Source: Flavobacterium sp. KACC 22761 (GTDB lineage: Bacteria; Bacteroidota; Bacteroidia; Flavobacteriales; Flavobacteriaceae). From it: a DNA stretch of 64,000 bases. The notes below the pieces were generated by a model. That model was not told the DNA's origin and ran no database searches. It was given only the letters and a program-made list of their open reading frames with translations. Below, piece after piece: positions 1 through 64,000 of the stretch. A program made the translations under genes and the position numbers. Position 1 is the first letter of the stretch, and each line of letters begins with the position of its first letter. Where the stretch lies: contig NZ_CP139148.1 in assembly GCF_034058155.1 (NCBI RefSeq), forward strand, positions 2,108,001 through 2,172,000, written 5' to 3'.

Positions 1-1
1 C

Positions 2-1840
2 GTTGCAGGTATGGGAGCCGATTTATTTGGGTCTTACGTAGCGACTGTTTTGGCGGCAATGGTTCTTGGAAACTATGTGATAAAAGATATGGGTGGAAGC
101 ATCAATGACGCTTTCGGCGGCATTGGACCAATTTTGCTTCCAATGGCAATTGCTGGTTTCGGAATTTTATTTTCGATTATCGGAACAATGTTGGTGAAAA
201 TTTCAGATGATAACGCTAAAGAAGCTCAAGTGCAAAAAGCATTAAATATAGGAAACTGGATTTCTATTGCTTTAACAGCTATTGCCTGTTTCTTTTTGGT
301 ACAACATATGTTGCCAGAAGTAATGACAATGGAATTTTTTGGAGAAGGATCTCAGCAAATTTCTTCAATGCGTGTTTTCTATGCTACTTTAGTTGGATTA
401 GTTGTGGGTGGAGCAATTTCATCGGTAACAGAATATTATACAGGATTAGGAACAAAACCAGTTATGGCAATTGTTCAAAAATCATCAACAGGAGCGGGAA
501 CAAATGTTATTGCAGGTTTGGCAACCGGAATGATTTCTACTTTTCCAACTGTATTGTTGTTCGCAGTAGCAATCTGGATTTCGTATGCTTTAGCAGGATT
601 TTACGGAGTAGCGCTGGCGGCTTCAGCAATGATGGCGACAACGGCAATGCAATTGGCAATTGATGCTTTCGGTCCAATTTCAGACAATGCCGGAGGAATC
701 GCTGAAATGAGCGAATTGCCTAAAGAAGTTCGTACCAGAACTGATATTTTAGATTCAGTTGGAAACACGACGGCAGCTACAGGAAAAGGATTTGCAATTG
801 CATCTGCAGCGCTAACTTCGCTAGCATTATTTGCGGCTTATGTAACGTTTACAGGAATTGACGGAATCAATATTTTCAAAGCGCCAGTTTTAGCGATGTT
901 ATTTGTTGGAGGAATGATTCCGGTAGTTTTCTCTGCTTTAGCAATGAATTCTGTTGGAAAAGCGGCAATGGATATGGTTTACGAAGTGCGTCGTCAATTT
1001 AAGGAAATTCCTGGAATTATGGAAGGAACCGGAAAACCAGAATACGGAAAATGCGTTGAAATTTCGACAAAAGCCGCTTTACGCGAAATGATGCTTCCAG
1101 GAATTTTGACAATTGGTTTTCCTATTGCAATTGTGTTGATTGGAAAATTAGTTTATGCAGATAACAATCAGTTGATTGCTGAAATGTTGGGAGGATATAT
1201 GGCCGGAGTTACGGTTTCTGGAGTACTTTGGGCAGTTTTTCAAAACAATGCCGGAGGTGCTTGGGATAATGCTAAAAAATCTTTCGAAGCTGGAGTAATG
1301 ATCAACGGAGAAATGACCTACAAAGGTTCTGATGCTCATAAGGCGGCAGTAACTGGAGATACAGTTGGAGATCCGTTTAAAGATACTTCTGGGCCATCAA
1401 TGAACATCTTAATTAAATTAACTTGTTTGATTGGATTGGTTGTTGCGCCAATTTTGGGTGAAGGACATGCTTCAGGAATGACAGAAAAAGGTTCTTGTTG
1501 CGTGAAAATGGAAATGCACGCTGGTGGTGCTTCGAAATGTGGCGATTTATCAACAATGACTAAAGAAGAATGTGCTAGAATGTGCAAAGAAAAAGGCTGT
1601 ACAGCAGAAGAAACAGCAAAATGTTTGGCACATTATGACGCAAACGGAAAATATATGCATCAAAGAACAGATTGTTTTGATACCAGCAAATATGAGAAAA
1701 AGTCACTTAAAGTGGAACTAAGAAAAGAAAATGGCAAAACCATTGGAACAGTTACAAAAACAGAAAACGGCAAAACTACAACTGAAGTTTATGAAGGAAC
1801 CGAAGAAGAAGTAAAAGCTAAGATTGACGCTGTTAAATAA
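2..1840 (+). CDS. hppA: K+-dependent membrane-bound ion-pumping pyrophosphatase, 5' truncated by the window edge
   Basis: Integral membrane pump that hydrolyses pyrophosphate and exports H+ or Na+. The frame is open from base 2 (VAG before MGADLFGSY), so the true start lies outside the window. Numbering from the Met codon at 11, conserved motifs are DNAGG near residue 225, GNTTAATGKG near 250 and DTVGDPFKDTSGPS near 450-463, with many hydrophobic segments. The Ala in GNTTAATG is the residue typical of K+-dependent enzymes (family knowledge); whether it pumps H+ or Na+ cannot be read here. Normal family homology ends around APILG near residue 483. About 125 further residues follow: a Cys/Met/His-rich stretch with paired and spaced cysteines, then a charged KTENGKTTTEV-type tail. 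Two hairpins lie downstream. The identity is firm; the tail function is unknown. Confidence 0.95.
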   Translation, partial: VAGMGADLFGSYVATVLAAMVLGNYVIKDMGGSINDAFGGIGPILLPMAIAGFGILFSIIGTMLVKISDDNAKEAQVQKALNIGNWISIALTAIACFFLVQHMLPEVMTMEFFGEGSQQISSMRVFYATLVGLVVGGAISSVTEYYTGLGTKPVMAIVQKSSTGAGTNVIAGLATGMISTFPTVLLFAVAIWISYALAGFYGVALAASAMMATTAMQLAIDAFGPISDNAGGIAEMSELPKEVRTRTDILDSVGNTTAATGKGFAIASAALTSLALFAAYVTFTGIDGINIFKAPVLAMLFVGGMIPVVFSALAMNSVGKAAMDMVYEVRRQFKEIPGIMEGTGKPEYGKCVEISTKAALREMMLPGILTIGFPIAIVLIGKLVYADNNQLIAEMLGGYMAGVTVSGVLWAVFQNNAGGAWDNAKKSFEAGVMINGEMTYKGSDAHKAAVTGDTVGDPFKDTSGPSMNILIKLTCLIGLVVAPILGEGHASGMTEKGSCCVKMEMHAGGASKCGDLSTMTKEECARMCKEKGCTAEETAKCLAHYDANGKYMHQRTDCFDTSKYEKKSLKVELRKENGKTIGTVTKTENGKTTTEVYEGTEEEVKAKIDAVK

Positions 1841-1852
1841 GAACAACTTGAT

Positions 1853-1889
1853 AGCTTTGTCAAAGTTTAAAACTTTGACAAAGCTTTTA
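1853..1889 (+). terminator. Intrinsic terminator after hppA
   Basis: Perfect 14-bp stem AGCTTTGTCAAAGT / ACTTTGACAAAGCT followed by TTTT, starting 13 bp after the hppA stop. A near-identical hairpin, loop included, follows metF at 41382. Confidence 0.8.
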
Positions 1890-1896
1890 AAAACTA

Positions 1897-1927
1897 AAAA
1901 TGCCTCTAATATTTAGAGGCATTTTTT
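1897..1927. terminator. Bidirectional terminator between hppA and the convergent kinase gene
   Basis: Stem TGCCTCTAA / TTAGAGGCA with an A-tract on the left and a T-tract on the right, so it can end transcripts from both convergent genes. Confidence 0.85.
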
Positions 1928-1955
1928 ATTCGTGTAAATCTGTGCAATTCGTGTT

Positions 1956-2570
1956 TTAGAATAATCCGTTCAATTCGGCATCAATTCTATTAATGATATT
2001 TCCTAAATCTTCTGGATTATCAACAAAATTAATATTGTCAACATCAATAATCAATAATCGGCCTTTTGTATAAGTTTGAATCCATGCTTCGTATCTTTCG
2101 TTCAAACGACTCAAATAATCAATCGAAATTGAATTTTCGTATTCGCGTCCGCGTTTGTGGATTTGTCCAACAAGATTTGGAATAGAACTTCTCAAATAAA
2201 TCAATAAATCGGGTGCTTTTACCAATGATTCCATTAATTCAAACAACGAAGTGTAATTTTCAAAATCACGGCTTGTCATCAATCCCATAGAATATAAATT
2301 GGGAGCAAAAATATAAGCATCCTCATAAATTGTTCTATCCTGAATGATTTTTTTTCCGCTTTCGCGAATTTGCTGCACTTGGCGGAAACGGCTATTTAAG
2401 AAATAGATTTGTAAATTAAATGACCAACGCTCCATTTGGTGGTAAAAATCGTCTAAGTACGGATTATCAACCACATCTTCATAATGAGGTTCCCATTTAA
2501 AGTGTTTGGCCAATAACTTTGTTAATGTTGTCTTTCCTGCGCCGATATTTCCTGCTATTGCTATGTGCAT
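1956..2570 (-). CDS. Deoxynucleoside kinase
   Basis: Cytosolic P-loop kinase of the deoxyadenosine/deoxyguanosine kinase family (204 aa, usual length), phosphorylating deoxynucleosides for salvage. The Walker A motif GNIGAGKTT is at residues 7-15, the DRT catalytic motif at 78-80, and an arginine-rich LID-like stretch (HKRGREYE) near 138-145. The start overlaps the stop of the upstream exported-protein gene in a TAATG arrangement, so the two are probably translationally coupled. Substrate preference cannot be told from sequence alone. Confidence 0.9.
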   Translation of the reverse strand: MHIAIAGNIGAGKTTLTKLLAKHFKWEPHYEDVVDNPYLDDFYHQMERWSFNLQIYFLNSRFRQVQQIRESGKKIIQDRTIYEDAYIFAPNLYSMGLMTSRDFENYTSLFELMESLVKAPDLLIYLRSSIPNLVGQIHKRGREYENSISIDYLSRLNERYEAWIQTYTKGRLLIIDVDNINFVDNPEDLGNIINRIDAELNGLF

Positions 2571-3385
2571 TACGGTGTTACGATTTTATAATTTACAATT
2601 TCTTTAGCTGTAAAAATAGATAAAATTTGGTCTTTGTAATAGAAATTATCAAACGATTTTTCTAAAATTTCAATTTCTGAAATTACGTTAGTTTTGTCTT
2701 TGCTAATGTCTCTTAAATACAAGTGATTACCTTTGCTGAAAATGTATTTTTGTCCATCAATTATTTCGATTTTATCAAAATCTGGTACGTTTCCGAGGCT
2801 AGTAATTTTTCCGAAAATATCACACGAAAACCAGTTGTTTTTTTTATCAATCCAATAAAAAGCATTAAAATCGGTCTGATAGTATTTTATAGGTTCTGTC
2901 AACGGAATAGAAACCGTTTTGTATTCATTTTTCAAATAATCAAGCAATCCAATTTGTTGATTCAGCGCATTATAAATCCATAATTGATTTTGAGTTGACA
3001 TTCCAATTGCGCTTGCGACAATAGGAGTAGCATTTAGTGAAAAATTGATTTCGGTAATTTTGTTCAGCTGATTGTCAAGCAAAACAACAGTATTGAAATC
3101 TTCATAATACAAAACCATTTTCAACGGATTCTGTAAATCTGTTTTTGTGATTCTTCCTAAAGAAACATTTTTATATTCAAAAACCTCGTTTCCTTTAAAT
3201 TTAGTAAAAACATTGTTGCTGATTTGGTAACTAAATCCGAATGAATCTTTTCCTAAATAGTCATCAGCAGTATAGTTTGCATGAGAAATTTGAACTGCAT
3301 TTATCTTTGAATTTTGCGCCGAAAGAAGAATCGGTGAAACAGCAATTAAAAAGAAAAATAGAATATTTATTGCTGTTTTAGTCAT
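2570..3385 (-). CDS. Exported hypothetical protein, possibly beta-propeller-like
   Basis: 271 aa with an N-terminal signal peptide (hydrophobic run ILFFFLIAVSPILL, then SAQ). The mature part has repeated short beta-strand-like segments such as VVLLDNQLNKITEINF, LWIYNALNQQIGLLDY and KYIFSKGNHLYLRDIS, spaced like blades of a propeller. No catalytic motif is visible. It sits upstream of the deoxynucleoside kinase on the same strand with a 1-nt stop/start overlap, an arrangement that suggests co-transcription but does not explain the function. Likely periplasmic. Confidence 0.75.
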   Translation of the reverse strand: MTKTAINILFFFLIAVSPILLSAQNSKINAVQISHANYTADDYLGKDSFGFSYQISNNVFTKFKGNEVFEYKNVSLGRITKTDLQNPLKMVLYYEDFNTVVLLDNQLNKITEINFSLNATPIVASAIGMSTQNQLWIYNALNQQIGLLDYLKNEYKTVSIPLTEPIKYYQTDFNAFYWIDKKNNWFSCDIFGKITSLGNVPDFDKIEIIDGQKYIFSKGNHLYLRDISKDKTNVISEIEILEKSFDNFYYKDQILSIFTAKEIVNYKIVTP

Positions 3386-3618
3386 GTTTTTTAGTTTCGG
3401 TCATGCCAAATTACAAAAAACCTTACGATAAAAGTTTAAAAAAATGAGATTTTGGCGATTCTGTCATTTAAACCTTTCTCGATCGTAATAGTCTAAAAAA
3501 TAACGTATTCTATCTATGTCTTAAAAGCGTTGATATATTATATTTTTAGTATTTTAAAAATAATAATACATTTGAGTATAAGTTTTTAATACAAATTACC
3601 AATTTAAAATAAAATGAA

Positions 3619-4533
3619 ATGAAAAAAGTGTTTTTTTATATGTCTTTGATGCTTGTTTTTTCTCAAATGCAGGCGCAAAAAGATTTTCAGGGAATGGCTG
3701 TTTATGAGTCAAAAACCCAAGCTCCGAAAATGGATGGAATGCGAGCTAATAGAGATATTACGCCCGAAATGCAAAAGAATATGGAGGAGCGAATGAAAAA
3801 AATGCTTGAAAAAACCTTTATTTTAAATTTTGACAAATCGGCTTCTATTTATAAAGAAGAAGAAAAATTGGAAACACCAGGTCAGCAAGGAGGTGGCATG
3901 CGCATTATGATGAATTCGTTCATGGGTGGCGGAGGCACTTTTTATAAAAATGTAAAAAGCAAATCGTACACAGTTGACAAAGAATTTATGGGAAAAGAAT
4001 TTCTAGTGGTGGATTCTTTGCCAAAATTAAATTGGAAAATGGAATCTGAAACCAAACAAATTGGCGGTTATACATGCTACAAGGCAACGGCGGTAAAAGA
4101 AGCTAGCAAAACCGATTTTAGAAACTTCAGACCCAAAAATAACGACGATAAAAAGCCGGAAGAGAAAAAAGATGACGCAAAGAAAACTTCTGGCGAAACG
4201 AAAACAAACTTTCAGGATAACTTCGAAATTCCTAAAGAAATTATAATAACAGCTTGGTATTCTCCAGAGATTCCTGTGAATCAGGGACCAGAAAATTATT
4301 GGGGACTTCCGGGTTTGATTTTGGAAGTAAACGATGGAAGAACGACTATTTTATGTTCGAAAATTGTTTTAAATGCCAAAGACAAAGTCGAAATAAAGGC
4401 ACCTACAAAAGGAAAAGTGGTTTCTCAGAAAGATTACGATGAAACAGTAATCAAAAAAATGGAAGAATTCAGAGAAATGAACCGTGGCCGTGAAGGTGGT
4501 CCAGGTGGTGGTCCAGTAATGATTAGACGATAA
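3619..4533 (+). CDS. GLPGLI family secreted protein
   Basis: 304 aa with a signal peptide (MKKVFFYMSLMLVFSQMQAQ). The family signature ENYWGLPGLILEV is at about residues 223-236. It is Met-, Lys- and Gly-rich, with an acidic/basic low-complexity linker near 175-195 and a Gly/Arg-rich end. The function of the GLPGLI family is not established. It lies 30 bp upstream of a carboxypeptidase-regulatory/outer-membrane barrel gene on the same strand; this pairing is common in Flavobacteriia and suggests a shared role at the outer membrane. Confidence 0.9.
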   Translation: MKKVFFYMSLMLVFSQMQAQKDFQGMAVYESKTQAPKMDGMRANRDITPEMQKNMEERMKKMLEKTFILNFDKSASIYKEEEKLETPGQQGGGMRIMMNSFMGGGGTFYKNVKSKSYTVDKEFMGKEFLVVDSLPKLNWKMESETKQIGGYTCYKATAVKEASKTDFRNFRPKNNDDKKPEEKKDDAKKTSGETKTNFQDNFEIPKEIIITAWYSPEIPVNQGPENYWGLPGLILEVNDGRTTILCSKIVLNAKDKVEIKAPTKGKVVSQKDYDETVIKKMEEFREMNRGREGGPGGGPVMIRR

Positions 4534-4563
4534 TTTTTGAATATCATTCTTTAGATTTTCTCC

Positions 4564-7251
4564 ATGAAAAATATATTTCTTTTCGTCATTTTTTTAATGA
4601 CCTCGATATCTTTTGCGCAAACGGTTCGTTTTGATGGTATTATTCAAGACGAGCAAAAAAATCCGTTGGAAATGGCCAATATTATGGCGGTTAACAACGC
4701 CACAAAAGCAATGGATTCTTATGGTATTACTAATGATAAAGGGAAATTTCAGCTTACATTAAAGCCAAATACTTCTTATACAATTAAGATAAGTTATCTT
4801 GGAATGAAATCAAAAGAAATGGCGATTTCGACCAATACCGAAAATATCGTTCAGAATATTGTAATGGACGGTGCTGGAATAGAATTGGAAGGTGTTGAAA
4901 TTGTTCGCGAAATGCCGGTTTCGATAAAAGGTGACACTATTGTTTACAATGCCGATTCGTTTAAATCGGGAACAGAAAAAAAGCTGGAGGATGTTTTGAA
5001 AAAATTGCCCGGCGTTGAGGTAAATGCCGATGGTGAAATAGAAGTAGAAGGAAAAAAAGTCAGCAAATTAATGGTTGAAGGAAAAGATTTTTTCGACGGA
5101 GATACCAAACTAGGCGTTAAAAATATTCCTGCCGATGCTATTGACAAAGTGCAGGTTTTAAGAAATTATAACGAAGTAAGCCAATTAAAAGGTCTGGAAA
5201 ATGATCAGGATAATGTTGCGATGAACATCAAGCTGAAATCGGGGAAAAAGAATTTCTGGTTTGGAGATGTAACGGCAGGAATTGGCGTTGCAGAGCTTGA
5301 TAGTCGATACATAATCAATCCAAAACTGTTTTATTATAGTCCTAAATATTCCATCAATTTAATTACCAATTTCAATAATATTGGCGAATTGCCTCTGACG
5401 GCCCAGGATTATTTCAAATTTACGGGCGGTTTCAAAAATATGATGAAAAAGGGAGGAAGCAATTTTAATGTTTCGTCGAATGATTTGGGGATTTCAGTTT
5501 TAAGAAACAATCGTGCTAAGGAAATCGAAACGAAGTTTGGAGCGACGAATTTTTCTTATAATCCCACAAAAGCTTGGAATATTAGCGGTTTCGGAATTCT
5601 TTCGGTTTCGAAAACAGATTTAGAAACCAAATCGCAAACCACGATTTTAGATTCTGGCGATCAGCAGAAACGAGATGAAATGACGCATCAAAAAAATAAT
5701 TTGGGACTTTTTAAATTGAGTTCGAGTTATAAGCCAAGCGATAAATTTCAGTTTGATTATGATATTTTGACCAAATTATCAAAACAAGATGAAGATACTG
5801 ATTTGTTACGTGAATCGGTTGTAAATAATGTTTCGGCAGTTGAAACCATTTTGACACAGAAAAAGCAAGATCCAACATCAGTAAATCAAAATTTGAGTTT
5901 GTATTATACGCAAAGCGACAAAAACATTTTTGCTTTTGAGGCGCAACATTTATATCAAGACGAGAATCCGTTTTATAATGCCAATTTACGTTCGCAGCCT
6001 TTTGATTTGGCTGGATATATTTCGGGACAGAATCGAAATGATTTGAATCAGGACCGTTTTGTGAAAACAAATAAACTCGATGCAAAACTGGATTACTATT
6101 ATATGGTAACGCCAAAAAGCAATTTTAATGTGACTTTAGGAAATACCTATTCGTACCAAAATTTCAATTCTCATATTTTCCAAATGCTGGACAATAGAGA
6201 TAAAAATGACTTGAATGAACCAGAAAATAACAATGATGTTGATTATAGATTTAATGATGCTTTTTTAGGTTTTCACTATAAAATCCTGACAGGAAAATTT
6301 ACTTTCACTCCCGGCCTAAGCATACACACATACAATATGACAAATGCGCAATTGGGAACCGATTATTCACAAAGTTTCACAAAAGTCCTTCCTGATTTTT
6401 TTGCCTTGTACCAAATCAAAAAATCAGAAACATTGACGTATAATTTTTCATTATCGAATGATTTTACAGATATCAATCAGCTTGCGGCGGGTTATGTTTT
6501 ATCAGATTACAGCAGTTTGTTTAGAGGAAATCGTTTCTTGGAAAATGCGACTTCGCAAGTGCATTCATTGCGTTATTTCAAATATAATATGTTCAATTTC
6601 GAGAATATTTTTGCCAATGCCACGTACACGAAAAAAGTTGACGCCATAAAAACGAAGGCTAATTTTGACGGAATTAATCAATCTTCAGTTCCGTATAACT
6701 CCAATTTAGCCGATGAAACTTTAAGCGGAATGGGAAGTTACGGACGTTCTTTCTTGAAAAATTACAAAGCCTCGGCAACGGCAAGCTTGAATTGGTCAAA
6801 GTTTAATAATATTCAGAATAATGTTTTGGCGACGACAGAAAGTTTTACGCAAAGTTATACGGTAAAAGCAGCAACAAATTATAAAAATCTGCCGAATTTA
6901 GAACTTGGTTATAACGCTTTGATTAATCAATACAGCGGTTCAACTTATTATACGGACAAGCCTTTTGCGAGATTGGATTATTATTTCTGGAAAAGTTTTT
7001 CATTTGTTTCAGAGTATGAATTCTATCATTATTATAATGGAAATAAAACGGTTGATAACGAATATGACTTTTTGAGCGCCAGTTTGGTTTATCAGAAAAA
7101 AGACAGCAAATGGGAGTATAAAGTTTCGGCTACAAACATATTAAATACAACTTATTTGAATGATGACAGTTTTTCGCAATTTTCTACACGAGTTTCGCAA
7201 TACACTGTTCAGCCTCGCTACATCATCTTTTCAATGAAATACAATTTGTAG
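4564..7251 (+). CDS. Outer-membrane beta-barrel protein with carboxypeptidase-regulatory-like N-domain (TonB-receptor related)
   Basis: 895 aa with a signal peptide (MKNIFLFVIFLMTSISFAQ). Residues about 22-105 form a carboxypeptidase-regulatory-like beta-sandwich (FDGIIQDEQKNPLEMANI, ISYLGMKSKEM). About 110-225 resemble a receptor plug (GDTIVYNADSFKSGTEKKLEDVL, PGVEVNADGEIEVEGKKVSKL). The rest is an aromatic-rich barrel ending in a hydrophobic terminal strand (IIFSMKYNL). This is the architecture of the Bacteroidota 'outer membrane beta-barrel' family, which resembles TonB-dependent receptors. It probably forms an operon with the GLPGLI gene just upstream. The ligand is unknown. Confidence 0.85.
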   Translation: MKNIFLFVIFLMTSISFAQTVRFDGIIQDEQKNPLEMANIMAVNNATKAMDSYGITNDKGKFQLTLKPNTSYTIKISYLGMKSKEMAISTNTENIVQNIVMDGAGIELEGVEIVREMPVSIKGDTIVYNADSFKSGTEKKLEDVLKKLPGVEVNADGEIEVEGKKVSKLMVEGKDFFDGDTKLGVKNIPADAIDKVQVLRNYNEVSQLKGLENDQDNVAMNIKLKSGKKNFWFGDVTAGIGVAELDSRYIINPKLFYYSPKYSINLITNFNNIGELPLTAQDYFKFTGGFKNMMKKGGSNFNVSSNDLGISVLRNNRAKEIETKFGATNFSYNPTKAWNISGFGILSVSKTDLETKSQTTILDSGDQQKRDEMTHQKNNLGLFKLSSSYKPSDKFQFDYDILTKLSKQDEDTDLLRESVVNNVSAVETILTQKKQDPTSVNQNLSLYYTQSDKNIFAFEAQHLYQDENPFYNANLRSQPFDLAGYISGQNRNDLNQDRFVKTNKLDAKLDYYYMVTPKSNFNVTLGNTYSYQNFNSHIFQMLDNRDKNDLNEPENNNDVDYRFNDAFLGFHYKILTGKFTFTPGLSIHTYNMTNAQLGTDYSQSFTKVLPDFFALYQIKKSETLTYNFSLSNDFTDINQLAAGYVLSDYSSLFRGNRFLENATSQVHSLRYFKYNMFNFENIFANATYTKKVDAIKTKANFDGINQSSVPYNSNLADETLSGMGSYGRSFLKNYKASATASLNWSKFNNIQNNVLATTESFTQSYTVKAATNYKNLPNLELGYNALINQYSGSTYYTDKPFARLDYYFWKSFSFVSEYEFYHYYNGNKTVDNEYDFLSASLVYQKKDSKWEYKVSATNILNTTYLNDDSFSQFSTRVSQYTVQPRYIIFSMKYNL

Positions 7252-7284
7252 TATTTTAATTGCTAAATTATCAGTTTTAATGAC

Positions 7285-7312
7285 TTGTTTCGATAAGAAT
7301 CGAATATCTTTG
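7285..7312 (+). promoter_or_regulatory. Flavobacterial-type promoter for the 7344 gene
   Basis: TTG at 7285-7287, a 17-bp spacer, then TATCTTTG at 7305-7312, matching TAnnTTTG. It lies about 31 bp before the start codon. Confidence 0.75.
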
Positions 7313-7343
7313 CTTCAAATTATTAACAGCAAAAAAAATAGTC

Positions 7344-9584
7344 ATGCGCAAGTTTGTGTGGAGTATATTACTCGTGATTACAGGAATTTCCTGTTCATTT
7401 TCTCAAGTGAAAGGAATAGAAAAGGGAACTTATTTATCTACCAATAAAGGCCAAAAAATCAAGCTCAATTTATTAGAAGATAATAAATATGAGCTAGTTT
7501 TTTATACAGGCAATTATGAAATCAAAGGCGATTCTTTAATCTTTATTCAGAAAGAAAATGCTGAAAATGGTTTTGATCTTGCTTTTGCAACCGATAAAAA
7601 GGCGAAAAAAGTAAAAATTAAGTTCCCAGATTCATCCTATTATTCTTTTTATATAGGAACACAAAAAGGAAACGAAGAGGTAGTTTATCAGAGAGTTTCG
7701 GATATTAAAACTAAAATAGACCCAAATTGGGAAAAGACAGATTTAGAATTTGATATCGAAAAAACGGATTATTTATATTTGGTTTATGAAAATTATGACG
7801 GCAAAAGCAATGTCTGCAAATATACATTGCCAAAAGATGTTTCTGAAATAACCGTAAAATATGAATTTGCACTTTTAGGCGATTTAAAAATTGGCGGTTT
7901 TTTTGATCGGAAAACAAATGAATTGAAAATCTCGGAGCCTTCGGGCAAAGATCCTCTGGTGTTTTTAAATGAAAAAAATCCACAGCCAGAAAAGCCAAAA
8001 AAAGTAATTCCACTTGAAAATCAAACCATCTCAAATTGGACTTACCCGGGGAAAGAAAATTATAATGACATTTATGGAACTGGGGTTGCTGTTGATACAA
8101 CACTATATCCGCCTTTATCGACAGGAACTGAAATTGCGCCTCCTACACTTCCTTCTCAATATGATTTTAAATTAAAAATTGAGAATAATTTAAAGAACGC
8201 TTTGGCAGCAACAAAAGAAGCAAAACTTAAATTTTTAATGTTTTACAGCAATAGCAAAGATAAAGCCGTAAAAGAAAACTTCAATGCTTTTGTAAAGGAT
8301 CAGGAAACACAGGCTGGATATAATATGTATGACGGATACAATCCTGTTTATGATGTGTATAATTATTATTTGGCTGGCGCCGATGACAAAAAATGGCTGA
8401 AAACTAATAAAATCACAGATGATCCAAGTGTATTAGTTTTAAATAGCGATGGTGATATTTTAGCGAAAGCGAAATCTGATTTATCAGACAAGAGTTATCA
8501 GTTTAGCTATTATGGTGATTTATATAAAAAATTGCAGCGAGTAAATGCTTTTGTATACATTAATAAGGTATTCAAAAATAAAAAAGCACCTGATGCTGAT
8601 TTGATTAGCGCCTTTAATAGCGCATCAGTTTTAGAAATTTCGTACGATTATGATTTAGATGAAACAATTGCTGATCCTAATTCTACTGATTTTGTAATAA
8701 CCAAAATAGCATCTGATAAAAAAGAAGTCGCTCAGACTTGGAAAAAGCTGATCGAAGCACATCAAAAAGATACAAAGCCAGAGATGTATTTGGTGGAAAC
8801 AATTGTAAGAGAAATCAAAAATCAGGGTTTTACAAAACAGCTTTTTAATGAAGACAAAGTTTTTAGTGATACGGATTTTCTAGCTATAGATTATCTTTTA
8901 AAACACTCTGACAAAATTGAAGAAAACCGTTCGGACTTCAATAATAAGGAAGACGAAGTTCATAATATAGGAAATGTGATTTTTGAAATTTCTTCTGCCT
9001 TGCAGTCGAACTCTTATATTGCTCAAGATAAATTTTCTTCGGATATAAATAAAGAGAAGAATATCTCAATTTATAAAAAGATAATTGCTTTAGGAAAAGG
9101 AAATTTTGAATCGTACAGCAATTATTTTCAATATTTGAATAATTCAGAAGATCCAACAGCATCAAATGTTGATTTCTTAAAAGAGTTCACAGCTTATTTT
9201 GATTCTAATTTAACAGCATCAAGTCCAATTGAAAAATTGGATGCAATGTTTTCTGCATTAGATTCATCCTATGACGGATGGAATTCTTTTAAAGATTATC
9301 ATTCTAATCTTTGCAATAATGCAGCTTGGTCAGTAGTGTTGCAATCACAAAATGCTAATTTTTTAAAAGAAGCAATTAAATGGTCTGAATATAGTTTAGT
9401 GATAACCAAAAACAATCCGTACTATTTAGATACGTTGGCACAATTATATTATAAAGACGGCCAAAAGCAAAAAGCTATTGAAACACAAGCTCTGGCAGTT
9501 AAATTTTTGAATGCGGTTACAGAACCAGAAACGGCAGCAGATATTAAGGAGACTTTGGACAAGATGAAAAATGGAACATATTAA
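7344..9584 (+). CDS. Secreted multidomain protein with thioredoxin-like and TPR-like regions
   Basis: 746 aa with an N-terminal export signal (WSILLVITGISCSFS). A cysteine near position 17 gives an imperfect lipobox, so it could be periplasmic or lipid-anchored. Residues about 280-400 resemble a thioredoxin-like fold (KLKFLMFYSNSKDKAVKENF, PSVLVLNSDGDIL), but no CxxC motif is present, so redox activity is doubtful. The C-terminus has helix pairs resembling TPR repeats (LDTLAQLYYKDGQKQKAIETQ). It has its own promoter and a downstream hairpin, so it is probably monocistronic. No specific function is recognised. Confidence 0.7.
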   Translation: MRKFVWSILLVITGISCSFSQVKGIEKGTYLSTNKGQKIKLNLLEDNKYELVFYTGNYEIKGDSLIFIQKENAENGFDLAFATDKKAKKVKIKFPDSSYYSFYIGTQKGNEEVVYQRVSDIKTKIDPNWEKTDLEFDIEKTDYLYLVYENYDGKSNVCKYTLPKDVSEITVKYEFALLGDLKIGGFFDRKTNELKISEPSGKDPLVFLNEKNPQPEKPKKVIPLENQTISNWTYPGKENYNDIYGTGVAVDTTLYPPLSTGTEIAPPTLPSQYDFKLKIENNLKNALAATKEAKLKFLMFYSNSKDKAVKENFNAFVKDQETQAGYNMYDGYNPVYDVYNYYLAGADDKKWLKTNKITDDPSVLVLNSDGDILAKAKSDLSDKSYQFSYYGDLYKKLQRVNAFVYINKVFKNKKAPDADLISAFNSASVLEISYDYDLDETIADPNSTDFVITKIASDKKEVAQTWKKLIEAHQKDTKPEMYLVETIVREIKNQGFTKQLFNEDKVFSDTDFLAIDYLLKHSDKIEENRSDFNNKEDEVHNIGNVIFEISSALQSNSYIAQDKFSSDINKEKNISIYKKIIALGKGNFESYSNYFQYLNNSEDPTASNVDFLKEFTAYFDSNLTASSPIEKLDAMFSALDSSYDGWNSFKDYHSNLCNNAAWSVVLQSQNANFLKEAIKWSEYSLVITKNNPYYLDTLAQLYYKDGQKQKAIETQALAVKFLNAVTEPETAADIKETLDKMKNGTY

Positions 9585-9608
9585 AAATATAATCGTTGTG
9601 AAAAATGT

Positions 9609-9640
9609 AATGGCTGTCTGTATTGATAGCCATTTTTCTT
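9609..9640 (+). terminator. Intrinsic terminator
   Basis: Stem AATGGCT / AGCCATT with a 12-nt loop and a following T-rich run, 24 bp after the 7344-9584 gene. Confidence 0.6.
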
Positions 9641-9729
9641 TATTAATCATTGCTAATTGTTGTTTTTGATGTAAAAAACTAAAGTTTTTGCCTTGAATTG
9701 ATTAAGTTTGGATTATAAAATTAAAAGGT

Positions 9730-11196
9730 ATGAAAAACAAAATGATCCTTGGTTTACTGGTTTCTGGAGCAATGACTTTTGCACAGGCAGTTAAAAAACC
9801 ATTAGTTGCGGCAATAACTGATAAAGATCTTAAAACTGATATGTATCAAATGGCCGGAGACCATTTTAACGGTCGTGAAGCGGGAACTCTAGACGAATTA
9901 AAAGTATCAATGTGGCTGGCTAATAAAGCAAAAGAAGCGGGAATGGAACCTGCAGGAGATGATGGAACTTATTTCCAATTTTTTGATTTGTACAGACACC
10001 AAGTTACGCCAAATACAAAGTTTAAAATTGGACAAAAAGAGTTTAAACTTTGGAAAGATGTTTTAGTGGCAGAAACTACTAATATTAAGGTAGAAGGTTC
10101 ATTAGTTTATCTAGGCGCAGCAACAAAAGAAGAAATTGAAAAAGCAGATGTTAAGGGAAAAGCAGTAGTTTTATTAGCTTCAAAAGAAGGAATTGCTGAT
10201 GATATTTCGCTTTTTGACAGGCGTTATCCTGGGTTAGTTAGAAATAAATATTATGACCTTGTGGTTAAAAAAGGAGCAATCGCACTTATTATGGTTGCAG
10301 ACGAATTGGCTGAGCAAAGTTGGTCACAAGTGGAGCCACAAATGACAAGAGGTATTTACGGGATTGAAGGTTTCCGTGATAAAATAGGATCTACGATGCC
10401 AGTTTTCTGGGTTCACGGTGATCAATTAAATTATTTAAAAAAGACTAAAGATTTATTGTCTGCTGAAGTTATTTCTGAAACTTACAAATATCCTTCAGTA
10501 AACGTCGTAGGTACAATTGCAGGAACAGATCCTAAATTGAAAAATGAATATGTACTTTTCAGCGGTCACCAAGATCATGATGGTGTGCGTCAAAAATACG
10601 GACAGGATTCTATTTATAATGGAGCCGATGATAATGCAAGTACTTGCGTGGCAATGTTGGCAATCGCACGAGCTTATAAGCAACAACCTGGAAAAAGAAC
10701 ATCTTTGTTTGTATTTCACGGTTCAGAGGAACGCGGTTTGTTGGGATCAAGATGGTATGCAGCACATCCTACCGTTCCAGAAAAAGACATTATCGCAGTT
10801 TTAAACGGTGATATGATTGGAAGAAACAATGTAAATCAAGCGGCATTATTGGGTTCTAGTTCGCCACATGAAAATTCATCTGATTTGGTTGCCATTGCCA
10901 AAAAAGCAAATGACGAAGGTCCAAAATTTGATTTGGATAAACTTTGGGACAGGCCAGAACATCCAGAATATTTTTACTTCCGTTCAGATCATTTGCCATA
11001 TGCAAGAAGAGGAATCCCTTCAGTTTTTTACACCAGCGTTTTGCACAGTCAATATCATACGCCAATGGATGAATCTGAAAATATTGATTTCGTAAAATTG
11101 CATAAAATGACAGAGTGGATTTACAGAACGGGTTGGATTTTGTCTAATGATCCTAATCGCCCTAAAACATTGCCAAATGTGCAATTGGAAAGATAA
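9730..11196 (+). CDS. Secreted M28-family zinc metallopeptidase with PA-type insert
   Basis: 488 aa with a signal peptide (MILGLLVSGAMTFAQA). An N-terminal cap and protease-associated-like segment precede the co-catalytic zinc domain. Visible M28 ligands and catalytic residues, in order: HQDHDG, GADDNAST, the Glu pair in HGSEERG, NGDMIG and the C-terminal QYHTPMD. This is the arrangement of aminopeptidases and glutamate carboxypeptidase-like enzymes. A TAAGTTTG -7-like element lies at 9703-9710 but has no well-spaced TTG. A strong terminator follows. Probably periplasmic or surface peptide degradation; substrate unknown. Confidence 0.92.
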   Translation: MKNKMILGLLVSGAMTFAQAVKKPLVAAITDKDLKTDMYQMAGDHFNGREAGTLDELKVSMWLANKAKEAGMEPAGDDGTYFQFFDLYRHQVTPNTKFKIGQKEFKLWKDVLVAETTNIKVEGSLVYLGAATKEEIEKADVKGKAVVLLASKEGIADDISLFDRRYPGLVRNKYYDLVVKKGAIALIMVADELAEQSWSQVEPQMTRGIYGIEGFRDKIGSTMPVFWVHGDQLNYLKKTKDLLSAEVISETYKYPSVNVVGTIAGTDPKLKNEYVLFSGHQDHDGVRQKYGQDSIYNGADDNASTCVAMLAIARAYKQQPGKRTSLFVFHGSEERGLLGSRWYAAHPTVPEKDIIAVLNGDMIGRNNVNQAALLGSSSPHENSSDLVAIAKKANDEGPKFDLDKLWDRPEHPEYFYFRSDHLPYARRGIPSVFYTSVLHSQYHTPMDESENIDFVKLHKMTEWIYRTGWILSNDPNRPKTLPNVQLER

Positions 11197-11211
11197 GTTC
11201 ATAATAAAATT

Positions 11212-11247
11212 AAAAACCCGATTTCAATTTGAAATCGGGTTTTTTTA
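11212..11247. terminator. Bidirectional terminator between M28 peptidase and metK
   Basis: AAACCCGATTTCAA / TTGAAATCGGGTTT stem flanked by A-tract and T-tract. It lies between convergent genes. Confidence 0.9.
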
Positions 11248-11267
11248 TGTTTAAGATTTAGATTGAA

Positions 11268-12518
11268 TTACAATCCAAATGCAACTTTAACTTGGTCAAC
11301 AAAATCAAGTTTTTCCCATGTAAACAATTCAACAGTAACAGTTTTTTCGTTTCCACCTGGAGCAGAGAAAGTTTTAGTAACCGTTTCTGGTTTACGTCCC
11401 ATGTGTCCGTAAGCAGCAGTTTCGCTATAAATTGGGTTTCTTAATTTCAAACGTTGCTCAATAAAGTAAGGACGCATATCAAAGATAGCTTCTACTTTTT
11501 TAGCGATTTCACCGTTCGTTAAGTTTACTTTAGAAGTTCCGTAAGTTTCAATGAAAATACCCATTGGCTCGGCAACTCCAATTGCGTAAGAAACCTGAAC
11601 TAAGATTTCATCAGCAACACCTGCAGCAACTAAGTTTTTAGCGATATGACGTGTAGCATAAGCAGCACTTCTATCTACTTTACTTGGATCTTTCCCAGAG
11701 AATGCACCACCACCGTGAGCACCTTTTCCACCGTACGTATCAACAATGATTTTTCTTCCTGTCAAACCAGTATCTCCGTGAGGTCCTCCAATAACGAATT
11801 TCCCTGTTGGGTTGATGTGGTAGTTTATTTTATCGTTGAATAAATGAGCGTGTTTTGGATTTTTAGCTATAATTCTTGGAATCAAGATTTCAACGATATC
11901 TTTTTTGATTTTAGCCAACATTGCAGCTTCTTCATCAAAATCATCGTGTTGAGTCGAGATAACAATTGCATCAATACGAGTTGGTTTGTTATCGTCGCTG
12001 TATTCTAAAGTTACTTGAGATTTAGCATCTGGACGTAAATACGTGATTTCTTTGTTTTCACGTCTTAAGATTGCTAATTCTTGTAATAATTTATGAGATA
12101 AATCTAATGCCAAAGGCATGTAGTTTTCAGTTTCATTTGTAGCGTAACCAAACATCATTCCTTGGTCTCCAGCTCCTTGCTCTTCTGGCTTAGCTCTGTC
12201 AACACCTTGGTTAATATCTGCAGATTGCTCGTGAATTGCTGAAAGAATTCCACAAGAATTTGCTTCAAACATATATTCGCTCTTAGTATATCCAATTTTG
12301 CGGATTACCTCACGTGCAATTTGCTGTACATCAAGATAAGTATTTGATTTTACTTCTCCTGCTAAAATAACCTGACCTGTTGTAACTAATGTTTCACAAG
12401 CTACTTTCGAGTCAGCGTCAAATGCCAAAAAGTTGTCAATTAATGCATCCGAAATTTGATCTGCAACTTTGTCTGGATGCCCTTCACTAACAGATTCTGA
12501 CGTAAATAAATAAGCCAT
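11268..12518 (-). CDS. metK: S-adenosylmethionine synthetase
   Basis: 416 aa cytosolic enzyme making SAM from methionine and ATP. Family motifs are all present: [13 protein letters not shown] near the N-terminus, the [15 protein letters not shown] loop, [18 protein letters not shown], and [12 protein letters not shown] near residue 320. It is somewhat longer than the ~385-aa E. coli enzyme. It is preceded on its own strand by a SAM-II-like riboswitch and a clear promoter, so its product probably represses its own expression. It is divergent from the leader-peptide/metY region. Confidence 0.98.
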
Positions 12519-12582
12519 AATAATGATTAAATTTAAAATTAAGCGAGAAAAATAATTGCTAAAAAGGGCTAAAGGAGAGTGT

Positions 12583-12681
12583 CTGCTTTAGCATTTTTTA
12601 CTACTGAAAGAATTTTTTCAGCACCCATAACGAACCATTTCATTATGAAGAGGTTGCAATCAGTTCAAATTTTTCCTCTGT
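12583..12681 (-). promoter_or_regulatory. SAM-II-like riboswitch in the metK 5' UTR
   Basis: Read on the minus strand, a P1 hairpin AGAGG / CCTCT (12675-12679 and 12649-12653) encloses the loop TTTGAACTGATTGCAA. A distal AATGCTAAAGCAG (12583-12595) can close the pseudoknot through CTG/CAG. This matches the SAM-II core as known from metX riboswitches: loop ending ATTGCAA, then the GCTAAA strand. The linker is longer than in minimal SAM-II and holds two extra hairpins (CATAA/TTATG arms at 12626-12647; CTGAAA/TTTCAG at 12604-12621). The element begins at the predicted transcription start. Confidence 0.85.
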
Positions 12682-12690
12682 ATTCGGGTG

Positions 12691-12719
12691 CAAAGGTATA
12701 AAACCATTTTGATTTGCAA
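12691..12719 (-). promoter_or_regulatory. metK promoter
   Basis: On the minus strand: TTG (12717-12719), an 18-bp spacer, then TACCTTTG (12691-12698). The surrounding TTTGCAAATC and TTTGCAC words recur in the metH promoter at 35275-35305. Confidence 0.8.
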
Positions 12720-12771
12720 ATTAAAGTTCAACTTTTTTTATTTTTTTAAAGAGAAATTTAACAGTAGCATA

Positions 12772-12791
12772 CTAATTTGATAGGGCAATAG
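12772..12791 (+). promoter_or_regulatory. Operator-like motif, copy 1
   Basis: CTAATTTGATAGGGCAATAG. It matches copies at 13057-13076 (minus strand) and 26011-26030 around a GATAGGG core. It lies about 19 bp upstream of the leader-1 promoter and about 50 bp upstream of the metK promoter. Confidence 0.6.
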
Positions 12792-12810
12792 AAAATATTT
12801 TTAATTTTGT

Positions 12811-12841
12811 TTGGCCGATTCAAAAATAGTTCGCAACTTTG
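12811..12841 (+). promoter_or_regulatory. Candidate promoter of leader-peptide unit 1
   Basis: TTG (12811-12813), a 20-bp spacer, then CAACTTTG (12834-12841), one base off TAnnTTTG. The leader-3 promoter has the same C variant (CAAATTTG) and spacing. Confidence 0.55.
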
Positions 12842-12869
12842 CCTCGTTGAAATAAAAAGAAACAAAAAA

Positions 12870-12938
12870 ATGAAATTTACAATTTGCAATATGATGTCTT
12901 GTATGATGCCGGAATATTCCGCAGAGACGTTATTGTAA
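12870..12938 (+). CDS. Met/Cys-rich leader peptide 1 (22 aa)
   Basis: Short ORF reading MKFTICNMMSCMM then PEYSAETLL and stop. Five of 22 residues are Met and two are Cys, clustered at positions 6-13 as C-N-M-M-S-C-M-M. The GCAGAG at 12921-12926, inside codons 18-19, can pair with CTCTGC of the terminator immediately downstream. Its 5' position, composition, stop just before a terminator and overlap with the competing strand are hallmarks of a transcription-attenuation leader (inference). Stalling at the Met/Cys codons would leave GCAGAG free to block the terminator; full translation would mask it. Confidence 0.75.
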   Translation: MKFTICNMMSCMMPEYSAETLL

Positions 12939-12964
12939 TTTTTTTTCAAAAAAAATATATAAAG

Positions 12965-12994
12965 AACCTCTGCACATCGCAGAGGTTTTTTTTG
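12965..12994 (+). terminator. Attenuator terminator 1
   Basis: Stem AACCTCTGC (12965-12973) / GCAGAGGTT (12979-12987), 5-nt loop, T-tract. The left arm's CTCTGC (12968-12973) is complementary to GCAGAG in leader 1, giving mutually exclusive structures. Confidence 0.85.
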
Positions 12995-13031
12995 GTCAAA
13001 AGAAAAAAAGAAAGAAAATTCACTTTTAAAT

Positions 13032-13062
13032 TTGGTAGTTAAAAAAATAGATATTACATTTA
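13032..13062 (+). promoter_or_regulatory. Candidate promoter of leader-peptide unit 2
   Basis: TTG (13032-13034), 20-bp spacer, TACATTTA (13055-13062). It is partly overlapped by operator copy 2. Confidence 0.5.
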
Positions 13063-13076
13063 CCCTATCGAATTAG
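13057..13076 (-). promoter_or_regulatory. Operator-like motif, copy 2
   Basis: Reverse-strand reading CTAATTCGATAGGGTAAATG. It overlaps the -7 element and start region of the leader-2 promoter, a position expected for a repressor. Confidence 0.6.
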
Positions 13077-13110
13077 TCGAATTTAAAAAAGAAATTAATT
13101 TTAATTAAAA

Positions 13111-13188
13111 ATGAAAACAGCAAGAAAAAATATGATGTGTTGTAGTATGATGCAAATGTGCATCCCAACTTGCTGTTGCCAAAAGTGA
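13111..13188 (+). CDS. Met/Cys-rich leader peptide 2 (25 aa)
   Basis: Reads MKTARKNMMCCSMM, then QMCIPTCCCQK and stop. Six Met and six Cys occur in 25 residues, far above any normal protein. The last codons contain CCAAAAG (13179-13185), complementary to CTTTTGG in the terminator that follows. The layout matches leader 1, so it is a second, tandem attenuation leader, with control codons for both sulfur amino acids. The stop TGA lies 32 nt before the terminator stem. No known protein family applies. Confidence 0.8.
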   Translation: MKTARKNMMCCSMMQMCIPTCCCQK

Positions 13189-13219
13189 AAGATAAAATCT
13201 TTGTTATAGTTTCAACTAT

Positions 13220-13255
13220 AAGCCCTTTTGGTCGCCATCCGAAAGGGCTTTTTTA
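13220..13255 (+). terminator. Attenuator terminator 2
   Basis: Stem AAGCCCTTT (13220-13228) / AAAGGGCTT (13242-13250) with a T-tract. CTTTTGG (13225-13231) can pair instead with CCAAAAG (13179-13185) in leader 2. A small extra hairpin ATAGTT/AACTAT lies at 13206-13219. Confidence 0.85.
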
Positions 13256-13277
13256 TTTACCATTTAAAATTAAAATC

Positions 13278-13460
13278 ATGAAAACATTAAATTCAATAGC
13301 TATAGAATATTTATTGAGAAACGATTCTCAAGACAATGCTAATAAATCAGAAGAGATCTCGAGAGAAGTCAACAGAATAAATTCAGAACAATACGCAAGA
13401 AATCAAAAATCATTGTTGCTTCAAATGTATGAACTCGAAGAGGGTGATTTTTTTGCATAA
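13278..13460 (+). CDS. Small protein of unknown function (60 aa), paralogue of the 16655 gene
   Basis: Starts MKTLNSIAIEYLLRND and ends KSLLLQMYELEEGDFFA. It is hydrophilic, probably helical, with no signal or membrane segment. The start at 13278 is preferred over the longer in-frame opening at 13158, which runs through leader 2 and its terminator. It lies between attenuator 2 and metY, 81 bp before metY. The 66-aa protein at 16655 shares the N-terminal M-x-T-L-N and the C-terminal S-L-L-x-x-M-Y-x-x-E pattern and the same position after a Met/Cys attenuator. I do not recognise a family; a regulatory or chaperone-like role in methionine synthesis is only a guess. Confidence 0.7.
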   Translation: MKTLNSIAIEYLLRNDSQDNANKSEEISREVNRINSEQYARNQKSLLLQMYELEEGDFFA

Positions 13461-13541
13461 GTCAATTCTAATTCAATTACAATTTTTAAAAATTAACCAC
13501 ACTATAATATAGTATTAACAATATCTAAAAACTAAGAAATC

Positions 13542-14846
13542 ATGAGTACACAAAAATTTGCAACAAACGCGCTACATGCAGGACACGATGTTACTAAAAA
13601 CGCAGGAACTAGAGCCGTTCCAATTTATCAAACTTCATCATACGTATTTAATAATGCAGATCACGCCGCCAATTTATTTGGTCTTGCCGAAGCTGGATTT
13701 ATTTACACACGATTGAATAATCCAACAAATGATGTGCTGGAACAACGCCTTGCAGCGCTTGAAGGCGGGATTGGAGCTGTAGTGACAGCATCAGGAGCAT
13801 CGGCAATTTCGACAACTTTATTGACGCTATTAAGAGCTGGAGATCATATTGTAGCATCAAACAGTTTATATGGAGGAACTTACAATTTGCTAAGTGTGAC
13901 ATTGCCACGATTAGGAATTACCACTACGTTTGTAGATCCTTCAAAACCAGAAAATTTTACTAAAGCTGCCAAAGAAAATACAAGAGCCTTTTTTGTAGAA
14001 TCTTTAGGAAATCCAAAACTTGATGTTTTGGACTTAAAAGGAATTTCGGCGGAAGCCAAAGCATTCAAAGTGCCGTTTATAGTAGATAATACAGTTGCGA
14101 CACCTTATTTATTAAACCCAATTAAATATGGTGCCGATATTGTAATTCATTCCTTGACTAAATATATTGCCGGAAACGGAACTTCATTAGGAGGCGTTAT
14201 TATCGATGCCGGAAATTTTGATTGGGCAAACGGAAAATTTCCTGAATTTACGGAGCCTTCAGCGGGATATCATGGATTAGTGTACCACGAAGCTTTAGGA
14301 AATGCGGCTTTTATTGCAAAAGCAAGAATCGAAGGATTGCGTGATTTTGGCTCGGCATTGAGTCCGTTTAATGCTTTTCAAATTATTCAGGGATTAGAAA
14401 CTTTGCCAATCCGAATTAAAAAACACAGCGAAAATGCTTTGGCCTTGGCTGAATGGCTTGAAAAACAAGATGAGGTAGTTTGGGTAAATTATCCAGGCTT
14501 GAAATCAAGCAAATACCACGATTTAGCCAAACAATATTTGCCAGAAGGACAAAGTGGGATTATCACGTTTGGGTTAAAAGGCGGTTTTGATGCTGCGAAA
14601 AAAGTGGTTGACGAAACTAAATTATTCTCATTGTTGGCCAACATTGGCGATACAAAATCATTAATTATACATCCAGCAAGTACTACGCACCAGCAATTGT
14701 CTGAAGAAGATCAATTGTCAACTGGAGTTTCAAAAGATTTAATCCGACTTTCTGTTGGAATCGAAGATATCGAAGATTTAATTGCTGACTTGCAAGCTGT
14801 TTTTGAAAGCGTTACACAAGCGCAATACAGCATCAATAAAAATTAG
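13542..14846 (+). CDS. metY: O-acetylhomoserine aminocarboxypropyltransferase (sulfhydrylase)
   Basis: 434 aa PLP enzyme of the Cys/Met metabolism family, converting O-acetylhomoserine and sulfide to homocysteine. Motifs: YTRLNNPTNDVLE, EGGIGAVVTASGASAI, VDNTVATPYL and the PLP-lysine motif HSLTKYIAG with Lys207. The long insertion (WANGKFPEFTEPSAGYHGLVYHE) after the PLP site is typical of MetY and absent from cystathionine synthases. It sits downstream of two tandem Met/Cys attenuators and the small 60-aa gene, so expression should respond to sulfur amino-acid supply. Confidence 0.95.
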   Translation: MSTQKFATNALHAGHDVTKNAGTRAVPIYQTSSYVFNNADHAANLFGLAEAGFIYTRLNNPTNDVLEQRLAALEGGIGAVVTASGASAISTTLLTLLRAGDHIVASNSLYGGTYNLLSVTLPRLGITTTFVDPSKPENFTKAAKENTRAFFVESLGNPKLDVLDLKGISAEAKAFKVPFIVDNTVATPYLLNPIKYGADIVIHSLTKYIAGNGTSLGGVIIDAGNFDWANGKFPEFTEPSAGYHGLVYHEALGNAAFIAKARIEGLRDFGSALSPFNAFQIIQGLETLPIRIKKHSENALALAEWLEKQDEVVWVNYPGLKSSKYHDLAKQYLPEGQSGIITFGLKGGFDAAKKVVDETKLFSLLANIGDTKSLIIHPASTTHQQLSEEDQLSTGVSKDLIRLSVGIEDIEDLIADLQAVFESVTQAQYSINKN

Positions 14847-14871
14847 GTTTTTTTGTTTTTTGTTTGAAAAA

Positions 14872-14960
14872 TTGCCTTTAGCGGTGTGGTGCCGCTAAGG
14901 GTGATTTTTTATGATAAAAAATCACAATATATATGTGTAGAGACGCACTGCAATGCGTCT
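14872..14960 (+). repeat. Cluster of three hairpins after metY
   Basis: CCTTTAGCGG / CCGCTAAGG (14872-14900), then GTGATTTTTT / AAAAAATCAC (14901-14925), then the palindrome AGACGCACTGCAATGCGTCT (14941-14960). The first two may terminate or slow transcription leaving metY. The last resembles short dispersed palindromes seen in many genomes. Confidence 0.6.
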
Positions 14961-15004
14961 AGCTCATGATGTTAAAAATCAGATATGTTTTAAAAATTAA
15001 AATT

Positions 15005-16093
15005 ATGTCAAAGCTTAAAATAAATATTATTCTTTTTGGAATTGGAAATATCGGAAGCACTTTGATCAATCAAATTATTGAAAGTCAGGAATTTTTTCTG
15101 CAAAGCAAGAATGTCGATTTTCATTTTCCAATAATTACCAATTCAACTGTTGCTTTTTTCGAGAAAGAAGGCGTAGGCTATGCTTGGGAAACTAATTTTA
15201 GAGAATTGGCTGTTCCTTTCAGGGTTGAAGATATTGTGGAATTTGCGAAAGAAAATGAATTTGAAAATTTGATTGCCGTAGATGCTACAGCCAGTGACGA
15301 ACTGATTAGTCATTATAATACTTTGATCGAAAACGGATTTAATATTGTAGCCGTAAACAAAAAAGCCAACACGCTTCCGATCGATCTTTATAAACAGCTG
15401 AGAGAAAATCTAAAAAAGTACGATAAAGAGTTTTTATATGAAACATCGGTCGATACGGGATTTCCGGTTTTGCAGACTTTAAGAGATTTGTATTATTCGG
15501 GCGAAAAAATCACAAAAATCAGAGGAGTTTTTTCAGATCATCTGAGTTATATCTTCAATAGATTTTCTTTAGAGGAAAATTCTTTTTCAGCTATTTTGAA
15601 AGATGCCAGCCTCCTAGGATTGATGCGCAATACTTTTAAAGAAGATTTATCAGGAAATGACACAGCTCGAAAATTATTGATTTTGACTCGCGAAATTGGA
15701 AAAGAGTTCGAATTAGCAGATATAAAGATCAATCCTATTATAAAGGAAGAACATTTAGAGAAAAATGGAATATTAAATAAAGAGGCAATTGACAAATCGT
15801 ATAAAATAGCAAAAATTACACAGCGCGAAGATCATGTGTTGCGTTATATTGGTGAATATGATATCGAGAAAAATACACTCGAGGTAAAGTTAGTTTCAGA
15901 ACCTGTTACATCGGCAATTGGTCAATTAAAAGGATCAGATGCCATTTTTGAAATTTATACACAATCTTACGCTGATGTGCCAATTGTTATACAAGGAGCA
16001 TCACCTTGTAAACAGGCAATTTCAAGAGGAATTATAACTGATATTTTAAAAGTTGCCGAAAAAATTAAAAATAAAGAAGCAGTTTGGCTTTAA
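15005..16093 (+). CDS. Homoserine dehydrogenase-like protein with altered active site
   Basis: 362 aa from the ATG at 15005 (MSKLKINIILFG); the ORF opens at 14966, but the Rossmann strand fits the later start. The N-terminal GIGNIGS is the nucleotide-binding loop. It is a clear paralogue of the dehydrogenase half of ThrA at 18290, sharing STLINQI, the VNKKANTL lysine, SGEKITKI and EDLSGNDTARKLL. Compared with ThrA TEPDPREDLCGNDVGRK, the substrate-contacting Glu of EPDP is Arg208 here, and the FSGTLSY turn is FSDHLSY. Asp214, Asp219 and Lys223 remain. It has no aspartokinase domain. It may have a changed substrate, weak activity or a regulatory role. Confidence 0.8.
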   Translation: MSKLKINIILFGIGNIGSTLINQIIESQEFFLQSKNVDFHFPIITNSTVAFFEKEGVGYAWETNFRELAVPFRVEDIVEFAKENEFENLIAVDATASDELISHYNTLIENGFNIVAVNKKANTLPIDLYKQLRENLKKYDKEFLYETSVDTGFPVLQTLRDLYYSGEKITKIRGVFSDHLSYIFNRFSLEENSFSAILKDASLLGLMRNTFKEDLSGNDTARKLLILTREIGKEFELADIKINPIIKEEHLEKNGILNKEAIDKSYKIAKITQREDHVLRYIGEYDIEKNTLEVKLVSEPVTSAIGQLKGSDAIFEIYTQSYADVPIVIQGASPCKQAISRGIITDILKVAEKIKNKEAVWL

Positions 16094-16265
16094 GTGGTTT
16101 TTGAATGTTATAAAAAAAGTTCTTTGAAAGATTGAAACAGAAAAAGTTAGTTAAATTTTTGTAATATTAAACTGATATTTTGTTAAATTGTAATTTTGTA
16201 AGATGTTTTTTGACGATAAAAAAGTGTTTTTTAACGTTTTTTTAGAAAAAATAAGCTTTTGTAAC

Positions 16266-16296
16266 TTGCAATATTCAAAAAAAAGTCGCAAATTTG
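16266..16296 (+). promoter_or_regulatory. Candidate promoter of leader-peptide unit 3
   Basis: TTG (16266-16268), 20-bp spacer, CAAATTTG (16289-16296): the same CAAnTTTG variant, spacing and preceding TCG as the leader-1 promoter. Confidence 0.5.
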
Positions 16297-16401
16297 TAAG
16301 ACAAGTAAGATCTGTTAAAAACAGATGCCGAAATGTTAAAAACAAATGATTATTTCCTTTTAGATCTTAATCAAATCTAAAAGTTTATTAAAGAAATTTA
16401 A

Positions 16402-16503
16402 ATGCAAAAGTTTTTTAAAATAAAAGTCAAATCACAGATGAATAAATCCCTACAGATGAACAAGATGTTTAACGTCGCACGTATTTGTGTATGCGTCTGT
16501 TGA
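16402..16503 (+). CDS. Met/Cys leader peptide 3 (33 aa)
   Basis: Short ORF from ATG 16402 (alternative in-frame ATGs at 16438 and 16456) ending RICVCVC and stop. The last five residues are Cys-Val-Cys-Val-Cys, and three internal Met lie upstream. Directly after the stop, CTAAAAG (16506-16512) can pair (one G-U) with CTTTTGG of the following terminator. A ribosome finishing the peptide would cover that strand and allow termination; one stalled at the Cys codons would sit a few nucleotides further back. This is the third attenuation leader of the same design in this gene cluster. Confidence 0.7.
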   Translation: MQKFFKIKVKSQMNKSLQMNKMFNVARICVCVC

Positions 16504-16537
16504 TACTAAAAGTATATATAAGTTTATATAAAAACTT

Positions 16538-16576
16538 AAACCCTTTTGGTATTAAAAATCCAAAAGGGTTTTTTTA
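16538..16576 (+). terminator. Attenuator terminator 3
   Basis: Stem AAACCCTTTTGG (16538-16549) / CCAAAAGGGTTT (16560-16571), 10-nt loop, T-tract. The CCCTTTTGG arm resembles that of attenuator 2. Confidence 0.85.
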
Positions 16577-16654
16577 TTCATTTTGATTACCATAACACAG
16601 ATTTAAAGAAAAAGTAAAGATTATAAAACGCAAACTAACTTAAACTTAAATATC

Positions 16655-16855
16655 ATGAGCACATTAAACTACTTAAGAAAAAAGATTTCAACTTTCAAAA
16701 ACATCAAAAATGAAAGAAACAATCCGCCGCCAACAAATGAGTTGATCCACCCAAGTTTCGGAATCACGGAGACAGATAAAAAAGAGGTGAAAAAAGAACC
16801 AAATTCTTTGTTATTCTTGATGTATTCAAAAGAGAATGAAACGCTTTTTATCTAA
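16655..16855 (+). CDS. Small protein of unknown function (66 aa), paralogue of the 13278 gene
   Basis: Starts MSTLNYLRKKISTFKN, has a basic, Asn/Pro-containing middle (NNPPPTNELIHPSFG) and ends NSLLFLMYSKENETLFI. The M-x-T-L-N start and SLLxxMYxxE end match the 60-aa protein before metY. It follows leader peptide 3 and its terminator. It is separated from metX by about 440 bp that hold a new promoter and a SAM-I riboswitch, so it may form its own short transcript. No signal peptide, membrane segment or known domain is visible. Confidence 0.65.
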   Translation: MSTLNYLRKKISTFKNIKNERNNPPPTNELIHPSFGITETDKKEVKKEPNSLLFLMYSKENETLFI

Positions 16856-16983
16856 ATCAAAAAGCATCATAAAATAGGGTAAAACCCGCTTAATTTTACT
16901 GGGCAGTTTGTTCGGTAATTTTTTGCGTATAATAGTTTTAGTAATAGACAAAGAGATGATGGTATTAATAATGCCAATTCTTT

Positions 16984-17012
16984 TGACTTTATGACTTTAA
17001 ACTTTCGACTTA
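16984..17012. repeat. Short-word repeat (GACTTT type)
   Basis: TGACTTTATGACTTTAAACT and following TTCGACTT words. The same word class recurs at 40258-40325 and 55700-55855. Confidence 0.5.
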
Positions 17013-17058
17013 TATTTAAAGTATGTTTAAGAAATTGCAGAATCAATTTCGATAAAAT

Positions 17059-17089
17059 TTGTTAGTTTAAGAAATTAGTAGTTAATTTG
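17059..17089 (+). promoter_or_regulatory. Candidate promoter for the SAM-I/metX transcript
   Basis: TTG (17059-17061), 20-bp spacer, TTAATTTG (17082-17089), followed by CACC. The TTTGCAC word is shared with the metK and metH promoters. Confidence 0.55.
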
Positions 17090-17118
17090 CACCGTTAAGT
17101 TCAAAAATGTATTGAAAT

Positions 17119-17223
17119 GTTATAAAGAAAGGAGGAGGGATTAGACCCGATGAATCCTTAGCAACCCTTCGTTAATTCGAAGAAGGTGCTGCATTCTACC
17201 ACGCCCAAACGTGGAAAGATAAC
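17119..17223 (+). promoter_or_regulatory. SAM-I (S-box) riboswitch upstream of metX
   Basis: Contains the S-box core words GGAGGGATTAGACCCGATGA, CCTTAGCAACC, GAAGGTGCTGCATTCTACC and the closing GAAAGATAAC. P1 is GTTAT (17119-17123) with ATAAC (17219-17223). The P3 hairpin is CTTCG/CGAAG-like, and P4 is formed by CCACG/CGTGG. No intrinsic terminator follows. AAAGAAAG of P1 could instead pair with CTTTCTTT near 17256-17263, so control may act at another level. Confidence 0.93.
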
Positions 17224-17298
17224 AACAAGAATTTTTCTAGTTTCAAACCCTAGACTTTCTTTCTAATATTTCCACATACAAATCAATAATAAAAAGAT

Positions 17299-18288
17299 TT
17301 GAAATTGGAAAATATACCCAATCCTATTATAATTCAAGATTTCATCACAGAAAGTGGTGCGATATTTTCATCATTGCCGTTAAGTTTTACGCTTTCTGGC
17401 TTGCCTTTGCATACCGCACCAATCGTTTTAGTCAATCATGCTTTGACTGGAAATGCGCAAGTGACTGGGGAAAACGGCTGGTGGAGTGATTTGATTGGAG
17501 ATGGTAAAACCATTGATACAAACAGATTCACTGTTTTAGCCTTTAATGTTCCGGGAAATGGAAATGATTCATTCCTAATCGAAAATTATCAGGATTTTAC
17601 CGCCAGAGATATTGCAAGAATTTTTATCAAAGGTTTGAAATCGCTAAACATAGAACAGGTTTTTGCTATAATCGGCGGTTCTGTAGGTGGCGGAATTGCT
17701 TGGGAAATTTTGGCATTGGAGCCAAACATCACAGAACATCTAATTCCGATTGCGACAGACTGGAAATCGACTGATTGGATGATTGCCAATTGTTATTTGC
17801 AGGAACAAATCTTAAACAATTCGTCAAAACCAATTGAAGATGCCAGAATTCATGCTATGCTCTGTTATCGATCTCCTGAATCATTCAAAGAAAAATTTCA
17901 GCGAACCATCAATCAAGATCTTCTGATTTTTAATATCGAAAGCTGGCTGGCACACCACGGAAAAAAATTGCAACAAAGATTTCAGTTGTCATCCTATAAA
18001 TTGATGAACCAATTGCTCAAAACCATAGATATTACTCGAAATAGTGAGGATTTCGAAACTTTAATATCAAAATCAAACGCGGCGATTCATATTGTTGCAA
18101 TCAATTCAGATTTGTTTTTTACGCCAAAAGAAAACCTGGAAACCTATCAGGAACTAAAAAGGTTTAAAGACAATGTTTTTTATAGCGAAATTGATTCGGT
18201 TCACGGACATGACGCTTTTTTAATCGAGTACAAACAATTAGATCATTTACTTGCCGATATTTTTAAGGCAGAAACAATAGCAAAATAA
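17299..18288 (+). CDS. metX: Homoserine O-acetyltransferase-like alpha/beta hydrolase
   Basis: 329 aa. It activates homoserine as the O-acyl ester for sulfhydrylation. It begins at a TTG codon; no ATG fits upstream of the conserved start. The alpha/beta-hydrolase triad is visible: nucleophile Ser128 in GGSVGGG, Asp271 in NSDLFF and His304 in HGHDAF; HALTG near residue 48 forms the oxyanion region. It is shorter than many MetX proteins (350-380 aa). It is controlled by the SAM-I riboswitch upstream and followed after 1 nt by thrA, so the two are surely co-transcribed. Confidence 0.9.
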   Translation: MKLENIPNPIIIQDFITESGAIFSSLPLSFTLSGLPLHTAPIVLVNHALTGNAQVTGENGWWSDLIGDGKTIDTNRFTVLAFNVPGNGNDSFLIENYQDFTARDIARIFIKGLKSLNIEQVFAIIGGSVGGGIAWEILALEPNITEHLIPIATDWKSTDWMIANCYLQEQILNNSSKPIEDARIHAMLCYRSPESFKEKFQRTINQDLLIFNIESWLAHHGKKLQQRFQLSSYKLMNQLLKTIDITRNSEDFETLISKSNAAIHIVAINSDLFFTPKENLETYQELKRFKDNVFYSEIDSVHGHDAFLIEYKQLDHLLADIFKAETIAK

Positions 18289-18289
18289 A

Positions 18290-20704
18290 ATGAAAGTATT
18301 AAAATTTGGAGGCAAATCGTTATCAAACGGAGAAGGACTTAACAAAGTAGTTTCAATCATTTCAGATAAAGTAAATCAAGGCGAACAAATTGCCGTAGTT
18401 GTTTCTGCGCGCGGTAATGCAACAGATGAATTAGAAGATATTTTAAGAATTGCCGCTAAAAACGGAAATTATAAACCATTATTAGAAAGTTTTAAAGCGT
18501 ATCAAACTTCAGATTATCCAGAAGTTGATTTGTCTGAGGAATTCAATATTTTAGATAAACTCTTTGAAGGAGTAAGTCTTATTGGTGATTACAGCAGCAA
18601 AATTAAAGATCAGATTTTGTCTAAAGGCGAATTGCTTTCGGCTAAATTATTGACTGCCATTTTAATCGAAAAAGGAATTCCAGCAAACTTTGTTGATACA
18701 AGAGAATTGCTTAAAACCGATTCAAAATTTGGTGACGCACAGCCTTTGGAACAACTTTCAAAGAAAAATGTGATCAATTATTTCAAGCTTCATAACGGAG
18801 AAACAGTGAATATCGTAACAGGTTTCATTGGTTCAAACAACAATAACGACACTACAACTTTAGGAAGAAACGGAAGTAATTATACCGCTTCGTTAATTGC
18901 GAATTATTTAAATGCCGAAGAACTTCAAAATTTCACGCATGTTGACGGAATTTATACCGCAAATCCTGATTTAGTTGCTGATGCTAAAAAAATTGAATAT
19001 TTGTCATTTAATGAAGCAAATGAGCTGGCTAATTTTGGCGCAACGATTCTGCATGCAAAAACGATTATTCCGTTATTAGAAAAAAATATTCCGCTTCGTA
19101 TTTTAAATACCTTCAACCATGAAAATCGAGGAACCTTAATCACTTCAGATTCAAATAAAGAAGGAATTAAAACGCTTTCAGTTTTGGAAAATGTGTCATT
19201 AGTGAATCTTGAAGGCCGAGGATTGCTTGGAAAAGCTGGAGTTGACGCCCGAATTTTCAAAGTAATGGGCGATCACAATATCAGCGTAAGTATTATTTCA
19301 CAAGGTTCTTCAGAAAGAGGAATCGGGTTGGTTGTCGCAAAAGACAAAGCAACACTTGCAATGGTTGAATTGGAAAAAGAGTTTGAAAACGACTTTTATT
19401 CTAAAGATGTAAACCAGATTACGGTTACCGATAATGTATCTGTAATTTCTATCATCGGACAGGATTTGAGCACTTTCCATAAACCATATACAGCTTTAAT
19501 CAAAAACAAAATAGTTCCGATTTTATTCAACAACACCGTTACAGGTAAAAACGTGAGTTTGGTTGTTAAAAAAGAAGAATTAAATAAAGCTTTAAACGTA
19601 ATTCACGGAGAAATCTTCGGAGTTTCTAAAAAAATCAACATTGCGATTTTCGGCCACGGATTAGTTGGAGGAACTTTGATCAATCAAATTTTAGAATCGG
19701 CCGCAGCGATTGAAAAACGTAAAGATATTAAGCTGAATGTTTTTGCAATTGCCAACTCTAAAAAACTGCTTTTAAATAAAAATGGCGTAACTTCAAATTG
19801 GAAAAACGATATCCAAACAAAAGGGGAAGCTTATACGCTAAATGATATTATTGCTTACGCGAATGAATATCATTTAGAGAATTTAATTGCAATTGATAAT
19901 ACAGCAAGTGCTTCTTTTGTAGAAAATTATATTCCGCTTGTAGAAAGCAGTTTCGATTTGATTTCTTCAAATAAGGTTGCAAATACATTGACTTATGGTT
20001 TTTACAAAGAATTGAGAAAAGCTTTGGCAGAAAATCAGAAAAATTATTTATACGAAACCAATGTTGGTGCGGGATTACCGTTAATTGATACCATAAAATT
20101 ACTGCATCTTTCGGGAGAAAATATCACGAAAATTAAAGGGGTTTTCTCTGGAACATTAAGTTATTTATTCAATAATTTCTCTGCAAAAGATGCTCCGTTT
20201 AGCGAAATTTTGCAAGAAGCAATTGATAACGGATATACAGAACCAGATCCGCGTGAGGATTTATGTGGAAATGACGTGGGAAGAAAATTATTGATTTTGG
20301 CAAGAGAATTAGATTTGCAGAATGAATTTGAGGAAATCTCAATTCAGAATTTAATTCCGGAACATTTAAGAGAAGGAAATGTTTCTGATTTCTTGACGAA
20401 GTTGAAAGAATTCGACCCAATTTACGAGAAAATAAAAGCCGAACAACAGCCAAATCATGTATTGAGATATATTGGAGAGTTGTCTGGAGATTTGCAAAAT
20501 GATAAAGGAAATTTAGAAGTAAAATTAGTTTCAGTGCCAAAAGATACAGCTTTGGGCGGATTAAAAGGTTCTGATTCTTTCTTCGAAATTTACACAGAAT
20601 CTTACGGAGATCGTCCAATCGTGATTCAGGGAGCCGGTGCAGGTTCTGCGGTTACGGCAAGAGGAGTTTTTGGAGATATTTTGAGATTGTCTGATAAAGG
20701 GTAA
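18290..20704 (+). CDS. thrA: Bifunctional aspartate kinase / homoserine dehydrogenase
   Basis: 804 aa fusion catalysing the first and third steps of the aspartate pathway. The N-terminal kinase starts KVLKFGGKS (KFGGTS in most enzymes) and has TTLGRNGSNYTA. ACT regulatory domains occupy about 300-440. The dehydrogenase begins NIAIFGHGLVGGT near 448 and contains VGAGLPLIDT and the complete active-site segment TEPDPREDLCGNDVGRK, with Glu651, Asp657, Asp662 and Lys666. It starts 1 nt after metX and shares its SAM-I control. Feedback by threonine is likely from the family but not readable here. Confidence 0.96.
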   Translation: MKVLKFGGKSLSNGEGLNKVVSIISDKVNQGEQIAVVVSARGNATDELEDILRIAAKNGNYKPLLESFKAYQTSDYPEVDLSEEFNILDKLFEGVSLIGDYSSKIKDQILSKGELLSAKLLTAILIEKGIPANFVDTRELLKTDSKFGDAQPLEQLSKKNVINYFKLHNGETVNIVTGFIGSNNNNDTTTLGRNGSNYTASLIANYLNAEELQNFTHVDGIYTANPDLVADAKKIEYLSFNEANELANFGATILHAKTIIPLLEKNIPLRILNTFNHENRGTLITSDSNKEGIKTLSVLENVSLVNLEGRGLLGKAGVDARIFKVMGDHNISVSIISQGSSERGIGLVVAKDKATLAMVELEKEFENDFYSKDVNQITVTDNVSVISIIGQDLSTFHKPYTALIKNKIVPILFNNTVTGKNVSLVVKKEELNKALNVIHGEIFGVSKKINIAIFGHGLVGGTLINQILESAAAIEKRKDIKLNVFAIANSKKLLLNKNGVTSNWKNDIQTKGEAYTLNDIIAYANEYHLENLIAIDNTASASFVENYIPLVESSFDLISSNKVANTLTYGFYKELRKALAENQKNYLYETNVGAGLPLIDTIKLLHLSGENITKIKGVFSGTLSYLFNNFSAKDAPFSEILQEAIDNGYTEPDPREDLCGNDVGRKLLILARELDLQNEFEEISIQNLIPEHLREGNVSDFLTKLKEFDPIYEKIKAEQQPNHVLRYIGELSGDLQNDKGNLEVKLVSVPKDTALGGLKGSDSFFEIYTESYGDRPIVIQGAGAGSAVTARGVFGDILRLSDKG

Positions 20705-20705
20705 T

Positions 20706-20752
20706 TGATTTTAGATTGCAGATTTTAGAGTTTAGATTGAAATCTGAAACCA
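20706..20752. repeat. Short-word repeat (AGATTT/AAATCT type)
   Basis: A gap between thrA and the OsmC gene made of degenerate repeats of TTTAGATTG, with a final inverted AATCTGAAA. Confidence 0.5.
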
Positions 20753-20781
20753 AACAAAAAAACAAAAAAAATAACAACACA

Positions 20782-21207
20782 ATGAAAGTAACTTTAAACA
20801 GAGTAAATGACGCATTTCATTTCAAAGTAAAAAATGAACGCGGACACGTAGTTGACGTTGACAGCAGAGCCGAATTTGGCGGAAGCGATTTAGGAGCAAG
20901 TCCAATGGAATTAGTTTTAATGGGAGTTGCGGGATGCAGTGCTATCGATATGATTTCAATTTTGAAAAAACAGCGTCAGGAAATTACTTCTTTTAACGCT
21001 GAGGTTGAAGGAACACGAGTTCAAATCGAGGAAGCAAAACCTTTCAAAGAAATCGATGTGGTTTTTTATTTAGAAGGAGAAATCAGTCCAGATAAAGCAA
21101 AAAAAGCGGCACAGCTTTCTTTCGAGAAATATTGCTCAGTTGCCAAAACTGTTGAGCCAACAGCGACCATTAGCTACAAAGTTGTCTTGAACAACGAAGC
21201 TTTATAA
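20782..21207 (+). CDS. OsmC/Ohr family protein
   Basis: 141 aa from the ATG at 20782 (MKVTLNRVND); the in-frame opening at 20716 runs through the repeat and is unlikely. The family's two cysteines are present: Cys52 in GVAGCSAIDM and Cys118 in EKYCSVAKT, so peroxide or persulfide chemistry is plausible. It lies between thrA and a transsulfuration enzyme in the methionine cluster. This suggests handling of reactive sulfur or organic peroxide linked to homocysteine synthesis (inference from context). Confidence 0.85.
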   Translation: MKVTLNRVNDAFHFKVKNERGHVVDVDSRAEFGGSDLGASPMELVLMGVAGCSAIDMISILKKQRQEITSFNAEVEGTRVQIEEAKPFKEIDVVFYLEGEISPDKAKKAAQLSFEKYCSVAKTVEPTATISYKVVLNNEAL

Positions 21208-21379
21208 AATTAGATAATTAGTTAATTTGAAAATTGGATAATTTTTGAATTTGTAACAATGAAAATTCACATTCAATCCTTAGTGAAACTCTGCGTTTTA
21301 CTTTGTGAATTTTTGTGAAATTAAAAAAGAAAAACGAATTAGTGCAAATCAGTGCAATTCGTGTTAAACAACACAAACA

Positions 21380-22552
21380 ATGAGTACAGAAGAATTTGGT
21401 TTTGAAACACAAGCCATTAGAACACAATTAGAAAGATCTCAGTATTTAGAGCATTCGGTGCCATTATACTTATCGTCAAGTTTTATATTTGAAGATGCCG
21501 AAGATATGAGAGCTTCATTTACAGAAGAAAAAGAAAGAAACATTTACAGCCGTTTCAGCAACCCAAATACTACAGAATTTGTAGATAAAGTATGCAAAAT
21601 GGAAGGCGCAGAAGCTGGTTATGCTTTTGCAACCGGAATGGCAGCGGTATATTCTACTTTTGCTGGCTTGTTGAATTCAGGCGATCATATTGTTTCGGCG
21701 AGCAGCGTTTTTGGTTCTACTCACGCTTTGTTCATGACTTATTTTCCAAAATGGAATATCGAAACTTCTTATTTCGAAATTAACAAGCCAGAAACAATCG
21801 AGAGTTTTATAAAGCCAAACACCAAAATATTATACGCAGAATCTCCAACAAATCCTGGAGTTGATGTTATTGACTTAGAATTGTTGGGCAATATTGCTAA
21901 AAAACACAACTTGATTTTAATTATCGACAACTGTTTTGCAACGCCTTATTTGCAACAGCCAATTAAATTTGGAGCGCATTTGGTAATTCATTCGGCGACT
22001 AAATTAATTGACGGACAAGGACGTGTTTTAGGCGGTGTAACGGTTGGAAATGCTGATTTAATCAGACAGATTTATTTGTTTTCGAGAAATACAGGTCCAG
22101 CTTTAGCTCCGTTTAATGCTTGGGTGCTTTCAAAAAGTTTGGAAACATTGGCAGTTCGCGTGGACAGACACTGCGAAAATGCTTTAAAAGTAGCTGAATT
22201 TTTAGAAAGTCATCCAAATGTAAATAGCGTAAAATATCCGTTCCTGAAATCTCATCCGCAATACGAAATTGCTAAAAAACAAATGAAAGCGGGTGGAAAT
22301 ATCATTGCATTTGAAATCAAAGGCGGCATCGAGGCGGGAAGAAAATTCTTGAATTCAATTCAGCTTTGTTCGTTATCAGCAAACATTGGTGACACAAGAA
22401 CAATTGTTACGCATCCAGCATCAACAACACACAGCAAATTGTCTGAAGAAGATCAATTGGCAGTTGGAATTACACAAGGATTGGTTCGTGTTTCTGTTGG
22501 TTTAGAAACGGTTGAAGATGTAATTGCCGATTTGAAGCAAGCATTAGGTTAA
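21380..22552 (+). CDS. Transsulfuration-family PLP enzyme (O-succinyl/O-acetylhomoserine sulfhydrylase or cystathionine gamma-synthase)
   Basis: 390 aa Cys/Met metabolism PLP enzyme. Motifs: YSRFSNPNTTEF, EGAEAGYAFATGMAAV, the SVFGSTHALF loop, IDNCFATPYL and the PLP-lysine motif HSATKLIDGQ with Lys208. It lacks the long MetY insertion and most resembles MetZ-type O-succinylhomoserine sulfhydrylases. The exact acyl substrate cannot be told. Together with MetY it gives the organism two homocysteine-forming enzymes. It lies downstream of thrA and the OsmC gene and ends in a strong terminator, closing the metX-thrA transcription unit. Confidence 0.88.
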   Translation: MSTEEFGFETQAIRTQLERSQYLEHSVPLYLSSSFIFEDAEDMRASFTEEKERNIYSRFSNPNTTEFVDKVCKMEGAEAGYAFATGMAAVYSTFAGLLNSGDHIVSASSVFGSTHALFMTYFPKWNIETSYFEINKPETIESFIKPNTKILYAESPTNPGVDVIDLELLGNIAKKHNLILIIDNCFATPYLQQPIKFGAHLVIHSATKLIDGQGRVLGGVTVGNADLIRQIYLFSRNTGPALAPFNAWVLSKSLETLAVRVDRHCENALKVAEFLESHPNVNSVKYPFLKSHPQYEIAKKQMKAGGNIIAFEIKGGIEAGRKFLNSIQLCSLSANIGDTRTIVTHPASTTHSKLSEEDQLAVGITQGLVRVSVGLETVEDVIADLKQALG

Positions 22553-22572
22553 AAATAAATACAATATTTTTG

Positions 22573-22602
22573 AAGGGCTATTTTTTTAAATAGCCCTTTT
22601 TG
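22573..22602 (+). terminator. Intrinsic terminator of the metX-thrA unit
   Basis: AAGGGCTATTT / AAATAGCCCTT stem, then TTT. Confidence 0.85.
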
Positions 22603-22643
22603 GTATATAGAAAATTGCATTTTTAATTTTAGTTTTACAAAAT

Positions 22644-23153
22644 ATGGAAAAACCAAGATTGCTTTTGTTGTCAGATTTATTTGGAGGCAATCCCGAATGG
22701 ATTCACTATTATATCGAAATTTTAGAACCTAAATTTGATGTTCAATATTATGATATTTTAAAATTAGCCCGGATTGATTCATCAAATGAAAAAGAAATTC
22801 ACAATCAATTTTTAAGCGGAGGAATAGAGAAGGCGGTAAGTAATTTGTTGGATTCTAAAAAAGGAGAAGTAGCAGTTTTAGGTTTCAGTATGGGAGGAAC
22901 AATTGCATGGAAAGCCTCTTTAAAAGGATTGAAAACAACAAAATTAATTTTGGTTTCTTCGACAAGATTGCGTTTTGAAACTGAAAAACCAAGCTGCGAA
23001 ATCAAGCTTTGTTTTGGTGAAAAGGATTTGAATGCACCAAAAAGTGATTGGTTTTTGGGGCTAAAAATTTCCAATCAGATTATAGAAAATGAAGATCACT
23101 GTTTGTATCAGAAAAAAGACAATGCATTTTTAATTTGTACTAGTTTTTTGTAG
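22644..23153 (+). CDS. Small alpha/beta-hydrolase-fold protein
   Basis: 169 aa, at the short end for the fold. Nucleophile elbow GFSMGG near residues 79-84 with Ser81 as the likely nucleophile, a GEKD acid near 129-132, and a terminal histidine in NEDHCLY. The triad is therefore plausible, but the cap is reduced. No signal peptide. It is single, between the methionine cluster terminator and the RDD genes. Substrate unknown. Confidence 0.7.
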   Translation: MEKPRLLLLSDLFGGNPEWIHYYIEILEPKFDVQYYDILKLARIDSSNEKEIHNQFLSGGIEKAVSNLLDSKKGEVAVLGFSMGGTIAWKASLKGLKTTKLILVSSTRLRFETEKPSCEIKLCFGEKDLNAPKSDWFLGLKISNQIIENEDHCLYQKKDNAFLICTSFL

Positions 23154-23179
23154 TTTTTTGGATAAAAAATATATTTTTG
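23148..23179 (+). promoter_or_regulatory. Promoter of first RDD gene
   Basis: TTG (23148-23150), 21-bp spacer, TATTTTTG (23172-23179). Confidence 0.6.
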
Positions 23180-23227
23180 TTAATGCTGAAATAAAGTAAT
23201 AATTAATCAAATAAGTAAAAATGACAA

Positions 23228-23734
23228 TTGAATAATTCTATCTATGTTCTGGAAAAGAAACTGTTGACATCAGATCGAGATCGTTTTTTAAATTGTATCA
23301 TCGATTTTTTTTCTATTCTTATCATGATTTTTGTTTTTACATTTTTTGTTGTGATAACGGGAAATATTTTTCAATGGGATGTTTATCGTCCTTGGGTAGA
23401 AACTATGATAAATTTAGGGATGCTAGGAACCTATCTTTCTTTTGCGATGTTTTATTATTTAGTTTTTGAAAGTCTCTTCGGAAGAACTATTGGTAAATTT
23501 ATTACAGGGAGTATTGTAGTAAATGAAAATGGTCTAAAACCAAGTTTCAGCGCTATTTGTATTAGAACTCTATGTCGTTTAATTCCTTTTGATCAATTAT
23601 CATTTTTAAGTAAATCGGAAAGAATATGGCATGATGCTCTTTCTAAAACTTTTGTTGTTGAGAAAAAAGATTTGGAAAGAGATATGGAGATTTTCCGCTC
23701 CTTAGATTTAATTGGCAAAAAAGAAATAGCCTAA
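23228..23734 (+). CDS. RDD family membrane protein, copy 1
   Basis: 168 aa with three hydrophobic segments, about residues 22-45, 60-82 and a weaker third. Signature: DRDRFLNCIIDFFS near the N-terminus and FGRTIGKFITGSIVV. The chosen TTG start aligns with the ATG of the adjacent paralogue. An ATG 7 nt upstream (23221) is out of frame and opens only a 4-codon ORF. The function of RDD proteins is mostly unknown; some affect ion or osmotic stress. Confidence 0.8.
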   Translation: MNNSIYVLEKKLLTSDRDRFLNCIIDFFSILIMIFVFTFFVVITGNIFQWDVYRPWVETMINLGMLGTYLSFAMFYYLVFESLFGRTIGKFITGSIVVNENGLKPSFSAICIRTLCRLIPFDQLSFLSKSERIWHDALSKTFVVEKKDLERDMEIFRSLDLIGKKEIA

Positions 23735-23750
23735 CTCAAAATCTACTTCT

Positions 23751-23782
23751 TTGAAATTGTATAAACAAAAAGTATATTTTTG
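23751..23782 (+). promoter_or_regulatory. Promoter of second RDD gene
   Basis: TTG (23751-23753), 21-bp spacer, TATTTTTG (23775-23782); the same spacing as the copy-1 promoter, so it was probably duplicated with the gene. Confidence 0.65.
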
Positions 23783-23826
23783 TTGTAACCAAAAAACTAT
23801 TAATAATTAAAATAACCAATTAATGT

Positions 23827-24327
23827 ATGAGTAATTCTGGATACATTCTTGATGACCGATTGCTGGCTTCGGTGGGAATTCGTTTTTTAAATTATATTTT
23901 AGATACAATATTTGTTGTTGCTATTTTTATGGGACTTTGTCTTTTTGCAGGTGTTTTGATTGGTTTATTTGAATTGACAGGTTTAAGTCAATGGATGAAC
24001 GAATTAGGAGATTGGGGCTGGAATATGGTAATTTTCACAATTTATTTTTTCTATTTTTTAATTACCGAAGGATTATTCGGACGATCATTGGCCAAATTTA
24101 TTACAGGAACTGTTGTAGTTGACGAATATGGTGAAAAACCAGATTTTGGAATGATTGTTAGAAGAAGTCTATGTCGTTTTATTCCTTTTGATGTGTTTTC
24201 GTATTTTGGAACAAGAGGTTGGCACGATTCTATTTCTGATACTTATGTGGTGAATAAAAAAGCATTAGCAGAAGAAATAAAAACCTTTCATGAGTTCAAT
24301 TTAATTGGAAATAACGAAGTAATTTGA
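23827..24327 (+). CDS. RDD family membrane protein, copy 2
   Basis: 166 aa paralogue of the preceding gene (shared LLxSxxxRFLNYILD, GLFGRSLAKFITGTVVV, RRSLCRFIPFD and the terminal FNLIGNNEV-type end). It has three membrane segments and its own promoter. The pair clearly arose by tandem duplication. The family name comes from conserved Arg-Asp-Asp; here the first helix holds R..N..D. Specific role unknown. Confidence 0.82.
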   Translation: MSNSGYILDDRLLASVGIRFLNYILDTIFVVAIFMGLCLFAGVLIGLFELTGLSQWMNELGDWGWNMVIFTIYFFYFLITEGLFGRSLAKFITGTVVVDEYGEKPDFGMIVRRSLCRFIPFDVFSYFGTRGWHDSISDTYVVNKKALAEEIKTFHEFNLIGNNEVI

Positions 24328-24458
24328 TGGATTTAGTAGAATTTAACTATTCAACTCTTAGTTTTCTCATTTAAAAAAACTACTTTTGTTGTAGAAAAAT
24401 ATGAAGTCTGTTTTTTTAAAACAAAAAATCAAAAGACTGCAATCTAAAATATAAAATA

Positions 24459-24869
24459 GTGCTTTCAAAGAAAACAAAATACGGAATTAAGGCTTTAACT
24501 TATTTGGCAAGAAGGGAAAATAATGAACCGGTTCAAATTGCCGAAATCGCAAAAAATGAACATATTTCGATTAAGTTTTTAGAAAGTATTTTGCTGTTGT
24601 TGAGAAACTCAGGTTTTCTTGGAGCCAAAAAAGGAAAAGGCGGTGGATACTATCTGATTAAAGATCCAAAAGACATCAGCATGGCAAAAGTCTACCGAAT
24701 TTTGGAAGGGCCAATTGCCTTATTGCCTTGTGCAAGCCATAATTTCTACGAAAGATGCGATGACTGTGATGATGAATCAACTTGTGCAGCACGACGTTTA
24801 ATGACAGAAGTTCGTGATAATACCCTTAAAATATTAGAAAGCAATTCTTTAGCAGATATTGCCTTTTAG
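24459..24869 (+). CDS. Rrf2 family transcriptional regulator
   Basis: 136 aa winged-helix regulator starting at GTG (LSKKTKYGIKALTYLARR). Helix-turn-helix near residues 25-50 (VQIAEIAKNEHISIKFLESIL), wing GAKKGKGGGYYL near 55-66. Four cysteines, at 91, 100, 103 and 109 (PCASHNFYERCDDCDDESTC), lie where IscR/NsrR-type members bind Fe-S clusters, so iron-sulfur or sulfur sensing is plausible. It sits just before the sulfate-assimilation cluster. I infer that it binds the GATAGGG operator-like motif found at 12772, 13057 and 26011, as CymR-type Rrf2 proteins control cysteine genes elsewhere. Confidence 0.9.
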   Translation: MLSKKTKYGIKALTYLARRENNEPVQIAEIAKNEHISIKFLESILLLLRNSGFLGAKKGKGGGYYLIKDPKDISMAKVYRILEGPIALLPCASHNFYERCDDCDDESTCAARRLMTEVRDNTLKILESNSLADIAF

Positions 24870-24874
24870 TTTCG

Positions 24875-24956
24875 AACCATATAAGTTATATAAATTCATT
24901 TAGACTTTGCGCTAAAGCTAAGCTTGATTAAATGAATTTATATAACTTATATGGTT
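24875..24956. repeat. Long perfect inverted repeat between convergent genes
   Basis: Two 28-bp arms (24875-24902 and 24929-24956), perfectly complementary, AT-rich, with a 26-nt spacer. It sits exactly between the convergent Rrf2 and TauE genes. It can act as a bidirectional terminator and looks like a dispersed palindromic element. Confidence 0.85.
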
Positions 24957-24965
24957 TAAATTTTT

Positions 24966-25748
24966 TTAAAAAATCAATTTATATCCTGCCATAAAAAGCA
25001 TTACAGCTATGGCATTTCTAAGAAACTGATCTGGCACTTTTCCGCTTAGCATACTTCCCATGTAAATTCCAGGAAGAGATCCCATTAATAATTGTCCTAG
25101 CAAGCCTAAATCTAAATTTCCCATTGAAGCATGTCCAATTCCAGCAACCAATGTCAAAGGAACAGCGTGTGCGATTTCGGTTCCTACTAATCTTGGTGTT
25201 GGCAATAGCGGATAAAGGAAAAATAAAGTTACAGTTCCTAAGGCCCCAGCTCCAATAGAAGTTAAGGTTACAGTAGCGCCAAGTAATATTCCAATTCCGA
25301 TAGTCAATGCATTTTGAGCTGTGCTTTCGCTATGAAATTTATCTCCCGCATGTTTTTGAGAGAACTTCAAAATTTTGTTTTTAAATATAATAGCAACAGA
25401 AGTAAATAATAATGCCCAGCCTAAACTATATTTAATAACACCATTTATAGTTTCAATATCAGTCTTGATGCTATTTAGAATCCATAAAGTTATTAAAGAA
25501 GCAGGGACACTGCCAAGGGTGAGCCAACCTGTAATTTTCCAGTTAATGTTTCCTTTTTTATTGTGAACAAAAACGCCTCCTGCTTTGGTGAATGCGGCAT
25601 ATAATAAATCGGTTCCTACTGCGGTTGTTGGCGGAATATTGAAGTATAATAAAATTGGAGTCATTAAAGAACCGCCACCAACTCCCGTGAGTCCAACAAT
25701 AAAACCAACAACTAATCCTGCAATTACAAGACCTATTTGAAAATCCAT
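24966..25748 (-). CDS. TauE/SafE-family sulfite/sulfonate exporter or anion permease
   Basis: 260 aa from the Met at 25748 (MDFQIGLVIAGLVVGF). The frame opens at 25877, but the extra 43 residues are Lys/Tyr-rich and lie over the divergent control region. It has eight or so hydrophobic segments and the family motif GLTGVGGGSLMTPIL near residues 19-33, with a second half-repeat LGATVTLTSIGAGALGTVTL. It is transcribed divergently from the sulfate operon. It probably moves sulfite, sulfate or a sulfonate across the inner membrane. A weak operator-like TCGATAGGATT on its coding strand lies near 25787-25806. Confidence 0.88.
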   Translation of the reverse strand: MDFQIGLVIAGLVVGFIVGLTGVGGGSLMTPILLYFNIPPTTAVGTDLLYAAFTKAGGVFVHNKKGNINWKITGWLTLGSVPASLITLWILNSIKTDIETINGVIKYSLGWALLFTSVAIIFKNKILKFSQKHAGDKFHSESTAQNALTIGIGILLGATVTLTSIGAGALGTVTLFFLYPLLPTPRLVGTEIAHAVPLTLVAGIGHASMGNLDLGLLGQLLMGSLPGIYMGSMLSGKVPDQFLRNAIAVMLFMAGYKLIF

Positions 25749-25969
25749 AAATAAAAGTTTGGGGCTAAAATACGATAATTTTATAATAATCCTATCGATT
25801 TTATAGAGATTAAAAATGTATTTAAAAACCAAATATTTTTGAAGGATAAATTGTTGAAATATGCTGTAATACGGCATTATTTGTGAAATTATACGGCATA
25901 ATTCTTAAAACTCTCTTTTAGAATATAATAAAAGGTTAATTGAGGGTTTAAAAAAATAATAATATTGCT

Positions 25970-25998
25970 TTGTAATTTAGAAATAAGTAGTATTTTTG
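25970..25998 (+). promoter_or_regulatory. Promoter of the sulfate-assimilation operon
   Basis: TTG (25970-25972), 18-bp spacer, TATTTTTG (25991-25998). Confidence 0.75.
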
Positions 25999-26010
25999 CA
26001 AAGTAATCTA

Positions 26011-26030
26011 CTAACCCGATAGGGTAATAG
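26011..26030 (+). promoter_or_regulatory. Operator-like motif, copy 3
   Basis: CTAACCCGATAGGGTAATAG, with an ACCC-GATA-GGGT palindrome. It starts about 13 bp after the -7 box, at or just past the transcription start, where a repressor would block the operon. Confidence 0.65.
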
Positions 26031-26049
26031 GTTTGAAGTAAATTTAAAC

Positions 26050-26946
26050 ATGTTAAATATGGAGAAAGAACTGAAAATAAATAGTGCTGATTCTTTTAAG
26101 GAAAAGCTTTGGATTGGAATTCCTGTTGTTTTACTAGTAGGTTTATTATCTGTTTTGATATACAATCATCACGCAGAATTTACGTGGGATGGATTTGTGA
26201 ATGGTTTTAATGCAGAGTTCCTAGTTTTTTTTGCGATTGGAGTTTTTGCTCAATTGGTTGATGGAACTTTAGGAATGGGTTATGGAGCGACTTCAACGTC
26301 ATTTTTATTGGCTTATGGAGTTCCACCGGTAGTGAGCAGTACGGCAGTTCACGTTTCAGAAATGTTTACAACGGGTGCATCGGCGCTTTCGCATCATCGT
26401 TTTGGAAACATCAATAAAAAACTGGTAAAGCATTTATTGATTCCAGGAGTTTTAGGTTCTATTACAGGAGCTTATTTATTGTCTGATGTTATCAATGGCG
26501 ATGTCATCAAACCATTTATCGCAGTTTACATGATGATTTTGGCAATTGTTATTATCAGAAAGGCATTAAAAAAGAGTATAGAAAAAAAGAAAACTAAAAA
26601 ATTAGGTGCTTTGGCTGTTTTCGGCGGATTTATGGATTCTGTTGGAGGCGGAGGCTGGGGGCCAATCGTAACTTCTACTTTATTAGGAAGAGGAAGAAAT
26701 CCGAGATATACTATTGGTTCAGTAAACGCAGCAGAGTTTGCAATTTCATTTGCAAGTGGTATCACATTTATGCTTTTTGGAGGAATCCACGGCTGGCAGG
26801 TTATCATCGGACTGATTCTAGGAGGAGTCGTTTCAGCACCTTTGGCAGCTTATTTAGTAAATAAAATCAAAAGAAAACCAATGATGGTTGCAGTTGGAAT
26901 TCTAATTATAGTATTGAGTTTAAAAACATTATCTAAATTATTGTAA
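26050..26946 (+). CDS. TauE/SafE-family sulfur anion permease
   Basis: 298 aa (alternative start MEKEL at 26059). Multiple membrane segments; family motifs AQLVDGTLGMGYGATSTSFLL near residues 72-92 and FMDSVGGGGWGPIVTSTLL near 194-212, one per half. It is the first gene of the cys operon, 26 bp before cysH, so sulfate uptake or sulfite handling is likely. It differs strongly from the divergent TauE gene at 24966 and is not a recent duplicate. Confidence 0.88.
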   Translation: MLNMEKELKINSADSFKEKLWIGIPVVLLVGLLSVLIYNHHAEFTWDGFVNGFNAEFLVFFAIGVFAQLVDGTLGMGYGATSTSFLLAYGVPPVVSSTAVHVSEMFTTGASALSHHRFGNINKKLVKHLLIPGVLGSITGAYLLSDVINGDVIKPFIAVYMMILAIVIIRKALKKSIEKKKTKKLGALAVFGGFMDSVGGGGWGPIVTSTLLGRGRNPRYTIGSVNAAEFAISFASGITFMLFGGIHGWQVIIGLILGGVVSAPLAAYLVNKIKRKPMMVAVGILIIVLSLKTLSKLL

Positions 26947-26972
26947 AAGATAATTTTAGAAAGGAGAGATTT

Positions 26973-27683
26973 ATGAGTGCGATTATTGTACAAGAATTAT
27001 TAGAGAAAACTAAAGCTTTTTCGCTTGACGAAACCTTAGTTTTTTTAGCAAAAGAATTTCCGGGAAAAGTCATTTTTTCGACTTCTTTCGGACAAGAGGA
27101 TCAAGTAATTACAGATTTTATTGCAAAAAGTGACACAGATATTAAAGTGTTTACTTTAGACACAGGAAGATTATTTCAGGAAACTTATGATGTTTTTCAT
27201 AAAACATTAAAAAAATATAAAAGACCAATCGAAGTCTTTTTTCCAGAAGCAGCGTCAGTAGAAAAACTGTTACAGGAAAAAGGACCAAACAGCTTTTATG
27301 ATTCGGTAGAAAACAGAAAAGAATGCTGTTTTATCCGAAAAGTTGTTCCGTTAAGAAAAGCTTTGGCAGGAAACTCAGTTTGGATTACGGGACTTAGAGC
27401 TGAACAATCAGAAAACAGACACGATTTAAGTTTGTTTGAATACGACGGAAATTTCGAAATCATCAAATTCAATCCGCTTTTAAAATGGACTTTAGAAGAA
27501 GTTGAAACGTATTTATCAGAAAACAATGTTCCTCAAAATGCTTTACACAAACAAGGTTTCGTAAGTATCGGTTGCGCACCTTGTACGAGAGCGATTTTTC
27601 CTGGAGAAGATATCAGAGCAGGAAGATGGTGGTGGGAATCAAGCCACAAAGAATGCGGGCTTCACAGTGCTAAGAAAGAGTAG
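26973..27683 (+). CDS. cysH: Adenylylsulfate (APS-type) reductase
   Basis: 236 aa. Reduces activated sulfate to sulfite. SFGQEDQ (38-43) and TLDTGR (61-66) form the nucleotide site. Cys118-Cys119 (KECCF) and Cys201-x2-Cys204 (CAPC) are the four ligands of a [4Fe-4S] cluster, which marks APS rather than PAPS reductases. The catalytic Cys228 is in ECGLH. No APS kinase is in this operon, in keeping with direct use of APS. It has an unusually good Shine-Dalgarno for this lineage (AAAGGAGAG, 7 bp before ATG). Confidence 0.95.
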   Translation: MSAIIVQELLEKTKAFSLDETLVFLAKEFPGKVIFSTSFGQEDQVITDFIAKSDTDIKVFTLDTGRLFQETYDVFHKTLKKYKRPIEVFFPEAASVEKLLQEKGPNSFYDSVENRKECCFIRKVVPLRKALAGNSVWITGLRAEQSENRHDLSLFEYDGNFEIIKFNPLLKWTLEEVETYLSENNVPQNALHKQGFVSIGCAPCTRAIFPGEDIRAGRWWWESSHKECGLHSAKKE

Positions 27684-27696
27684 GTAAGACTTTTAG

Positions 27697-27835
27697 AGGC
27701 AAGAAGAAAGAGGCGAGACTTTCTTTTAGAGAATAGAATATAGATTATAGAATAAAGAGTGAAGATTTTTAGATCGGGCAACTTGAAACCTGAAACCTAA
27801 AACTTGAAACAACAAAAATATCAAACAAAAAAACA
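27697..27835. repeat. Short-word repeats filling the cysH-cysD gap
   Basis: Degenerate AGAATAGA/TATAGA words, then repeated CTTGAAACCTGAAACCTAAA words ending in an A-rich leader at the cysD start. No gene or terminator is seen. Confidence 0.55.
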
Positions 27836-28735
27836 ATGAGTTCAGTATTAAAAACAAACGCTTTAGAGAGTGAAGCGATATACATTTTCAGAGAAGTAAT
27901 TTCACAGTTTGACAAACCGGTTTTACTTTTCTCAGGAGGAAAAGATTCTATCACATTAGTGCGTTTGGCGCAAAAAGCATTTTTCCCTGCTAAGATTCCG
28001 TTTCCTCTTTTGCACGTTGATACGGGACACAATTTCCCTGAAACAATTGCTTTCAGAGATAAATTGGTAGAAGAATTAGGTTTAGAGTTGATTGTTCGTA
28101 ATGTTCAGGATGCTATTGATGAAGGAAAAGTAGTTGAAGAAACTGGAAAATACTCAAGTAGAAACAGTTTACAAACAACAACACTTTTAGATGCAATTGA
28201 AGAATTTAAGTTTGATGCTTGTATTGGTGGAGCGCGTCGTGATGAGGAAAAAGCAAGAGCAAAAGAACGTATTTTCTCAGTTCGTGATGATTTCGGACAA
28301 TGGGACGAAAAAAATCAGAGACCTGAGTTGTTTGATATTTTGAATGGAAAAATTGAAAATGGCCAAAACGTTCGTGTTTTCCCAATTTCAAACTGGACAG
28401 AATTAGATGTTTGGAGTTATATCGAGAAAGAAAAAATCGAGATTCCGTCAATCTATTTCTCACATAAAAGAAAAGTTTTTTTGAGAGACGGTTTAATCTG
28501 GTCGCATTCTCCTTTTGTGTACCAAGAAGAAGACGAACAAATCGAAGAAAGAATTGTTCGCTTCAGAACCGTTGGAGATATGAGCTGTACAGCGGCTGTT
28601 GAATCTTACGCAGCAACAATCGAAGAAGTAGTTGGAGAAATTAGATCGTCAACAATTTCAGAAAGAGGAGCCAGAATTGATGATAAACGTTCTGAAGCTG
28701 CGATGGAGAAAAGAAAACAACAAGGATACTTTTAG
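27836..28735 (+). CDS. cysD: Sulfate adenylyltransferase small subunit
   Basis: 299 aa ATP pyrophosphatase-fold subunit forming APS from ATP and sulfate together with CysN. PP-loop SGGKDS at 33-38, HVDTGHNFPET near 61-71, GGARRDEEKARAKER near 133-147, and the C-terminal RISERGARIDD-type motif (TISERGARIDDKRSEAAMEKRKQQGYF region). Length is normal. It lies in the operon between cysH and cysN with 150-bp and 140-bp gaps that hold word repeats rather than promoters. Confidence 0.97.
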   Translation: MSSVLKTNALESEAIYIFREVISQFDKPVLLFSGGKDSITLVRLAQKAFFPAKIPFPLLHVDTGHNFPETIAFRDKLVEELGLELIVRNVQDAIDEGKVVEETGKYSSRNSLQTTTLLDAIEEFKFDACIGGARRDEEKARAKERIFSVRDDFGQWDEKNQRPELFDILNGKIENGQNVRVFPISNWTELDVWSYIEKEKIEIPSIYFSHKRKVFLRDGLIWSHSPFVYQEEDEQIEERIVRFRTVGDMSCTAAVESYAATIEEVVGEIRSSTISERGARIDDKRSEAAMEKRKQQGYF

Positions 28736-28736
28736 T

Positions 28737-28870
28737 AATTATGAGTTATGAGTTTTGAATTATGAGTGTAATTCTAAACGAAATTTAAAAGTAAAATCAA
28801 GAAAACAAAAACATACGGATTATAAGTTTCAACAGAAAACTTGAAACTTTAAACCTGAAACAAAAATATT
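28737..28870. repeat. Short-word repeats filling the cysD-cysN gap
   Basis: ATTATGAGTTATGAGTTTTG words, then TTGAAACTTTAAACCTGAAA words immediately before the cysN start. Confidence 0.55.
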
Positions 28871-28873
28871 AGA

Positions 28874-30118
28874 ATGGACGTTTTAAAAATAGCAACAGCA
28901 GGAAGTGTAGATGACGGAAAAAGTACTTTGATCGGGAGATTATTGTATGATACAAAATCGTTGACGACTGATAAAATTGAAGCAATCGAAAAAAGCAGTA
29001 AACAAAAAGGATACGATTACCTTGATTTTTCTTTGGCAACTGACGGATTAGTGGCGGAAAGAGAGCAAGGAATCACGATTGATGTTGCGCATATTTATTT
29101 TTCGACTGCAAAGAAAAGTTACATTATTGCCGATACTCCAGGTCACGTAGAATATACCAGAAACATGGTTACAGGAGCTTCAACTTCTCAGGTTTCGATC
29201 ATTTTGATTGATGCCAGAAAAGGAGTTATCGAGCAAACATACCGTCACTTTTTTATTAATAACTTATTGAGAGTAAAAGAAGTAATCGTTGCCATCAACA
29301 AAATGGACTTGGTAGATTATTCAGAAGAAGTTTTCAATAAAATCAAAGCTGATTTTGAGGCTTTAAATGCAAAAAGTACATTCAAAGAGCAAAACGTAAG
29401 TTACATTCCGTTAAGCGCAATCAACGGCGGAAACGTGGTTGACAAATCAGAGAATATGCCTTGGTACGAAGGACAAACAGTTTTAGAACATTTAGAAGGA
29501 TTGCATTCCCATGATGTTTACGAAGCAGGAAAAGCACGTTTTCCAGTTCAGACTGTTATTCGTCCAAAAACAGAAGAATATCACGATTTCAGAGGTTACG
29601 CAGGGAAATTATACGGAAATTCTATTAAAGTTGGAGATGCCGTAACGGTTCTTCCTTCTTTAACAGAATCAAAAGTATCTAAAATTCACTTCTTCGATAA
29701 AACATTTGACGAAGCCGTTGCAGGTTCATCAATTACAATCGAATTAGAAAATGATATCAATGTAACAAGAGGCGATATGATTGTAAAATCAGATGAGCTT
29801 CCAAAAATTGAAAAAGATATCACAACGACAGTTTGCTGGATGGACAGTAAAAAACTGGTTCCAGGAACTAAATATTTGGTACAACACAATACAAACAGAG
29901 TTTTAGCAAAAGTAGAAAGCATTAAAAATACAATTGCAACAGATTACTCAGGAACGACAGAAGCTTCTCAATTAGCAATCAACGAAATTGGAGAAGTAAC
30001 GATCAAATTAAGCAAACCGTTATATTTTGATTCATACAACGAAAACAAATCAAACGGAGCTTTCATCTTAATTGATACAGCAACAAACACAACAGCAGGA
30101 GTAGGATTCATTCGCTAG
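28874..30118 (+). CDS. cysN: Sulfate adenylyltransferase large subunit (GTPase)
   Basis: 414 aa GTPase that drives APS synthesis with CysD. G1 GSVDDGKST at 10-18, G3 DTPGH at 87-91, G4 NKMD at 142-145, followed by two EF-Tu-like beta-barrel domains. It ends without an APS kinase (CysC) domain, consistent with the APS-type reductase in the operon. It is shorter than the 475-aa E. coli CysN, as commonly seen in Bacteroidota. Confidence 0.97.
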   Translation: MDVLKIATAGSVDDGKSTLIGRLLYDTKSLTTDKIEAIEKSSKQKGYDYLDFSLATDGLVAEREQGITIDVAHIYFSTAKKSYIIADTPGHVEYTRNMVTGASTSQVSIILIDARKGVIEQTYRHFFINNLLRVKEVIVAINKMDLVDYSEEVFNKIKADFEALNAKSTFKEQNVSYIPLSAINGGNVVDKSENMPWYEGQTVLEHLEGLHSHDVYEAGKARFPVQTVIRPKTEEYHDFRGYAGKLYGNSIKVGDAVTVLPSLTESKVSKIHFFDKTFDEAVAGSSITIELENDINVTRGDMIVKSDELPKIEKDITTTVCWMDSKKLVPGTKYLVQHNTNRVLAKVESIKNTIATDYSGTTEASQLAINEIGEVTIKLSKPLYFDSYNENKSNGAFILIDTATNTTAGVGFIR

Positions 30119-30198
30119 TTGATAGTTGATGGTTTTTGGTTGATAGTTATTCTGCCAGCAAACCAACAACCAACAACTGACAACCAACAACTAAAGAG
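30117..30198. repeat. Short-word inverted repeats filling the cysN-sulfite reductase gap
   Basis: Repeated TTGATAGTTGATGG words followed by complementary CCAACAACCAACAACTGACA words; the halves can fold into an imperfect hairpin. Confidence 0.55.
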
Positions 30199-30200
30199 AA

Positions 30201-32291
30201 ATGGAAAGTTTTAGAACAGAAATAGAAAATCCGGTAGTTCAGAAGGAGATTATCGAATTAGAAAAAAAGATTCACTTATTCCGTGGAGGAAAAATTGATG
30301 ATGAGCGTTTTCGTAGTCTTCGTTTAGCGCGTGGAATCTACGGACAGCGTCAGGAAGGCGTTCAGATGATTCGTATCAAATTGCCTTATGGTAAAGTAAC
30401 CAGCGAGCAATTGGTGCGTATCACACAAGTTTCAGACAAATATTCTACAGGACGTTTGCACATTACAACACGTCAAGATATTCAGATTCACTATGTAAGT
30501 TTAGACAGAACTCCTGAGCTTTGGGCAGATTTGGCTAAAGACGATATCACACTTCGTGAAGCCTGTGGAAACACGGTTAGAAATATTACAGGAAGTGAAC
30601 TGGCTGGAGTTGACGTAAACGAACCATTTGATGTTTCGCCTTATGCACACGGACTTTTTCAATATCTGTTAAGAAACCCAATCTGTCAGGAAATGGGGCG
30701 TAAATTCAAAATTTCGTTCTCTTCTTCAGACGAAGATACGGCTTTGAGCTATTTACACGATTTAGGATTTATTCCGAAAATTAAAGACGGACAAAAAGGT
30801 TTCAAAATCATGTTTGGTGGAGGTTTAGGATCTCAGCCAGCTCATGCGGAATTGCTTTCAGAGTTCGTTCCGGTAAACGAAATCATTCCAACAGCAGAAG
30901 GAATCATTCGTATTTTCGACAGATACGGAGAACGTGCAAAGAGAATGAAAGCGCGTATGAAATTCTTAATCAAAGAAATGGGGAAAGATGCTTTCCTTGA
31001 TTTGGTTGAAAAAGAGAAAAAAGCCATCGCTTTCGAAACTTACGAAATTGATACAACGGCTTTTGACGGACCAATTCCAGAACCGTTATTAGAAGTTCCG
31101 CAAGTTACAATCGAAGATACAGAAGCGTATGAAGCGTGGAAAAAATCGAATGTAATCAAACAGAAACAAGACGGTTATTATGCTATTGGAATTAAAGTTT
31201 TATTAGGCGATTTTTATACTGATAAAGCGAGATTATTAGCCGATTTAATTAAGAATTACGGAGCAAATGAATTGCGTTTTTCATTGCGTCAAAATATTGT
31301 AATACGAAACATAAAAGAAGAGAATCTTCCTTTCTTTTATCAAGAATTAGCCAAACTTGACTTTGTTCAATTAGGATATAATTCAGTTGGAGATATTACG
31401 GCATGTCCGGGTACTGATACTTGCAACTTGGGGATTGCAAGTAGTACCGGTATTGCAGAAGAATTAGAAAGAGTTTTAAGTACAGAATATCCTCAGTATT
31501 TAAACAATCGCGAAATCGAAATTAAGATTTCTGGCTGTATGAATGCTTGCGGACAACATAATATGTCTGCAATTGGATTTCAGGGAATGTCTATCAACTC
31601 AGGAAAACTAGTAGCTCCGGCTTTACAAGTTTTGTTAGGTGGAGGAAGATTAGGAAATGGCGCGGGACGTTTTGCTGATAAAGTAATCAAAGTACCTAGC
31701 CGTAGAGGACCAGATGCGTTGCGTACCATCTTAAATGATTTTGATGCTAACGGAAGCGGACAAAAATTCCTTGATTATTATGATACAAAAGGAGAAAAGT
31801 ATTTTTACGAAATCTTAAAACCGTATGCTGATGTAACCAATTTAACAGAAGCTGATTTTGTGGATTGGGGTAATGCAGACAATTACGTAAAAGCAGTTGG
31901 AGTTGGGGAATGTGCCGGAGTGGTGATCGATTTAGTAGCGACATTATTGTTTGAAGCTAAAGAGAAATTGATTTTGGCTCAGGAATCTTTCGACGAGAAA
32001 AAATGGTCAGATGCGATTTATCACGCTTACGCTGGATTTGTAAACGGTGCAAAAGCTTTGTTATTAGCAGAAAACCAAAAAACAAACCACCACGCAGGAA
32101 TCGTGGACTTGTTTGATACTGTTTTCATCGAAACTAATAAAATCGAATTAAATTCAACTTTTAAAGATTTGGTTTACCAGATTAATAAAAATGAACCATC
32201 TGAAGCTTTCGCTAAAGATTACATTGCACAAGCAACAGTTTTCTTTGATAAAATCGAAACTTTCAGAGCACAGGAATTAGCAAATGCATAA
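30201..32291 (+). CDS. Siroheme sulfite/nitrite reductase with C-terminal HEPN-like helical domain
   Basis: 696 aa. The ferredoxin-type sulfite/nitrite reductase core (about 1-560) has TGRLHITTRQDIQIH, the duplicated SIR half-domains and siroheme/[4Fe-4S] ligands Cys402, Cys408, Cys446 and Cys450 (ACPGTDTC, SGCMNAC). Position in a sulfate operon makes sulfite the likely substrate. Residues about 575-696 are an added helical domain (KEKLILAQESFDEKKWSDAI, YHAYAGFVNGAKALLLAE) resembling HEPN domains; its role is unknown. The stop overlaps the cobA start by 8 nt. Electrons probably come from the ferredoxin reductase encoded two genes downstream. Confidence 0.93.
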   Translation: MESFRTEIENPVVQKEIIELEKKIHLFRGGKIDDERFRSLRLARGIYGQRQEGVQMIRIKLPYGKVTSEQLVRITQVSDKYSTGRLHITTRQDIQIHYVSLDRTPELWADLAKDDITLREACGNTVRNITGSELAGVDVNEPFDVSPYAHGLFQYLLRNPICQEMGRKFKISFSSSDEDTALSYLHDLGFIPKIKDGQKGFKIMFGGGLGSQPAHAELLSEFVPVNEIIPTAEGIIRIFDRYGERAKRMKARMKFLIKEMGKDAFLDLVEKEKKAIAFETYEIDTTAFDGPIPEPLLEVPQVTIEDTEAYEAWKKSNVIKQKQDGYYAIGIKVLLGDFYTDKARLLADLIKNYGANELRFSLRQNIVIRNIKEENLPFFYQELAKLDFVQLGYNSVGDITACPGTDTCNLGIASSTGIAEELERVLSTEYPQYLNNREIEIKISGCMNACGQHNMSAIGFQGMSINSGKLVAPALQVLLGGGRLGNGAGRFADKVIKVPSRRGPDALRTILNDFDANGSGQKFLDYYDTKGEKYFYEILKPYADVTNLTEADFVDWGNADNYVKAVGVGECAGVVIDLVATLLFEAKEKLILAQESFDEKKWSDAIYHAYAGFVNGAKALLLAENQKTNHHAGIVDLFDTVFIETNKIELNSTFKDLVYQINKNEPSEAFAKDYIAQATVFFDKIETFRAQELANA

Positions 32292-33057
32292 TATAAAACC
32301 CAAAATAACTTTAGTCGGTGCAGGTCCGGGCGATCCCGATTTACTGACGCTAAAAGCTGTAAAAGCATTGGCTGAAGCAAATGTGGTTTTATACGACGCT
32401 TTGGCCAATGAAGAAATTCTGGATTATGCGCCTAAAAATGCGATTAGAATTTTTGTTGGAAAAAGAATCGGAAATCATGCATACACGCAGGAGCAAATCA
32501 ATCAGCTGATTGTAGATAATGCACTGACATACGGAAACGTGGTAAGATTAAAAGGCGGAGATCCATTTATTTTTGGAAGAGGCGGAGAAGAAGTTGATTT
32601 TGCAGAAAGTTTCGGAATTGAAACTATTGTAGTTCCAGGAATTTCATCAGTAGTTGCTGTTCCTGCAAGTCAGGGAATTTCAATAACAAAAAGAGGAGTT
32701 TCAGAAAGCTTTTGGGTCATTACAGGAACAACGTCTGACAGAAAATTATCTTCGGATATTGCCTTATCAGCGAAATCATCAGCAACCGTTGTGATTTTGA
32801 TGGGAATGCACAAACTGCCTCAAATCATCGATTTGTTTCAAAAAGAAGATAAAGGAAATTTACCCGTTGCAATCATCCAAAACGGAACAACAGCAGAAGA
32901 AAAAGTAGGTGTTGGAACAGTAGATTCGATTTTAGAAGTTGTAAAACAAAAAGAATTAGATTCTCCAGCAATTATAGTATTAGGTGAAGTTGTCCGCGAA
33001 AGCAACAAACTAAAAGGTTTTTACGAAGAATTTCTATCAAAAGAAATTGCAAGATAA
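32284..33057 (+). CDS. cobA: Uroporphyrinogen-III C-methyltransferase
   Basis: 257 aa SAM-dependent methylase forming precorrin-2, the siroheme precursor. Motifs: VGAGPGDPDLLTLKA near 11-25, VRLKGGDPFIFGRGGEE near 86-102, VPGISS near 118 and the late GMHKLPQI. The start lies inside the sulfite reductase gene (8-nt overlap), indicating tight co-expression with the enzyme that needs the cofactor. Domain content is CobA only, with no CysG fusion; the dehydrogenase part is the next gene. Confidence 0.96.
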   Translation: MHNIKPKITLVGAGPGDPDLLTLKAVKALAEANVVLYDALANEEILDYAPKNAIRIFVGKRIGNHAYTQEQINQLIVDNALTYGNVVRLKGGDPFIFGRGGEEVDFAESFGIETIVVPGISSVVAVPASQGISITKRGVSESFWVITGTTSDRKLSSDIALSAKSSATVVILMGMHKLPQIIDLFQKEDKGNLPVAIIQNGTTAEEKVGVGTVDSILEVVKQKELDSPAIIVLGEVVRESNKLKGFYEEFLSKEIAR

Positions 33058-33079
33058 AATAAAAATCATCGAATTCTAT

Positions 33080-33190
33080 TCGTTATAATTTTACCATTAA
33101 GAGCATGAAGTTAATAAAGCGATGCTTAATCTTCCTTAATAACTTAATGGTAAGAAGAAAATTAAGAAAAGCTCTTAATTTTTAAAAGAT
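33080..33190. repeat. Inverted repeat and TTAAG words between cobA and the siroheme dehydrogenase gene
   Basis: TTACCATTAAG near 33092 and CTTAATGGTAA near 33143 are perfect 11-bp inverted arms, surrounded by degenerate TTAAG/CTTAA words. A TAATTTTG -7-like box near 33213 may restart transcription. Confidence 0.55.
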
Positions 33191-33240
33191 AGATTTAAGA
33201 GCAAAAAGGTATAATTTTGTTTAGATGAAATTAAATTAAA

Positions 33241-33822
33241 ATGGAACAGAACGAATTATATCCAATATTTCTAAAGCTTCACAATTTAAATGTCTTGATT
33301 GTAGGCGGAGGAAATGTAGGTTTGGAAAAGCTTTCATTCTTGCTCAAGTCAAGTCCGAATGCTAATGTTGAGGTAGTTGCACCTGATTTTCATTTAGAAA
33401 TTAAGGTTTTAGCAGAAAAACATCCTTCAATTAAATTGACGGAAAAAAAGTTTAAAAAGAAAATGCTTAAAAAACGTCACATGGTAATTGCCTGTACAGA
33501 CGATTTGAAAGTAAATAAAAAGGTGTATGATTTGGCCAGAAAACGTTATCTGATTTGTAATATCGCCGATACACCAGATTTATGCGATTATTATTTGGGC
33601 GGAATCGTAACAAAAGGAAATGTCAAAATCGCGATTTCAACAAACGGAAAATCGCCAACGACAGCAAAGAGATTGCGTGAGTTTTTCGAAGAAGTAATTC
33701 CGGAAGATATCAATCAAATGGTTGAAAACCTGAATGAATACAGAAAAACCTTAAAAGGTAATTTTGAAGAAAAGGTAAAAAGAATGAACGAGATAACCGA
33801 TTCATTAAGAAATAAAGAGTAG
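33241..33822 (+). CDS. Precorrin-2 dehydrogenase / sirohydrochlorin ferrochelatase-type protein
   Basis: 193 aa, equal to the N-terminal half of CysG or to yeast Met8. Rossmann motif VLIVGGGNVGLEK near residues 18-30. Conserved segment TPDLCDYYLGGIVTKGNVKIAISTNGKSPT near 110-140, which holds the dual-function active site. It completes siroheme synthesis with CobA for the sulfite reductase upstream. It is separated from cobA by 183 bp with an inverted repeat and a possible promoter. Confidence 0.92.
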   Translation: MEQNELYPIFLKLHNLNVLIVGGGNVGLEKLSFLLKSSPNANVEVVAPDFHLEIKVLAEKHPSIKLTEKKFKKKMLKKRHMVIACTDDLKVNKKVYDLARKRYLICNIADTPDLCDYYLGGIVTKGNVKIAISTNGKSPTTAKRLREFFEEVIPEDINQMVENLNEYRKTLKGNFEEKVKRMNEITDSLRNKE

Positions 33823-33854
33823 CATACCAGAGAAATGAATAATGATAAAAATCA

Positions 33855-33885
33855 TTGTTAGTAGAATAAATTATTCGTTTCTTTG
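33855..33885 (+). promoter_or_regulatory. Possible promoter of the ferredoxin reductase gene
   Basis: TTG (33855-33857), 20-bp spacer, TTTCTTTG (33878-33885), one base off TAnnTTTG. The palindrome AATGATAAAAATCATT lies at 33841-33856 next to the -33 element. Confidence 0.4.
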
Positions 33886-33918
33886 TATTATTAAGAATGA
33901 TTATAAACAACAACCATA

Positions 33919-34971
33919 ATGATTAAAACAGATATACTTATAATTGGAGCAGGCCCAACAGGTTTATTTGCCGTTTTTGAGGCAGGATTATTGAAATTAA
34001 AATGTCATATTTTAGATGCTTTGCCTCAGCCAGGAGGACAGCTTTCAGAATTATATCCTAAAAAACCTATTTATGATATTCCAGGTTTTCCAGAAGTTTT
34101 AGCTGGAGATTTAGTTGATGGTTTAATGGAGCAAATCAAACAATTTGAGCCAGGTTTTACATTAGGAGAACGTGCTGAAACAGTTGAAAAGCAAGAAGAC
34201 GGATCTTTCATTGTAACTTCAAATAAAGGAACTAAATTTCATGCGCCAGTTATTGCAATCGCTGGAGGATTAGGGAGTTTCGAGCCTCGTAAACCACTTA
34301 TCGAAGATATCGAGTTTTATGAAGATAAAGGAGTAAAATACTTCATCAAAAATCCTGAAAAATTCAGAGACAAAAGAGTTGTTATTGCAGGAGGAGGAGA
34401 TTCAGCATTAGACTGGAGTATTTTCTTGGCAAATGTAGCTTCAGAAGTAACTTTAATCCACAGAAGAAACGAATTTAGAGGAGCTTTAGATTCTGTTGAA
34501 AAAGTACAGGAACTAAAATCAGCTGGAAAAATCAAATTAATCACTCCAGCAGAAGTAGTTGGAATCAACGGTGCTGAGCATGTTGAATCATTAGATATCG
34601 AAGAAAACGGCGCACACCGTAAAATCGACTGCGACTATTTCATTCCACTTTTCGGACTAACACCAAAATTAGGTCCAATTGGAGACTGGGGATTAGAAAT
34701 CGAGAAAAATGCAATTAAAGTAAACAATGCATTAGATTACCAAACTAACATTCCGGGAATCTTCGCCATTGGAGACGTAAACACATACCCAGGAAAATTA
34801 AAGTTAATCCTTTGCGGTTTCCACGAAGCAACTTTAATGTGTCAAGCTGCATATTCAATCATCAATCCAGGTAAAAAATACGTATTGAAATATACAACAG
34901 TATCTGGAGTAGACGGTTTCGACGGAACTCGTAAAGAAGCACCAAAAGCGGTTGTTAAAGCGATAGTCTAA
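33919..34971 (+). CDS. Ferredoxin-NADP+ reductase, thioredoxin-reductase-like type
   Basis: 350 aa FAD/NADPH flavoprotein. FAD motif GAGPTG at 10-15, NADPH motif GGGDSALDW near 157-165, GDVNTYPGKLKLI near 287-299. It has the thioredoxin-reductase fold but no CxxC active site, as in the Chlorobium/YumC-type ferredoxin reductases. Placed after the sulfite reductase and siroheme genes, it most likely supplies reduced ferredoxin for the six-electron reduction of sulfite (inference). No ferredoxin gene is in the window. A terminator follows. Confidence 0.9.
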   Translation: MIKTDILIIGAGPTGLFAVFEAGLLKLKCHILDALPQPGGQLSELYPKKPIYDIPGFPEVLAGDLVDGLMEQIKQFEPGFTLGERAETVEKQEDGSFIVTSNKGTKFHAPVIAIAGGLGSFEPRKPLIEDIEFYEDKGVKYFIKNPEKFRDKRVVIAGGGDSALDWSIFLANVASEVTLIHRRNEFRGALDSVEKVQELKSAGKIKLITPAEVVGINGAEHVESLDIEENGAHRKIDCDYFIPLFGLTPKLGPIGDWGLEIEKNAIKVNNALDYQTNIPGIFAIGDVNTYPGKLKLILCGFHEATLMCQAAYSIINPGKKYVLKYTTVSGVDGFDGTRKEAPKAVVKAIV

Positions 34972-35016
34972 GTTGCCGAGATACTGAGTTTCTAAGATAC
35001 TAAGATTTTTATATAG

Positions 35017-35051
35017 AAAGCTCAAACTTTTTCAAGTTTGAGCTTTATTTT
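35017..35051 (+). terminator. Intrinsic terminator after the sulfate-assimilation cluster
   Basis: AAAGCTCAAACTT / AAGTTTGAGCTTT, 4-nt loop, followed by ATTTTTT. Confidence 0.85.
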
Positions 35052-35070
35052 TTAGCAAAGTATATAAAAC

Positions 35071-35157
35071 ATAGCCAGTGGTTTCAACCACTGGAAGACA
35101 ACGAATAAACGCATCGCATAATCACAATACGGTCCCGCGGTTGAAACCGCGGGCTAT
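35071..35157. repeat. Palindromic repeat with two GC-rich hairpins
   Basis: CCAGTGGTTTCAACCACTGG and CCCGCGGTTGAAACCGCGGG, with outer ends ATAGCC / GGCTAT complementary over the whole 87 bp. It looks like a dispersed intergenic element. Confidence 0.7.
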
Positions 35158-35184
35158 ATTTGAAAAACAGAAGCTAAAAAAAAA

Positions 35185-35268
35185 CTTATAAACTTAGAAT
35201 CTTAGAGTCTCAGCATCTTAAAGAAACTTAGAACCTTAGCATCTTAGTCCCTCAGCACCTTACAAAAA
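35185..35268. repeat. 8-9-bp word repeat (CTTAGAAC type)
   Basis: About nine degenerate copies of CTTAGNAY (for example CTTAGAAC, CTTAGCAT, CTCAGCAC). The same class occurs at 34980-35005, 35708-35745 and 37527-37572. Confidence 0.65.
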
Positions 35269-35274
35269 AAACAT

Positions 35275-35305
35275 TTGCAAATCGAATTGCCATTTCATAC
35301 CTTTG
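35275..35305 (+). promoter_or_regulatory. metH promoter
   Basis: TTG (35275-35277), 20-bp spacer, TACCTTTG (35298-35305). TTTGCAAATC at the -33 side and TTTGCAC after -7 match the metK promoter. Confidence 0.8.
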
Positions 35306-35328
35306 CACTGTTCTTAAAATTATTGTTA

Positions 35329-35440
35329 GTTATCACGAAAGGCGGAGGGACAGACCCAATGAAACCTTAGCAACCCTTTACCATAAAGAAGGTGCTAAAT
35401 TCTACTTTTTACTAATTTTCAAGTATTAAAGATAGATAAC
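35329..35440 (+). promoter_or_regulatory. SAM-I (S-box) riboswitch upstream of metH
   Basis: Core words GGCGGAGGGACAGACCCAAT, GAAACCTTAGCAACC and GAAGGTGCTAAATTCTAC, with closing GATAAC. P1 pairs GTTATC (35329-35334) with GATAAC (35435-35440). P4 is weak and AT-rich. The coding start is more than 300 bp downstream, with a structured element in between. Confidence 0.92.
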
Positions 35441-35513
35441 ACAAATACATTACAAGTATTTCTCAAAACTTTTCCAGACAACATACAATATTTACTGAAA
35501 CAGATTCTGTATC

Positions 35514-35642
35514 AGGAGCGAATCATTGGCGCATTTTTGCAGTCAATAGTTCCCGCTGTACACAAATATCTTTTATTCTGAACCCCAGAATAAAAGGATA
35601 TTTGCTTCCATCGGGGCTAATGAGCCAGCAATAGTACACTTT
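35514..35642 (-). ncRNA. Structured flavobacterial intergenic element, copy A
   Basis: On the minus strand the core (35547-35619) reads TAGCCCCGATGGAAGC, a long AT hairpin (AAATATC..TTTTATTCTG arms, 35564-35603), then CAGCGGGAACTA; ends TAG..CCCG and CGGG..CTA pair. The same plan appears at 50975-51046. Such elements are frequent in Flavobacterium intergenic DNA as I remember them; I cannot say whether they match the Rfam Flavo-1 motif. It lies between the SAM-I aptamer and metH and may be part of the leader RNA. Confidence 0.6.
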
Positions 35643-35758
35643 TGGAATTAATGTGAAAAAATATCCGAAGTAAACCGATAGGTTTAAACTTCACAATTAT
35701 AATAAAAAAAACTTAGCATCTTAGAACCTTAGCGTCTTAGCAGCTAAAACAAAAAAAC

Positions 35759-36763
35759 ATGGCAATAACAATTCAAGAAGCAATAAAAAAAAATATCCTA
35801 ATCCTAGATGGAGCAATGGGAACAATGTTGCAACGCTATAATTTCTCAGAAGAAGATTTCAGAGGAGAGCGTTTCAAAGATTTCCCTCATCCGCTAAAAG
35901 GAAACAACGATTTACTATCTCTAACACAACCACAAGCAATCCGCGATGTACATGCCGCTTATTTTGAAGCAGGTGCTGACATTGTAGAAACTAACACTTT
36001 CTCTGGAACGACAATCGGTATGGCCGATTATCACATGGAAGATTTGGTTTACGAGTTAAACTACGAATCGGCAAAACTTGCACGCGAGGTTGCCGATGAG
36101 TTTACCGCAAAAAATCCTGAAAAACCACGTTTCGTAGCCGGTTCAATCGGACCGACAAACCGTACGGCAAGTATGTCACCAGATGTAAACGATCCGGGTT
36201 ACAGAGCTGTAACGTTCGATGATTTACGAATTGCATACAAAGAGCAAGTAGAAGCGTTAATGGACGGTGGCTGTGATTTACTTTTGGTAGAAACAATTTT
36301 CGATACATTAAATGCAAAAGCCGCACTTTTTGCAATTGAAGAAGTAAAAGAAGAGCGTAATCTCGATATTCCAATCATGGTTTCAGGAACGATTACAGAT
36401 GCTTCAGGAAGAACACTTTCAGGACAGACAGTCGAAGCTTTTTTGATTTCCGTTTCACATATTCCGTTATTAAGTGTAGGATTCAATTGCGCTCTTGGAG
36501 CCGATTTGTTGAAACCGTATTTGAAAACATTAGCACATAATACAAGCTTTAATGTTTCGGCACATCCAAACGCAGGATTACCAAACGCATTCGGACAATA
36601 CGATGAAACACCAGAGCAGACACAAGCATTCATTAAAGAATATTTAGACGATAATTTAATTAATATCATCGGTGGCTGTTGCGGAACAACTCCGGATCAT
36701 ATTCGATTAATGGCTGAGGTTGCCAAGGATTATAAGCCTAGAGTGGCGCCGGTATTGGTGTAG
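35759..36763 (+). CDS. metH: Methionine synthase MetH, homocysteine-binding module (split gene, part 1)
   Basis: 334 aa, equal to the N-terminal homocysteine S-methyltransferase domain of cobalamin-dependent methionine synthase. DGAMGTMLQ near residue 18, [16 protein letters not shown] near 127-142, and zinc ligands Cys244 (NCALG), Cys307 and Cys308 (GGCCGTT). The remaining domains are on the separate gene at 37578. Split MetH is common in Bacteroidota. It has its own promoter and SAM-I riboswitch far upstream; a CTTAG word repeat lies just before the ATG. Confidence 0.95.
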
Positions 36764-36786
36764 TCCAATTTTATGAAATATTAGAG

Positions 36787-37308
36787 ATGAAATTTAAATA
36801 TATAGTTTTAATAGTTTTTGTTTCAGTTTTTTTGAGTCGATGTGCATCTAGTGCATCTATTAAAGGTATGACTGTCAAAGATTATAAAGTTGAAAAACAG
36901 ATTGGAGATCAGCTTTACATAAAATCTGTTACAGGTGGAAAAAAGACAAACCCATTATGGGTATCTAATATTTCTAATAAAAATTTTGAAGAGGCATTAA
37001 AAAAGTCATTTACTGAATCTAATGCATTTACAAAAACAGAAGCTATTACAGATGGTGATTGGGTTCTTGAAGTAAATATAATTTCTGTAAGTAGGCCTAA
37101 GTGGTTTAATTTAACTGTAGAAACAACAATAGAATACAAGTTGTATAATAAAAATAATTTGGTTTTTAGTAAAAGTATTAATCAATCAGGGAATGCTACG
37201 ATGTCAGATGCCATTATTGGTTCTAAAAGGTTGCGACTAGCGAATGAAATTTCGGCAAAAAATAACATTAAAACAATGCTTCAATCATTAGACGAAATGG
37301 CTAGATAG
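36787..37308 (+). CDS. Hypothetical lipoprotein inserted between the two metH genes
   Basis: 173 aa. The N-terminal hydrophobic stretch KYIVLIVFVSVFLSRC ends in a cysteine with LSRC as a loose lipobox, so it is probably lipid-anchored to a membrane. The mature part alternates charged and beta-like segments (TDGDWVLEVNIISVSR, TVETTIEYKLYNKNNLVFSKS), resembling small Bacteroidota lipoproteins of unknown function. It lies 23 bp after metH part 1, in the same direction, and has no visible link to methionine synthesis. It may be a later insertion. Confidence 0.65.
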   Translation: MKFKYIVLIVFVSVFLSRCASSASIKGMTVKDYKVEKQIGDQLYIKSVTGGKKTNPLWVSNISNKNFEEALKKSFTESNAFTKTEAITDGDWVLEVNIISVSRPKWFNLTVETTIEYKLYNKNNLVFSKSINQSGNATMSDAIIGSKRLRLANEISAKNNIKTMLQSLDEMAR

Positions 37309-37384
37309 TATAACGAGATATGGATTTGCAAACCATACCAACAAAGTGAATAAAAGGTTTTGAATAACTTAACTTATATCACAA

Positions 37385-37483
37385 TGCCTGCGTGAGGGAT
37401 AGAAGTGAAAAGCCCACAGCCTGACGAAGGAAGAGCGAGGACTTGTAACGGATAGCCCGGTTCGCCGCGGCGAATCACGCCCA
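37385..37483 (+). ncRNA. Structured flavobacterial intergenic element, copy B
   Basis: Starts GCGTGAGGGATAGAAG and ends AACGGATAGCCCGG, hairpin TTCGCCGCGGCGAA (37461-37474), then TCACGCCC. Outer stem GCGTGA (37390-37395) / TCACGC (37475-37480). It is GC-rich compared with its surroundings. It shares GGATAG and AGCCCG words with the other elements but in a different order. It is not a cobalamin riboswitch, since the B12-box words are absent. It lies in the leader of metH part 2. Confidence 0.6.
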
Positions 37484-37526
37484 AAATATTAAAAGATTAC
37501 AGGTTTAAAGACCTAAAAAATATAGA

Positions 37527-37572
37527 ATAAAAAACTTAGAACCTCAGTATCTCAGGATCTTAGTAACTTAGA
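37527..37572. repeat. 8-bp word repeat (CTTAGAAC type) before metH part 2
   Basis: Degenerate CTTAGAAC, CTCAGTAT, CTCAGGAT, CTTAGTAA words ending 5 bp before the start codon. Confidence 0.6.
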
Positions 37573-37577
37573 AAAAA

Positions 37578-40253
37578 ATGACAGAAAAAAGAAGAGACCT
37601 TGTATTATCAGGATTAGAACCGTTGATTATTACGCCGGAAAGCGTTTTCGTGAATGTTGGTGAGCGTACAAACGTAACAGGTTCAAGAAAATTCTTGAGA
37701 TTAATCAAGGAAGAGAAATACGACGAGGCGCTTGATATTGCAAGACAGCAGGTAGAAGGTGGAGCACAGATCATCGATATTAATATGGATGAAGGAATGC
37801 TTGACGGTGTTACTGCGATGACTAAATTTTTGAATTTAATTGCTGCAGAACCAGACATTTCGAGAGTGCCGATTATGATCGACAGTTCGAAATGGGAAAT
37901 CATTGAAGCTGGTCTTAAAGTAGTACAAGGAAAAAGCGTTGTAAACTCGATTTCGTTAAAAGAAGGAGAAGAGGCATTTATTCATCACGCCAAATTAATT
38001 AAACGTTACGGAGCGGCGGCAATTGTTATGGCTTTCGACGAAGTAGGTCAGGCGGATAATTACGATCGTAGAGTAGAGATTTGTCAGCGTTCGTATGATA
38101 TTTTGGTGAACAAAGTAGGGTTTCCTCCGCAGGATATTATTTTCGATTTGAATATTTTCCCAGTTGCAACGGGAATGGAAGAACATAGATTGAATGCATT
38201 GGATTTCTTTAGAGGAACAAAATGGGTTCGTGATAACCTTCCACACGCACATATCAGTGGTGGTGTAAGTAACGTTTCATTCTCATTTAGAGGAAATGAT
38301 ACGGTTCGCGAAGCAATGCACTCGGTGTTTTTATATCACGCAATTAAAAATGGAATGACGATGGGAATCGTTAATCCAGAGATGTTGACGATTTACGATG
38401 ATATTCCGAAAGATTTATTAGAATACGTTGAAGACGTAATTTTAGATAGACGCGACGATGCTACTGAACGACTTTTAGATTTTGCCGATAGCGTAAAAGG
38501 CGAAGCAAAAAGCGATGAAAAAACGGTTCAGGAATGGCGTTTTGGAACGGTTCAGGAACGTATTACGCATTCATTGGTAAAAGGAATTGATGCTTTTATT
38601 GAAGAAGATGTTGAAGAAGCGCGTTTGGCATCAACAAAACCAATTGAAGTTATCGAGATCAACTTAATGGCCGGAATGAATGTCGTTGGAGATTTATTCG
38701 GAAGCGGAAAAATGTTCTTGCCACAGGTAGTAAAATCAGCTCGTGTAATGAAAAAAGCCGTGGCTTATTTATTGCCTTTTATCGAAGCAAGCAAACAAGC
38801 CGGAGACAAACAAGGAAACGGAAAAATCCTGATGGCAACCGTAAAAGGAGACGTTCATGATATTGGTAAAAACATCGTTTCGGTTGTTTTGGCATGTAAT
38901 AATTATGAGATTGTAGATTTAGGAGTAATGGTTCCTCCGGAGAAAATTATTTCGGCTGCAATTGAACATGAAGTGGATATCATTGGATTAAGTGGACTGA
39001 TCACACCTTCGCTTGACGAAATGGTGTATTTGGCCAAAGAACTAGACAAACAAGATATTAAAATTCCAATTATGATTGGTGGGGCAACAACTTCGCGTGC
39101 GCATACAGCCGTGAAAATTGCACCGCAGTACAGAGAAACGGTAATTCACGTAAACGATGCTTCGAGAGCCGTTACCGTTGCCGGAAACCTGTTAGATCAT
39201 AATAGAAAAATATACGCGGCAGATATTCGTGCAGAATACGACTCGTTTAGAGAAACATTTTTAAATCGTTCAAGAGATAAAAACTTCCTAACGATTGAAG
39301 ATGCCCGTAAAAACAAATTGCCATTAGATTGGAGCGAATACACTCCAGTTAAACCAAAAGTAATCGGCGCACAAACGATCGAAGTTGAATTGGATGTTTT
39401 GGTTCCGTATATCGACTGGACGCCATTTTTCCAGACTTGGGAATTGTACGGAAAATATCCGACAATTTTAACTGATGAGGTTGTGGGTAAAGAAGCAACT
39501 TCTGTTTTTAACGATGCTCAGGCAATGCTTAAAGTAATTTTAGAAGAGAAAAAACTGAAAGCAAAAGGTATTTACGGAATTTTCCCTGCAAATCAGGTGG
39601 ATGATGATGACATTGAATTACGTGATGAAAACGGAAAAGTTTTAGAGAAATTCTTAACGCTTCGTCAGCAGTCACAAAAAACAAAAGGCGCTCCAAACAT
39701 CGCTTTAGCTGATTTTATTCTGCCGAAAGACAGCGGCATAACCGATTATATGGGAGCTTTCTGTGTAACAACTGGTTTTGGTGTTGACGAATGGGCTGCG
39801 GAATACGAAAAGAATTTAGATGATTATAATTCTATTATGGTGAAAGCGCTTGCCGATCGTTTTGCTGAGGCTTTCGCCGAATATCTTCACGAGCGAGTGC
39901 GTAAAGATTTTTGGGGTTATGACAGCGAAGAATCGTTAACCAACGAAGAATTGATTAAAGAAAATTATAAAGGAATTCGTCCGGCGCCAGGTTATCCAGC
40001 TTGCCCAGATCACTTGGAAAAACCAACAATCTGGAAACTCTTAGATGTGGAGAAACAAATAGGAGTAAAGCTGACAGAAAGTATGGCGATGTGGCCGGCT
40101 TCATCGGTTTCAGGATATTATTTCGGAAACCCCAAAAGCCGCTATTTCGGACTCGGAAAAATAAAAGAAGATCAGGTTACAGATTACGCCAAACGCCGAA
40201 ATGTACCGCTTGATTACGCAATGAAATGGTTAAACCCTAATATAGCAGATTAA
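37578..40253 (+). CDS. metH: Methionine synthase MetH, folate-, B12- and SAM-activation modules (split gene, part 2)
   Basis: 891 aa. The methyltetrahydrofolate-binding domain comes first ([16 protein letters not shown] near 27-42, [13 protein letters not shown]). The cobalamin cap and Rossmann domain have the B12-ligating motif DVHDIGKN with His427. The C-terminal activation domain contains [13 protein letters not shown] near 805 and binds SAM for reactivation. With the product of 35759 it makes a complete MetH. The leader holds a structured element and a word repeat but no SAM-I aptamer of its own; expression probably continues from the metH promoter. Confidence 0.97.
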
Positions 40254-40257
40254 ATAT

Positions 40258-40408
40258 AGTCGAAAGTCAAAAGTCGTAGAGTCTCAAAGAATGTGACTTT
40301 CGACTTTGGACTTTCAGACTTTAAACTAAAAGATTGATTTACGTTTTTTGATTTCAGATTTTTTACACTTAGCTCAACTCAAAATTCATAACTCATAACT
40401 CATAACTT
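40258..40408. repeat. Short-word repeats between metH and metF
   Basis: GTCGAAAGTCAAAAGTCG and its complement-like GACTTTCGACTTTGGACTTT form an imperfect hairpin that may end metH transcripts. ATAACTCATAACTCATAACT follows just before metF. Confidence 0.6.
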
Positions 40409-40412
40409 AGAA

Positions 40413-41369
40413 ATGAAAGTAACAGAACATATAAAAAACGCCAAAGGAAAAACATTATTCTCATTTGAAATTATTCCGCCTCAAAAAGGGAAAAGCATTC
40501 AGGAATTATACGATAATATTGATCCGTTGATGGAGTTTAATCCGCCGTTTATTGATGTAACCACTTCTCGTGAAGAGTATATTTACATTGACCGCGGTAA
40601 CGGACTTTTGGATAAAAAACTGACTCGTATGCGTCCGGGAACACTTGGAATTTGCGCTTCTATAAAACATAAATACAATGTTGACACGGTTCCGCATTTG
40701 CTTTGCGGTGGTTTTACCAAAGAAGAAACCGAATACATGCTGGTTGACTGTCATTATTTAGGAATCAATAATGTAATGGCGCTTCGAGGCGATGCAATGA
40801 AAGACGAACAGTCTTTTGTGCCAAAAGCAGGAGGAAATCATTACGCAATTGATTTGGTAAAACAAATCAACGATTTGAACTGCGGAAAATATCTTCATGA
40901 AGTAATGGATGCTGATAACAAAGCTGATTTCTGTATTGGAGTTGCAGGTTATCCAGAAAAACATTTAGAATCCCCTTCTTTACAATCTGATTTAAAAAGA
41001 TTAAAAGAAAAAGTTGATGCAGGTGCTGATTATGTAGTAACGCAAATGTTTTTCGATAATTCAAAATATTTTGCTTTCGTTGAAAAAGCAAGAGAAATGG
41101 GCATCACTATTCCGATTATTCCTGGAATTAAGCCAATTGCTGTTCAAAGACATTTACAGGTTTTACCACAGATTTTCAGAATCGATTTACCTGAAGATTT
41201 AATCGATGCTGTAGATAAATGCAAAAATAACGCTGAAATCAAACAAGTCGGAATCGAATGGGCGATTCAGCAGTCATTAGAATTAAAAGCCGCAGGAGTT
41301 CCGTTTTTACACTATTATTCAATGGGTAAATCTGAGAATATCCGCCAGATTGCAAGTCAGGTTTTTTAA
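40413..41369 (+). CDS. metF: Methylenetetrahydrofolate reductase
   Basis: 318 aa flavoprotein making the 5-methyl-THF used by MetH and MetE. FSFEIIPPQKGKSIQELYD at the N-terminus carries the catalytic Glu; the GRGD-like RGDAMKDEQ is near residue 129, and VTQMFFDNSKYF near 210-221. Length is slightly above the E. coli enzyme. It directly follows the split metH in the same orientation, completing the methyl-supply module. A terminator follows. Confidence 0.96.
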   Translation: MKVTEHIKNAKGKTLFSFEIIPPQKGKSIQELYDNIDPLMEFNPPFIDVTTSREEYIYIDRGNGLLDKKLTRMRPGTLGICASIKHKYNVDTVPHLLCGGFTKEETEYMLVDCHYLGINNVMALRGDAMKDEQSFVPKAGGNHYAIDLVKQINDLNCGKYLHEVMDADNKADFCIGVAGYPEKHLESPSLQSDLKRLKEKVDAGADYVVTQMFFDNSKYFAFVEKAREMGITIPIIPGIKPIAVQRHLQVLPQIFRIDLPEDLIDAVDKCKNNAEIKQVGIEWAIQQSLELKAAGVPFLHYYSMGKSENIRQIASQVF

Positions 41370-41381
41370 TATTTGCGTAAC

Positions 41382-41420
41382 GAACTTTGTCAAAGTATAA
41401 AACCTTGACAAAGTTCTTCC
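41382..41420 (+). terminator. Intrinsic terminator after metF
   Basis: GAACTTTGTCAA / TTGACAAAGTTC. Sequence and loop are nearly identical to the hairpin after hppA at 1853. Confidence 0.65.
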
Positions 41421-41466
41421 TGTTCAGTTTGTAAAATTGGAATTATGGAATTTTCTTATTTGGAAT

Positions 41467-41494
41467 TTGTTTTAAAGGATTTTACGTAATTTAG
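41467..41494 (+). promoter_or_regulatory. Possible promoter of the methyltransferase gene
   Basis: TTG (41467-41469), 17-bp spacer, TAATTTAG (41487-41494), one base off TAnnTTTG. Confidence 0.45.
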
Positions 41495-41514
41495 ATGTCT
41501 AAAATTTTCACACC

Positions 41515-42168
41515 ATGAAAAATGAAGAATTACGAGCGATTGCCTCTCAATTAAAACATCCATCGGGAGAAAAGGGAATCGAAATAGCAAATATGATGAA
41601 TGAAACAAACATCAATATGACGCATCATTCAATTCAAAATCTAAATATATTAAATGATGACGCAATTCTTGAGTTAGGTCATGGAAATGCAGGACACTTG
41701 GAATTTGTTTTTAAACAGGCTGAACACATAAAGTATTTTGGGCTTGAGATGTCGGAACTGATGTTTCAGGAAGCCAGCCAGATCAATGGAGAAAGTGTTT
41801 CGCAAAATCAAGCTTTTTTTACCACTTATGACGGAAAAGTTATTCCGTTTGGAGTTGCTTCTTTCGATAAAATATTCACGGTGAATACGATTTATTTTTG
41901 GCAGGAACCTGAAAAATTTCTGTTGGAAATTTATAGAGTATTAAAACCAAAGGGAAATTTCTGTCTGACATTTGGAGATGAAGATTTTATGAAAAAGCTT
42001 CCTTTCACTCAATTTGAATTTGAGCTTTACAGCACTGAAAAAGTAAAGAAACTAATTGAGAAAACAGCTTTTAAAATAGTTAATACCGAAATTCAGACCG
42101 AAAAAATAAAAAGCAAAACTGGAGAACTTATGGATAGAACTTTTACCACGTTTGTTCTGGAAAAATAA
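41515..42168 (+). CDS. Class I SAM-dependent methyltransferase
   Basis: 217 aa. Motif I appears as ILELGHGNAGHLEFV near residues 55-69, followed by an acidic YFGLEMSELM, and the late motif FLLEIYRVLKPKGNF near 140-154, typical of UbiE/type-11-like methyltransferases. No signal peptide. It is probably monocistronic between two terminators. The substrate is unknown; its nearness to metF may be coincidental. Confidence 0.85.
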   Translation: MKNEELRAIASQLKHPSGEKGIEIANMMNETNINMTHHSIQNLNILNDDAILELGHGNAGHLEFVFKQAEHIKYFGLEMSELMFQEASQINGESVSQNQAFFTTYDGKVIPFGVASFDKIFTVNTIYFWQEPEKFLLEIYRVLKPKGNFCLTFGDEDFMKKLPFTQFEFELYSTEKVKKLIEKTAFKIVNTEIQTEKIKSKTGELMDRTFTTFVLEK

Positions 42169-42174
42169 TAAAAG

Positions 42175-42206
42175 AAAGAGTATTAGTTTTAGTACTCTTT
42201 TTTTAT
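42175..42206 (+). terminator. Intrinsic terminator after the methyltransferase gene
   Basis: AAAGAGTA / TACTCTTT stem, 10-nt loop, T-tract. Confidence 0.75.
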
Positions 42207-42246
42207 TTAATTTTAATTCCAGTCTCTAATGCTTTTTTACAAATAC

Positions 42247-43470
42247 ATGGAAGTCAAAAAAATCAATTTTCTACAAAGTTATAGCAGTATTTTAATGCTT
42301 CTTGGCGGTATCATTATCGGCAGTATTTTTGGCTTAATTTTCAAAGAAAAAGTTGAGGTTATAAAACCTTTAGGCGATATTTTCCTGAATTTACTTTTTA
42401 CGGCGATTATTCCGTTAATATTTTTTACAATTGGTTCTTCCATTGCAAATTTGGAACAGAAAGAAAAGCTAGGAAAACTGTTTTTTATTATGATTGTGGT
42501 TTTTCTTTCCACAATTCTTATTTCGGCAATTGTCATGATTTTTGCCGTTTACCTTTTTCCAATTCATCAAAATATTGCTGTTGCGAAAGTTCCATTTGAA
42601 AATGTAGAATCAGGTTCTGTTGGCGATCAGATTGCAAAGTTGGTTACAACAAATGATTTCTTCGAATTATTGTCCAGAAAAAGCATGTTGGCATTGATTA
42701 TATTTTCGTTTTTAATTGGTTTTGCGACCTTGCAATCTGGAGAAAAAGGAAGTGCTTTTAAAAGCTTTTTAGATTCTGGAAACGAAGTCATGAAGCAATT
42801 GCTCAATATCATCATGAAATTTGCACCAATAGGTTTAGGAGCTTATTTTGCTTATCAGGTTGGTATTTTCGGGCCTCAATTATTTGGCGTTTATGCAAAA
42901 CCTATGGCGGTTTATTATGCTGCCTGTGTTTTCTATTTCTTTGCATTTTTCAGTTTGTATGCTATTGTTGCCGGCGGAAAAAGAGCGTTTAAAGTTTTTT
43001 GGAGTAATAATATCACGCCTTCTCTCACTGCAATAGGAACTTGCAGCAGCATTGCAACTATTCCCGCAAATTTGGAAGCAGCACAAAAAATGGGAATTCC
43101 GACGCATGTTCGAAATCTTGTAATTCCGCTTGGAGCGCCTTTGCATAAAGATGGTTCGAGTATGTCATCGATCTTGAAAATTACTTTTCTGTTTGCCATG
43201 TTTGGAAAAGACTTTACAGAGCCTTCAACGATTCTTTTGGCGCTAGGAATTACCGTAATTGTCTCGATTGTCGAAGGCGGAATTCCGAATGGTGGTTATA
43301 TTGGTGAAGTTTTGGCTATTACTGTTTATGGTTTTCCAATGGAACAAGCGCTTCCAGTTGCCATGATTTTAGGAACTTTGGTCGACCCAATTGCAACTTT
43401 GTTAAATGCAAATGGCGATGTAATTTCGTCAATGGTGGTCTCCAGATTTTCGGAAAAAACTAAATGGTAG
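42247..43470 (+). CDS. Dicarboxylate/amino acid:cation symporter (DAACS/glutamate transporter family)
   Basis: 407 aa from MEVKKINF (a possible earlier ATG at 42229 adds six residues). About eight membrane segments plus re-entrant loops. Family motifs: FFTIGSSI near 62, TCSSIATIPANLEAA near 267-281, GAPLHKDGSSM and EGGIPNGGYIGE. Glutamate transporters usually read NMDGT where GAPLHKDGSSM stands, so the substrate may differ. Inner-membrane importer driven by Na+ or H+. Confidence 0.93.
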   Translation: MEVKKINFLQSYSSILMLLGGIIIGSIFGLIFKEKVEVIKPLGDIFLNLLFTAIIPLIFFTIGSSIANLEQKEKLGKLFFIMIVVFLSTILISAIVMIFAVYLFPIHQNIAVAKVPFENVESGSVGDQIAKLVTTNDFFELLSRKSMLALIIFSFLIGFATLQSGEKGSAFKSFLDSGNEVMKQLLNIIMKFAPIGLGAYFAYQVGIFGPQLFGVYAKPMAVYYAACVFYFFAFFSLYAIVAGGKRAFKVFWSNNITPSLTAIGTCSSIATIPANLEAAQKMGIPTHVRNLVIPLGAPLHKDGSSMSSILKITFLFAMFGKDFTEPSTILLALGITVIVSIVEGGIPNGGYIGEVLAITVYGFPMEQALPVAMILGTLVDPIATLLNANGDVISSMVVSRFSEKTKW

Positions 43471-43604
43471 GGGAATTTCATTTGGTCACAAATTTTTGGT
43501 AGATAATAGGTACAAATACATCGATTGTTTTTTGGGATTAGTATAAAACTTTAAGCAGTTATAGTATTAAAAAGTAGTTTTACCGACATAAAAACATTTT
43601 AGTT

Positions 43605-46600
43605 TTGAATCGTAAAGCTGTCTTAGTACTAATTTTATTTTTTCTGTTCCTTAAAGTACAAGCACAATTATGCACCGGAAGTTTGGGCGATGCTGTTGTT
43701 AAGCTTGATTTTGGATCTGGAACAGCCTCACACGGAACGGCTCTAGGAACTGGAATTACAAGTTATACTTGGACAACAGTAGATTTTCCAAACGATGGCT
43801 CTTACACCATCGAAAAAACAACCAACACTCCAGGAACTTGGTGGACAACCACAGATCATACAGGCGGAGGTTATATGATGGTGGTAAACGCGAGTCTTTC
43901 TACAACAGATTATTTTTATAAAAATACCGTTACAGGCCTTTGCCCAGATACTACTTACGAATTTGCGGCGTGGATTATGAATTTGTTGCGTTCAAATGAT
44001 ACGAGTCCGCCAAATATTACTTTTACGATTGAATCAACTTCGGGGACTATTTTAGGAACTTATAATACGGGAGATATTGGCTTAAGTTCAAGTGCAATTT
44101 GGAAACAATATGGATTTTTTTTCACCACTCCGGCCGATATTTCGACCGTAGTTATCAGAATGCGAAACAACAAAGCGGGAGCGGCACCCGGAAATGACAT
44201 TGCTTTAGACGATATTACTTTTCGTGCCTGCGGACCAACAGTTACTTCATCAATACAAAACAATACCAATACTAGTTTAACGATTTGTCAAGGCGATTCG
44301 CAAAGTTATACTTTGACAGGAACCGTTTCTTCAGGTTATTCGAATCCGGCGTATCAATGGCAAGTAAGCAGTGATAATGGAGTGACTTGGTCTGATATTT
44401 CGGAAGCAAATTCAATATCGTACCTTTTTGTCCCAAATGCCACAGTTGGTACCTATTTATATCGCATGGCGGTTGCGCAAAGCGTGAATATTTCCTCGGC
44501 TTCTTGTAGGGTCGTATCAAATACCATCAGCTTTAAAGTAAATGAAAGCACCGTAGTTCCAACTTTCACTACTGTGCAACCCATATGCGATGTGCCAACA
44601 GGAACTATAAATATTGCGACAGCAGCAAATACTACTTACAGTATCGATGGGACAAATTATCAAGCCTCGGGAGTATTTTCAGGTTTGACTGGTGGCGATT
44701 ATAATGTTACAGCAAAATTGAGTTCAGGTTGCGCTTCTACACCAGCAATTGCACACATAAATTCGGTTGCATCTTCAAGTGCGACGCCTACATTTTCTGT
44801 AATTCAGCCTGTTATTTGCTCAAATCCATTGGGGACAATTACAATTACAAGTTCAGATTATGAATATAGTTTTGATAATGGAGCGACTTGGTCAACAAAT
44901 AATGTAAAATCAGGTTTGGAGGCTGGTGATTATCTAATAAAAACTAGGAATAGTTCTGGTTGCGAAACAACAGCCGTTTCTGTGGCTGTTTTGGTGCCTC
45001 CGGGATACCCGCCAACGCCAACAGTTTCAGTGATTCAGCCGGATTGTCTGTCTTTGAAAGGAACAATCACAATTTCTGATTTGGTGGCATTTTACAGTTT
45101 TGATAATGGCGCAACTTGGATAAATTCAAATTCAAAAAATAATTTAGCTCCGGGATTTTATAAAATTCTTATAAAGAATAATTTAGGATGTGTTTCTTTG
45201 GTTCCAAATGAAGTCGAAATCAAAGCTTACATCAATACAGAACCACTTCCGTCAGCAACAAGTCCGCAAACTTTTTGTGTTCAACAAAATGCAAGTTTAC
45301 AGAATGTTGCAATTAACGGACAAAATGTAAAATGGTATGATTCGCCAATAAACGGAAATCTTTTGTCTGCGGCTGCAATTTTGGAAACTAAAACCTATTA
45401 TGCGTCACAAACGATTAATATTTGCGAAAGCGAAAGAATTCCAGTTGTTGTAAATATTCAGAATACAACAGCTCCAACAGGAGATTCAAATCAAAATTTT
45501 TGTACGTCTCAAAAACCTACAATACAGAATTTAATTGCTGAAGGGACAAATGTTGTTTGGTATGACAACATTGTAAATGGTGTAATTTTATCTCCTTCAA
45601 CAAGTTTGGTAAATGGGGCAACTTATTATGCTTCGCAGACCCTCAATAGTTGCGAAAGCGTAAACCGTTTGGCAGTTTCGGTTTCTATAGTTGCTCCCAG
45701 TTTACCAGTAAATGATGTTGCTGCAAATGTTTGCGATGAATTAGATGATGGAAATGAAGTCATAAATCTGACGGATTATAATTCCCAATTAGCATCATGC
45801 AGTTCTTGTATTCTTAGTTTTTATACTACATTGAATGGAGCCGAAAATCAGATTTTAGCCGATCAAATTACGACCGTTTCCAATTATAATGTATTAGCTG
45901 GAACAACCACAATTTATGTGAGAATTGATTCTGACGATAAATGTTTTCAAGTAGCAGAATTGAAATTAACTTTGGTAAATATACCCGTGATTTCGATTTC
46001 AGATTTGGTTTCATTGTGCCAAAATAAAGATGTTGAAGTTCATGCAGGAATTGGTTTTGATAGTTATTTATGGTCAAATGGAACTACTTCCGAATCACTA
46101 GTAATTACCGAAACCGGATCTTATTCGGTAACCGTTACTCAAAATCATGGAAATGTAATTTGTTCCGCAACGAAAAATTTTGACGTAAAACTTTCGAATA
46201 GTGCTGTAATTAAGAATCTTGAAATTCAAGATTGGACAGATTCAGAAAATGTGATTGAAGTTCAATTGGCAGATACAAGTCTTGGCAATTATGAATACTC
46301 AATTGATGGAAGTTCCTATCAGGAAAGCAATATTTTTTCGGGTTTGGCAACAGGCGATTATGTTGTGTATGTACGCGATAAAAACGGATGTGGAATTGTA
46401 AATCAAGAAGTTTTTTTACTGAATTACCCAAAGTTTTTTACACCAAATCAAGACGGCTTTAATGATACTTGGGGAATAAAATTCTCTGAAACTGAACCGG
46501 CGATAAATACCAAGATATTTGATCGTTACGGCAAATTTTTGAAAGAACTAAATGCGTACACGACTTGGGACGGAACTTTTAACGGAAAAGAACTTCCGGC

Positions 46601-46673
46601 TTCAGATTATTGGTTTGTGGTTACAAGAGCCAATGGCAAGGTTTATAAAGGACATTTTAGTATGAAAAGATAG
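43605..46673 (+). CDS. Large secreted adhesin-like protein with T9SS type B C-terminal domain
   Basis: 1022 aa starting at TTG with a signal peptide (VLILFFLFLKVQAQ). An N-terminal lectin/CBM-like domain (about 20-210; WMMNLLRSND-type strands ending DDITFRACG) is followed by several immunoglobulin/PKD-like repeats. Two repeats near 555-700 are clearly similar (NFCTSQKPTIQNL / TFCVQQNASLQNV and WYDxxxNGxxLS). The last ~85 residues (FFTPNQDGFNDTWGI, FDRYGKFLKEL, WDGTFNGKELPASDYWF) are the gliding-motility/CHU_C type sorting domain for type IX secretion. It is probably exported to the cell surface. Confidence 0.92.
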   Translation: MNRKAVLVLILFFLFLKVQAQLCTGSLGDAVVKLDFGSGTASHGTALGTGITSYTWTTVDFPNDGSYTIEKTTNTPGTWWTTTDHTGGGYMMVVNASLSTTDYFYKNTVTGLCPDTTYEFAAWIMNLLRSNDTSPPNITFTIESTSGTILGTYNTGDIGLSSSAIWKQYGFFFTTPADISTVVIRMRNNKAGAAPGNDIALDDITFRACGPTVTSSIQNNTNTSLTICQGDSQSYTLTGTVSSGYSNPAYQWQVSSDNGVTWSDISEANSISYLFVPNATVGTYLYRMAVAQSVNISSASCRVVSNTISFKVNESTVVPTFTTVQPICDVPTGTINIATAANTTYSIDGTNYQASGVFSGLTGGDYNVTAKLSSGCASTPAIAHINSVASSSATPTFSVIQPVICSNPLGTITITSSDYEYSFDNGATWSTNNVKSGLEAGDYLIKTRNSSGCETTAVSVAVLVPPGYPPTPTVSVIQPDCLSLKGTITISDLVAFYSFDNGATWINSNSKNNLAPGFYKILIKNNLGCVSLVPNEVEIKAYINTEPLPSATSPQTFCVQQNASLQNVAINGQNVKWYDSPINGNLLSAAAILETKTYYASQTINICESERIPVVVNIQNTTAPTGDSNQNFCTSQKPTIQNLIAEGTNVVWYDNIVNGVILSPSTSLVNGATYYASQTLNSCESVNRLAVSVSIVAPSLPVNDVAANVCDELDDGNEVINLTDYNSQLASCSSCILSFYTTLNGAENQILADQITTVSNYNVLAGTTTIYVRIDSDDKCFQVAELKLTLVNIPVISISDLVSLCQNKDVEVHAGIGFDSYLWSNGTTSESLVITETGSYSVTVTQNHGNVICSATKNFDVKLSNSAVIKNLEIQDWTDSENVIEVQLADTSLGNYEYSIDGSSYQESNIFSGLATGDYVVYVRDKNGCGIVNQEVFLLNYPKFFTPNQDGFNDTWGIKFSETEPAINTKIFDRYGKFLKELNAYTTWDGTFNGKELPASDYWFVVTRANGKVYKGHFSMKR

Positions 46674-46747
46674 CGGTTTTCTTGTGTTTTTCGTATTCGA
46701 ATGAAGATTATTCACTAAATTCGAGGAAACATTTTAACGCAGAAAAA

Positions 46748-48157
46748 ATGAACGCAGTATTACAAAACGATCTTAACAATTTTGAGAATATTTTAGAAAA
46801 AACAAAACAACAAGGAATCGATTTTCTGAATAACCTTGATACTATTCCCACTTCAAATAAAAATACAATTGATCCTAAAAGCGTCTTAAACGAATTTGGT
46901 TTAGGTTCGGTTGAAGTCTTAAAAGAATTCAATGAACGATTGGCACCTTTGATGGTTTCCTCTCCGGGACCGCGCTATTTAGGATTTGTAACTGGAGGCT
47001 CGACTCCGGCATCTATTGTTGGTGATTGGTTGGCTTCAGTTTATGATCAAAATACGCAGGCGGTTAAAGCGCAGGGAGGAGCATCGGCTTTAATTGAATT
47101 TGAAACTATAAATTTACTATTACAACTATTTGAGTTGCCAGATTCATTTCTTGGCGGATTTGTAACTGGTGCTACAATGTCGAATTTCACTTGTTTAGGT
47201 GTTGCGAGACAATGGTTTGGAAAGCAATTGGGAAAAGATTTTGCTAAAAACGGAATCTCAGAAAACATCAATATTTTAACTGCAACACCACATTCTTCTT
47301 CCATTAAATGTCTGTCAATGCTTGGAATTGGGAGTCAAAATTATTCAACTTTAAAAACAATTGAAGGAAACCGTGAAGCAATTGATATTGCAGATTTAGA
47401 AGAAAATATCCAAAAGCTAAACGGAAAACCTTTTATTCTGATTTCAAGCGCCGGAACTGTAAATACAGCAGATTTTGACGATTTTGTAGCGATCTCTAAA
47501 CTACGAGAAAAATATAATTTCTGGTGGCACATTGATGCGGCTTTTGGTGGTTTTGCGGCCGTTTCAGAAAAATTCAAACATTTAGTTGAAGGCTGGGAAG
47601 GAGCAGATAGTATAACAATTGATTGCCACAAATGGCTGAATGTTCCGTATGAAAGTGCTTTTTATTTGATTAAAAAAGAGCATGTTAATTTGCAGATTGA
47701 AACATTTCAGAATTCGAATGCACCTTATTTGGGAGATCCATTGGAGAATTTTAATTATTTAAATGTTCTTCCAGAAAACTCGCGTCGTTTAAGAGCGCTT
47801 CCAGCTTGGTTTTCACTCAAAGCTTATGGAAAAGATGGTTTTAAAGATATTGTTGAAAATAGTACAGCATTGGCCTTGCATTTTGCAAATTGCTTAATTG
47901 AGACTGGAAGTTTTGAATTGCTGGCACCAATCAGGCTAAACAATGTTTGTTTTACTCTAAAAGGAAACCACAATCAGGATAAAGTAAGCGAGTTTTTGAC
48001 AATTTTGAATGATAAAGGAAAAGTCTTTATGACTCCAACTTTATATGAAGGCCGAAAAGGAATTAGAGCTTCTTTTGTAAATTGGCGCACAACGGAAGAG
48101 GATGTGAAAATTATTATAGAAGAATTAAAAGCGTCAATTCTAGATTTGGAAATATAA
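46748..48157 (+). CDS. PLP-dependent group II decarboxylase (aromatic-L-amino-acid/glutamate decarboxylase-like)
   Basis: 469 aa from ATG 46748 (MNAVLQNDLNNFE); the frame opens at 46682, but that stretch is unlike the family. Motifs: PGPRYLGFVTGGSTPASI near 73-90, HIDAAFGGF (PLP Asp) near 260, and the Schiff-base lysine Lys295 in TIDCHKWLNVPYES. It belongs to the pyridoxal-dependent decarboxylase family; the substrate (aromatic amino acid, glutamate, cysteine sulfinate or diaminobutyrate) cannot be read. A terminator follows. Confidence 0.9.
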   Translation: MNAVLQNDLNNFENILEKTKQQGIDFLNNLDTIPTSNKNTIDPKSVLNEFGLGSVEVLKEFNERLAPLMVSSPGPRYLGFVTGGSTPASIVGDWLASVYDQNTQAVKAQGGASALIEFETINLLLQLFELPDSFLGGFVTGATMSNFTCLGVARQWFGKQLGKDFAKNGISENINILTATPHSSSIKCLSMLGIGSQNYSTLKTIEGNREAIDIADLEENIQKLNGKPFILISSAGTVNTADFDDFVAISKLREKYNFWWHIDAAFGGFAAVSEKFKHLVEGWEGADSITIDCHKWLNVPYESAFYLIKKEHVNLQIETFQNSNAPYLGDPLENFNYLNVLPENSRRLRALPAWFSLKAYGKDGFKDIVENSTALALHFANCLIETGSFELLAPIRLNNVCFTLKGNHNQDKVSEFLTILNDKGKVFMTPTLYEGRKGIRASFVNWRTTEEDVKIIIEELKASILDLEI

Positions 48158-48178
48158 AACCGGAATGACCTAAATATA

Positions 48179-48210
48179 AAAGAGCCTGTTAACTACAGAC
48201 AGGCTCTTTA
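48179..48210 (+). terminator. Intrinsic terminator after the decarboxylase gene
   Basis: AAAGAGCCTG / CAGGCTCTTT stem with a short T-run. The following 220 bp hold no gene. Confidence 0.75.
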
Positions 48211-48426
48211 CTAACACAAAAAAAAAACAAAAAACAAGAATTGAAAGGTTGATTAAAGCATGAAATTATTAGGTTTCTGTATGCAAATATAACACTATTT
48301 ATACCAAGTCTAAATAAAAATAGTTAAAAATAAACGATAAAATTTTAATCGGCTGAAAGCGAGTCAATAAACTGCGGTTGAAAATTGCGAAACACAAAGA
48401 GAAATTTTTGCATTCCGTGAAAAAAG

Positions 48427-48466
48427 AAAAACCTATTTATTCTTGGTTTAGAATAAATAGGTTTTG
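48427..48466. terminator. Terminator of gldA (read on the minus strand)
   Basis: AAAACCTATTTATTCT / AGAATAAATAGGTTTT with A-tract and T-tract ends. Bidirectional. Confidence 0.8.
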
Positions 48467-48487
48467 TTGGTATGAATAATTAAAATT

Positions 48488-49384
48488 TTATTTAGTAATT
48501 TCTCTAAAAACGGCTTCCAGATTTTTATTCTTTTGATTTAATTGAAGTGTTTTTAGACCATTTTCATTGGCAAAATCAAATATTGCAGGGCGCATGTCTT
48601 TTTCGGTAACAAAAGTTAGCTCCCATGTCATGTCATGCGTATTTACGTATGAAGTGATGTTTTCTAGTTTTGCCAAAAGTTGTTGCTCAACTTGGTAATC
48701 AAACTCAACCTCAATCACTTGCTCTTTGTCTGCAGCAACTAAATGATCTAATTTATTGTCGGCAACTATTTGTCCTTTGTCAATAATTATGACACGATCA
48801 CAAATCGCTTCGACTTCCTGCATAATGTGTGTTGATAAAAAAACGGTTTTATCTTTCCCAACATTTTTGATTACATTTCTGATTTCCATTAACTGATTCG
48901 GATCCAGACCTGTAGTTGGCTCGTCTAAAATTAATACATCAGGATTATGCAATAAAGCATTCGCAAGTCCCACGCGCTGGCGGTATCCTTTTGACAATTG
49001 GCTTATCTTTTTATGGCTTTCCGGTGTCAGTCCTGTCAGTTGGATAACTTCTTCAATTCTTGATTTTGGAACATTATAAACATCGGCATTAAAAGCCAAA
49101 TATTCACGAACATACAAATCCAAATATAAAGGATTATGCTCAGGCAAATACCCAATCGAGCGCTGTACCTCTTTTGCGTTTGTCATGACATCGTGGCTAT
49201 TTACAAGGGCTGAACCGCTATCGGCAAGTAAATAAGTGGTCAAAATTTTCATTAATGTAGATTTTCCAGCTCCGTTTGGACCAAGAAATCCCACGATTTC
49301 TCCTTTCTCAATTTTAAAAGAAATCTCATTTAAAGCTTTTTGCTCTCCGTAACTTTTTGATATGCTGTTTACTTCTATCGACAT
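48488..49384 (-). CDS. gldA: Gliding-motility ABC transporter ATP-binding protein
   Basis: 298 aa ABC ATPase. Walker A GPNGAGKST at 35-43, signature LSKGYRQRVGLANAL near 133-147, Walker B DVLILDEPTTGLDP, and the H-loop STHIMQEVEAICDR. The C-terminal ~80 residues and overall length match GldA, the ATPase of the GldAFG system needed for gliding in Flavobacterium. No permease gene is adjacent here. A TACTTTTG -7-like box lies 17 bp upstream of the start, without a clear TTG partner. Confidence 0.88.
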   Translation of the reverse strand: MSIEVNSISKSYGEQKALNEISFKIEKGEIVGFLGPNGAGKSTLMKILTTYLLADSGSALVNSHDVMTNAKEVQRSIGYLPEHNPLYLDLYVREYLAFNADVYNVPKSRIEEVIQLTGLTPESHKKISQLSKGYRQRVGLANALLHNPDVLILDEPTTGLDPNQLMEIRNVIKNVGKDKTVFLSTHIMQEVEAICDRVIIIDKGQIVADNKLDHLVAADKEQVIEVEFDYQVEQQLLAKLENITSYVNTHDMTWELTFVTEKDMRPAIFDFANENGLKTLQLNQKNKNLEAVFREITK

Positions 49385-49532
49385 GGATATTTTATTTACT
49401 GCAAAAGTAACGAGAAATAGTTTCGATTGCTAGAATTTGTCTTTTAAAGTATTTATAAAAAAAACAAAGAGGCCTGAATTTACGGCATTGTTGTTGTTAA
49501 AGGAAACATAAATTTTAAAATAAACCCAAATC

Positions 49533-50114
49533 ATGAAAAAAATTTTAGTGATGGCTGCATTGGCTATCTGCAGTTTCGCAAACGCTCAAAAAGGTTCAAT
49601 CTTAGTTGGTGGAAACATTGGTTTCACATCTGAAAAATCAGAATTCCAATATGGCGAAGCAACAACAAGCACATTTAGCTTCTCTCCAAAAGTAGGTTAC
49701 CAATTTAATGATAACTGGACTGTAGGAGGAGAGTTTACTGTTGGTTCATCTAATACTGACAATGGAAATATCGAACATAAAGACAACAACTTTAAATTAG
49801 GAGCATTTGTACGTTATTCTGTGCCATTGAGCCAAACTTTTTCTGTTTTTGCAGATATGGGAGCGGGTTTCCAAAATTTAAAAAATAAAACTTACGGTCC
49901 TGGAAATGCTTATTCAAAAGATAAAGCTGACGGTATGTATGTAGGTGTGACTCCAGCTCTTTTTATCAACATGAAAAAAGGTTTCGGATTAAACTTCAGC
50001 ATTGGTGGTTTAGGATACGAAACTTTAAGTTTTGATAACAACGGAGAAGACTACAGTAAATTCTACTTCAACTTTGGTCAAACATTTAATATAGGAGTTT
50101 CTAAAAACTTCTAA
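49533..50114 (+). CDS. Small outer-membrane beta-barrel (porin-like) protein, copy 1
   Basis: 193 aa with a signal peptide (KILVMAALAICSFANAQ). Eight or so alternating amphipathic strands (VGYQFNDNWTVGGEFTVGSS, FVRYSVPLSQTFSVFADMGAGF, GFGLNFSIGGLGYETL) and a terminal strand ending GVSKNF, the expected pattern for an outer-membrane barrel of the OmpX/OmpA-barrel size. It is tandem with a close paralogue and has its own GC-rich terminator. Specific role unknown. Confidence 0.82.
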   Translation: MKKILVMAALAICSFANAQKGSILVGGNIGFTSEKSEFQYGEATTSTFSFSPKVGYQFNDNWTVGGEFTVGSSNTDNGNIEHKDNNFKLGAFVRYSVPLSQTFSVFADMGAGFQNLKNKTYGPGNAYSKDKADGMYVGVTPALFINMKKGFGLNFSIGGLGYETLSFDNNGEDYSKFYFNFGQTFNIGVSKNF

Positions 50115-50139
50115 TCTTACGTTTTATATTCAATTTCAG

Positions 50140-50170
50140 AAAGCATCCGCCGTGGCGGATGCTTTTTTTT
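50140..50170 (+). terminator. Terminator of barrel copy 1
   Basis: AAGCATCCGC / GCGGATGCTT with a T-tract. The same stem follows copy 2. Confidence 0.85.
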
Positions 50171-50294
50171 TGAAATGTTAAAAATTGCTTTTCGTGTGGT
50201 ATAAAAGGGTGTCTTATGTTAAGAAAATATTAAATCAGAATACGTGGCATCTTTCTTGTTAAATAGATTAAATCAAATTTAACAAATATCACTT

Positions 50295-50885
50295 ATGAAA
50301 AAAATTCTAGTTGTTGTTGCACTGGCAGTGTTCAGTTTTGCAAATGCTCAAAAAGGCTCAGTTTTAGTTATGGGAAGTATTATGTATAATTCTCAAAACG
50401 ATTCAAATTCGAATTTCGAAAGCAAACAAAATTTTTTTGGTTTTCAGCCAAAGGTTGGTTATCAGTTTCAGGAAAATTGGACAGCTGGTATTGAAGGAAA
50501 TATTTCAAATTCCAAAAATGATCTAAACGACGGAAGTCTATACAAAGATCATGTTTACAAGCTTGGAGGTTTTTTGCGTTACTCTAAACCATTGGGTGGC
50601 ATTTTTTCAGCATATGCAGATTTAGGTCTTGGATATAAAAACAGGAAAGAAACTTTTAGAAATACCACAGGCCAAACGTACAATGATAGCGACGGATTTT
50701 ATGCAAGTTTAACACCAGCGCTTTTTATCGACATTAAAAAAGGTTTTGGATTGAACTTTAATATCGGAGGATTGAATTATTCGGCTTTAAATACGGATTT
50801 AGCGGCTGGGATGAAAGGTAAAACGAAGACATTTGAATTTAATTTTGGACAATCATTCTCTATTGGGGTTTCTAAGAACTTCTAA
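50295..50885 (+). CDS. Small outer-membrane beta-barrel (porin-like) protein, copy 2
   Basis: 196 aa paralogue of the preceding gene: same signal peptide pattern (MKKILVVVALAVFSFANAQKGS), same central strands (KVGYQFQENWTAGIEG, LGGFLRYSKPLGGIFSAYADLGLG, IKKGFGLNFNIGG) and the same terminal SIGVSKNF. The duplication includes the terminator. The two have diverged mostly in the surface-loop regions, as expected for outer-membrane proteins. Confidence 0.82.
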   Translation: MKKILVVVALAVFSFANAQKGSVLVMGSIMYNSQNDSNSNFESKQNFFGFQPKVGYQFQENWTAGIEGNISNSKNDLNDGSLYKDHVYKLGGFLRYSKPLGGIFSAYADLGLGYKNRKETFRNTTGQTYNDSDGFYASLTPALFIDIKKGFGLNFNIGGLNYSALNTDLAAGMKGKTKTFEFNFGQSFSIGVSKNF

Positions 50886-50909
50886 TTTTAGATTTTTTAA
50901 TACATACAA

Positions 50910-50940
50910 AAGCATCCGCCACGGCGGATGCTTTTTTTTT
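50910..50940 (+). terminator. Terminator of barrel copy 2
   Basis: AGCATCCGCC / GGCGGATGCT with a T-tract, the same stem as after copy 1. Confidence 0.85.
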
Positions 50941-50950
50941 TGAAAAGTTC

Positions 50951-51073
50951 TTTTGAAAATAAAAATTTCTCGTCTAGCCCCGATTGAGGCGGCATCCTCG
51001 CATCCCGATGGCAATCGGGAGGAGAGATATAGCCGAAAGCGGGACAGAAGCTGTTTTGAAAATAAGAATTTCT
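50951..51073. mobile_element. Structured intergenic element, copy C, flanked by 20-bp direct repeats
   Basis: The core (50975-51046) reads TAGCCCCGATTGAGGCGGCA, a hairpin CCCGAT/ATCGGG (51004-51019), then GATATAGCCGAAAGCGGGAC. Direct repeats TTTTGAAAATAAAAATTTCT (50951-50970) and TTTTGAAAATAAGAATTTCT (51054-51073) differ at one base and flank it, suggesting insertion with target duplication or a duplicated insertion site. It encodes no protein. The plan matches copy A at 35514-35642. Confidence 0.6.
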
Positions 51074-51118
51074 GCTTCTAAATTTTAAAATCTAAGGCTG
51101 ATTAAATTAAAAAAACAA

Positions 51119-51177
51119 TGTCAACATAGTGAAGCCGAAACGAATCATAACTAATTTCCGGACTTCACTTGTTGACA
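51119..51177 (-). terminator. Terminator of metE (minus strand)
   Basis: Arms TGTCAACATAGTGAAG (51119-51134) and CTTCACTTGTTGACA (51163-51177), one bulge, long loop, with a T-rich tract on the minus strand after the stem. Confidence 0.65.
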
Positions 51178-51211
51178 TAAAAAAACAAAAATTATATCGA
51201 GATAAAAATTA

Positions 51212-53536
51212 CTAAATCACAGGATTTTCTACGGCAGTTCTCATTTCTTGTGCGGCGGCAACCATTTCGATTAAGGCTTTTTTGGTTTCGTCCCAATGAC
51301 GTGTTTTTAAACCGCAATCAGGATTTACCCAAAGCTGATCTACGGGAATTACAGCCGAAGCTTTTTCAAGCAAACGAACCATTTCGGCACTTGAAGGAAC
51401 GCGTGGCGAGTGAATGTCGTAAACTCCAGGGCCAATTTCGTTTGGATATTTAAAGTTGGCAAAAGCATCTAAAAGCTCCATTTGCGAACGCGAGCATTCG
51501 ATCGTGATTACATCAGCATCCATATCGGCGATGTTTTGAATGATGTCGTTGAATTCGCTGTAACACATGTGCGTGTGAATTTGCGTGTCGTCGTGTACGC
51601 CACTTGCAGAAATTCGGAATGCGCGAACCGCCCAATCCAAATATTTGGCCCATTCTTCTTTTCTTAACGGAAGACCTTCGCGAATTGCTGGTTCATCAAT
51701 TTGAATGATTTTGATTCCTGCTTTTTCCAAATCAACTACTTCGTCGCGAATAGCCAAAGCGATTTGCGTACAAGTTTCAGAACGTGGTTGATCGTTGCGT
51801 ACAAATGACCATTGCAAAATGGTTACAGGCCCTGTCAACATTCCTTTTACCCATTTTGGAGTCAATGATTGGGCATATTGCGACCATTTTACTGTCATTG
51901 GGTTTGGTCGAGAAACATCTCCGTAAATTACTGGCGGTTTCACGCAACGGCTTCCGTAACTTTGAACCCAGCCATTTTTAGTAAATGTAAATCCGTCAAG
52001 CTGTTCTCCAAAATATTCCACCATATCGTTGCGTTCAAACTCGCCATGAACCAAAACATCGATTCCAGTTTCTTCTTGAAAACGAATGGTCGCTTCGGTT
52101 TCTTTTTCGATTAAATCATTGTATTCTTTGGTCGATAATTCACCTTTCTTGAATTTCGCTCTCCAGCTTCTCACTTCGGCAGTTTGCGGGAAAGAACCAA
52201 TTGTTGTAGTTGGAAATAAAGGCAATTTTAAAGCCTCGATTTGGCTTTTTCTTCGGGTTGCAAATGCACTTTTTCGTTGGTCATCAGAAGCTGTAATTCC
52301 AGCAACACGTGCTTTTACTTGGCTATTATGAATTAATTTTGAAGTTTTTCGGTTTTGGTTTGCAATGACATTTCTTTCATAATCAATCGAGTTTTTAATC
52401 TCAATTTCGTTTGAAGCAGCTAATTGCTTTAAAATTACAATTTCGTTGATTTTTTGTTTTGCAAAAGCCAGCCATTGTTTGATTTCTGGCGTAAGGGTTT
52501 CGTCATTTGTTTCTAAATCTAAATCGCACGGACTGTGGATTAAGGAACACGATGGCGCAATCAAAATTCGGCTTTCGCCTAAAGCATCAACCGCTTTTTT
52601 AATTAATTCCAATGATTTTTTGAAGTCGTTTTTCCAGATATTTCTTCCGTCAACAACGCCAAGAGAAAGGCTTGCATTTGAAGCCAATTTTCCTGACTCT
52701 AAAATATCATCCAATTGAAGCGGACAACGAACTAAATCTAAGTGGAAAGTGTTGACAGGCAAAGCCAAAGCGGTTTCTAGATTTTCTCCAAAACAGTCAA
52801 AATAATTGGCAAAAACAATTTTAAGTTTTGGGAAACGTTTGTTGATTTCGTTGTACACTTTAGTAAAAGCGCTTCTTTCCTTGTCGGTTAAATTTAAAGC
52901 CAAGAAAGGTTCGTCAAGCTGAATGTATTCGGCATTTTCGGCTTGCAGTTTTTCAAGAATTTCAAAATAAACCGGAAGCAAAGCATCAAGAAGATCAATT
53001 CGGTGAAAGCCTTCTTCTTTTTCTTTTCCTAACAATAAATATGAAACTGGTCCAATTAAAACGGGTTTTGTTTTAATTCCGATAGCATTTGCTTCTTTGA
53101 ATTCATTGATTATTTTTTCAGAAAACAATTCAAACTTTTGGTTTTTAGTGAATTCAGGAACAATATAATGGTAATTGGTGTCGAACCATTTTGTCATTTC
53201 CATTGCTACAACATCTTGACCTTCTTTTTGCGAGCCGCGCGCCATTGCGAAATACAAATCTAGAGATGAATTGTTTTTTGCTAATTCGTGATAACGTGCC
53301 GGAATTGCTCCAAGAGTTAAAGTCAAATCCAAAACTTGATCATAAAAAGAGAAATCGTTTGACGGAATTAAATCAACTCCTGCTTCTTTTTGTAAATGCC
53401 AGTTTTTAGTACGGATTTCTTTTCCTGCTGCAATAAGTTCTTCTGCAGAAATTTTTCCTGCCCAATACAACTCAGAGGCTTTTTTGAGTTCTCTGTTGCT
53501 TCCAATTCTTGGGTAACCTAGGTTATTTGTTTTCAT
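51212..53536 (-). CDS. metE: Cobalamin-independent methionine synthase
   Basis: 774 aa, full family length, transferring the methyl group from methyl-THF-polyglutamate to homocysteine. The N-terminal domain starts NNLGYPRIGSNRELKKA. The C-terminal catalytic half starts LPLFPTTTIGSFPQT and has the zinc-site motifs QIHTHMCYSEF and VNPDCGLKTRHWDE. It occurs in addition to the split MetH. The upstream gap is only 157 bp to a divergent Lrp gene, too short for a cobalamin riboswitch. A TAAATTTG -7-like box lies just before the start. Confidence 0.97.
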   Translation of the reverse strand: MKTNNLGYPRIGSNRELKKASELYWAGKISAEELIAAGKEIRTKNWHLQKEAGVDLIPSNDFSFYDQVLDLTLTLGAIPARYHELAKNNSSLDLYFAMARGSQKEGQDVVAMEMTKWFDTNYHYIVPEFTKNQKFELFSEKIINEFKEANAIGIKTKPVLIGPVSYLLLGKEKEEGFHRIDLLDALLPVYFEILEKLQAENAEYIQLDEPFLALNLTDKERSAFTKVYNEINKRFPKLKIVFANYFDCFGENLETALALPVNTFHLDLVRCPLQLDDILESGKLASNASLSLGVVDGRNIWKNDFKKSLELIKKAVDALGESRILIAPSCSLIHSPCDLDLETNDETLTPEIKQWLAFAKQKINEIVILKQLAASNEIEIKNSIDYERNVIANQNRKTSKLIHNSQVKARVAGITASDDQRKSAFATRRKSQIEALKLPLFPTTTIGSFPQTAEVRSWRAKFKKGELSTKEYNDLIEKETEATIRFQEETGIDVLVHGEFERNDMVEYFGEQLDGFTFTKNGWVQSYGSRCVKPPVIYGDVSRPNPMTVKWSQYAQSLTPKWVKGMLTGPVTILQWSFVRNDQPRSETCTQIALAIRDEVVDLEKAGIKIIQIDEPAIREGLPLRKEEWAKYLDWAVRAFRISASGVHDDTQIHTHMCYSEFNDIIQNIADMDADVITIECSRSQMELLDAFANFKYPNEIGPGVYDIHSPRVPSSAEMVRLLEKASAVIPVDQLWVNPDCGLKTRHWDETKKALIEMVAAAQEMRTAVENPVI

Positions 53537-53693
53537 TTTTGATTCAGTATTTTTTACTGAACAAATTTACGTTCTTGGTTTTTATAACTTATATTTGGAG
53601 CTAATTTCAGTAAAATGCGTTTTAAAATTCACTTTTAAAAGATTTTGTTACTGTAAAAATGTTTTTAACGAACCTTTAGCCGTAAAAAAAACT
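53537..53693. promoter_or_regulatory. metE / Lrp divergent control region
   Basis: Contains the inverted repeat TTCAGTA-TTTTT-TACTGAA (53551-53569) beside the metE -7-like box, and similar TTTCAGTAAAA (53605) and TTACTGTAAAA (53648) words. These could be sites for the divergently encoded Lrp-type regulator (inference). Confidence 0.4.
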
Positions 53694-54155
53694 ATGGAAA
53701 ATCTAGATAAAACCGATTTGTTGATCTTGAAACACCTTCAGGAAAACTCAAATATCAATACAAAAGACCTTGCGAGCAAATTATTTTTGACCGTTACGCC
53801 AGTTTATGAACGAATTAAAAGATTGGAAAGAGACGGTTACATTACAAAATATGTTGCGCTTTTAGACAAGAAAAAAATGAATCGCGGCATGACTGTTTTT
53901 TGCAATGTGCGCTTAAAAGAACACGCAAAAAATGTAGGAAGCAATTTTGTAAAAGATATTGTGGCGCTTCCCGAAATAATAGAATGCTACAACATTGCTG
54001 GCGATTATGATTTTATGCTGAAGATTTTGGTGCAAGATATGGTTAGTTATCAGGATTTTGTCATGAACAAATTGTCAACCATAGAAAACATAGGAAACAC
54101 GAACAGTATTTTTGTTATGGGAGAAATTAAACATAGTACGGCATTAGAGTTTTGA
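53694..54155 (+). CDS. Lrp/AsnC family transcriptional regulator
   Basis: 153 aa from ATG 53694 (MENLDKTDLLILKHLQ); the upstream in-frame opening at 53595 is atypical for the family. N-terminal helix-turn-helix (INTKDLASKLFLTVTPVYERIKRLERDGYI, residues 19-48) and C-terminal RAM effector domain (residues 65-150, with AGDYDFMLKILVQD). Divergent from metE, so it probably senses an amino acid, likely methionine, and controls metE and possibly itself. Length is standard. Confidence 0.92.
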   Translation: MENLDKTDLLILKHLQENSNINTKDLASKLFLTVTPVYERIKRLERDGYITKYVALLDKKKMNRGMTVFCNVRLKEHAKNVGSNFVKDIVALPEIIECYNIAGDYDFMLKILVQDMVSYQDFVMNKLSTIENIGNTNSIFVMGEIKHSTALEF

Positions 54156-54163
54156 TTTTTTTT

Positions 54164-54234
54164 GCCACGAATTTCATCAATTAACACAAATGATTGCGTC
54201 AAATTAATTAGTGAAAATTTGTGAAATTCGTGGC
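54164..54234. repeat. Intergenic palindromic repeat
   Basis: GCCACGAATTTCA and TGAAATTCGTGGC are perfect 13-bp inverted arms around AAT-rich DNA. Fragments with CAATTCGTGTT occur at 1945 and 21354. It may terminate the Lrp transcript. Confidence 0.65.
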
Positions 54235-54353
54235 GAATAAAACTTAGATCAAATTAAGGGGGGTACATATTTTTATTGAATATTATCCTAAAATAAAACG
54301 TATTTTTGACCGTCCTTAAATCTAAAATCAACAATCTGAAATCTAAGAATCAA

Positions 54354-55700
54354 ATGAACTGGGAACAACTTTTATCATTAAAACGACAAGGCGATACAAG
54401 CAAAAGATTACGTGTAGAACAAGATGACACGCGTTTAGGTTTTGAGGTCGATTATGACCGAATTATATTTTCGTCGGCGTTTAGAAGTTTACAAGATAAA
54501 ACGCAAGTTATTCCGCTTTCAAAAACTGATTTCGTGCATACGCGTTTGACGCATAGTTTGGAAGTTTCTGTTGTAGGGCGTTCGCTTGGGCGTTTGGTCG
54601 GAAAAAAGATTATTGAAAAATATCCTTATTTAAAAGAAGTTCACGGTTATCACATGAATGATTTTGGGGCGATTGTTGCTGCGGCATCATTGGCACACGA
54701 CATTGGAAATCCGCCTTTTGGACATTCTGGTGAAAAAGCAATTGGAGAATATTTTTCAAGCGGAAAAGGATTAAAATACAAAGACAAACTTACTGCAAAA
54801 CAATGGCAGGATTTGATTGATTTTGAAGGAAATGCCAACGGATTTTCGGTTTTGACAGCAAGTCGCCCAGGAATCGAAGGTGGACTTAGAATTTCGTACG
54901 CAACGCTTGGCGCTTTTATGAAATATCCAAAAGAGAGTCTTCCAAAAAAGCCAACAAACAAGATTTCAGATAAAAAATACGGTTTCTTTCAGTCGGATAA
55001 ATTATTTTTTGAAGAAGTTGCTCAGGATATGGGTTTGATTGCCAATAAGGAAGATGGGGATATTGGCTTTGAAAGACATCCATTAGCTTATTTGGTTGAA
55101 GCCGCAGATGATATTTGCTATACAATTATTGACTTTGAAGACGGAATCAATCTAGGTTTGGTTTCTGAAGATTATGCTTTAGAATATTTGATCAAATTGG
55201 TAAAAGACAATATTGGCGTTGCCAAATACAAATTATTAGAAACGAAGGAAGACCGAATCAGTTATTTGCGTGCTTTGGCAATCGGCGCTTTGATTAATGA
55301 TGCGGTTGATGTTTTTATTGAAAATGAAGAAGCAATTCTGGCCGGCGATTTTCCTTTTGCTTTGACTGATAAAAGCAAATACAAAGCCCAAATGAATGAT
55401 ATTATCAAATTAAGTGTCGAAAAAATCTACCAGAGCCGTGAAGTTATCGAGAAAGAAATTGTAGGTTATCAAATCATCCAGACTTTATTGGATAAATTCA
55501 TAACGGCATTTAACAACAAATATGAAGGAACAGCGTCAAATTATGACAAGCTGATTCTGAAAATGCTTCCTGAAAAACATCATTTAGAAAAAGGCAATTT
55601 ATACGAGCGCTTGCTTCATATTTGTCATTACGTTTCGCTTTTGACAGATGGAAATGCGCTGGAATTATATGAAATGATTCAGGGACGAAAAAATAAGTAA
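54354..55700 (+). CDS. dgt: Deoxyguanosinetriphosphate triphosphohydrolase-like HD protein
   Basis: 448 aa from ATG 54354 (MNWEQLLSLKRQ); the TTG opening at 54306 runs through an AAATCT word repeat. HD-domain metal site: the first His in TRLTHSLEVS near 65, and LAHDIGNPPFGHSGE near 112-126. FEGNANGF also fits Dgt. It splits dNTPs to deoxynucleoside and tripolyphosphate, guarding dNTP balance. It shows all expected motifs at normal length. Confidence 0.92.
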   Translation: MNWEQLLSLKRQGDTSKRLRVEQDDTRLGFEVDYDRIIFSSAFRSLQDKTQVIPLSKTDFVHTRLTHSLEVSVVGRSLGRLVGKKIIEKYPYLKEVHGYHMNDFGAIVAAASLAHDIGNPPFGHSGEKAIGEYFSSGKGLKYKDKLTAKQWQDLIDFEGNANGFSVLTASRPGIEGGLRISYATLGAFMKYPKESLPKKPTNKISDKKYGFFQSDKLFFEEVAQDMGLIANKEDGDIGFERHPLAYLVEAADDICYTIIDFEDGINLGLVSEDYALEYLIKLVKDNIGVAKYKLLETKEDRISYLRALAIGALINDAVDVFIENEEAILAGDFPFALTDKSKYKAQMNDIIKLSVEKIYQSREVIEKEIVGYQIIQTLLDKFITAFNNKYEGTASNYDKLILKMLPEKHHLEKGNLYERLLHICHYVSLLTDGNALELYEMIQGRKNK

Positions 55701-55855
55701 GTCATAAAGTCGAAAGTTGGAAAGTCTAAAAGAATAGCCTTGCGCTGTAAAGCTTTTATTTGATTTTTAAAAAAGCCAACATGAGTTGATTTTATTACCT
55801 CAGTTTATTAATTTTCAGACTTTCCAACTTTCGACTTTATGACTTTCGACTTTAT
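55700..55855. repeat. Inverted short-word repeats between dgt and the DUF3078-like gene
   Basis: AAGTCATAAAGTCGAAAGTT and GGAAAGTC at the left, complementary ACTTTCCAACTTTCGACTTT and ATGACTTTCGACTTT at the right. The ends of the gap can pair into a long imperfect stem between convergent genes. Confidence 0.6.
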
Positions 55856-56853
55856 TGAAAAGCATAAACTAGACCAACACCCAGAACTTGACGCAATTGC
55901 ATTCTTGGTCCGTCGTTCACTTGTGTTTTTGCTCCTGTTGTTGGATCAATAACATCTTTTTTGGTTTTGATATCGTCATCATAAACAAGATGAACCCCAA
56001 TATTGGCTTTTACATACGCATTTACAACAAGATCTAATTTGGTGTCATAATCGACATCGACATTTCCAAATTTATTCAAATAATCGGTGTACAAGCTTAA
56101 ACGGTTTTCGTAGAAAACGTTTTTATAAATTTCCGTTTTCATATAACCTGTGAAAAGAATACCAAATTCGGCTTTTACTTTCTGGCCTTCTTCGACTAAA
56201 ATTGTATTATTAGGATCAGCAGGATCAGTCATGTAAACCGCTTTTTTAACCCCAAAAGCTCCCTGATTTGCTAAATCTTGGTCTAAAACTAAAGTTGTTT
56301 TTAAGGTTATTGGTGAGAAATAAAAGGTTCTGTTTTTCTTTTTGTTTGAATTTTCAGCTCCGGCTCCAAGGAAAATATAAGCTGGTGCAAATGGTTTCGA
56401 AATTGCTACATCTCGGTTTGGATAATTATAACCGTTTGTAAACTGCGTATTGAAATTTAATTTTGAAGAGTAATACCAGTTTGAAATGGTATCTTTTCTA
56501 AAACCGTAAGTCGAGTTGAATTGCAAGGCGTCATCTGTTTTTCTTAATTCAATTCCGTCTTGTTTGTTTAAACCATATTTTACGATAAGTTCGTTAACCC
56601 ATTTATGATTTCGTTTGATATAAGTTCGCCCGAATTCTCCTTTAAAAAGTCCTGAAATCGAGCTGGTTCCCCCCGCGCTCCAGTTCACAAAAGCAATTTC
56701 TGAAATGTCAAAACCAAGTTGATTTTTTTTAGTCCAATAAGTTGGCAATTTTGGAAGCTGAGATGGGTCTAGAGTAGTTTGAATAATCTGGGCAAAGTTA
56801 TTTGATGTACTCAATAGCAATAATAGCAAAAGGGTAGAACGCAATAATTTCAT
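55852..56853 (-). CDS. DUF3078-type exported beta-rich protein
   Basis: 333 aa with a leucine-rich signal peptide (MKLLRSTLLLLLLLSTSNNFAQ). The mature part has SEIAFVNWSAGGTSSISGLFKGEF near 50-73, long alternating strands such as WYYSSKLNFNTQFTNGYNYPN, and a terminal strand LRQVLGVGLVYAFQ, as in outer-membrane barrels of the DUF3078 type. Function not established. It lies 36 bp downstream of dxs on the same strand and may be co-transcribed. Confidence 0.8.
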   Translation of the reverse strand: MKLLRSTLLLLLLLSTSNNFAQIIQTTLDPSQLPKLPTYWTKKNQLGFDISEIAFVNWSAGGTSSISGLFKGEFGRTYIKRNHKWVNELIVKYGLNKQDGIELRKTDDALQFNSTYGFRKDTISNWYYSSKLNFNTQFTNGYNYPNRDVAISKPFAPAYIFLGAGAENSNKKKNRTFYFSPITLKTTLVLDQDLANQGAFGVKKAVYMTDPADPNNTILVEEGQKVKAEFGILFTGYMKTEIYKNVFYENRLSLYTDYLNKFGNVDVDYDTKLDLVVNAYVKANIGVHLVYDDDIKTKKDVIDPTTGAKTQVNDGPRMQLRQVLGVGLVYAFQ

Positions 56854-56889
56854 TAGGCTTATTTTTATTTTTTTGGTTGTGCAAAATAA

Positions 56890-58677
56890 TTATTTAGAAC
56901 CGTTAGAAAAAAGATTTACCAAACTTTTAACGTCAATTTTACACAAATGTTGTAGCTGAGGCACGCTTCCGTGCTCAATAAAATGGTCAGGGATTCCTAA
57001 AATTTCAATCTTTTTTTTGAAATTTTGTGATGCTGCATATTCTAAAACAGCACTTCCGAAACCGCCATTTTTCACCCCATCTTCTATTGTAATTACGCCC
57101 TCAAATGATGAAAATATATGGTTTAATGTATTGATGTCTAGTGGTTTGATGAAGCTAAAGTTGTAATGGGCAAATTCATCAGCATTGTTGCACCGTTTCA
57201 AAGCCTCAATAACATTATTTCCAATTGTTCCGGTCGAAAGCACAGCAATTTTCGTACCATCTTTCAAACATTTTGCGGGACCAATTTCAATTTTTTCATA
57301 ATGTCCGAAATTTTCTACTTCCCAATTTGGCAAAACACCTCGCCCGCGCGGATATCGAATCGCGATAGGATGATTTAAGCCTAATTGTGCTGTATATAAA
57401 ATATTTTGAAGCTCAATTTCGTTTAGCGGTGCATGAATAATCATGTTTGGAATTGCTCTTAAATAAGCAATGTCAAAAACTCCATGATGCGTCGCGCCAT
57501 CTTCACCAACTAAACCCGCGCGGTCTAAACAAAATATGACCGGTAGATTTTGCAAAGCTACATCATGAATAACTTGATCATAAGCGCGTTGCAAAAAAGT
57601 CGAATAAATGTTGCAAAATACCACTATTCCCTGAGTCGCCATTCCAGCAGAAAGTGTTACAGCATGTTGTTCTGCAATTCCTACATCAAAAGCACGTTCT
57701 GGCAATTCATCCATCATGAATTTTAATGAACTTCCAGAGGGCATTGCAGGAGTAATTCCGATTATCTTTTCATTTTTTTTAGCCAAATCCAAAATGGTTA
57801 AGCCAAAAACATCCTGATATTTTGGAGGAAGATTTTCTTCAGATTTAAAATGAATTTCGCCAGTTGAAGCATCAAATTTTCCAGGTGCATGATATTTGAC
57901 TTGATTTTCTTCTGCTTGTTGTAAACCTTTTCCTTTTGTAGTTACAATATGTAAAAACTTTGGACCTTTTATCTTTTTTAAGCGATTTAATTCTTTGATT
58001 AATTTCGGAAAATCATGACCGTCAATAGGTCCAGAATAATCAAAATTCAGCGATTTGATAATATTATTCTGCTTCGGATTTTTTCCATTTTTAACTGCGG
58101 TCAGGTATTTTTTCAAAGCGCCAACACTTGGGTCAATTCCGATTGCGTTGTCATTCAAAATAACCAAAATATTGGCATCCGTAACTCCGGCGTGATTCAA
58201 TCCTTCAAAAGCCATTCCGCTTGCAATGGAAGCATCGCCGATTACCGCAATATGTTCTTTTTCAGAATCGCCTTTTAGTTTAGAAGCAATCGCCATTCCG
58301 AGTGCAGCAGAAATAGAAGTAGAAGAATGGCCTACGCCAAAAGTATCATAAATGCTTTCGCTTCTTTTGGGGAAACCAGAAACGCCATCTATTTGTCTGT
58401 TGGTATGGAAATTTTCTCGTCTTTCGGTTAGAATTTTGTGCCCGTAAGCTTGATGGCCAACATCCCAAACCAATAAATCATCTGGCGTATTAAAAACATA
58501 ATGCAAAGCAATTGTCAGTTCTACAACGCCCAAACTCGCGCCCAAATGACCTTCTTTTACAGAAACAATATCAATGATAAAATCTCGTAATTCTTTTGCC
58601 AGTTGTGGCAATTGACTTTCGTCTAATAAACGTAAATCGGCTGGATTGTATATGTTTGAAAGTAAATCGCTTTTCAT
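56890..58677 (-). CDS. dxs: 1-deoxy-D-xylulose-5-phosphate synthase
   Basis: 595 aa thiamine-diphosphate enzyme opening the MEP isoprenoid pathway. GHLGASLGVVELTIALHYVFN near 42, the GHQAYGHKILT motif near 75-85, the ThDP-binding GDASIASGMAFEGLN near 147-161, and transketolase-like PYR region with DRAGLVGEDGATHHGVFDI. Slightly shorter than E. coli Dxs (620 aa), as usual in this phylum. A TAAATTTG -7-like element lies at 58692-58699 on the minus strand. Confidence 0.97.
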   Translation of the reverse strand: MKSDLLSNIYNPADLRLLDESQLPQLAKELRDFIIDIVSVKEGHLGASLGVVELTIALHYVFNTPDDLLVWDVGHQAYGHKILTERRENFHTNRQIDGVSGFPKRSESIYDTFGVGHSSTSISAALGMAIASKLKGDSEKEHIAVIGDASIASGMAFEGLNHAGVTDANILVILNDNAIGIDPSVGALKKYLTAVKNGKNPKQNNIIKSLNFDYSGPIDGHDFPKLIKELNRLKKIKGPKFLHIVTTKGKGLQQAEENQVKYHAPGKFDASTGEIHFKSEENLPPKYQDVFGLTILDLAKKNEKIIGITPAMPSGSSLKFMMDELPERAFDVGIAEQHAVTLSAGMATQGIVVFCNIYSTFLQRAYDQVIHDVALQNLPVIFCLDRAGLVGEDGATHHGVFDIAYLRAIPNMIIHAPLNEIELQNILYTAQLGLNHPIAIRYPRGRGVLPNWEVENFGHYEKIEIGPAKCLKDGTKIAVLSTGTIGNNVIEALKRCNNADEFAHYNFSFIKPLDINTLNHIFSSFEGVITIEDGVKNGGFGSAVLEYAASQNFKKKIEILGIPDHFIEHGSVPQLQHLCKIDVKSLVNLFSNGSK

Positions 58678-58729
58678 TGTAAGGTAAAAAGCAAATTTAC
58701 GGTTTTAAATTTAATTTTGCTGTTGCGAT

Positions 58730-59398
58730 CTATTCTAATGTAATTGGCAAAGAATATTGCCTTTTTACTTTTTTTCCATTTGATTCCCCTGGCTGCCATT
58801 TCGGACAAGCATTCAAAACTCGGATAATTTCTTGTTCTACATTTTTGTTAATAGCAGGTTCTGATTGAAGGTAAGATACAGAACCGTTTTTTTCTACTGC
58901 AAAAGAGAGGTTTATTTTGAGTTTATAAAATCCTGATTCTTCGGGTTTTTTAAATTCTTTTTGGAAAAAAGTTAAAAATTGATCAATCCCGCCCGCAAAT
59001 TCTGCATTTGTTTCAGATGCAGTTACCGGATTACTGTTGATGTCTTTTTTTGGAACGTTATTTTTTTTGTTTTCTGTTTTTTCAGATTTTGGAACATCGT
59101 TAGTTGCTTTTTTTTCCAATTGAGCCTGATCTGTTTTTGATGGTTGTGTTGGAGAATCAGCAGTCTGAATTTTACTATTTTTATCTAATGGAGTTTTATC
59201 AACCGCAATTTGTTCTTTTTTAGCACTATCAATTGCAACTTGAATATTTTCAATTTCTTGTTTTTTGGCTTCTTTGTTTTGACAGCTGAAGAATGTTGTT
59301 CCTGTTGCAATAAATAAAGTCACCAAAAATATTTTAGAGTAAGAAGTTTGTGTGTATAACATTCGATTGGGGATTTGAATGATAATTTTGTTTTTCAT
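58730..59398 (-). CDS. Membrane-anchored TonB C-terminal-like protein, copy 2 (lacks N-terminal Cys module)
   Basis: 222 aa from ATG 59398, whose ATGA overlaps the stop of the upstream paralogue by 4 nt. It begins IIIQIPNRMLYTQTSYSKIF, matching residues 70-95 of the upstream protein. It then has one hydrophobic segment ending in a lipobox-like FFSC, a long Lys/Glu/Asn linker, and a C-terminal domain (INLSFAVEKNGSVSYL, IIRVLNACPKWQPGESNGK, RQYSLPITL) like TonB/energy-transducing C-termini. It is a tandem duplicate missing the first ~70 residues of its neighbour. Confidence 0.75.
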   Translation of the reverse strand: MKNKIIIQIPNRMLYTQTSYSKIFLVTLFIATGTTFFSCQNKEAKKQEIENIQVAIDSAKKEQIAVDKTPLDKNSKIQTADSPTQPSKTDQAQLEKKATNDVPKSEKTENKKNNVPKKDINSNPVTASETNAEFAGGIDQFLTFFQKEFKKPEESGFYKLKINLSFAVEKNGSVSYLQSEPAINKNVEQEIIRVLNACPKWQPGESNGKKVKRQYSLPITLE

Positions 59399-60318
59399 GA
59401 TTGAATTAATATTGGTAAGCTGTATTTTATTCGTATTTTTTTTCCGTTTTGAGTTCCGGGTACCCATTTTGGAGATAATTTTAAAACGCGTATTATTTCT
59501 GTTTTTAATTGTAGATCAGTATTTTTTGGAAATTCAAATGATGTCAGCGAACCGTCTTTATCTATTACGAATGAAACAACAATACGATGTTTTAGATTTT
59601 CGACTGATTCGGGCAATTTAAATTCTTGGGCAAAAAAATCATAAAAGGCATTTATTCCATTTGGATAATCTGCTTTTGTTTCGATAGCAGCTCCTATAAA
59701 AAAAGTATTATCCTCTTCAATGGAATCTTGTTTAGTTGTTTTCTCACAGTTTATTTTTTCATTAGAAGAATAAAAAGCTGTCTTTTTATTTTTGGACTTA
59801 TTGTTGTTTTTTGTCTGATTTTCTGGAATTATTTCACCACTAACCATCCTATTTAATTTTTCCAAATTTTCTCGATTGGCATTTTTTTCACGTGGAGGCG
59901 ACGGAGGCGGCGGCGGAATTTGTTTCAGCTTGTCATCTTGATTCTTATCAGTATCAACAACTTCAATTGTATCTATTTTTTTCTTATTTCCGTCTTTATC
60001 TTGACAACTAAATAAAGTTGTTCCCATAGCAATAAATAATGCCAGTAAAAACATCTTGTGATACTGTGTTTGTGAATATAAAACCCGACTCGGAATTTGA
60101 ATTGTAAGTGTGTCTAATTGTGATTTTCTAAATCTTCCGCAAATTTTATTGTTTTGATTTTGAATGAAATAATGCTGAATTTCTTCTGGAAGCATAGAAG
60201 TAAAATCAACAACAGTTTTAGAACAGCTTATACAAAAACGGCCATTATCTTTTGGCGTCATTGCGTCCCAGTTTTCATGGCATGGTTCAGGAATTGTTAT
60301 TTTGAATTTTCTTTCCAT
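59395..60318 (-). CDS. Membrane-anchored TonB C-terminal-like protein with N-terminal Cys-rich module, copy 1
   Basis: 307 aa. The N-terminus has CHENWDAMTPKDNGRFCISC and KTVVDFTSM, a small Cys-rich motif (Cys13, Cys29, Cys32 and a later Cys60) found in Bacteroidota proteins and probably metal-binding and cytosolic. One membrane segment follows (MFLLALFIAMGTTLFSC, near 88-104), then a PPPPPSPP linker and a TonB-like C-terminal domain (HRIVVSFVIDKDGSLTSFEF, VLKLSPKWVPGTQNGK). It may link a cytosolic sensor to the periplasm. The start is at 60318, divergent from tadA. Confidence 0.75.
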   Translation of the reverse strand: MERKFKITIPEPCHENWDAMTPKDNGRFCISCSKTVVDFTSMLPEEIQHYFIQNQNNKICGRFRKSQLDTLTIQIPSRVLYSQTQYHKMFLLALFIAMGTTLFSCQDKDGNKKKIDTIEVVDTDKNQDDKLKQIPPPPPSPPREKNANRENLEKLNRMVSGEIIPENQTKNNNKSKNKKTAFYSSNEKINCEKTTKQDSIEEDNTFFIGAAIETKADYPNGINAFYDFFAQEFKLPESVENLKHRIVVSFVIDKDGSLTSFEFPKNTDLQLKTEIIRVLKLSPKWVPGTQNGKKIRIKYSLPILIQS

Positions 60319-60364
60319 ATTCAGATATCAGGAATTAAATGTAATAAAAATTATTTCAAAACCT

Positions 60365-60372
60365 TATTTTTG
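60365..60372 (+). promoter_or_regulatory. -7-like element of tadA
   Basis: TATTTTTG, 5 bp before the start codon, so tadA may have a nearly leaderless transcript. No TTG at the right distance is seen. Confidence 0.35.
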
Positions 60373-60377
60373 CACTT

Positions 60378-60821
60378 ATGGAAAATCCTTTCACCGACGA
60401 ATATTTTATGAAAAAAGCCCTGCAGGAAGCAGAAGAAGCCTACTTAAAAGGCGAAATTCCTGTTGGAGCCATTGTTGTTGTTGCTGATAAAGTTATTGCG
60501 AGAAGCCATAATTTAACTGAATTGCTGAACGACGTTACCGCTCATGCTGAAATGCAGTCCATAACCGCGGCCGCAAATTTTCTTGGCGGAAAATATCTAA
60601 AAGATTGCACGCTTTATGTAACGCTTGAGCCTTGTCAAATGTGTGCCGGTGCGCTGTATTGGAGCCAAATTTCAAAAATTGTTTTTGGTGCGCGTGATGA
60701 ACAGCGTGGTTTTATCAATATGGGAACCAAACTTCATCCTAAAACTACTGTGGTTTCTGGCGTAATGGCCAACGAAGCTGCCGATTTAATGAAACGTTTT
60801 TTTCTGGAAAGACGCAAGTAG
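60378..60821 (+). CDS. tadA: tRNA-specific adenosine deaminase
   Basis: 147 aa zinc deaminase converting A34 to inosine in tRNA-Arg. The zinc and catalytic motif is HAE (56-58) with PCQMC (85-89) supplying the two cysteine ligands; GARDEQRGFINMGTKLHP near 112-129 fits TadA. Length is normal. The stop abuts the end of the convergent 60822-61355 gene. Confidence 0.95.
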   Translation: MENPFTDEYFMKKALQEAEEAYLKGEIPVGAIVVVADKVIARSHNLTELLNDVTAHAEMQSITAAANFLGGKYLKDCTLYVTLEPCQMCAGALYWSQISKIVFGARDEQRGFINMGTKLHPKTTVVSGVMANEAADLMKRFFLERRK

Positions 60822-61355
60822 TTAAAACAAATATCCTCCCATGTAAAAACACATAAATATCATAAAGGAATTAAAGCAAACGATATTGTAAAATGTGTTT
60901 TGAGAAAAACCTTTTTTCGAAAGCATTATTTTCAGACTTATTCCTAATGAAAAAAGAAGAATAAGACAGGTGTAAAAGGTAATTCCATTACTGCTTAAGC
61001 CACTAGAAAGTTGGCTGGTATAATCTTTTTTCTCAGACTTTACGCTTGTTACAAATTTAAACAATAAAGAAGTCCCAACTGAAATGTTGCCTTCTTCAAT
61101 AAATTCTTTTGTTGTAGAAAAGACACATCCTTTTTGTGTAAAATAATGATAAGAAACGGTTTGATTTGATTTCCCAGAAGTTCGAACTAAATACTGAGTT
61201 ATTACATCATTTGTTTTTGAAGCGGGTAAAACATAATAATCTGTAAAAGCTATCAAAATAAAAAATGATATTGCACCCAACAGATAAATAATGATCTTTT
61301 TGTTTTTTACAATGAATTCATTTTCAGAGGAGTATGTGTTTGAGTTTTTTGGCAT
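60822..61355 (-). CDS. Small membrane protein of unknown function
   Basis: 177 aa. Hydrophobic segments near 20-45 (KIIIYLLGAISFFILIAF), 120-140 (ITFYTCLILLFSLGISL) and 155-175 (NIVCFNSFMIFMCFYMGGYLF), giving two or three transmembrane helices with a periplasmic loop between the first two. No family motif is recognised. It ends directly against tadA with no spacer, so the two transcripts overlap. Confidence 0.65.
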   Translation of the reverse strand: MPKNSNTYSSENEFIVKNKKIIIYLLGAISFFILIAFTDYYVLPASKTNDVITQYLVRTSGKSNQTVSYHYFTQKGCVFSTTKEFIEEGNISVGTSLLFKFVTSVKSEKKDYTSQLSSGLSSNGITFYTCLILLFSLGISLKIMLSKKGFSQNTFYNIVCFNSFMIFMCFYMGGYLF

Positions 61356-61582
61356 TCTTTTTTAAATTTAGAAATATGAATATACTATTTTAAGAGTCTA
61401 TTTTTTATAAAACTTCAACAAAAGTTAAAAATCAATATTAGGGAAAATTCTTCTTAAAAAAGCTCGAAAATTATTTTATATTTACTACAATATTAATCAT
61501 TGATAGTTATAGGAAGTAACAGTCAAATGTTAAAATGTTCTCTGATTTCTTAAAAAATGTAACCCATTAACTCTAAATAAAA
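61356..61582. other. AT-rich gap upstream of the macroglobulin gene, no gene seen
   Basis: 227 bp of AT-rich DNA between divergent genes. It presumably holds both promoters, but I see no convincing TTG/TAnnTTTG pair. Confidence 0.5.
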
Positions 61583-64000
61583 GTGAAAGCAAAAGGATTA
61601 GTTCTCGTGTTTTGTGTGTTTTTTATTTTTCAATCTTGCGGCAGAAAATCAGCAGCCGATTTTAATTCTGATTTTTCATTATTTAAAGAGTATATAGTCA
61701 GTTTCACGGGCGGAATAGTCTCGTCGGAATCTGATATTAGGGTGGTTTTGGCTTTTGATAAAAAAGAATGGAAAGCCAATCAAGAATTAGACAGCGATTT
61801 GTTTGATATTTCGCCAAGCGTTGACGGAAAAGTGGTGGCACTTTCGTCAAATACAATTGCGTTTATTCCAGAAAAAAAGTTAAAACCAGGTACAGAATAT
61901 CAAGTGACTTTGAAATTGGATAAACTGATTACACTTCCAAAAGAGAAAGAAAAAACACTTTCTGAATTCAATTTTACCGTTAAAACAATAAAGCAGGATT
62001 TTACCATTAATACGGCTGATATTCAATCGTACAGCAAAGAATATCAATATTTGAATTGTGTGTTGAAAACGGCTGATAATATTGATATTGAAACAGCAAA
62101 AAAGCTGGTTGAAGCCAAACAAAAAGGGGATAATCTTAAAATTAAGTTTGATAAAAGTCCGGCTTCGGGCAAAGAATTTCATTTTATAATAGACAGTATT
62201 CAGCGTTATTCTGAAGCTTCAAATTTGGAAATTTTATATGATGGAAGTGATTTTGATATTGACCAAAAAGGACAAATCGATTTCCCGATTACCAATATTA
62301 ATGAATTTAAAATCATAAAAGTCGAAGTTCCAGATGGGAGCAATCAGTCGGTTTTGATAAATTTTTCTGAACCTTTAGAAAAAGGACAGGATTTTAAGGG
62401 TTTGGTTTCGATTCAGAATACCAATAATCTAAAATTTTCTACAGATGGGAATTTGCTGAAAGTTTATTTTAATAATGAAAAAGAAGCTCCTGCAAAAAAA
62501 GAAGAAGTTATTCCGCTTGAAGAAACGGCAGTTTCACTTGTTGATTCGACAGTGGCAGTTGTTGATAGTGCCGCTGTGGTAGTTTCGGAGCCGGTTGAAG
62601 TGGTTCAAGAGGAAGAACCTGAATCAGAGCAAATTGTAGTTGGCGATTTATTAGTCGAGGTTTTTCAAGGAATTGAGAGCCAATATGGCAAAAAACTAGA
62701 TGCAAATTATTCGGAGAAAATTTCCTTTGATCAAATAAAACCAAGTGTTCGTTTTATTAAAAATGGAACAATTTTGCCAAGTTCAAACAATTTAAAACTA
62801 AATTTTGAAGCCGTAAATTTAAGAGCTGTTGATGTAAAGGTTTATAAAATCTACAAAAATAATATTCTGCAGTTTTTACAATACAATGAATTGAATGGAG
62901 GTCAAAATCTCAAAAAGGTCGCCCAGCCTGTTGCGAAAACAACACTCAATTTGGTCGAGAGTAAATTAACGAATCCAAGTAAATGGAACACTTTTGCATT
63001 GGATTTATCCAAAATTATCAAACCAGAACCGGGAGCAATTTATAGAGTAGAATTTGAATACAAAAAGAAATATTCGCTTTATAAATGTGAAACAACAGAG
63101 GGAGATCAAGATGAAAGTGAAGATGAAGAAGAAGTTGATGAAAATGACATAAACTATAGTGGCAACTCGTATGACGATTATTATTATGATGATTATGAAT
63201 GGCGTGAAAGTCAAGACCCTTGCTCTAATTCGTATTTTTATAATGCAAAAATTGCAACCAATATCTTAGCGTCTGACTTGGGTGTAATTGCCAAAAGAGG
63301 AGAAAACAAATCATACTTATTTGCTGTAAATAATATTGTTACGACCGAACCAGTTTCGAATGCGAGAGTAGATTTGTATAATTTCCAACAGCAAAAAATT
63401 GGAACACAAGCAACAAGCAGTGAAGGAATTGCATCTTTTCAATTGGATAAATTCGCTTATTTTGCAATTGTTACTCTAGGGGATCAATCGACTTATGTGA
63501 AATTGGATGACGGACTTTCATTATCGGTAAGTAATTTTGATGTAGCAGGAGAGACTTTGCAAAAAGGCTTAAAAGGATTTATTTACGGAGAAAGAGGTGT
63601 TTGGCGTCCGGGCGATAATTTGTGTTTGTCCTTTATTTTGAATGATGCTGCGAATAAACTTCCGAAATCGCACCCAATTAAATTCAGATTAAATGATCCG
63701 AATGGAAAAACAGTTTATCAAACCGTTCAAAAAACAAATGATTTAAATCATTATGCTTTTATAGTTTCAACAAATCAAGATGCGCCAACAGGAAATTGGG
63801 AAGCAATGGTAAGTGTCGGTGGAGCAAAATTCTATAAGAGCATCAAGATTGAAACCATTAAACCGAATCGTTTAAAAATCAAAAATACCTTTACAAGAAC
63901 AATACTTTCATCGTCGTATCCAAATACAGATAATCTTGAAGTGACTTGGCTTCATGGTGCAATTGCGAAGAATCTGAATGTAGAAATGCAGGCTAAATTT
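61583..64000 (+). CDS. Alpha-2-macroglobulin-like lipoprotein (bacterial macroglobulin), 3' truncated by the window edge
   Basis: Open from the GTG at 61583 to the window end (806 codons and continuing), without frameshift. Signal peptide with lipobox FQSC near residue 19, so membrane-anchored. An Ig-like MG1-type domain follows (DISPSVDGKVVAL, FIPEKKLKPGTEYQVTL). A low-complexity Val/Glu linker is at about 310-350 and a very acidic, Tyr-rich insert at about 507-548 (GDQDESEDEEEVDEND, YDDYYYDDYEW). The MG2 hallmark GVWRPGD is at 672-678. Family members trap proteases in the periplasm, often with a penicillin-binding partner. The thioester region would lie beyond the window. Confidence 0.88.
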   Translation, partial: MKAKGLVLVFCVFFIFQSCGRKSAADFNSDFSLFKEYIVSFTGGIVSSESDIRVVLAFDKKEWKANQELDSDLFDISPSVDGKVVALSSNTIAFIPEKKLKPGTEYQVTLKLDKLITLPKEKEKTLSEFNFTVKTIKQDFTINTADIQSYSKEYQYLNCVLKTADNIDIETAKKLVEAKQKGDNLKIKFDKSPASGKEFHFIIDSIQRYSEASNLEILYDGSDFDIDQKGQIDFPITNINEFKIIKVEVPDGSNQSVLINFSEPLEKGQDFKGLVSIQNTNNLKFSTDGNLLKVYFNNEKEAPAKKEEVIPLEETAVSLVDSTVAVVDSAAVVVSEPVEVVQEEEPESEQIVVGDLLVEVFQGIESQYGKKLDANYSEKISFDQIKPSVRFIKNGTILPSSNNLKLNFEAVNLRAVDVKVYKIYKNNILQFLQYNELNGGQNLKKVAQPVAKTTLNLVESKLTNPSKWNTFALDLSKIIKPEPGAIYRVEFEYKKKYSLYKCETTEGDQDESEDEEEVDENDINYSGNSYDDYYYDDYEWRESQDPCSNSYFYNAKIATNILASDLGVIAKRGENKSYLFAVNNIVTTEPVSNARVDLYNFQQQKIGTQATSSEGIASFQLDKFAYFAIVTLGDQSTYVKLDDGLSLSVSNFDVAGETLQKGLKGFIYGERGVWRPGDNLCLSFILNDAANKLPKSHPIKFRLNDPNGKTVYQTVQKTNDLNHYAFIVSTNQDAPTGNWEAMVSVGGAKFYKSIKIETIKPNRLKIKNTFTRTILSSSYPNTDNLEVTWLHGAIAKNLNVEMQAKF

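Follow-up and report, generated by a model that had tools for sequence, protein, structure and literature searches.

The window, the whole 64,000-nucleotide stretch analysed here, belongs to a Flavobacterium genome of 5.04 Mb in a single contig, and the MetY that it encodes matches, among named records, the MetY of Flavobacterium denitrificans at 100% identity. Two short units, A and B, lie on the plus strand between metK (minus strand) and metY, each consisting of a leader ORF rich in Met and Cys codons and an intrinsic terminator. The features of the region are as follows.

11268-12518, minus strand: metK
12578-12684, minus strand: SAM-II riboswitch of metK, from the Rfam scan
12810..12841, plus strand: candidate Bacteroidetes-type promoter of unit A (TTTGG N~20 AACTTTG), from sequence only
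12870..12938, plus strand: unit A leader ORF MKFTICNMMSCMMPEYSAETLL, 22 codons, kept in relatives
12910..12921, plus strand: unit A predicted protector (1:2) hairpin CGGA(ATAT)TCCG, whose 3' strand extends to the start of the antiterminator
12921..12926, plus strand: unit A antiterminator 5' strand GCAGAG, lying within the leader ORF
12963..12989, plus strand: unit A terminator AGAACCTCTGC...GCAGAGGTTTT, then a T run; predicted, -15.8 kcal/mol
13031..13062, plus strand: candidate promoter of unit B (TTTGG N TACATTTA), likewise read from the letters alone
13111..13188, plus strand: unit B leader ORF MKTARKNMMCCSMMQMCIPTCCCQK, 25 codons, kept in relatives
13179..13185, plus strand: unit B antiterminator 5' strand CCAAAAG, with pairing that continues into the terminator loop in relatives
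13218..13252, plus strand: unit B terminator ATAAGCCCTTTTGG...CCGAAAGGGCTTTT; predicted, -18.5 kcal/mol
13278..13460, plus strand: open reading frame of 60 amino acids between unit B and metY
13542..14846, plus strand: metY (O-acetylhomoserine sulfhydrylase), PF01053; TIGR01326 at 648.8 bits, cut-off 495.1

The first-pass annotation had described two Met/Cys-rich ORFs, each with a terminator behind it and a strand able to pair with that terminator, and all of these elements are present. The ORFs carry 5 Met and 2 Cys (start counted) and 6 Met and 6 Cys, the terminators begin 24 nt (A) and 29 nt (B) past the stops, and GCAGAG is complementary to CTCTGC at 12968-12973, as CCAAAAG is to CTTTTGG at 13225-13231. 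Its term "mutually exclusive terminators" has to be corrected, as the exclusion is between terminator and antiterminator within each unit and not between the two terminators. The hairpin of unit A, the first one, receives a terminator score on the minus strand as well; a role on that strand was considered and dropped.

The Bacteroidetes-type promoter has the consensus TTG/TAnnTTTG. Degenerate matches to it precede 45 of 69 A-type and 64 of 133 B-type units, these being weak matches counted without a null. A promoter-like sequence resembling the one at 13031..13062 also precedes unit B in relatives that have B alone. The 60-amino-acid ORF has no Pfam or NCBIfam match, and tblastn gives matches to it in 63 of the examined loci.

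A third unit lies downstream of metY, followed in order on the plus strand by a small ORF, a SAM-I riboswitch and a metX-like gene.

16402..16503, plus strand: third unit leader ORF MQKFFKIKVKSQMNKSLQMNKMFNVARICVCVC, kept downstream of metY in relatives
16506..16512, plus strand: third unit antiterminator strand CTAAAAG, directly after the stop; pairing seen in relatives
16538..16571, plus strand: third unit terminator AAACCCTTTTGG...CCAAAAGGGTTT, loop of 10 nt
16655..16855, plus strand: ORF of 66 amino acids, no Pfam or NCBIfam family
17117..17225, plus strand: SAM-I riboswitch before metX, RF00162, 78 bits
17299..18288, plus strand: metX-like gene (homoserine O-acetyltransferase family), PF00561

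The best NCBIfam model for the metX-like protein is MetX_acetyl, at 185.7 bits and under its cut-off of 500. The 66-amino-acid ORF has 191 homologues at E<=0.001, and the named ones among the 120 matches listed come from Flavobacterium or metagenomes; its conserved C-terminus, SLLFLMYSKENETLFI, is similar to the end of the 60-amino-acid ORF, SLLLQMYELEEGDFFA. At the end of the third unit, the RICVRVC stretch (16475-16503; L039, L041, L098) keeps its pattern while Cys alternates with Arg, Gly, His and Lys, and it may form a small hairpin, so that it could be partly structural. The window also holds two matches to the Flavo-1 RNA (RF01705), at 35545-35622 on the minus strand and 50972-51050 on the plus strand, the first of them flanked by a SAM-I riboswitch (35327-35442) and a gene with a metH-type homocysteine methyltransferase domain (35759-36763).

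Units of this kind are rare by chance. A scan of the 64 kb, both strands, for ORFs of 10-45 codons with at least 4 internal Met/Cys codons (at least 18%) and a terminator following returned exactly two, units A and B; a null of 20 first-order Markov sequences, each 64 kb long and scanned on one strand, contained 1 match in total. With terminator loops of up to 12 nt, the scan returned A, B and the third unit and no others, the Markov null belonging to the stricter scan only. Composition played no part in a further comparison, in which every short ORF with a terminator following in the 900 nt before metY (132 distinct ORFs) was set against the other short ORFs there (299): Met was enriched 12.3-fold and Cys 7.4-fold, with Ala next at 3.0-fold.

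The convincing matches of the RNA models R1 and R2 in the window genome were the three known units. The weaker R1/R2 matches whose loci were examined proved for the most part to be ordinary terminators or coding sequence and to lack a Met/Cys unit, and two extra weak matches of R3, the unit-B model (L213 and L214), have no such unit on either strand; in the set of 20 stretches to which these two belong, seven (L206, L208, L213, L214, L215, L217, L219) show none. The RNAalifold structures in R1-R3 caught little besides the terminators. The exception among the weaker matches, L152 (C1:3965326-3965442, plus strand), has a short ORF MQISVIIITSVVVVNVISTSASGMV and then a terminator upstream of ilvD, and is a predicted Ile/Val leader attenuator.

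Alternative pairing and codon placement

The antiterminator and the terminator arm change together between lineages, the outcome that the first-pass annotation had named as a check of its proposal. Complementary pairs of unit A include GCAGAG:CTCTGC, GCAGGG:CCCTGC, GCAGCG:CGCTGC, TGTGGG:CCCACA and GCGGG:CCCGC, and the leaders before cysH add two of the A type, TGAGGGGTT:AACTCCTCA and CAAGAGG:CCTCTTG. Pairing in unit B and the third unit extends into the terminator loop, outside the constraint of the terminator stem, with pairs such as TTGCCAAAAG:CTTTTGGTAA, TGTTCTAAAAGG:CCTTTTGGAATA, TTGATACTAAAAG:CTTTTGGTATTAA and TGTTGCCGAAAG:CTTTTGGTAACA.

In a test by random re-pairing, the observed helix score exceeded all 2000 re-pairings for unit A (n=90; 1488 vs 1296+-19) and for unit B (n=125; 2474 vs 2279+-22), in a set of 215 rows that contains some chance ORFs with at least 3 Met/Cys (e.g. 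L035, L068). By energy, the observed value was reached in none of the 2000 re-pairings for A, in 1 for B and in 3 for the third unit, and the energies of single units were better than 95% of shuffles in only 24/43 A, 19/72 B and 8/26 third units. In a fixed alignment, 99.3% of the cells of unit A were paired, vs 32-48% when slid, and 88.6% of those of unit B and the third unit, vs 30-68%. Cells with changes on both sides numbered 19 vs 8.5 shuffled in B/third (0/500 shuffles reach this) and 2 vs 0.2 in A (6/500). The number of pairs with such changes is unexceptional, at 1/6 in A (reached by 74/500 shuffles) and 3/10 in B/third (174/500), and much of the antiterminator pairing is invariant across units. 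All these permutation and re-pairing tests ignore phylogeny, that is, shared descent. A chance ORF at +1417 in L027 was left out of the counts, and the unit B of L092, whose pairing is intact, was left out of the pairing alignment (34 of 35 used) after a one-column shift by MAFFT.

The two units appear to differ in their upstream structure. Where the antiterminator starts, or close to that point, a protector (1:2) hairpin with 4 or more pairs was found in 21/21 A representatives vs 13.8 in shuffles, a class assigned by terminator sequence that takes in one probable B unit (L229). Its stems vary (CGGA:TCCG, TGTGGAA:TTCCGCA, CAGGT:ACCTG, TGCGT:ACGCA, TGCGG:CCGCA), and its 5' strand starts, in most cases, within the last control codons or immediately behind them. 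Among unit B and the rest, the hairpin occurs in 16/39, below the 23.1 of shuffles. As the hairpin is present in A and not favoured in B, unit A seems to have the segments of a trp-type attenuator, while unit B looks like a two-state switch. The contrast is weaker in ribosome-free folding ensembles, with 0.63 (A) vs 0.45 (B) paired upstream and wide ranges.

In the folding model, a stalled ribosome with the 3' arm not yet made gives antiterminator pairing a median probability of 0.98, and a ribosome at the stop codon gives the terminator one of 0.95. The full-length RNA at equilibrium forms the terminator (antiterminator median 0.00), so antitermination must act kinetically, as the antiterminators of known attenuators do.

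The position of the Met and Cys codons fits this geometry. Over 201 units, their fraction is 0.38-0.79 at 15-47 nt before the antiterminator and 0.07-0.21 at 9-14 nt, the criteria for including a unit being a content of at least 4 Met/Cys (15%) and a sulfur gene no more than 1500 nt away, and not position. Sixty divergent representatives (<60% peptide identity) have Met or Cys at 344 of 657 codons (52%) in the first of these zones, at 72 of 521 (14%) from 14 nt upstream to 18 nt beyond the antiterminator start, and at 34 of 424 farther than 47 nt from it. In a ribosome stalled with its A site empty, the leading edge lies some 12 nt farther on. The placement is thus the one predicted if a stalled ribosome would free the antiterminator and a ribosome at the stop codon would cover it. 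Cys shows a further, lower peak at 0-5 nt, which comes from the terminal CCC that unit B has in one clade and which varies to Y, S, R and others; a stall on this run would block the antiterminator, and this counts against the model.

Upstream of the antiterminator, Met/Cys codons change less than the others in unit A (0.19 vs 0.38) and unit B (0.17 vs 0.43), and about like the others in the third unit (0.14 vs 0.18). Differences by codon position amount to 526/485/681 in A, 2986/5120/4375 in B and 103/63/115 in the third unit, a third-position excess that is small in A, absent in B and not clear overall, so the claim that the ORFs are coding rests on Met/Cys conservation and placement. Position and conservation together support the joint reading of Met and Cys suggested by the first-pass annotation.

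Distribution, controlled genes and the SAM-I riboswitch

A MetY match at the cut-off was found in 37 of 61 genomes of the genus sample, and 30 loci were examined. At least one strict unit lies within 1 kb upstream of metY in 29 of these 30 loci, the window's own included (both strands scanned), and in every one of the 80 named loci, which are the best-matching of 358 and come nearly all from Flavobacterium. This supports the conservation that the first-pass annotation had asked about. Two or more units occur in 12 of the genus loci and 29 of the named ones. The one miss, L031, has an ORF of the right type and no called terminator, yet a GCCTCCC...GGAGGC hairpin precedes a T run there. The unit-B covariance model matched 45 of 61 Flavobacterium genomes at E<=0.05, and F. 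psychrophilum carries a unit B (L108).

Outside the genus the units become sparse. In the family sample (MetY match in 77 of 120 genomes; best 30 loci examined, the window's own included), 6 of the 29 loci of other Flavobacteriaceae genera have a unit upstream of metY, and the unit-B model matched 20 of the 120 genomes at E<=0.01, including that of the window, many weaker matches showing no unit at the locus. Among loci from the remaining families of the order, 3 of 10 carry a unit (the upstream sequence of one of the 10 is just 15 nt long). Among those from the remaining orders of the class, the figure is 2 of 26, and both of these, MIAFKSININMMMCCCMPINRPEQLYHIA and MLFQKNMFCCCMMHKCVGASSC, likewise have a strand complementary to the terminator arm. 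Three loci from other families of the order (L284, L285, L287) have short Met-rich leaders without Cys (MNTMQMYMIMRFRLLLEI, MNYLNMYMRMLMPRLT) and terminators before metY, two of them with a similar tail.

The tandem layout is itself conserved, with 53 distinct pairs. In 28 of them, fewer than 70 nt separate terminator 1 from ORF 2, a distance into which a second promoter with its 5' UTR would hardly fit, if at all. The gap in the window is about 120 nt and contains the promoter-like sequence at 13031-13062. The earlier reading of two units in series therefore stands as a conserved arrangement, with the qualification that unit B of the window may also begin its own transcript.

The genes found behind such units are metY, metX, an OsmC-family gene, the 66-amino-acid ORF, a TonB receptor gene and cysH (sulfate assimilation). 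Around cysH, 9 of 30 loci have units (two units at 7 of these) and 21 have none, these being the 30 loci nearest the G038 protein, from 80 of 150 genomes with a match, scanned with a looser cut (3, 12%). Of the control codons, a fraction of 0.57 are Cys before cysH (7 representatives) and 0.31 before metY (41 representatives; one-sided permutation p=0.0001, the two units of a single locus not being independent). Nearly pure Met leaders, e.g. MMMVMMMSMMM, precede metY in three genomes, and a Cys-rich one, CCCAKCC, has the same architecture. Codon content thus tracks the target gene, a hint that the amino acid being sensed is predictable from the sequence. The window's own cysH and cysteine-synthase-type genes have no unit, nor do the PALP and PAPS-reductase genes of the window genome within 900 nt upstream on the proper strand.

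Some loci are arranged differently. In G053 (L216, L003), unit A is followed by a TonB-dependent receptor gene, and unit B and metY lie beyond it in the downstream direction; the receptor is possibly an uptake gene under the control of sulfur amino acids. Upstream of cysH in L224, L225 and L228, the second leaders have runs of Thr, Ile and Leu before the Met/Cys run (MNTIIIITTLLTSAACMMMCCCM in L224), and these might read several amino acids.

The SAM-I riboswitch senses S-adenosylmethionine through an aptamer and has no ORF. Where the leaders are missing from other Flavobacteriaceae genera, a same-strand SAM-I riboswitch stands upstream of metY in 22 of 23 loci, and the sole exception, L118, begins 384 nt before metY, at a contig end. 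None of the 6 loci with a leader has one upstream; in L114 and L131 the riboswitch lies downstream of metY. In five additional family loci without a leader (L279-L282, L293), SAM-I is upstream in every case. In the 20 Flavobacterium loci scanned (of 30), no SAM-I was found before metY, and 8 of these 20 have one downstream of the gene. No SAM-I was found either at the metX loci with leaders of two genomes (L203, L204). Farther away, SAM-I lies upstream of metY in 10 of 12 class-level loci scanned (of 26) and in 0 of 8 order-level loci. The metY leader of the window contains no SAM-I or SAM-II aptamer, the nearest being the SAM-II of metK at 12578-12684 (minus strand) and the SAM-I of metX at 17117-17225. 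Counted by locus, leaders and SAM-I riboswitches are nearly exclusive of each other at metY.

The genome of L118, G067, has a leader pair on another contig than that metY, adjoining a transposase-like gene (L259); an insertion element may separate the pair from metY.

Mechanism, alternatives and known systems

The region upstream of metY very probably holds two ribosome-mediated transcription attenuators, one behind the other. The ribosome-stalling attenuation put forward by the first-pass annotation is supported by conservation, covariation, codon placement, Met/Cys enrichment and the hairpin of unit A. In each unit, a ribosome translating the short ORF would follow RNA polymerase. When charged Met-tRNA or Cys-tRNA is scarce, it would stall on the Met/Cys run with its leading edge just short of the antiterminator strand, which, left free, would pair with the 5' arm of the terminator, so that transcription would continue. 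When both tRNAs are plentiful, the ribosome would reach the stop codon and cover the antiterminator strand, and the terminator would form. If the leader is not translated at all, unit A, with its 1:2 hairpin, should close, and unit B, apparently without one, should stay open. A transcript from the first promoter would have to pass both units.

Other explanations were weighed against these attenuators. TnaC is an arrest peptide that senses Trp, and the leaders could similarly be arrest peptides sensing a small molecule (Met, SAM or Cys), with codon occupancy secondary. Some residues other than Met and Cys are indeed kept within subgroups, such as CNM in unit A and RICVRVC in the third unit. Across lineages, however, the leaders share Met/Cys content and distance to the antiterminator and not sequence, Met-only (MMMVMMMSMMM) and Cys-rich (CCCAKCC) leaders occupy the same architecture, and the conserved W-K/P-E of unit A coincides with the 1:2 hairpin, which together make an arrest peptide improbable. 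Still less probable is that the ORFs encode functional Met/Cys-rich peptides, metal-binding ones for instance, with the terminators merely marking 3' ends: the dense Cys and Met, and units that look like short complete genes with terminators, would suit such peptides, but the complementarity of the ORF ends to the terminator arm or loop, the covariation, the codon placement and the link to sulfur genes would go unexplained. A riboswitch or T-box with an incidental ORF is the least credible of all. SAM-I and SAM-II riboswitches lie nearby and SAM-I takes the same place in relatives, but no Rfam family matches 12800-13260 at the gathering score, no T-box was reported among the 4227 families scanned, and the constraint in units A and B follows the Met/Cys codons.

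A variant compatible with the attenuators is that only unit B controls metY here, unit A being left over from a separate transcript, its terminator ending a short RNA. In its favour is the arrangement in G053, with unit A before the TonB receptor gene and with a separate promoter-like sequence at the unit B that stands before metY, while the gap of <70 nt in 28 of 53 tandem pairs suggests one transcript; we regard this variant as rather unlikely, if less so than the other alternatives.

The classical trp, his, thr and ilv attenuators of Proteobacteria combine a leader peptide with control codons, 1:2, 2:3 and 3:4 pairing and an intrinsic terminator. The metY leader shares the control-codon peptide and the terminator with them, and unit A apparently the pairing scheme, but Met and Cys codons would act jointly in the proposed attenuators, two non-identical units stand in series and B appears to lack the 1:2 hairpin. 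The SAM-I riboswitch (RF00162) occupies the same position before metY in other Flavobacteriaceae genera, and stands before metX in the window, but differs from the metY units in being an aptamer without an ORF and in its ligand, S-adenosylmethionine.

The impression of the first-pass annotation that such control was undescribed in this lineage does not hold, as leader-peptide attenuation in Bacteroidetes is already on record (RF01692; PMC9723704). Bacteroid-trp is the Bacteroidetes Trp leader peptide RNA (Rfam RF01692, in the list of Weinberg 2010). Compared by its Rfam description, it is alike in phylum and in leader-peptide control of amino-acid synthesis and unlike in reading tryptophan; it has no match in the window at the gathering score and one match near a cysH locus (L228). 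A 2021 transcriptomic study of Flavobacterium psychrophilum speaks of "strong clues" for attenuation by leader peptides ahead of amino-acid operons (PMC9723704), and the metY leader of that species may be among the entries of its Table S7. Short ORFs reminiscent of leader peptides are mentioned for Bacteroides thetaiotaomicron (PMC7366714). In Rhodobacterales, uORFC-8-2 before cysS has Cys codons in a short ORF and an intrinsic terminator, with ribosome-mediated attenuation predicted (PMC8632094); unlike the metY leader, it is presented there as a single alphaproteobacterial unit reading Cys only, before a tRNA synthetase gene. Runs of Cys codons in short ORFs are described for the cys operons of Mycobacterium and Propionibacterium and for cbs of Bifidobacterium, which, in contrast to the metY units, have no conserved terminators, and the 2005 authors state that they saw no conserved RNA structures upstream of methionine operons of Actinobacteria (PMC1262725, PMC4633059). 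Our literature search, with most subscription journals outside its coverage, found no published Met-codon control or joint Met/Cys sensing, no tandem leaders in this phylum and no riboswitch exchange of this kind.

The wider reading, on which our confidence is evenly divided, is that a family of tandem attenuators across Bacteroidia would read charged Met- and Cys-tRNA and would have swapped places with SAM-I at metY and metX, shifting control from SAM to the amino acids used in translation. Units A and B would be non-identical by design, A closing and B staying open when translation fails, and this would be the first attenuator governed by Met codons; to our knowledge, none controlled by methionine codons was known earlier. 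If true, Met, and the joint reading of Met and Cys, would join the amino acids with inferred leader-peptide attenuation. The distribution of leaders and SAM-I riboswitches would provide a natural experiment on why a lineage switches between a metabolite sensor and a sensor of charged tRNA. Methionine is special in this respect, as the limiting amino acid also serves initiation, so that starvation affects initiation too, and the contrast between A, with a protector hairpin, and B, apparently without one, makes this effect of Met starvation on initiation testable.
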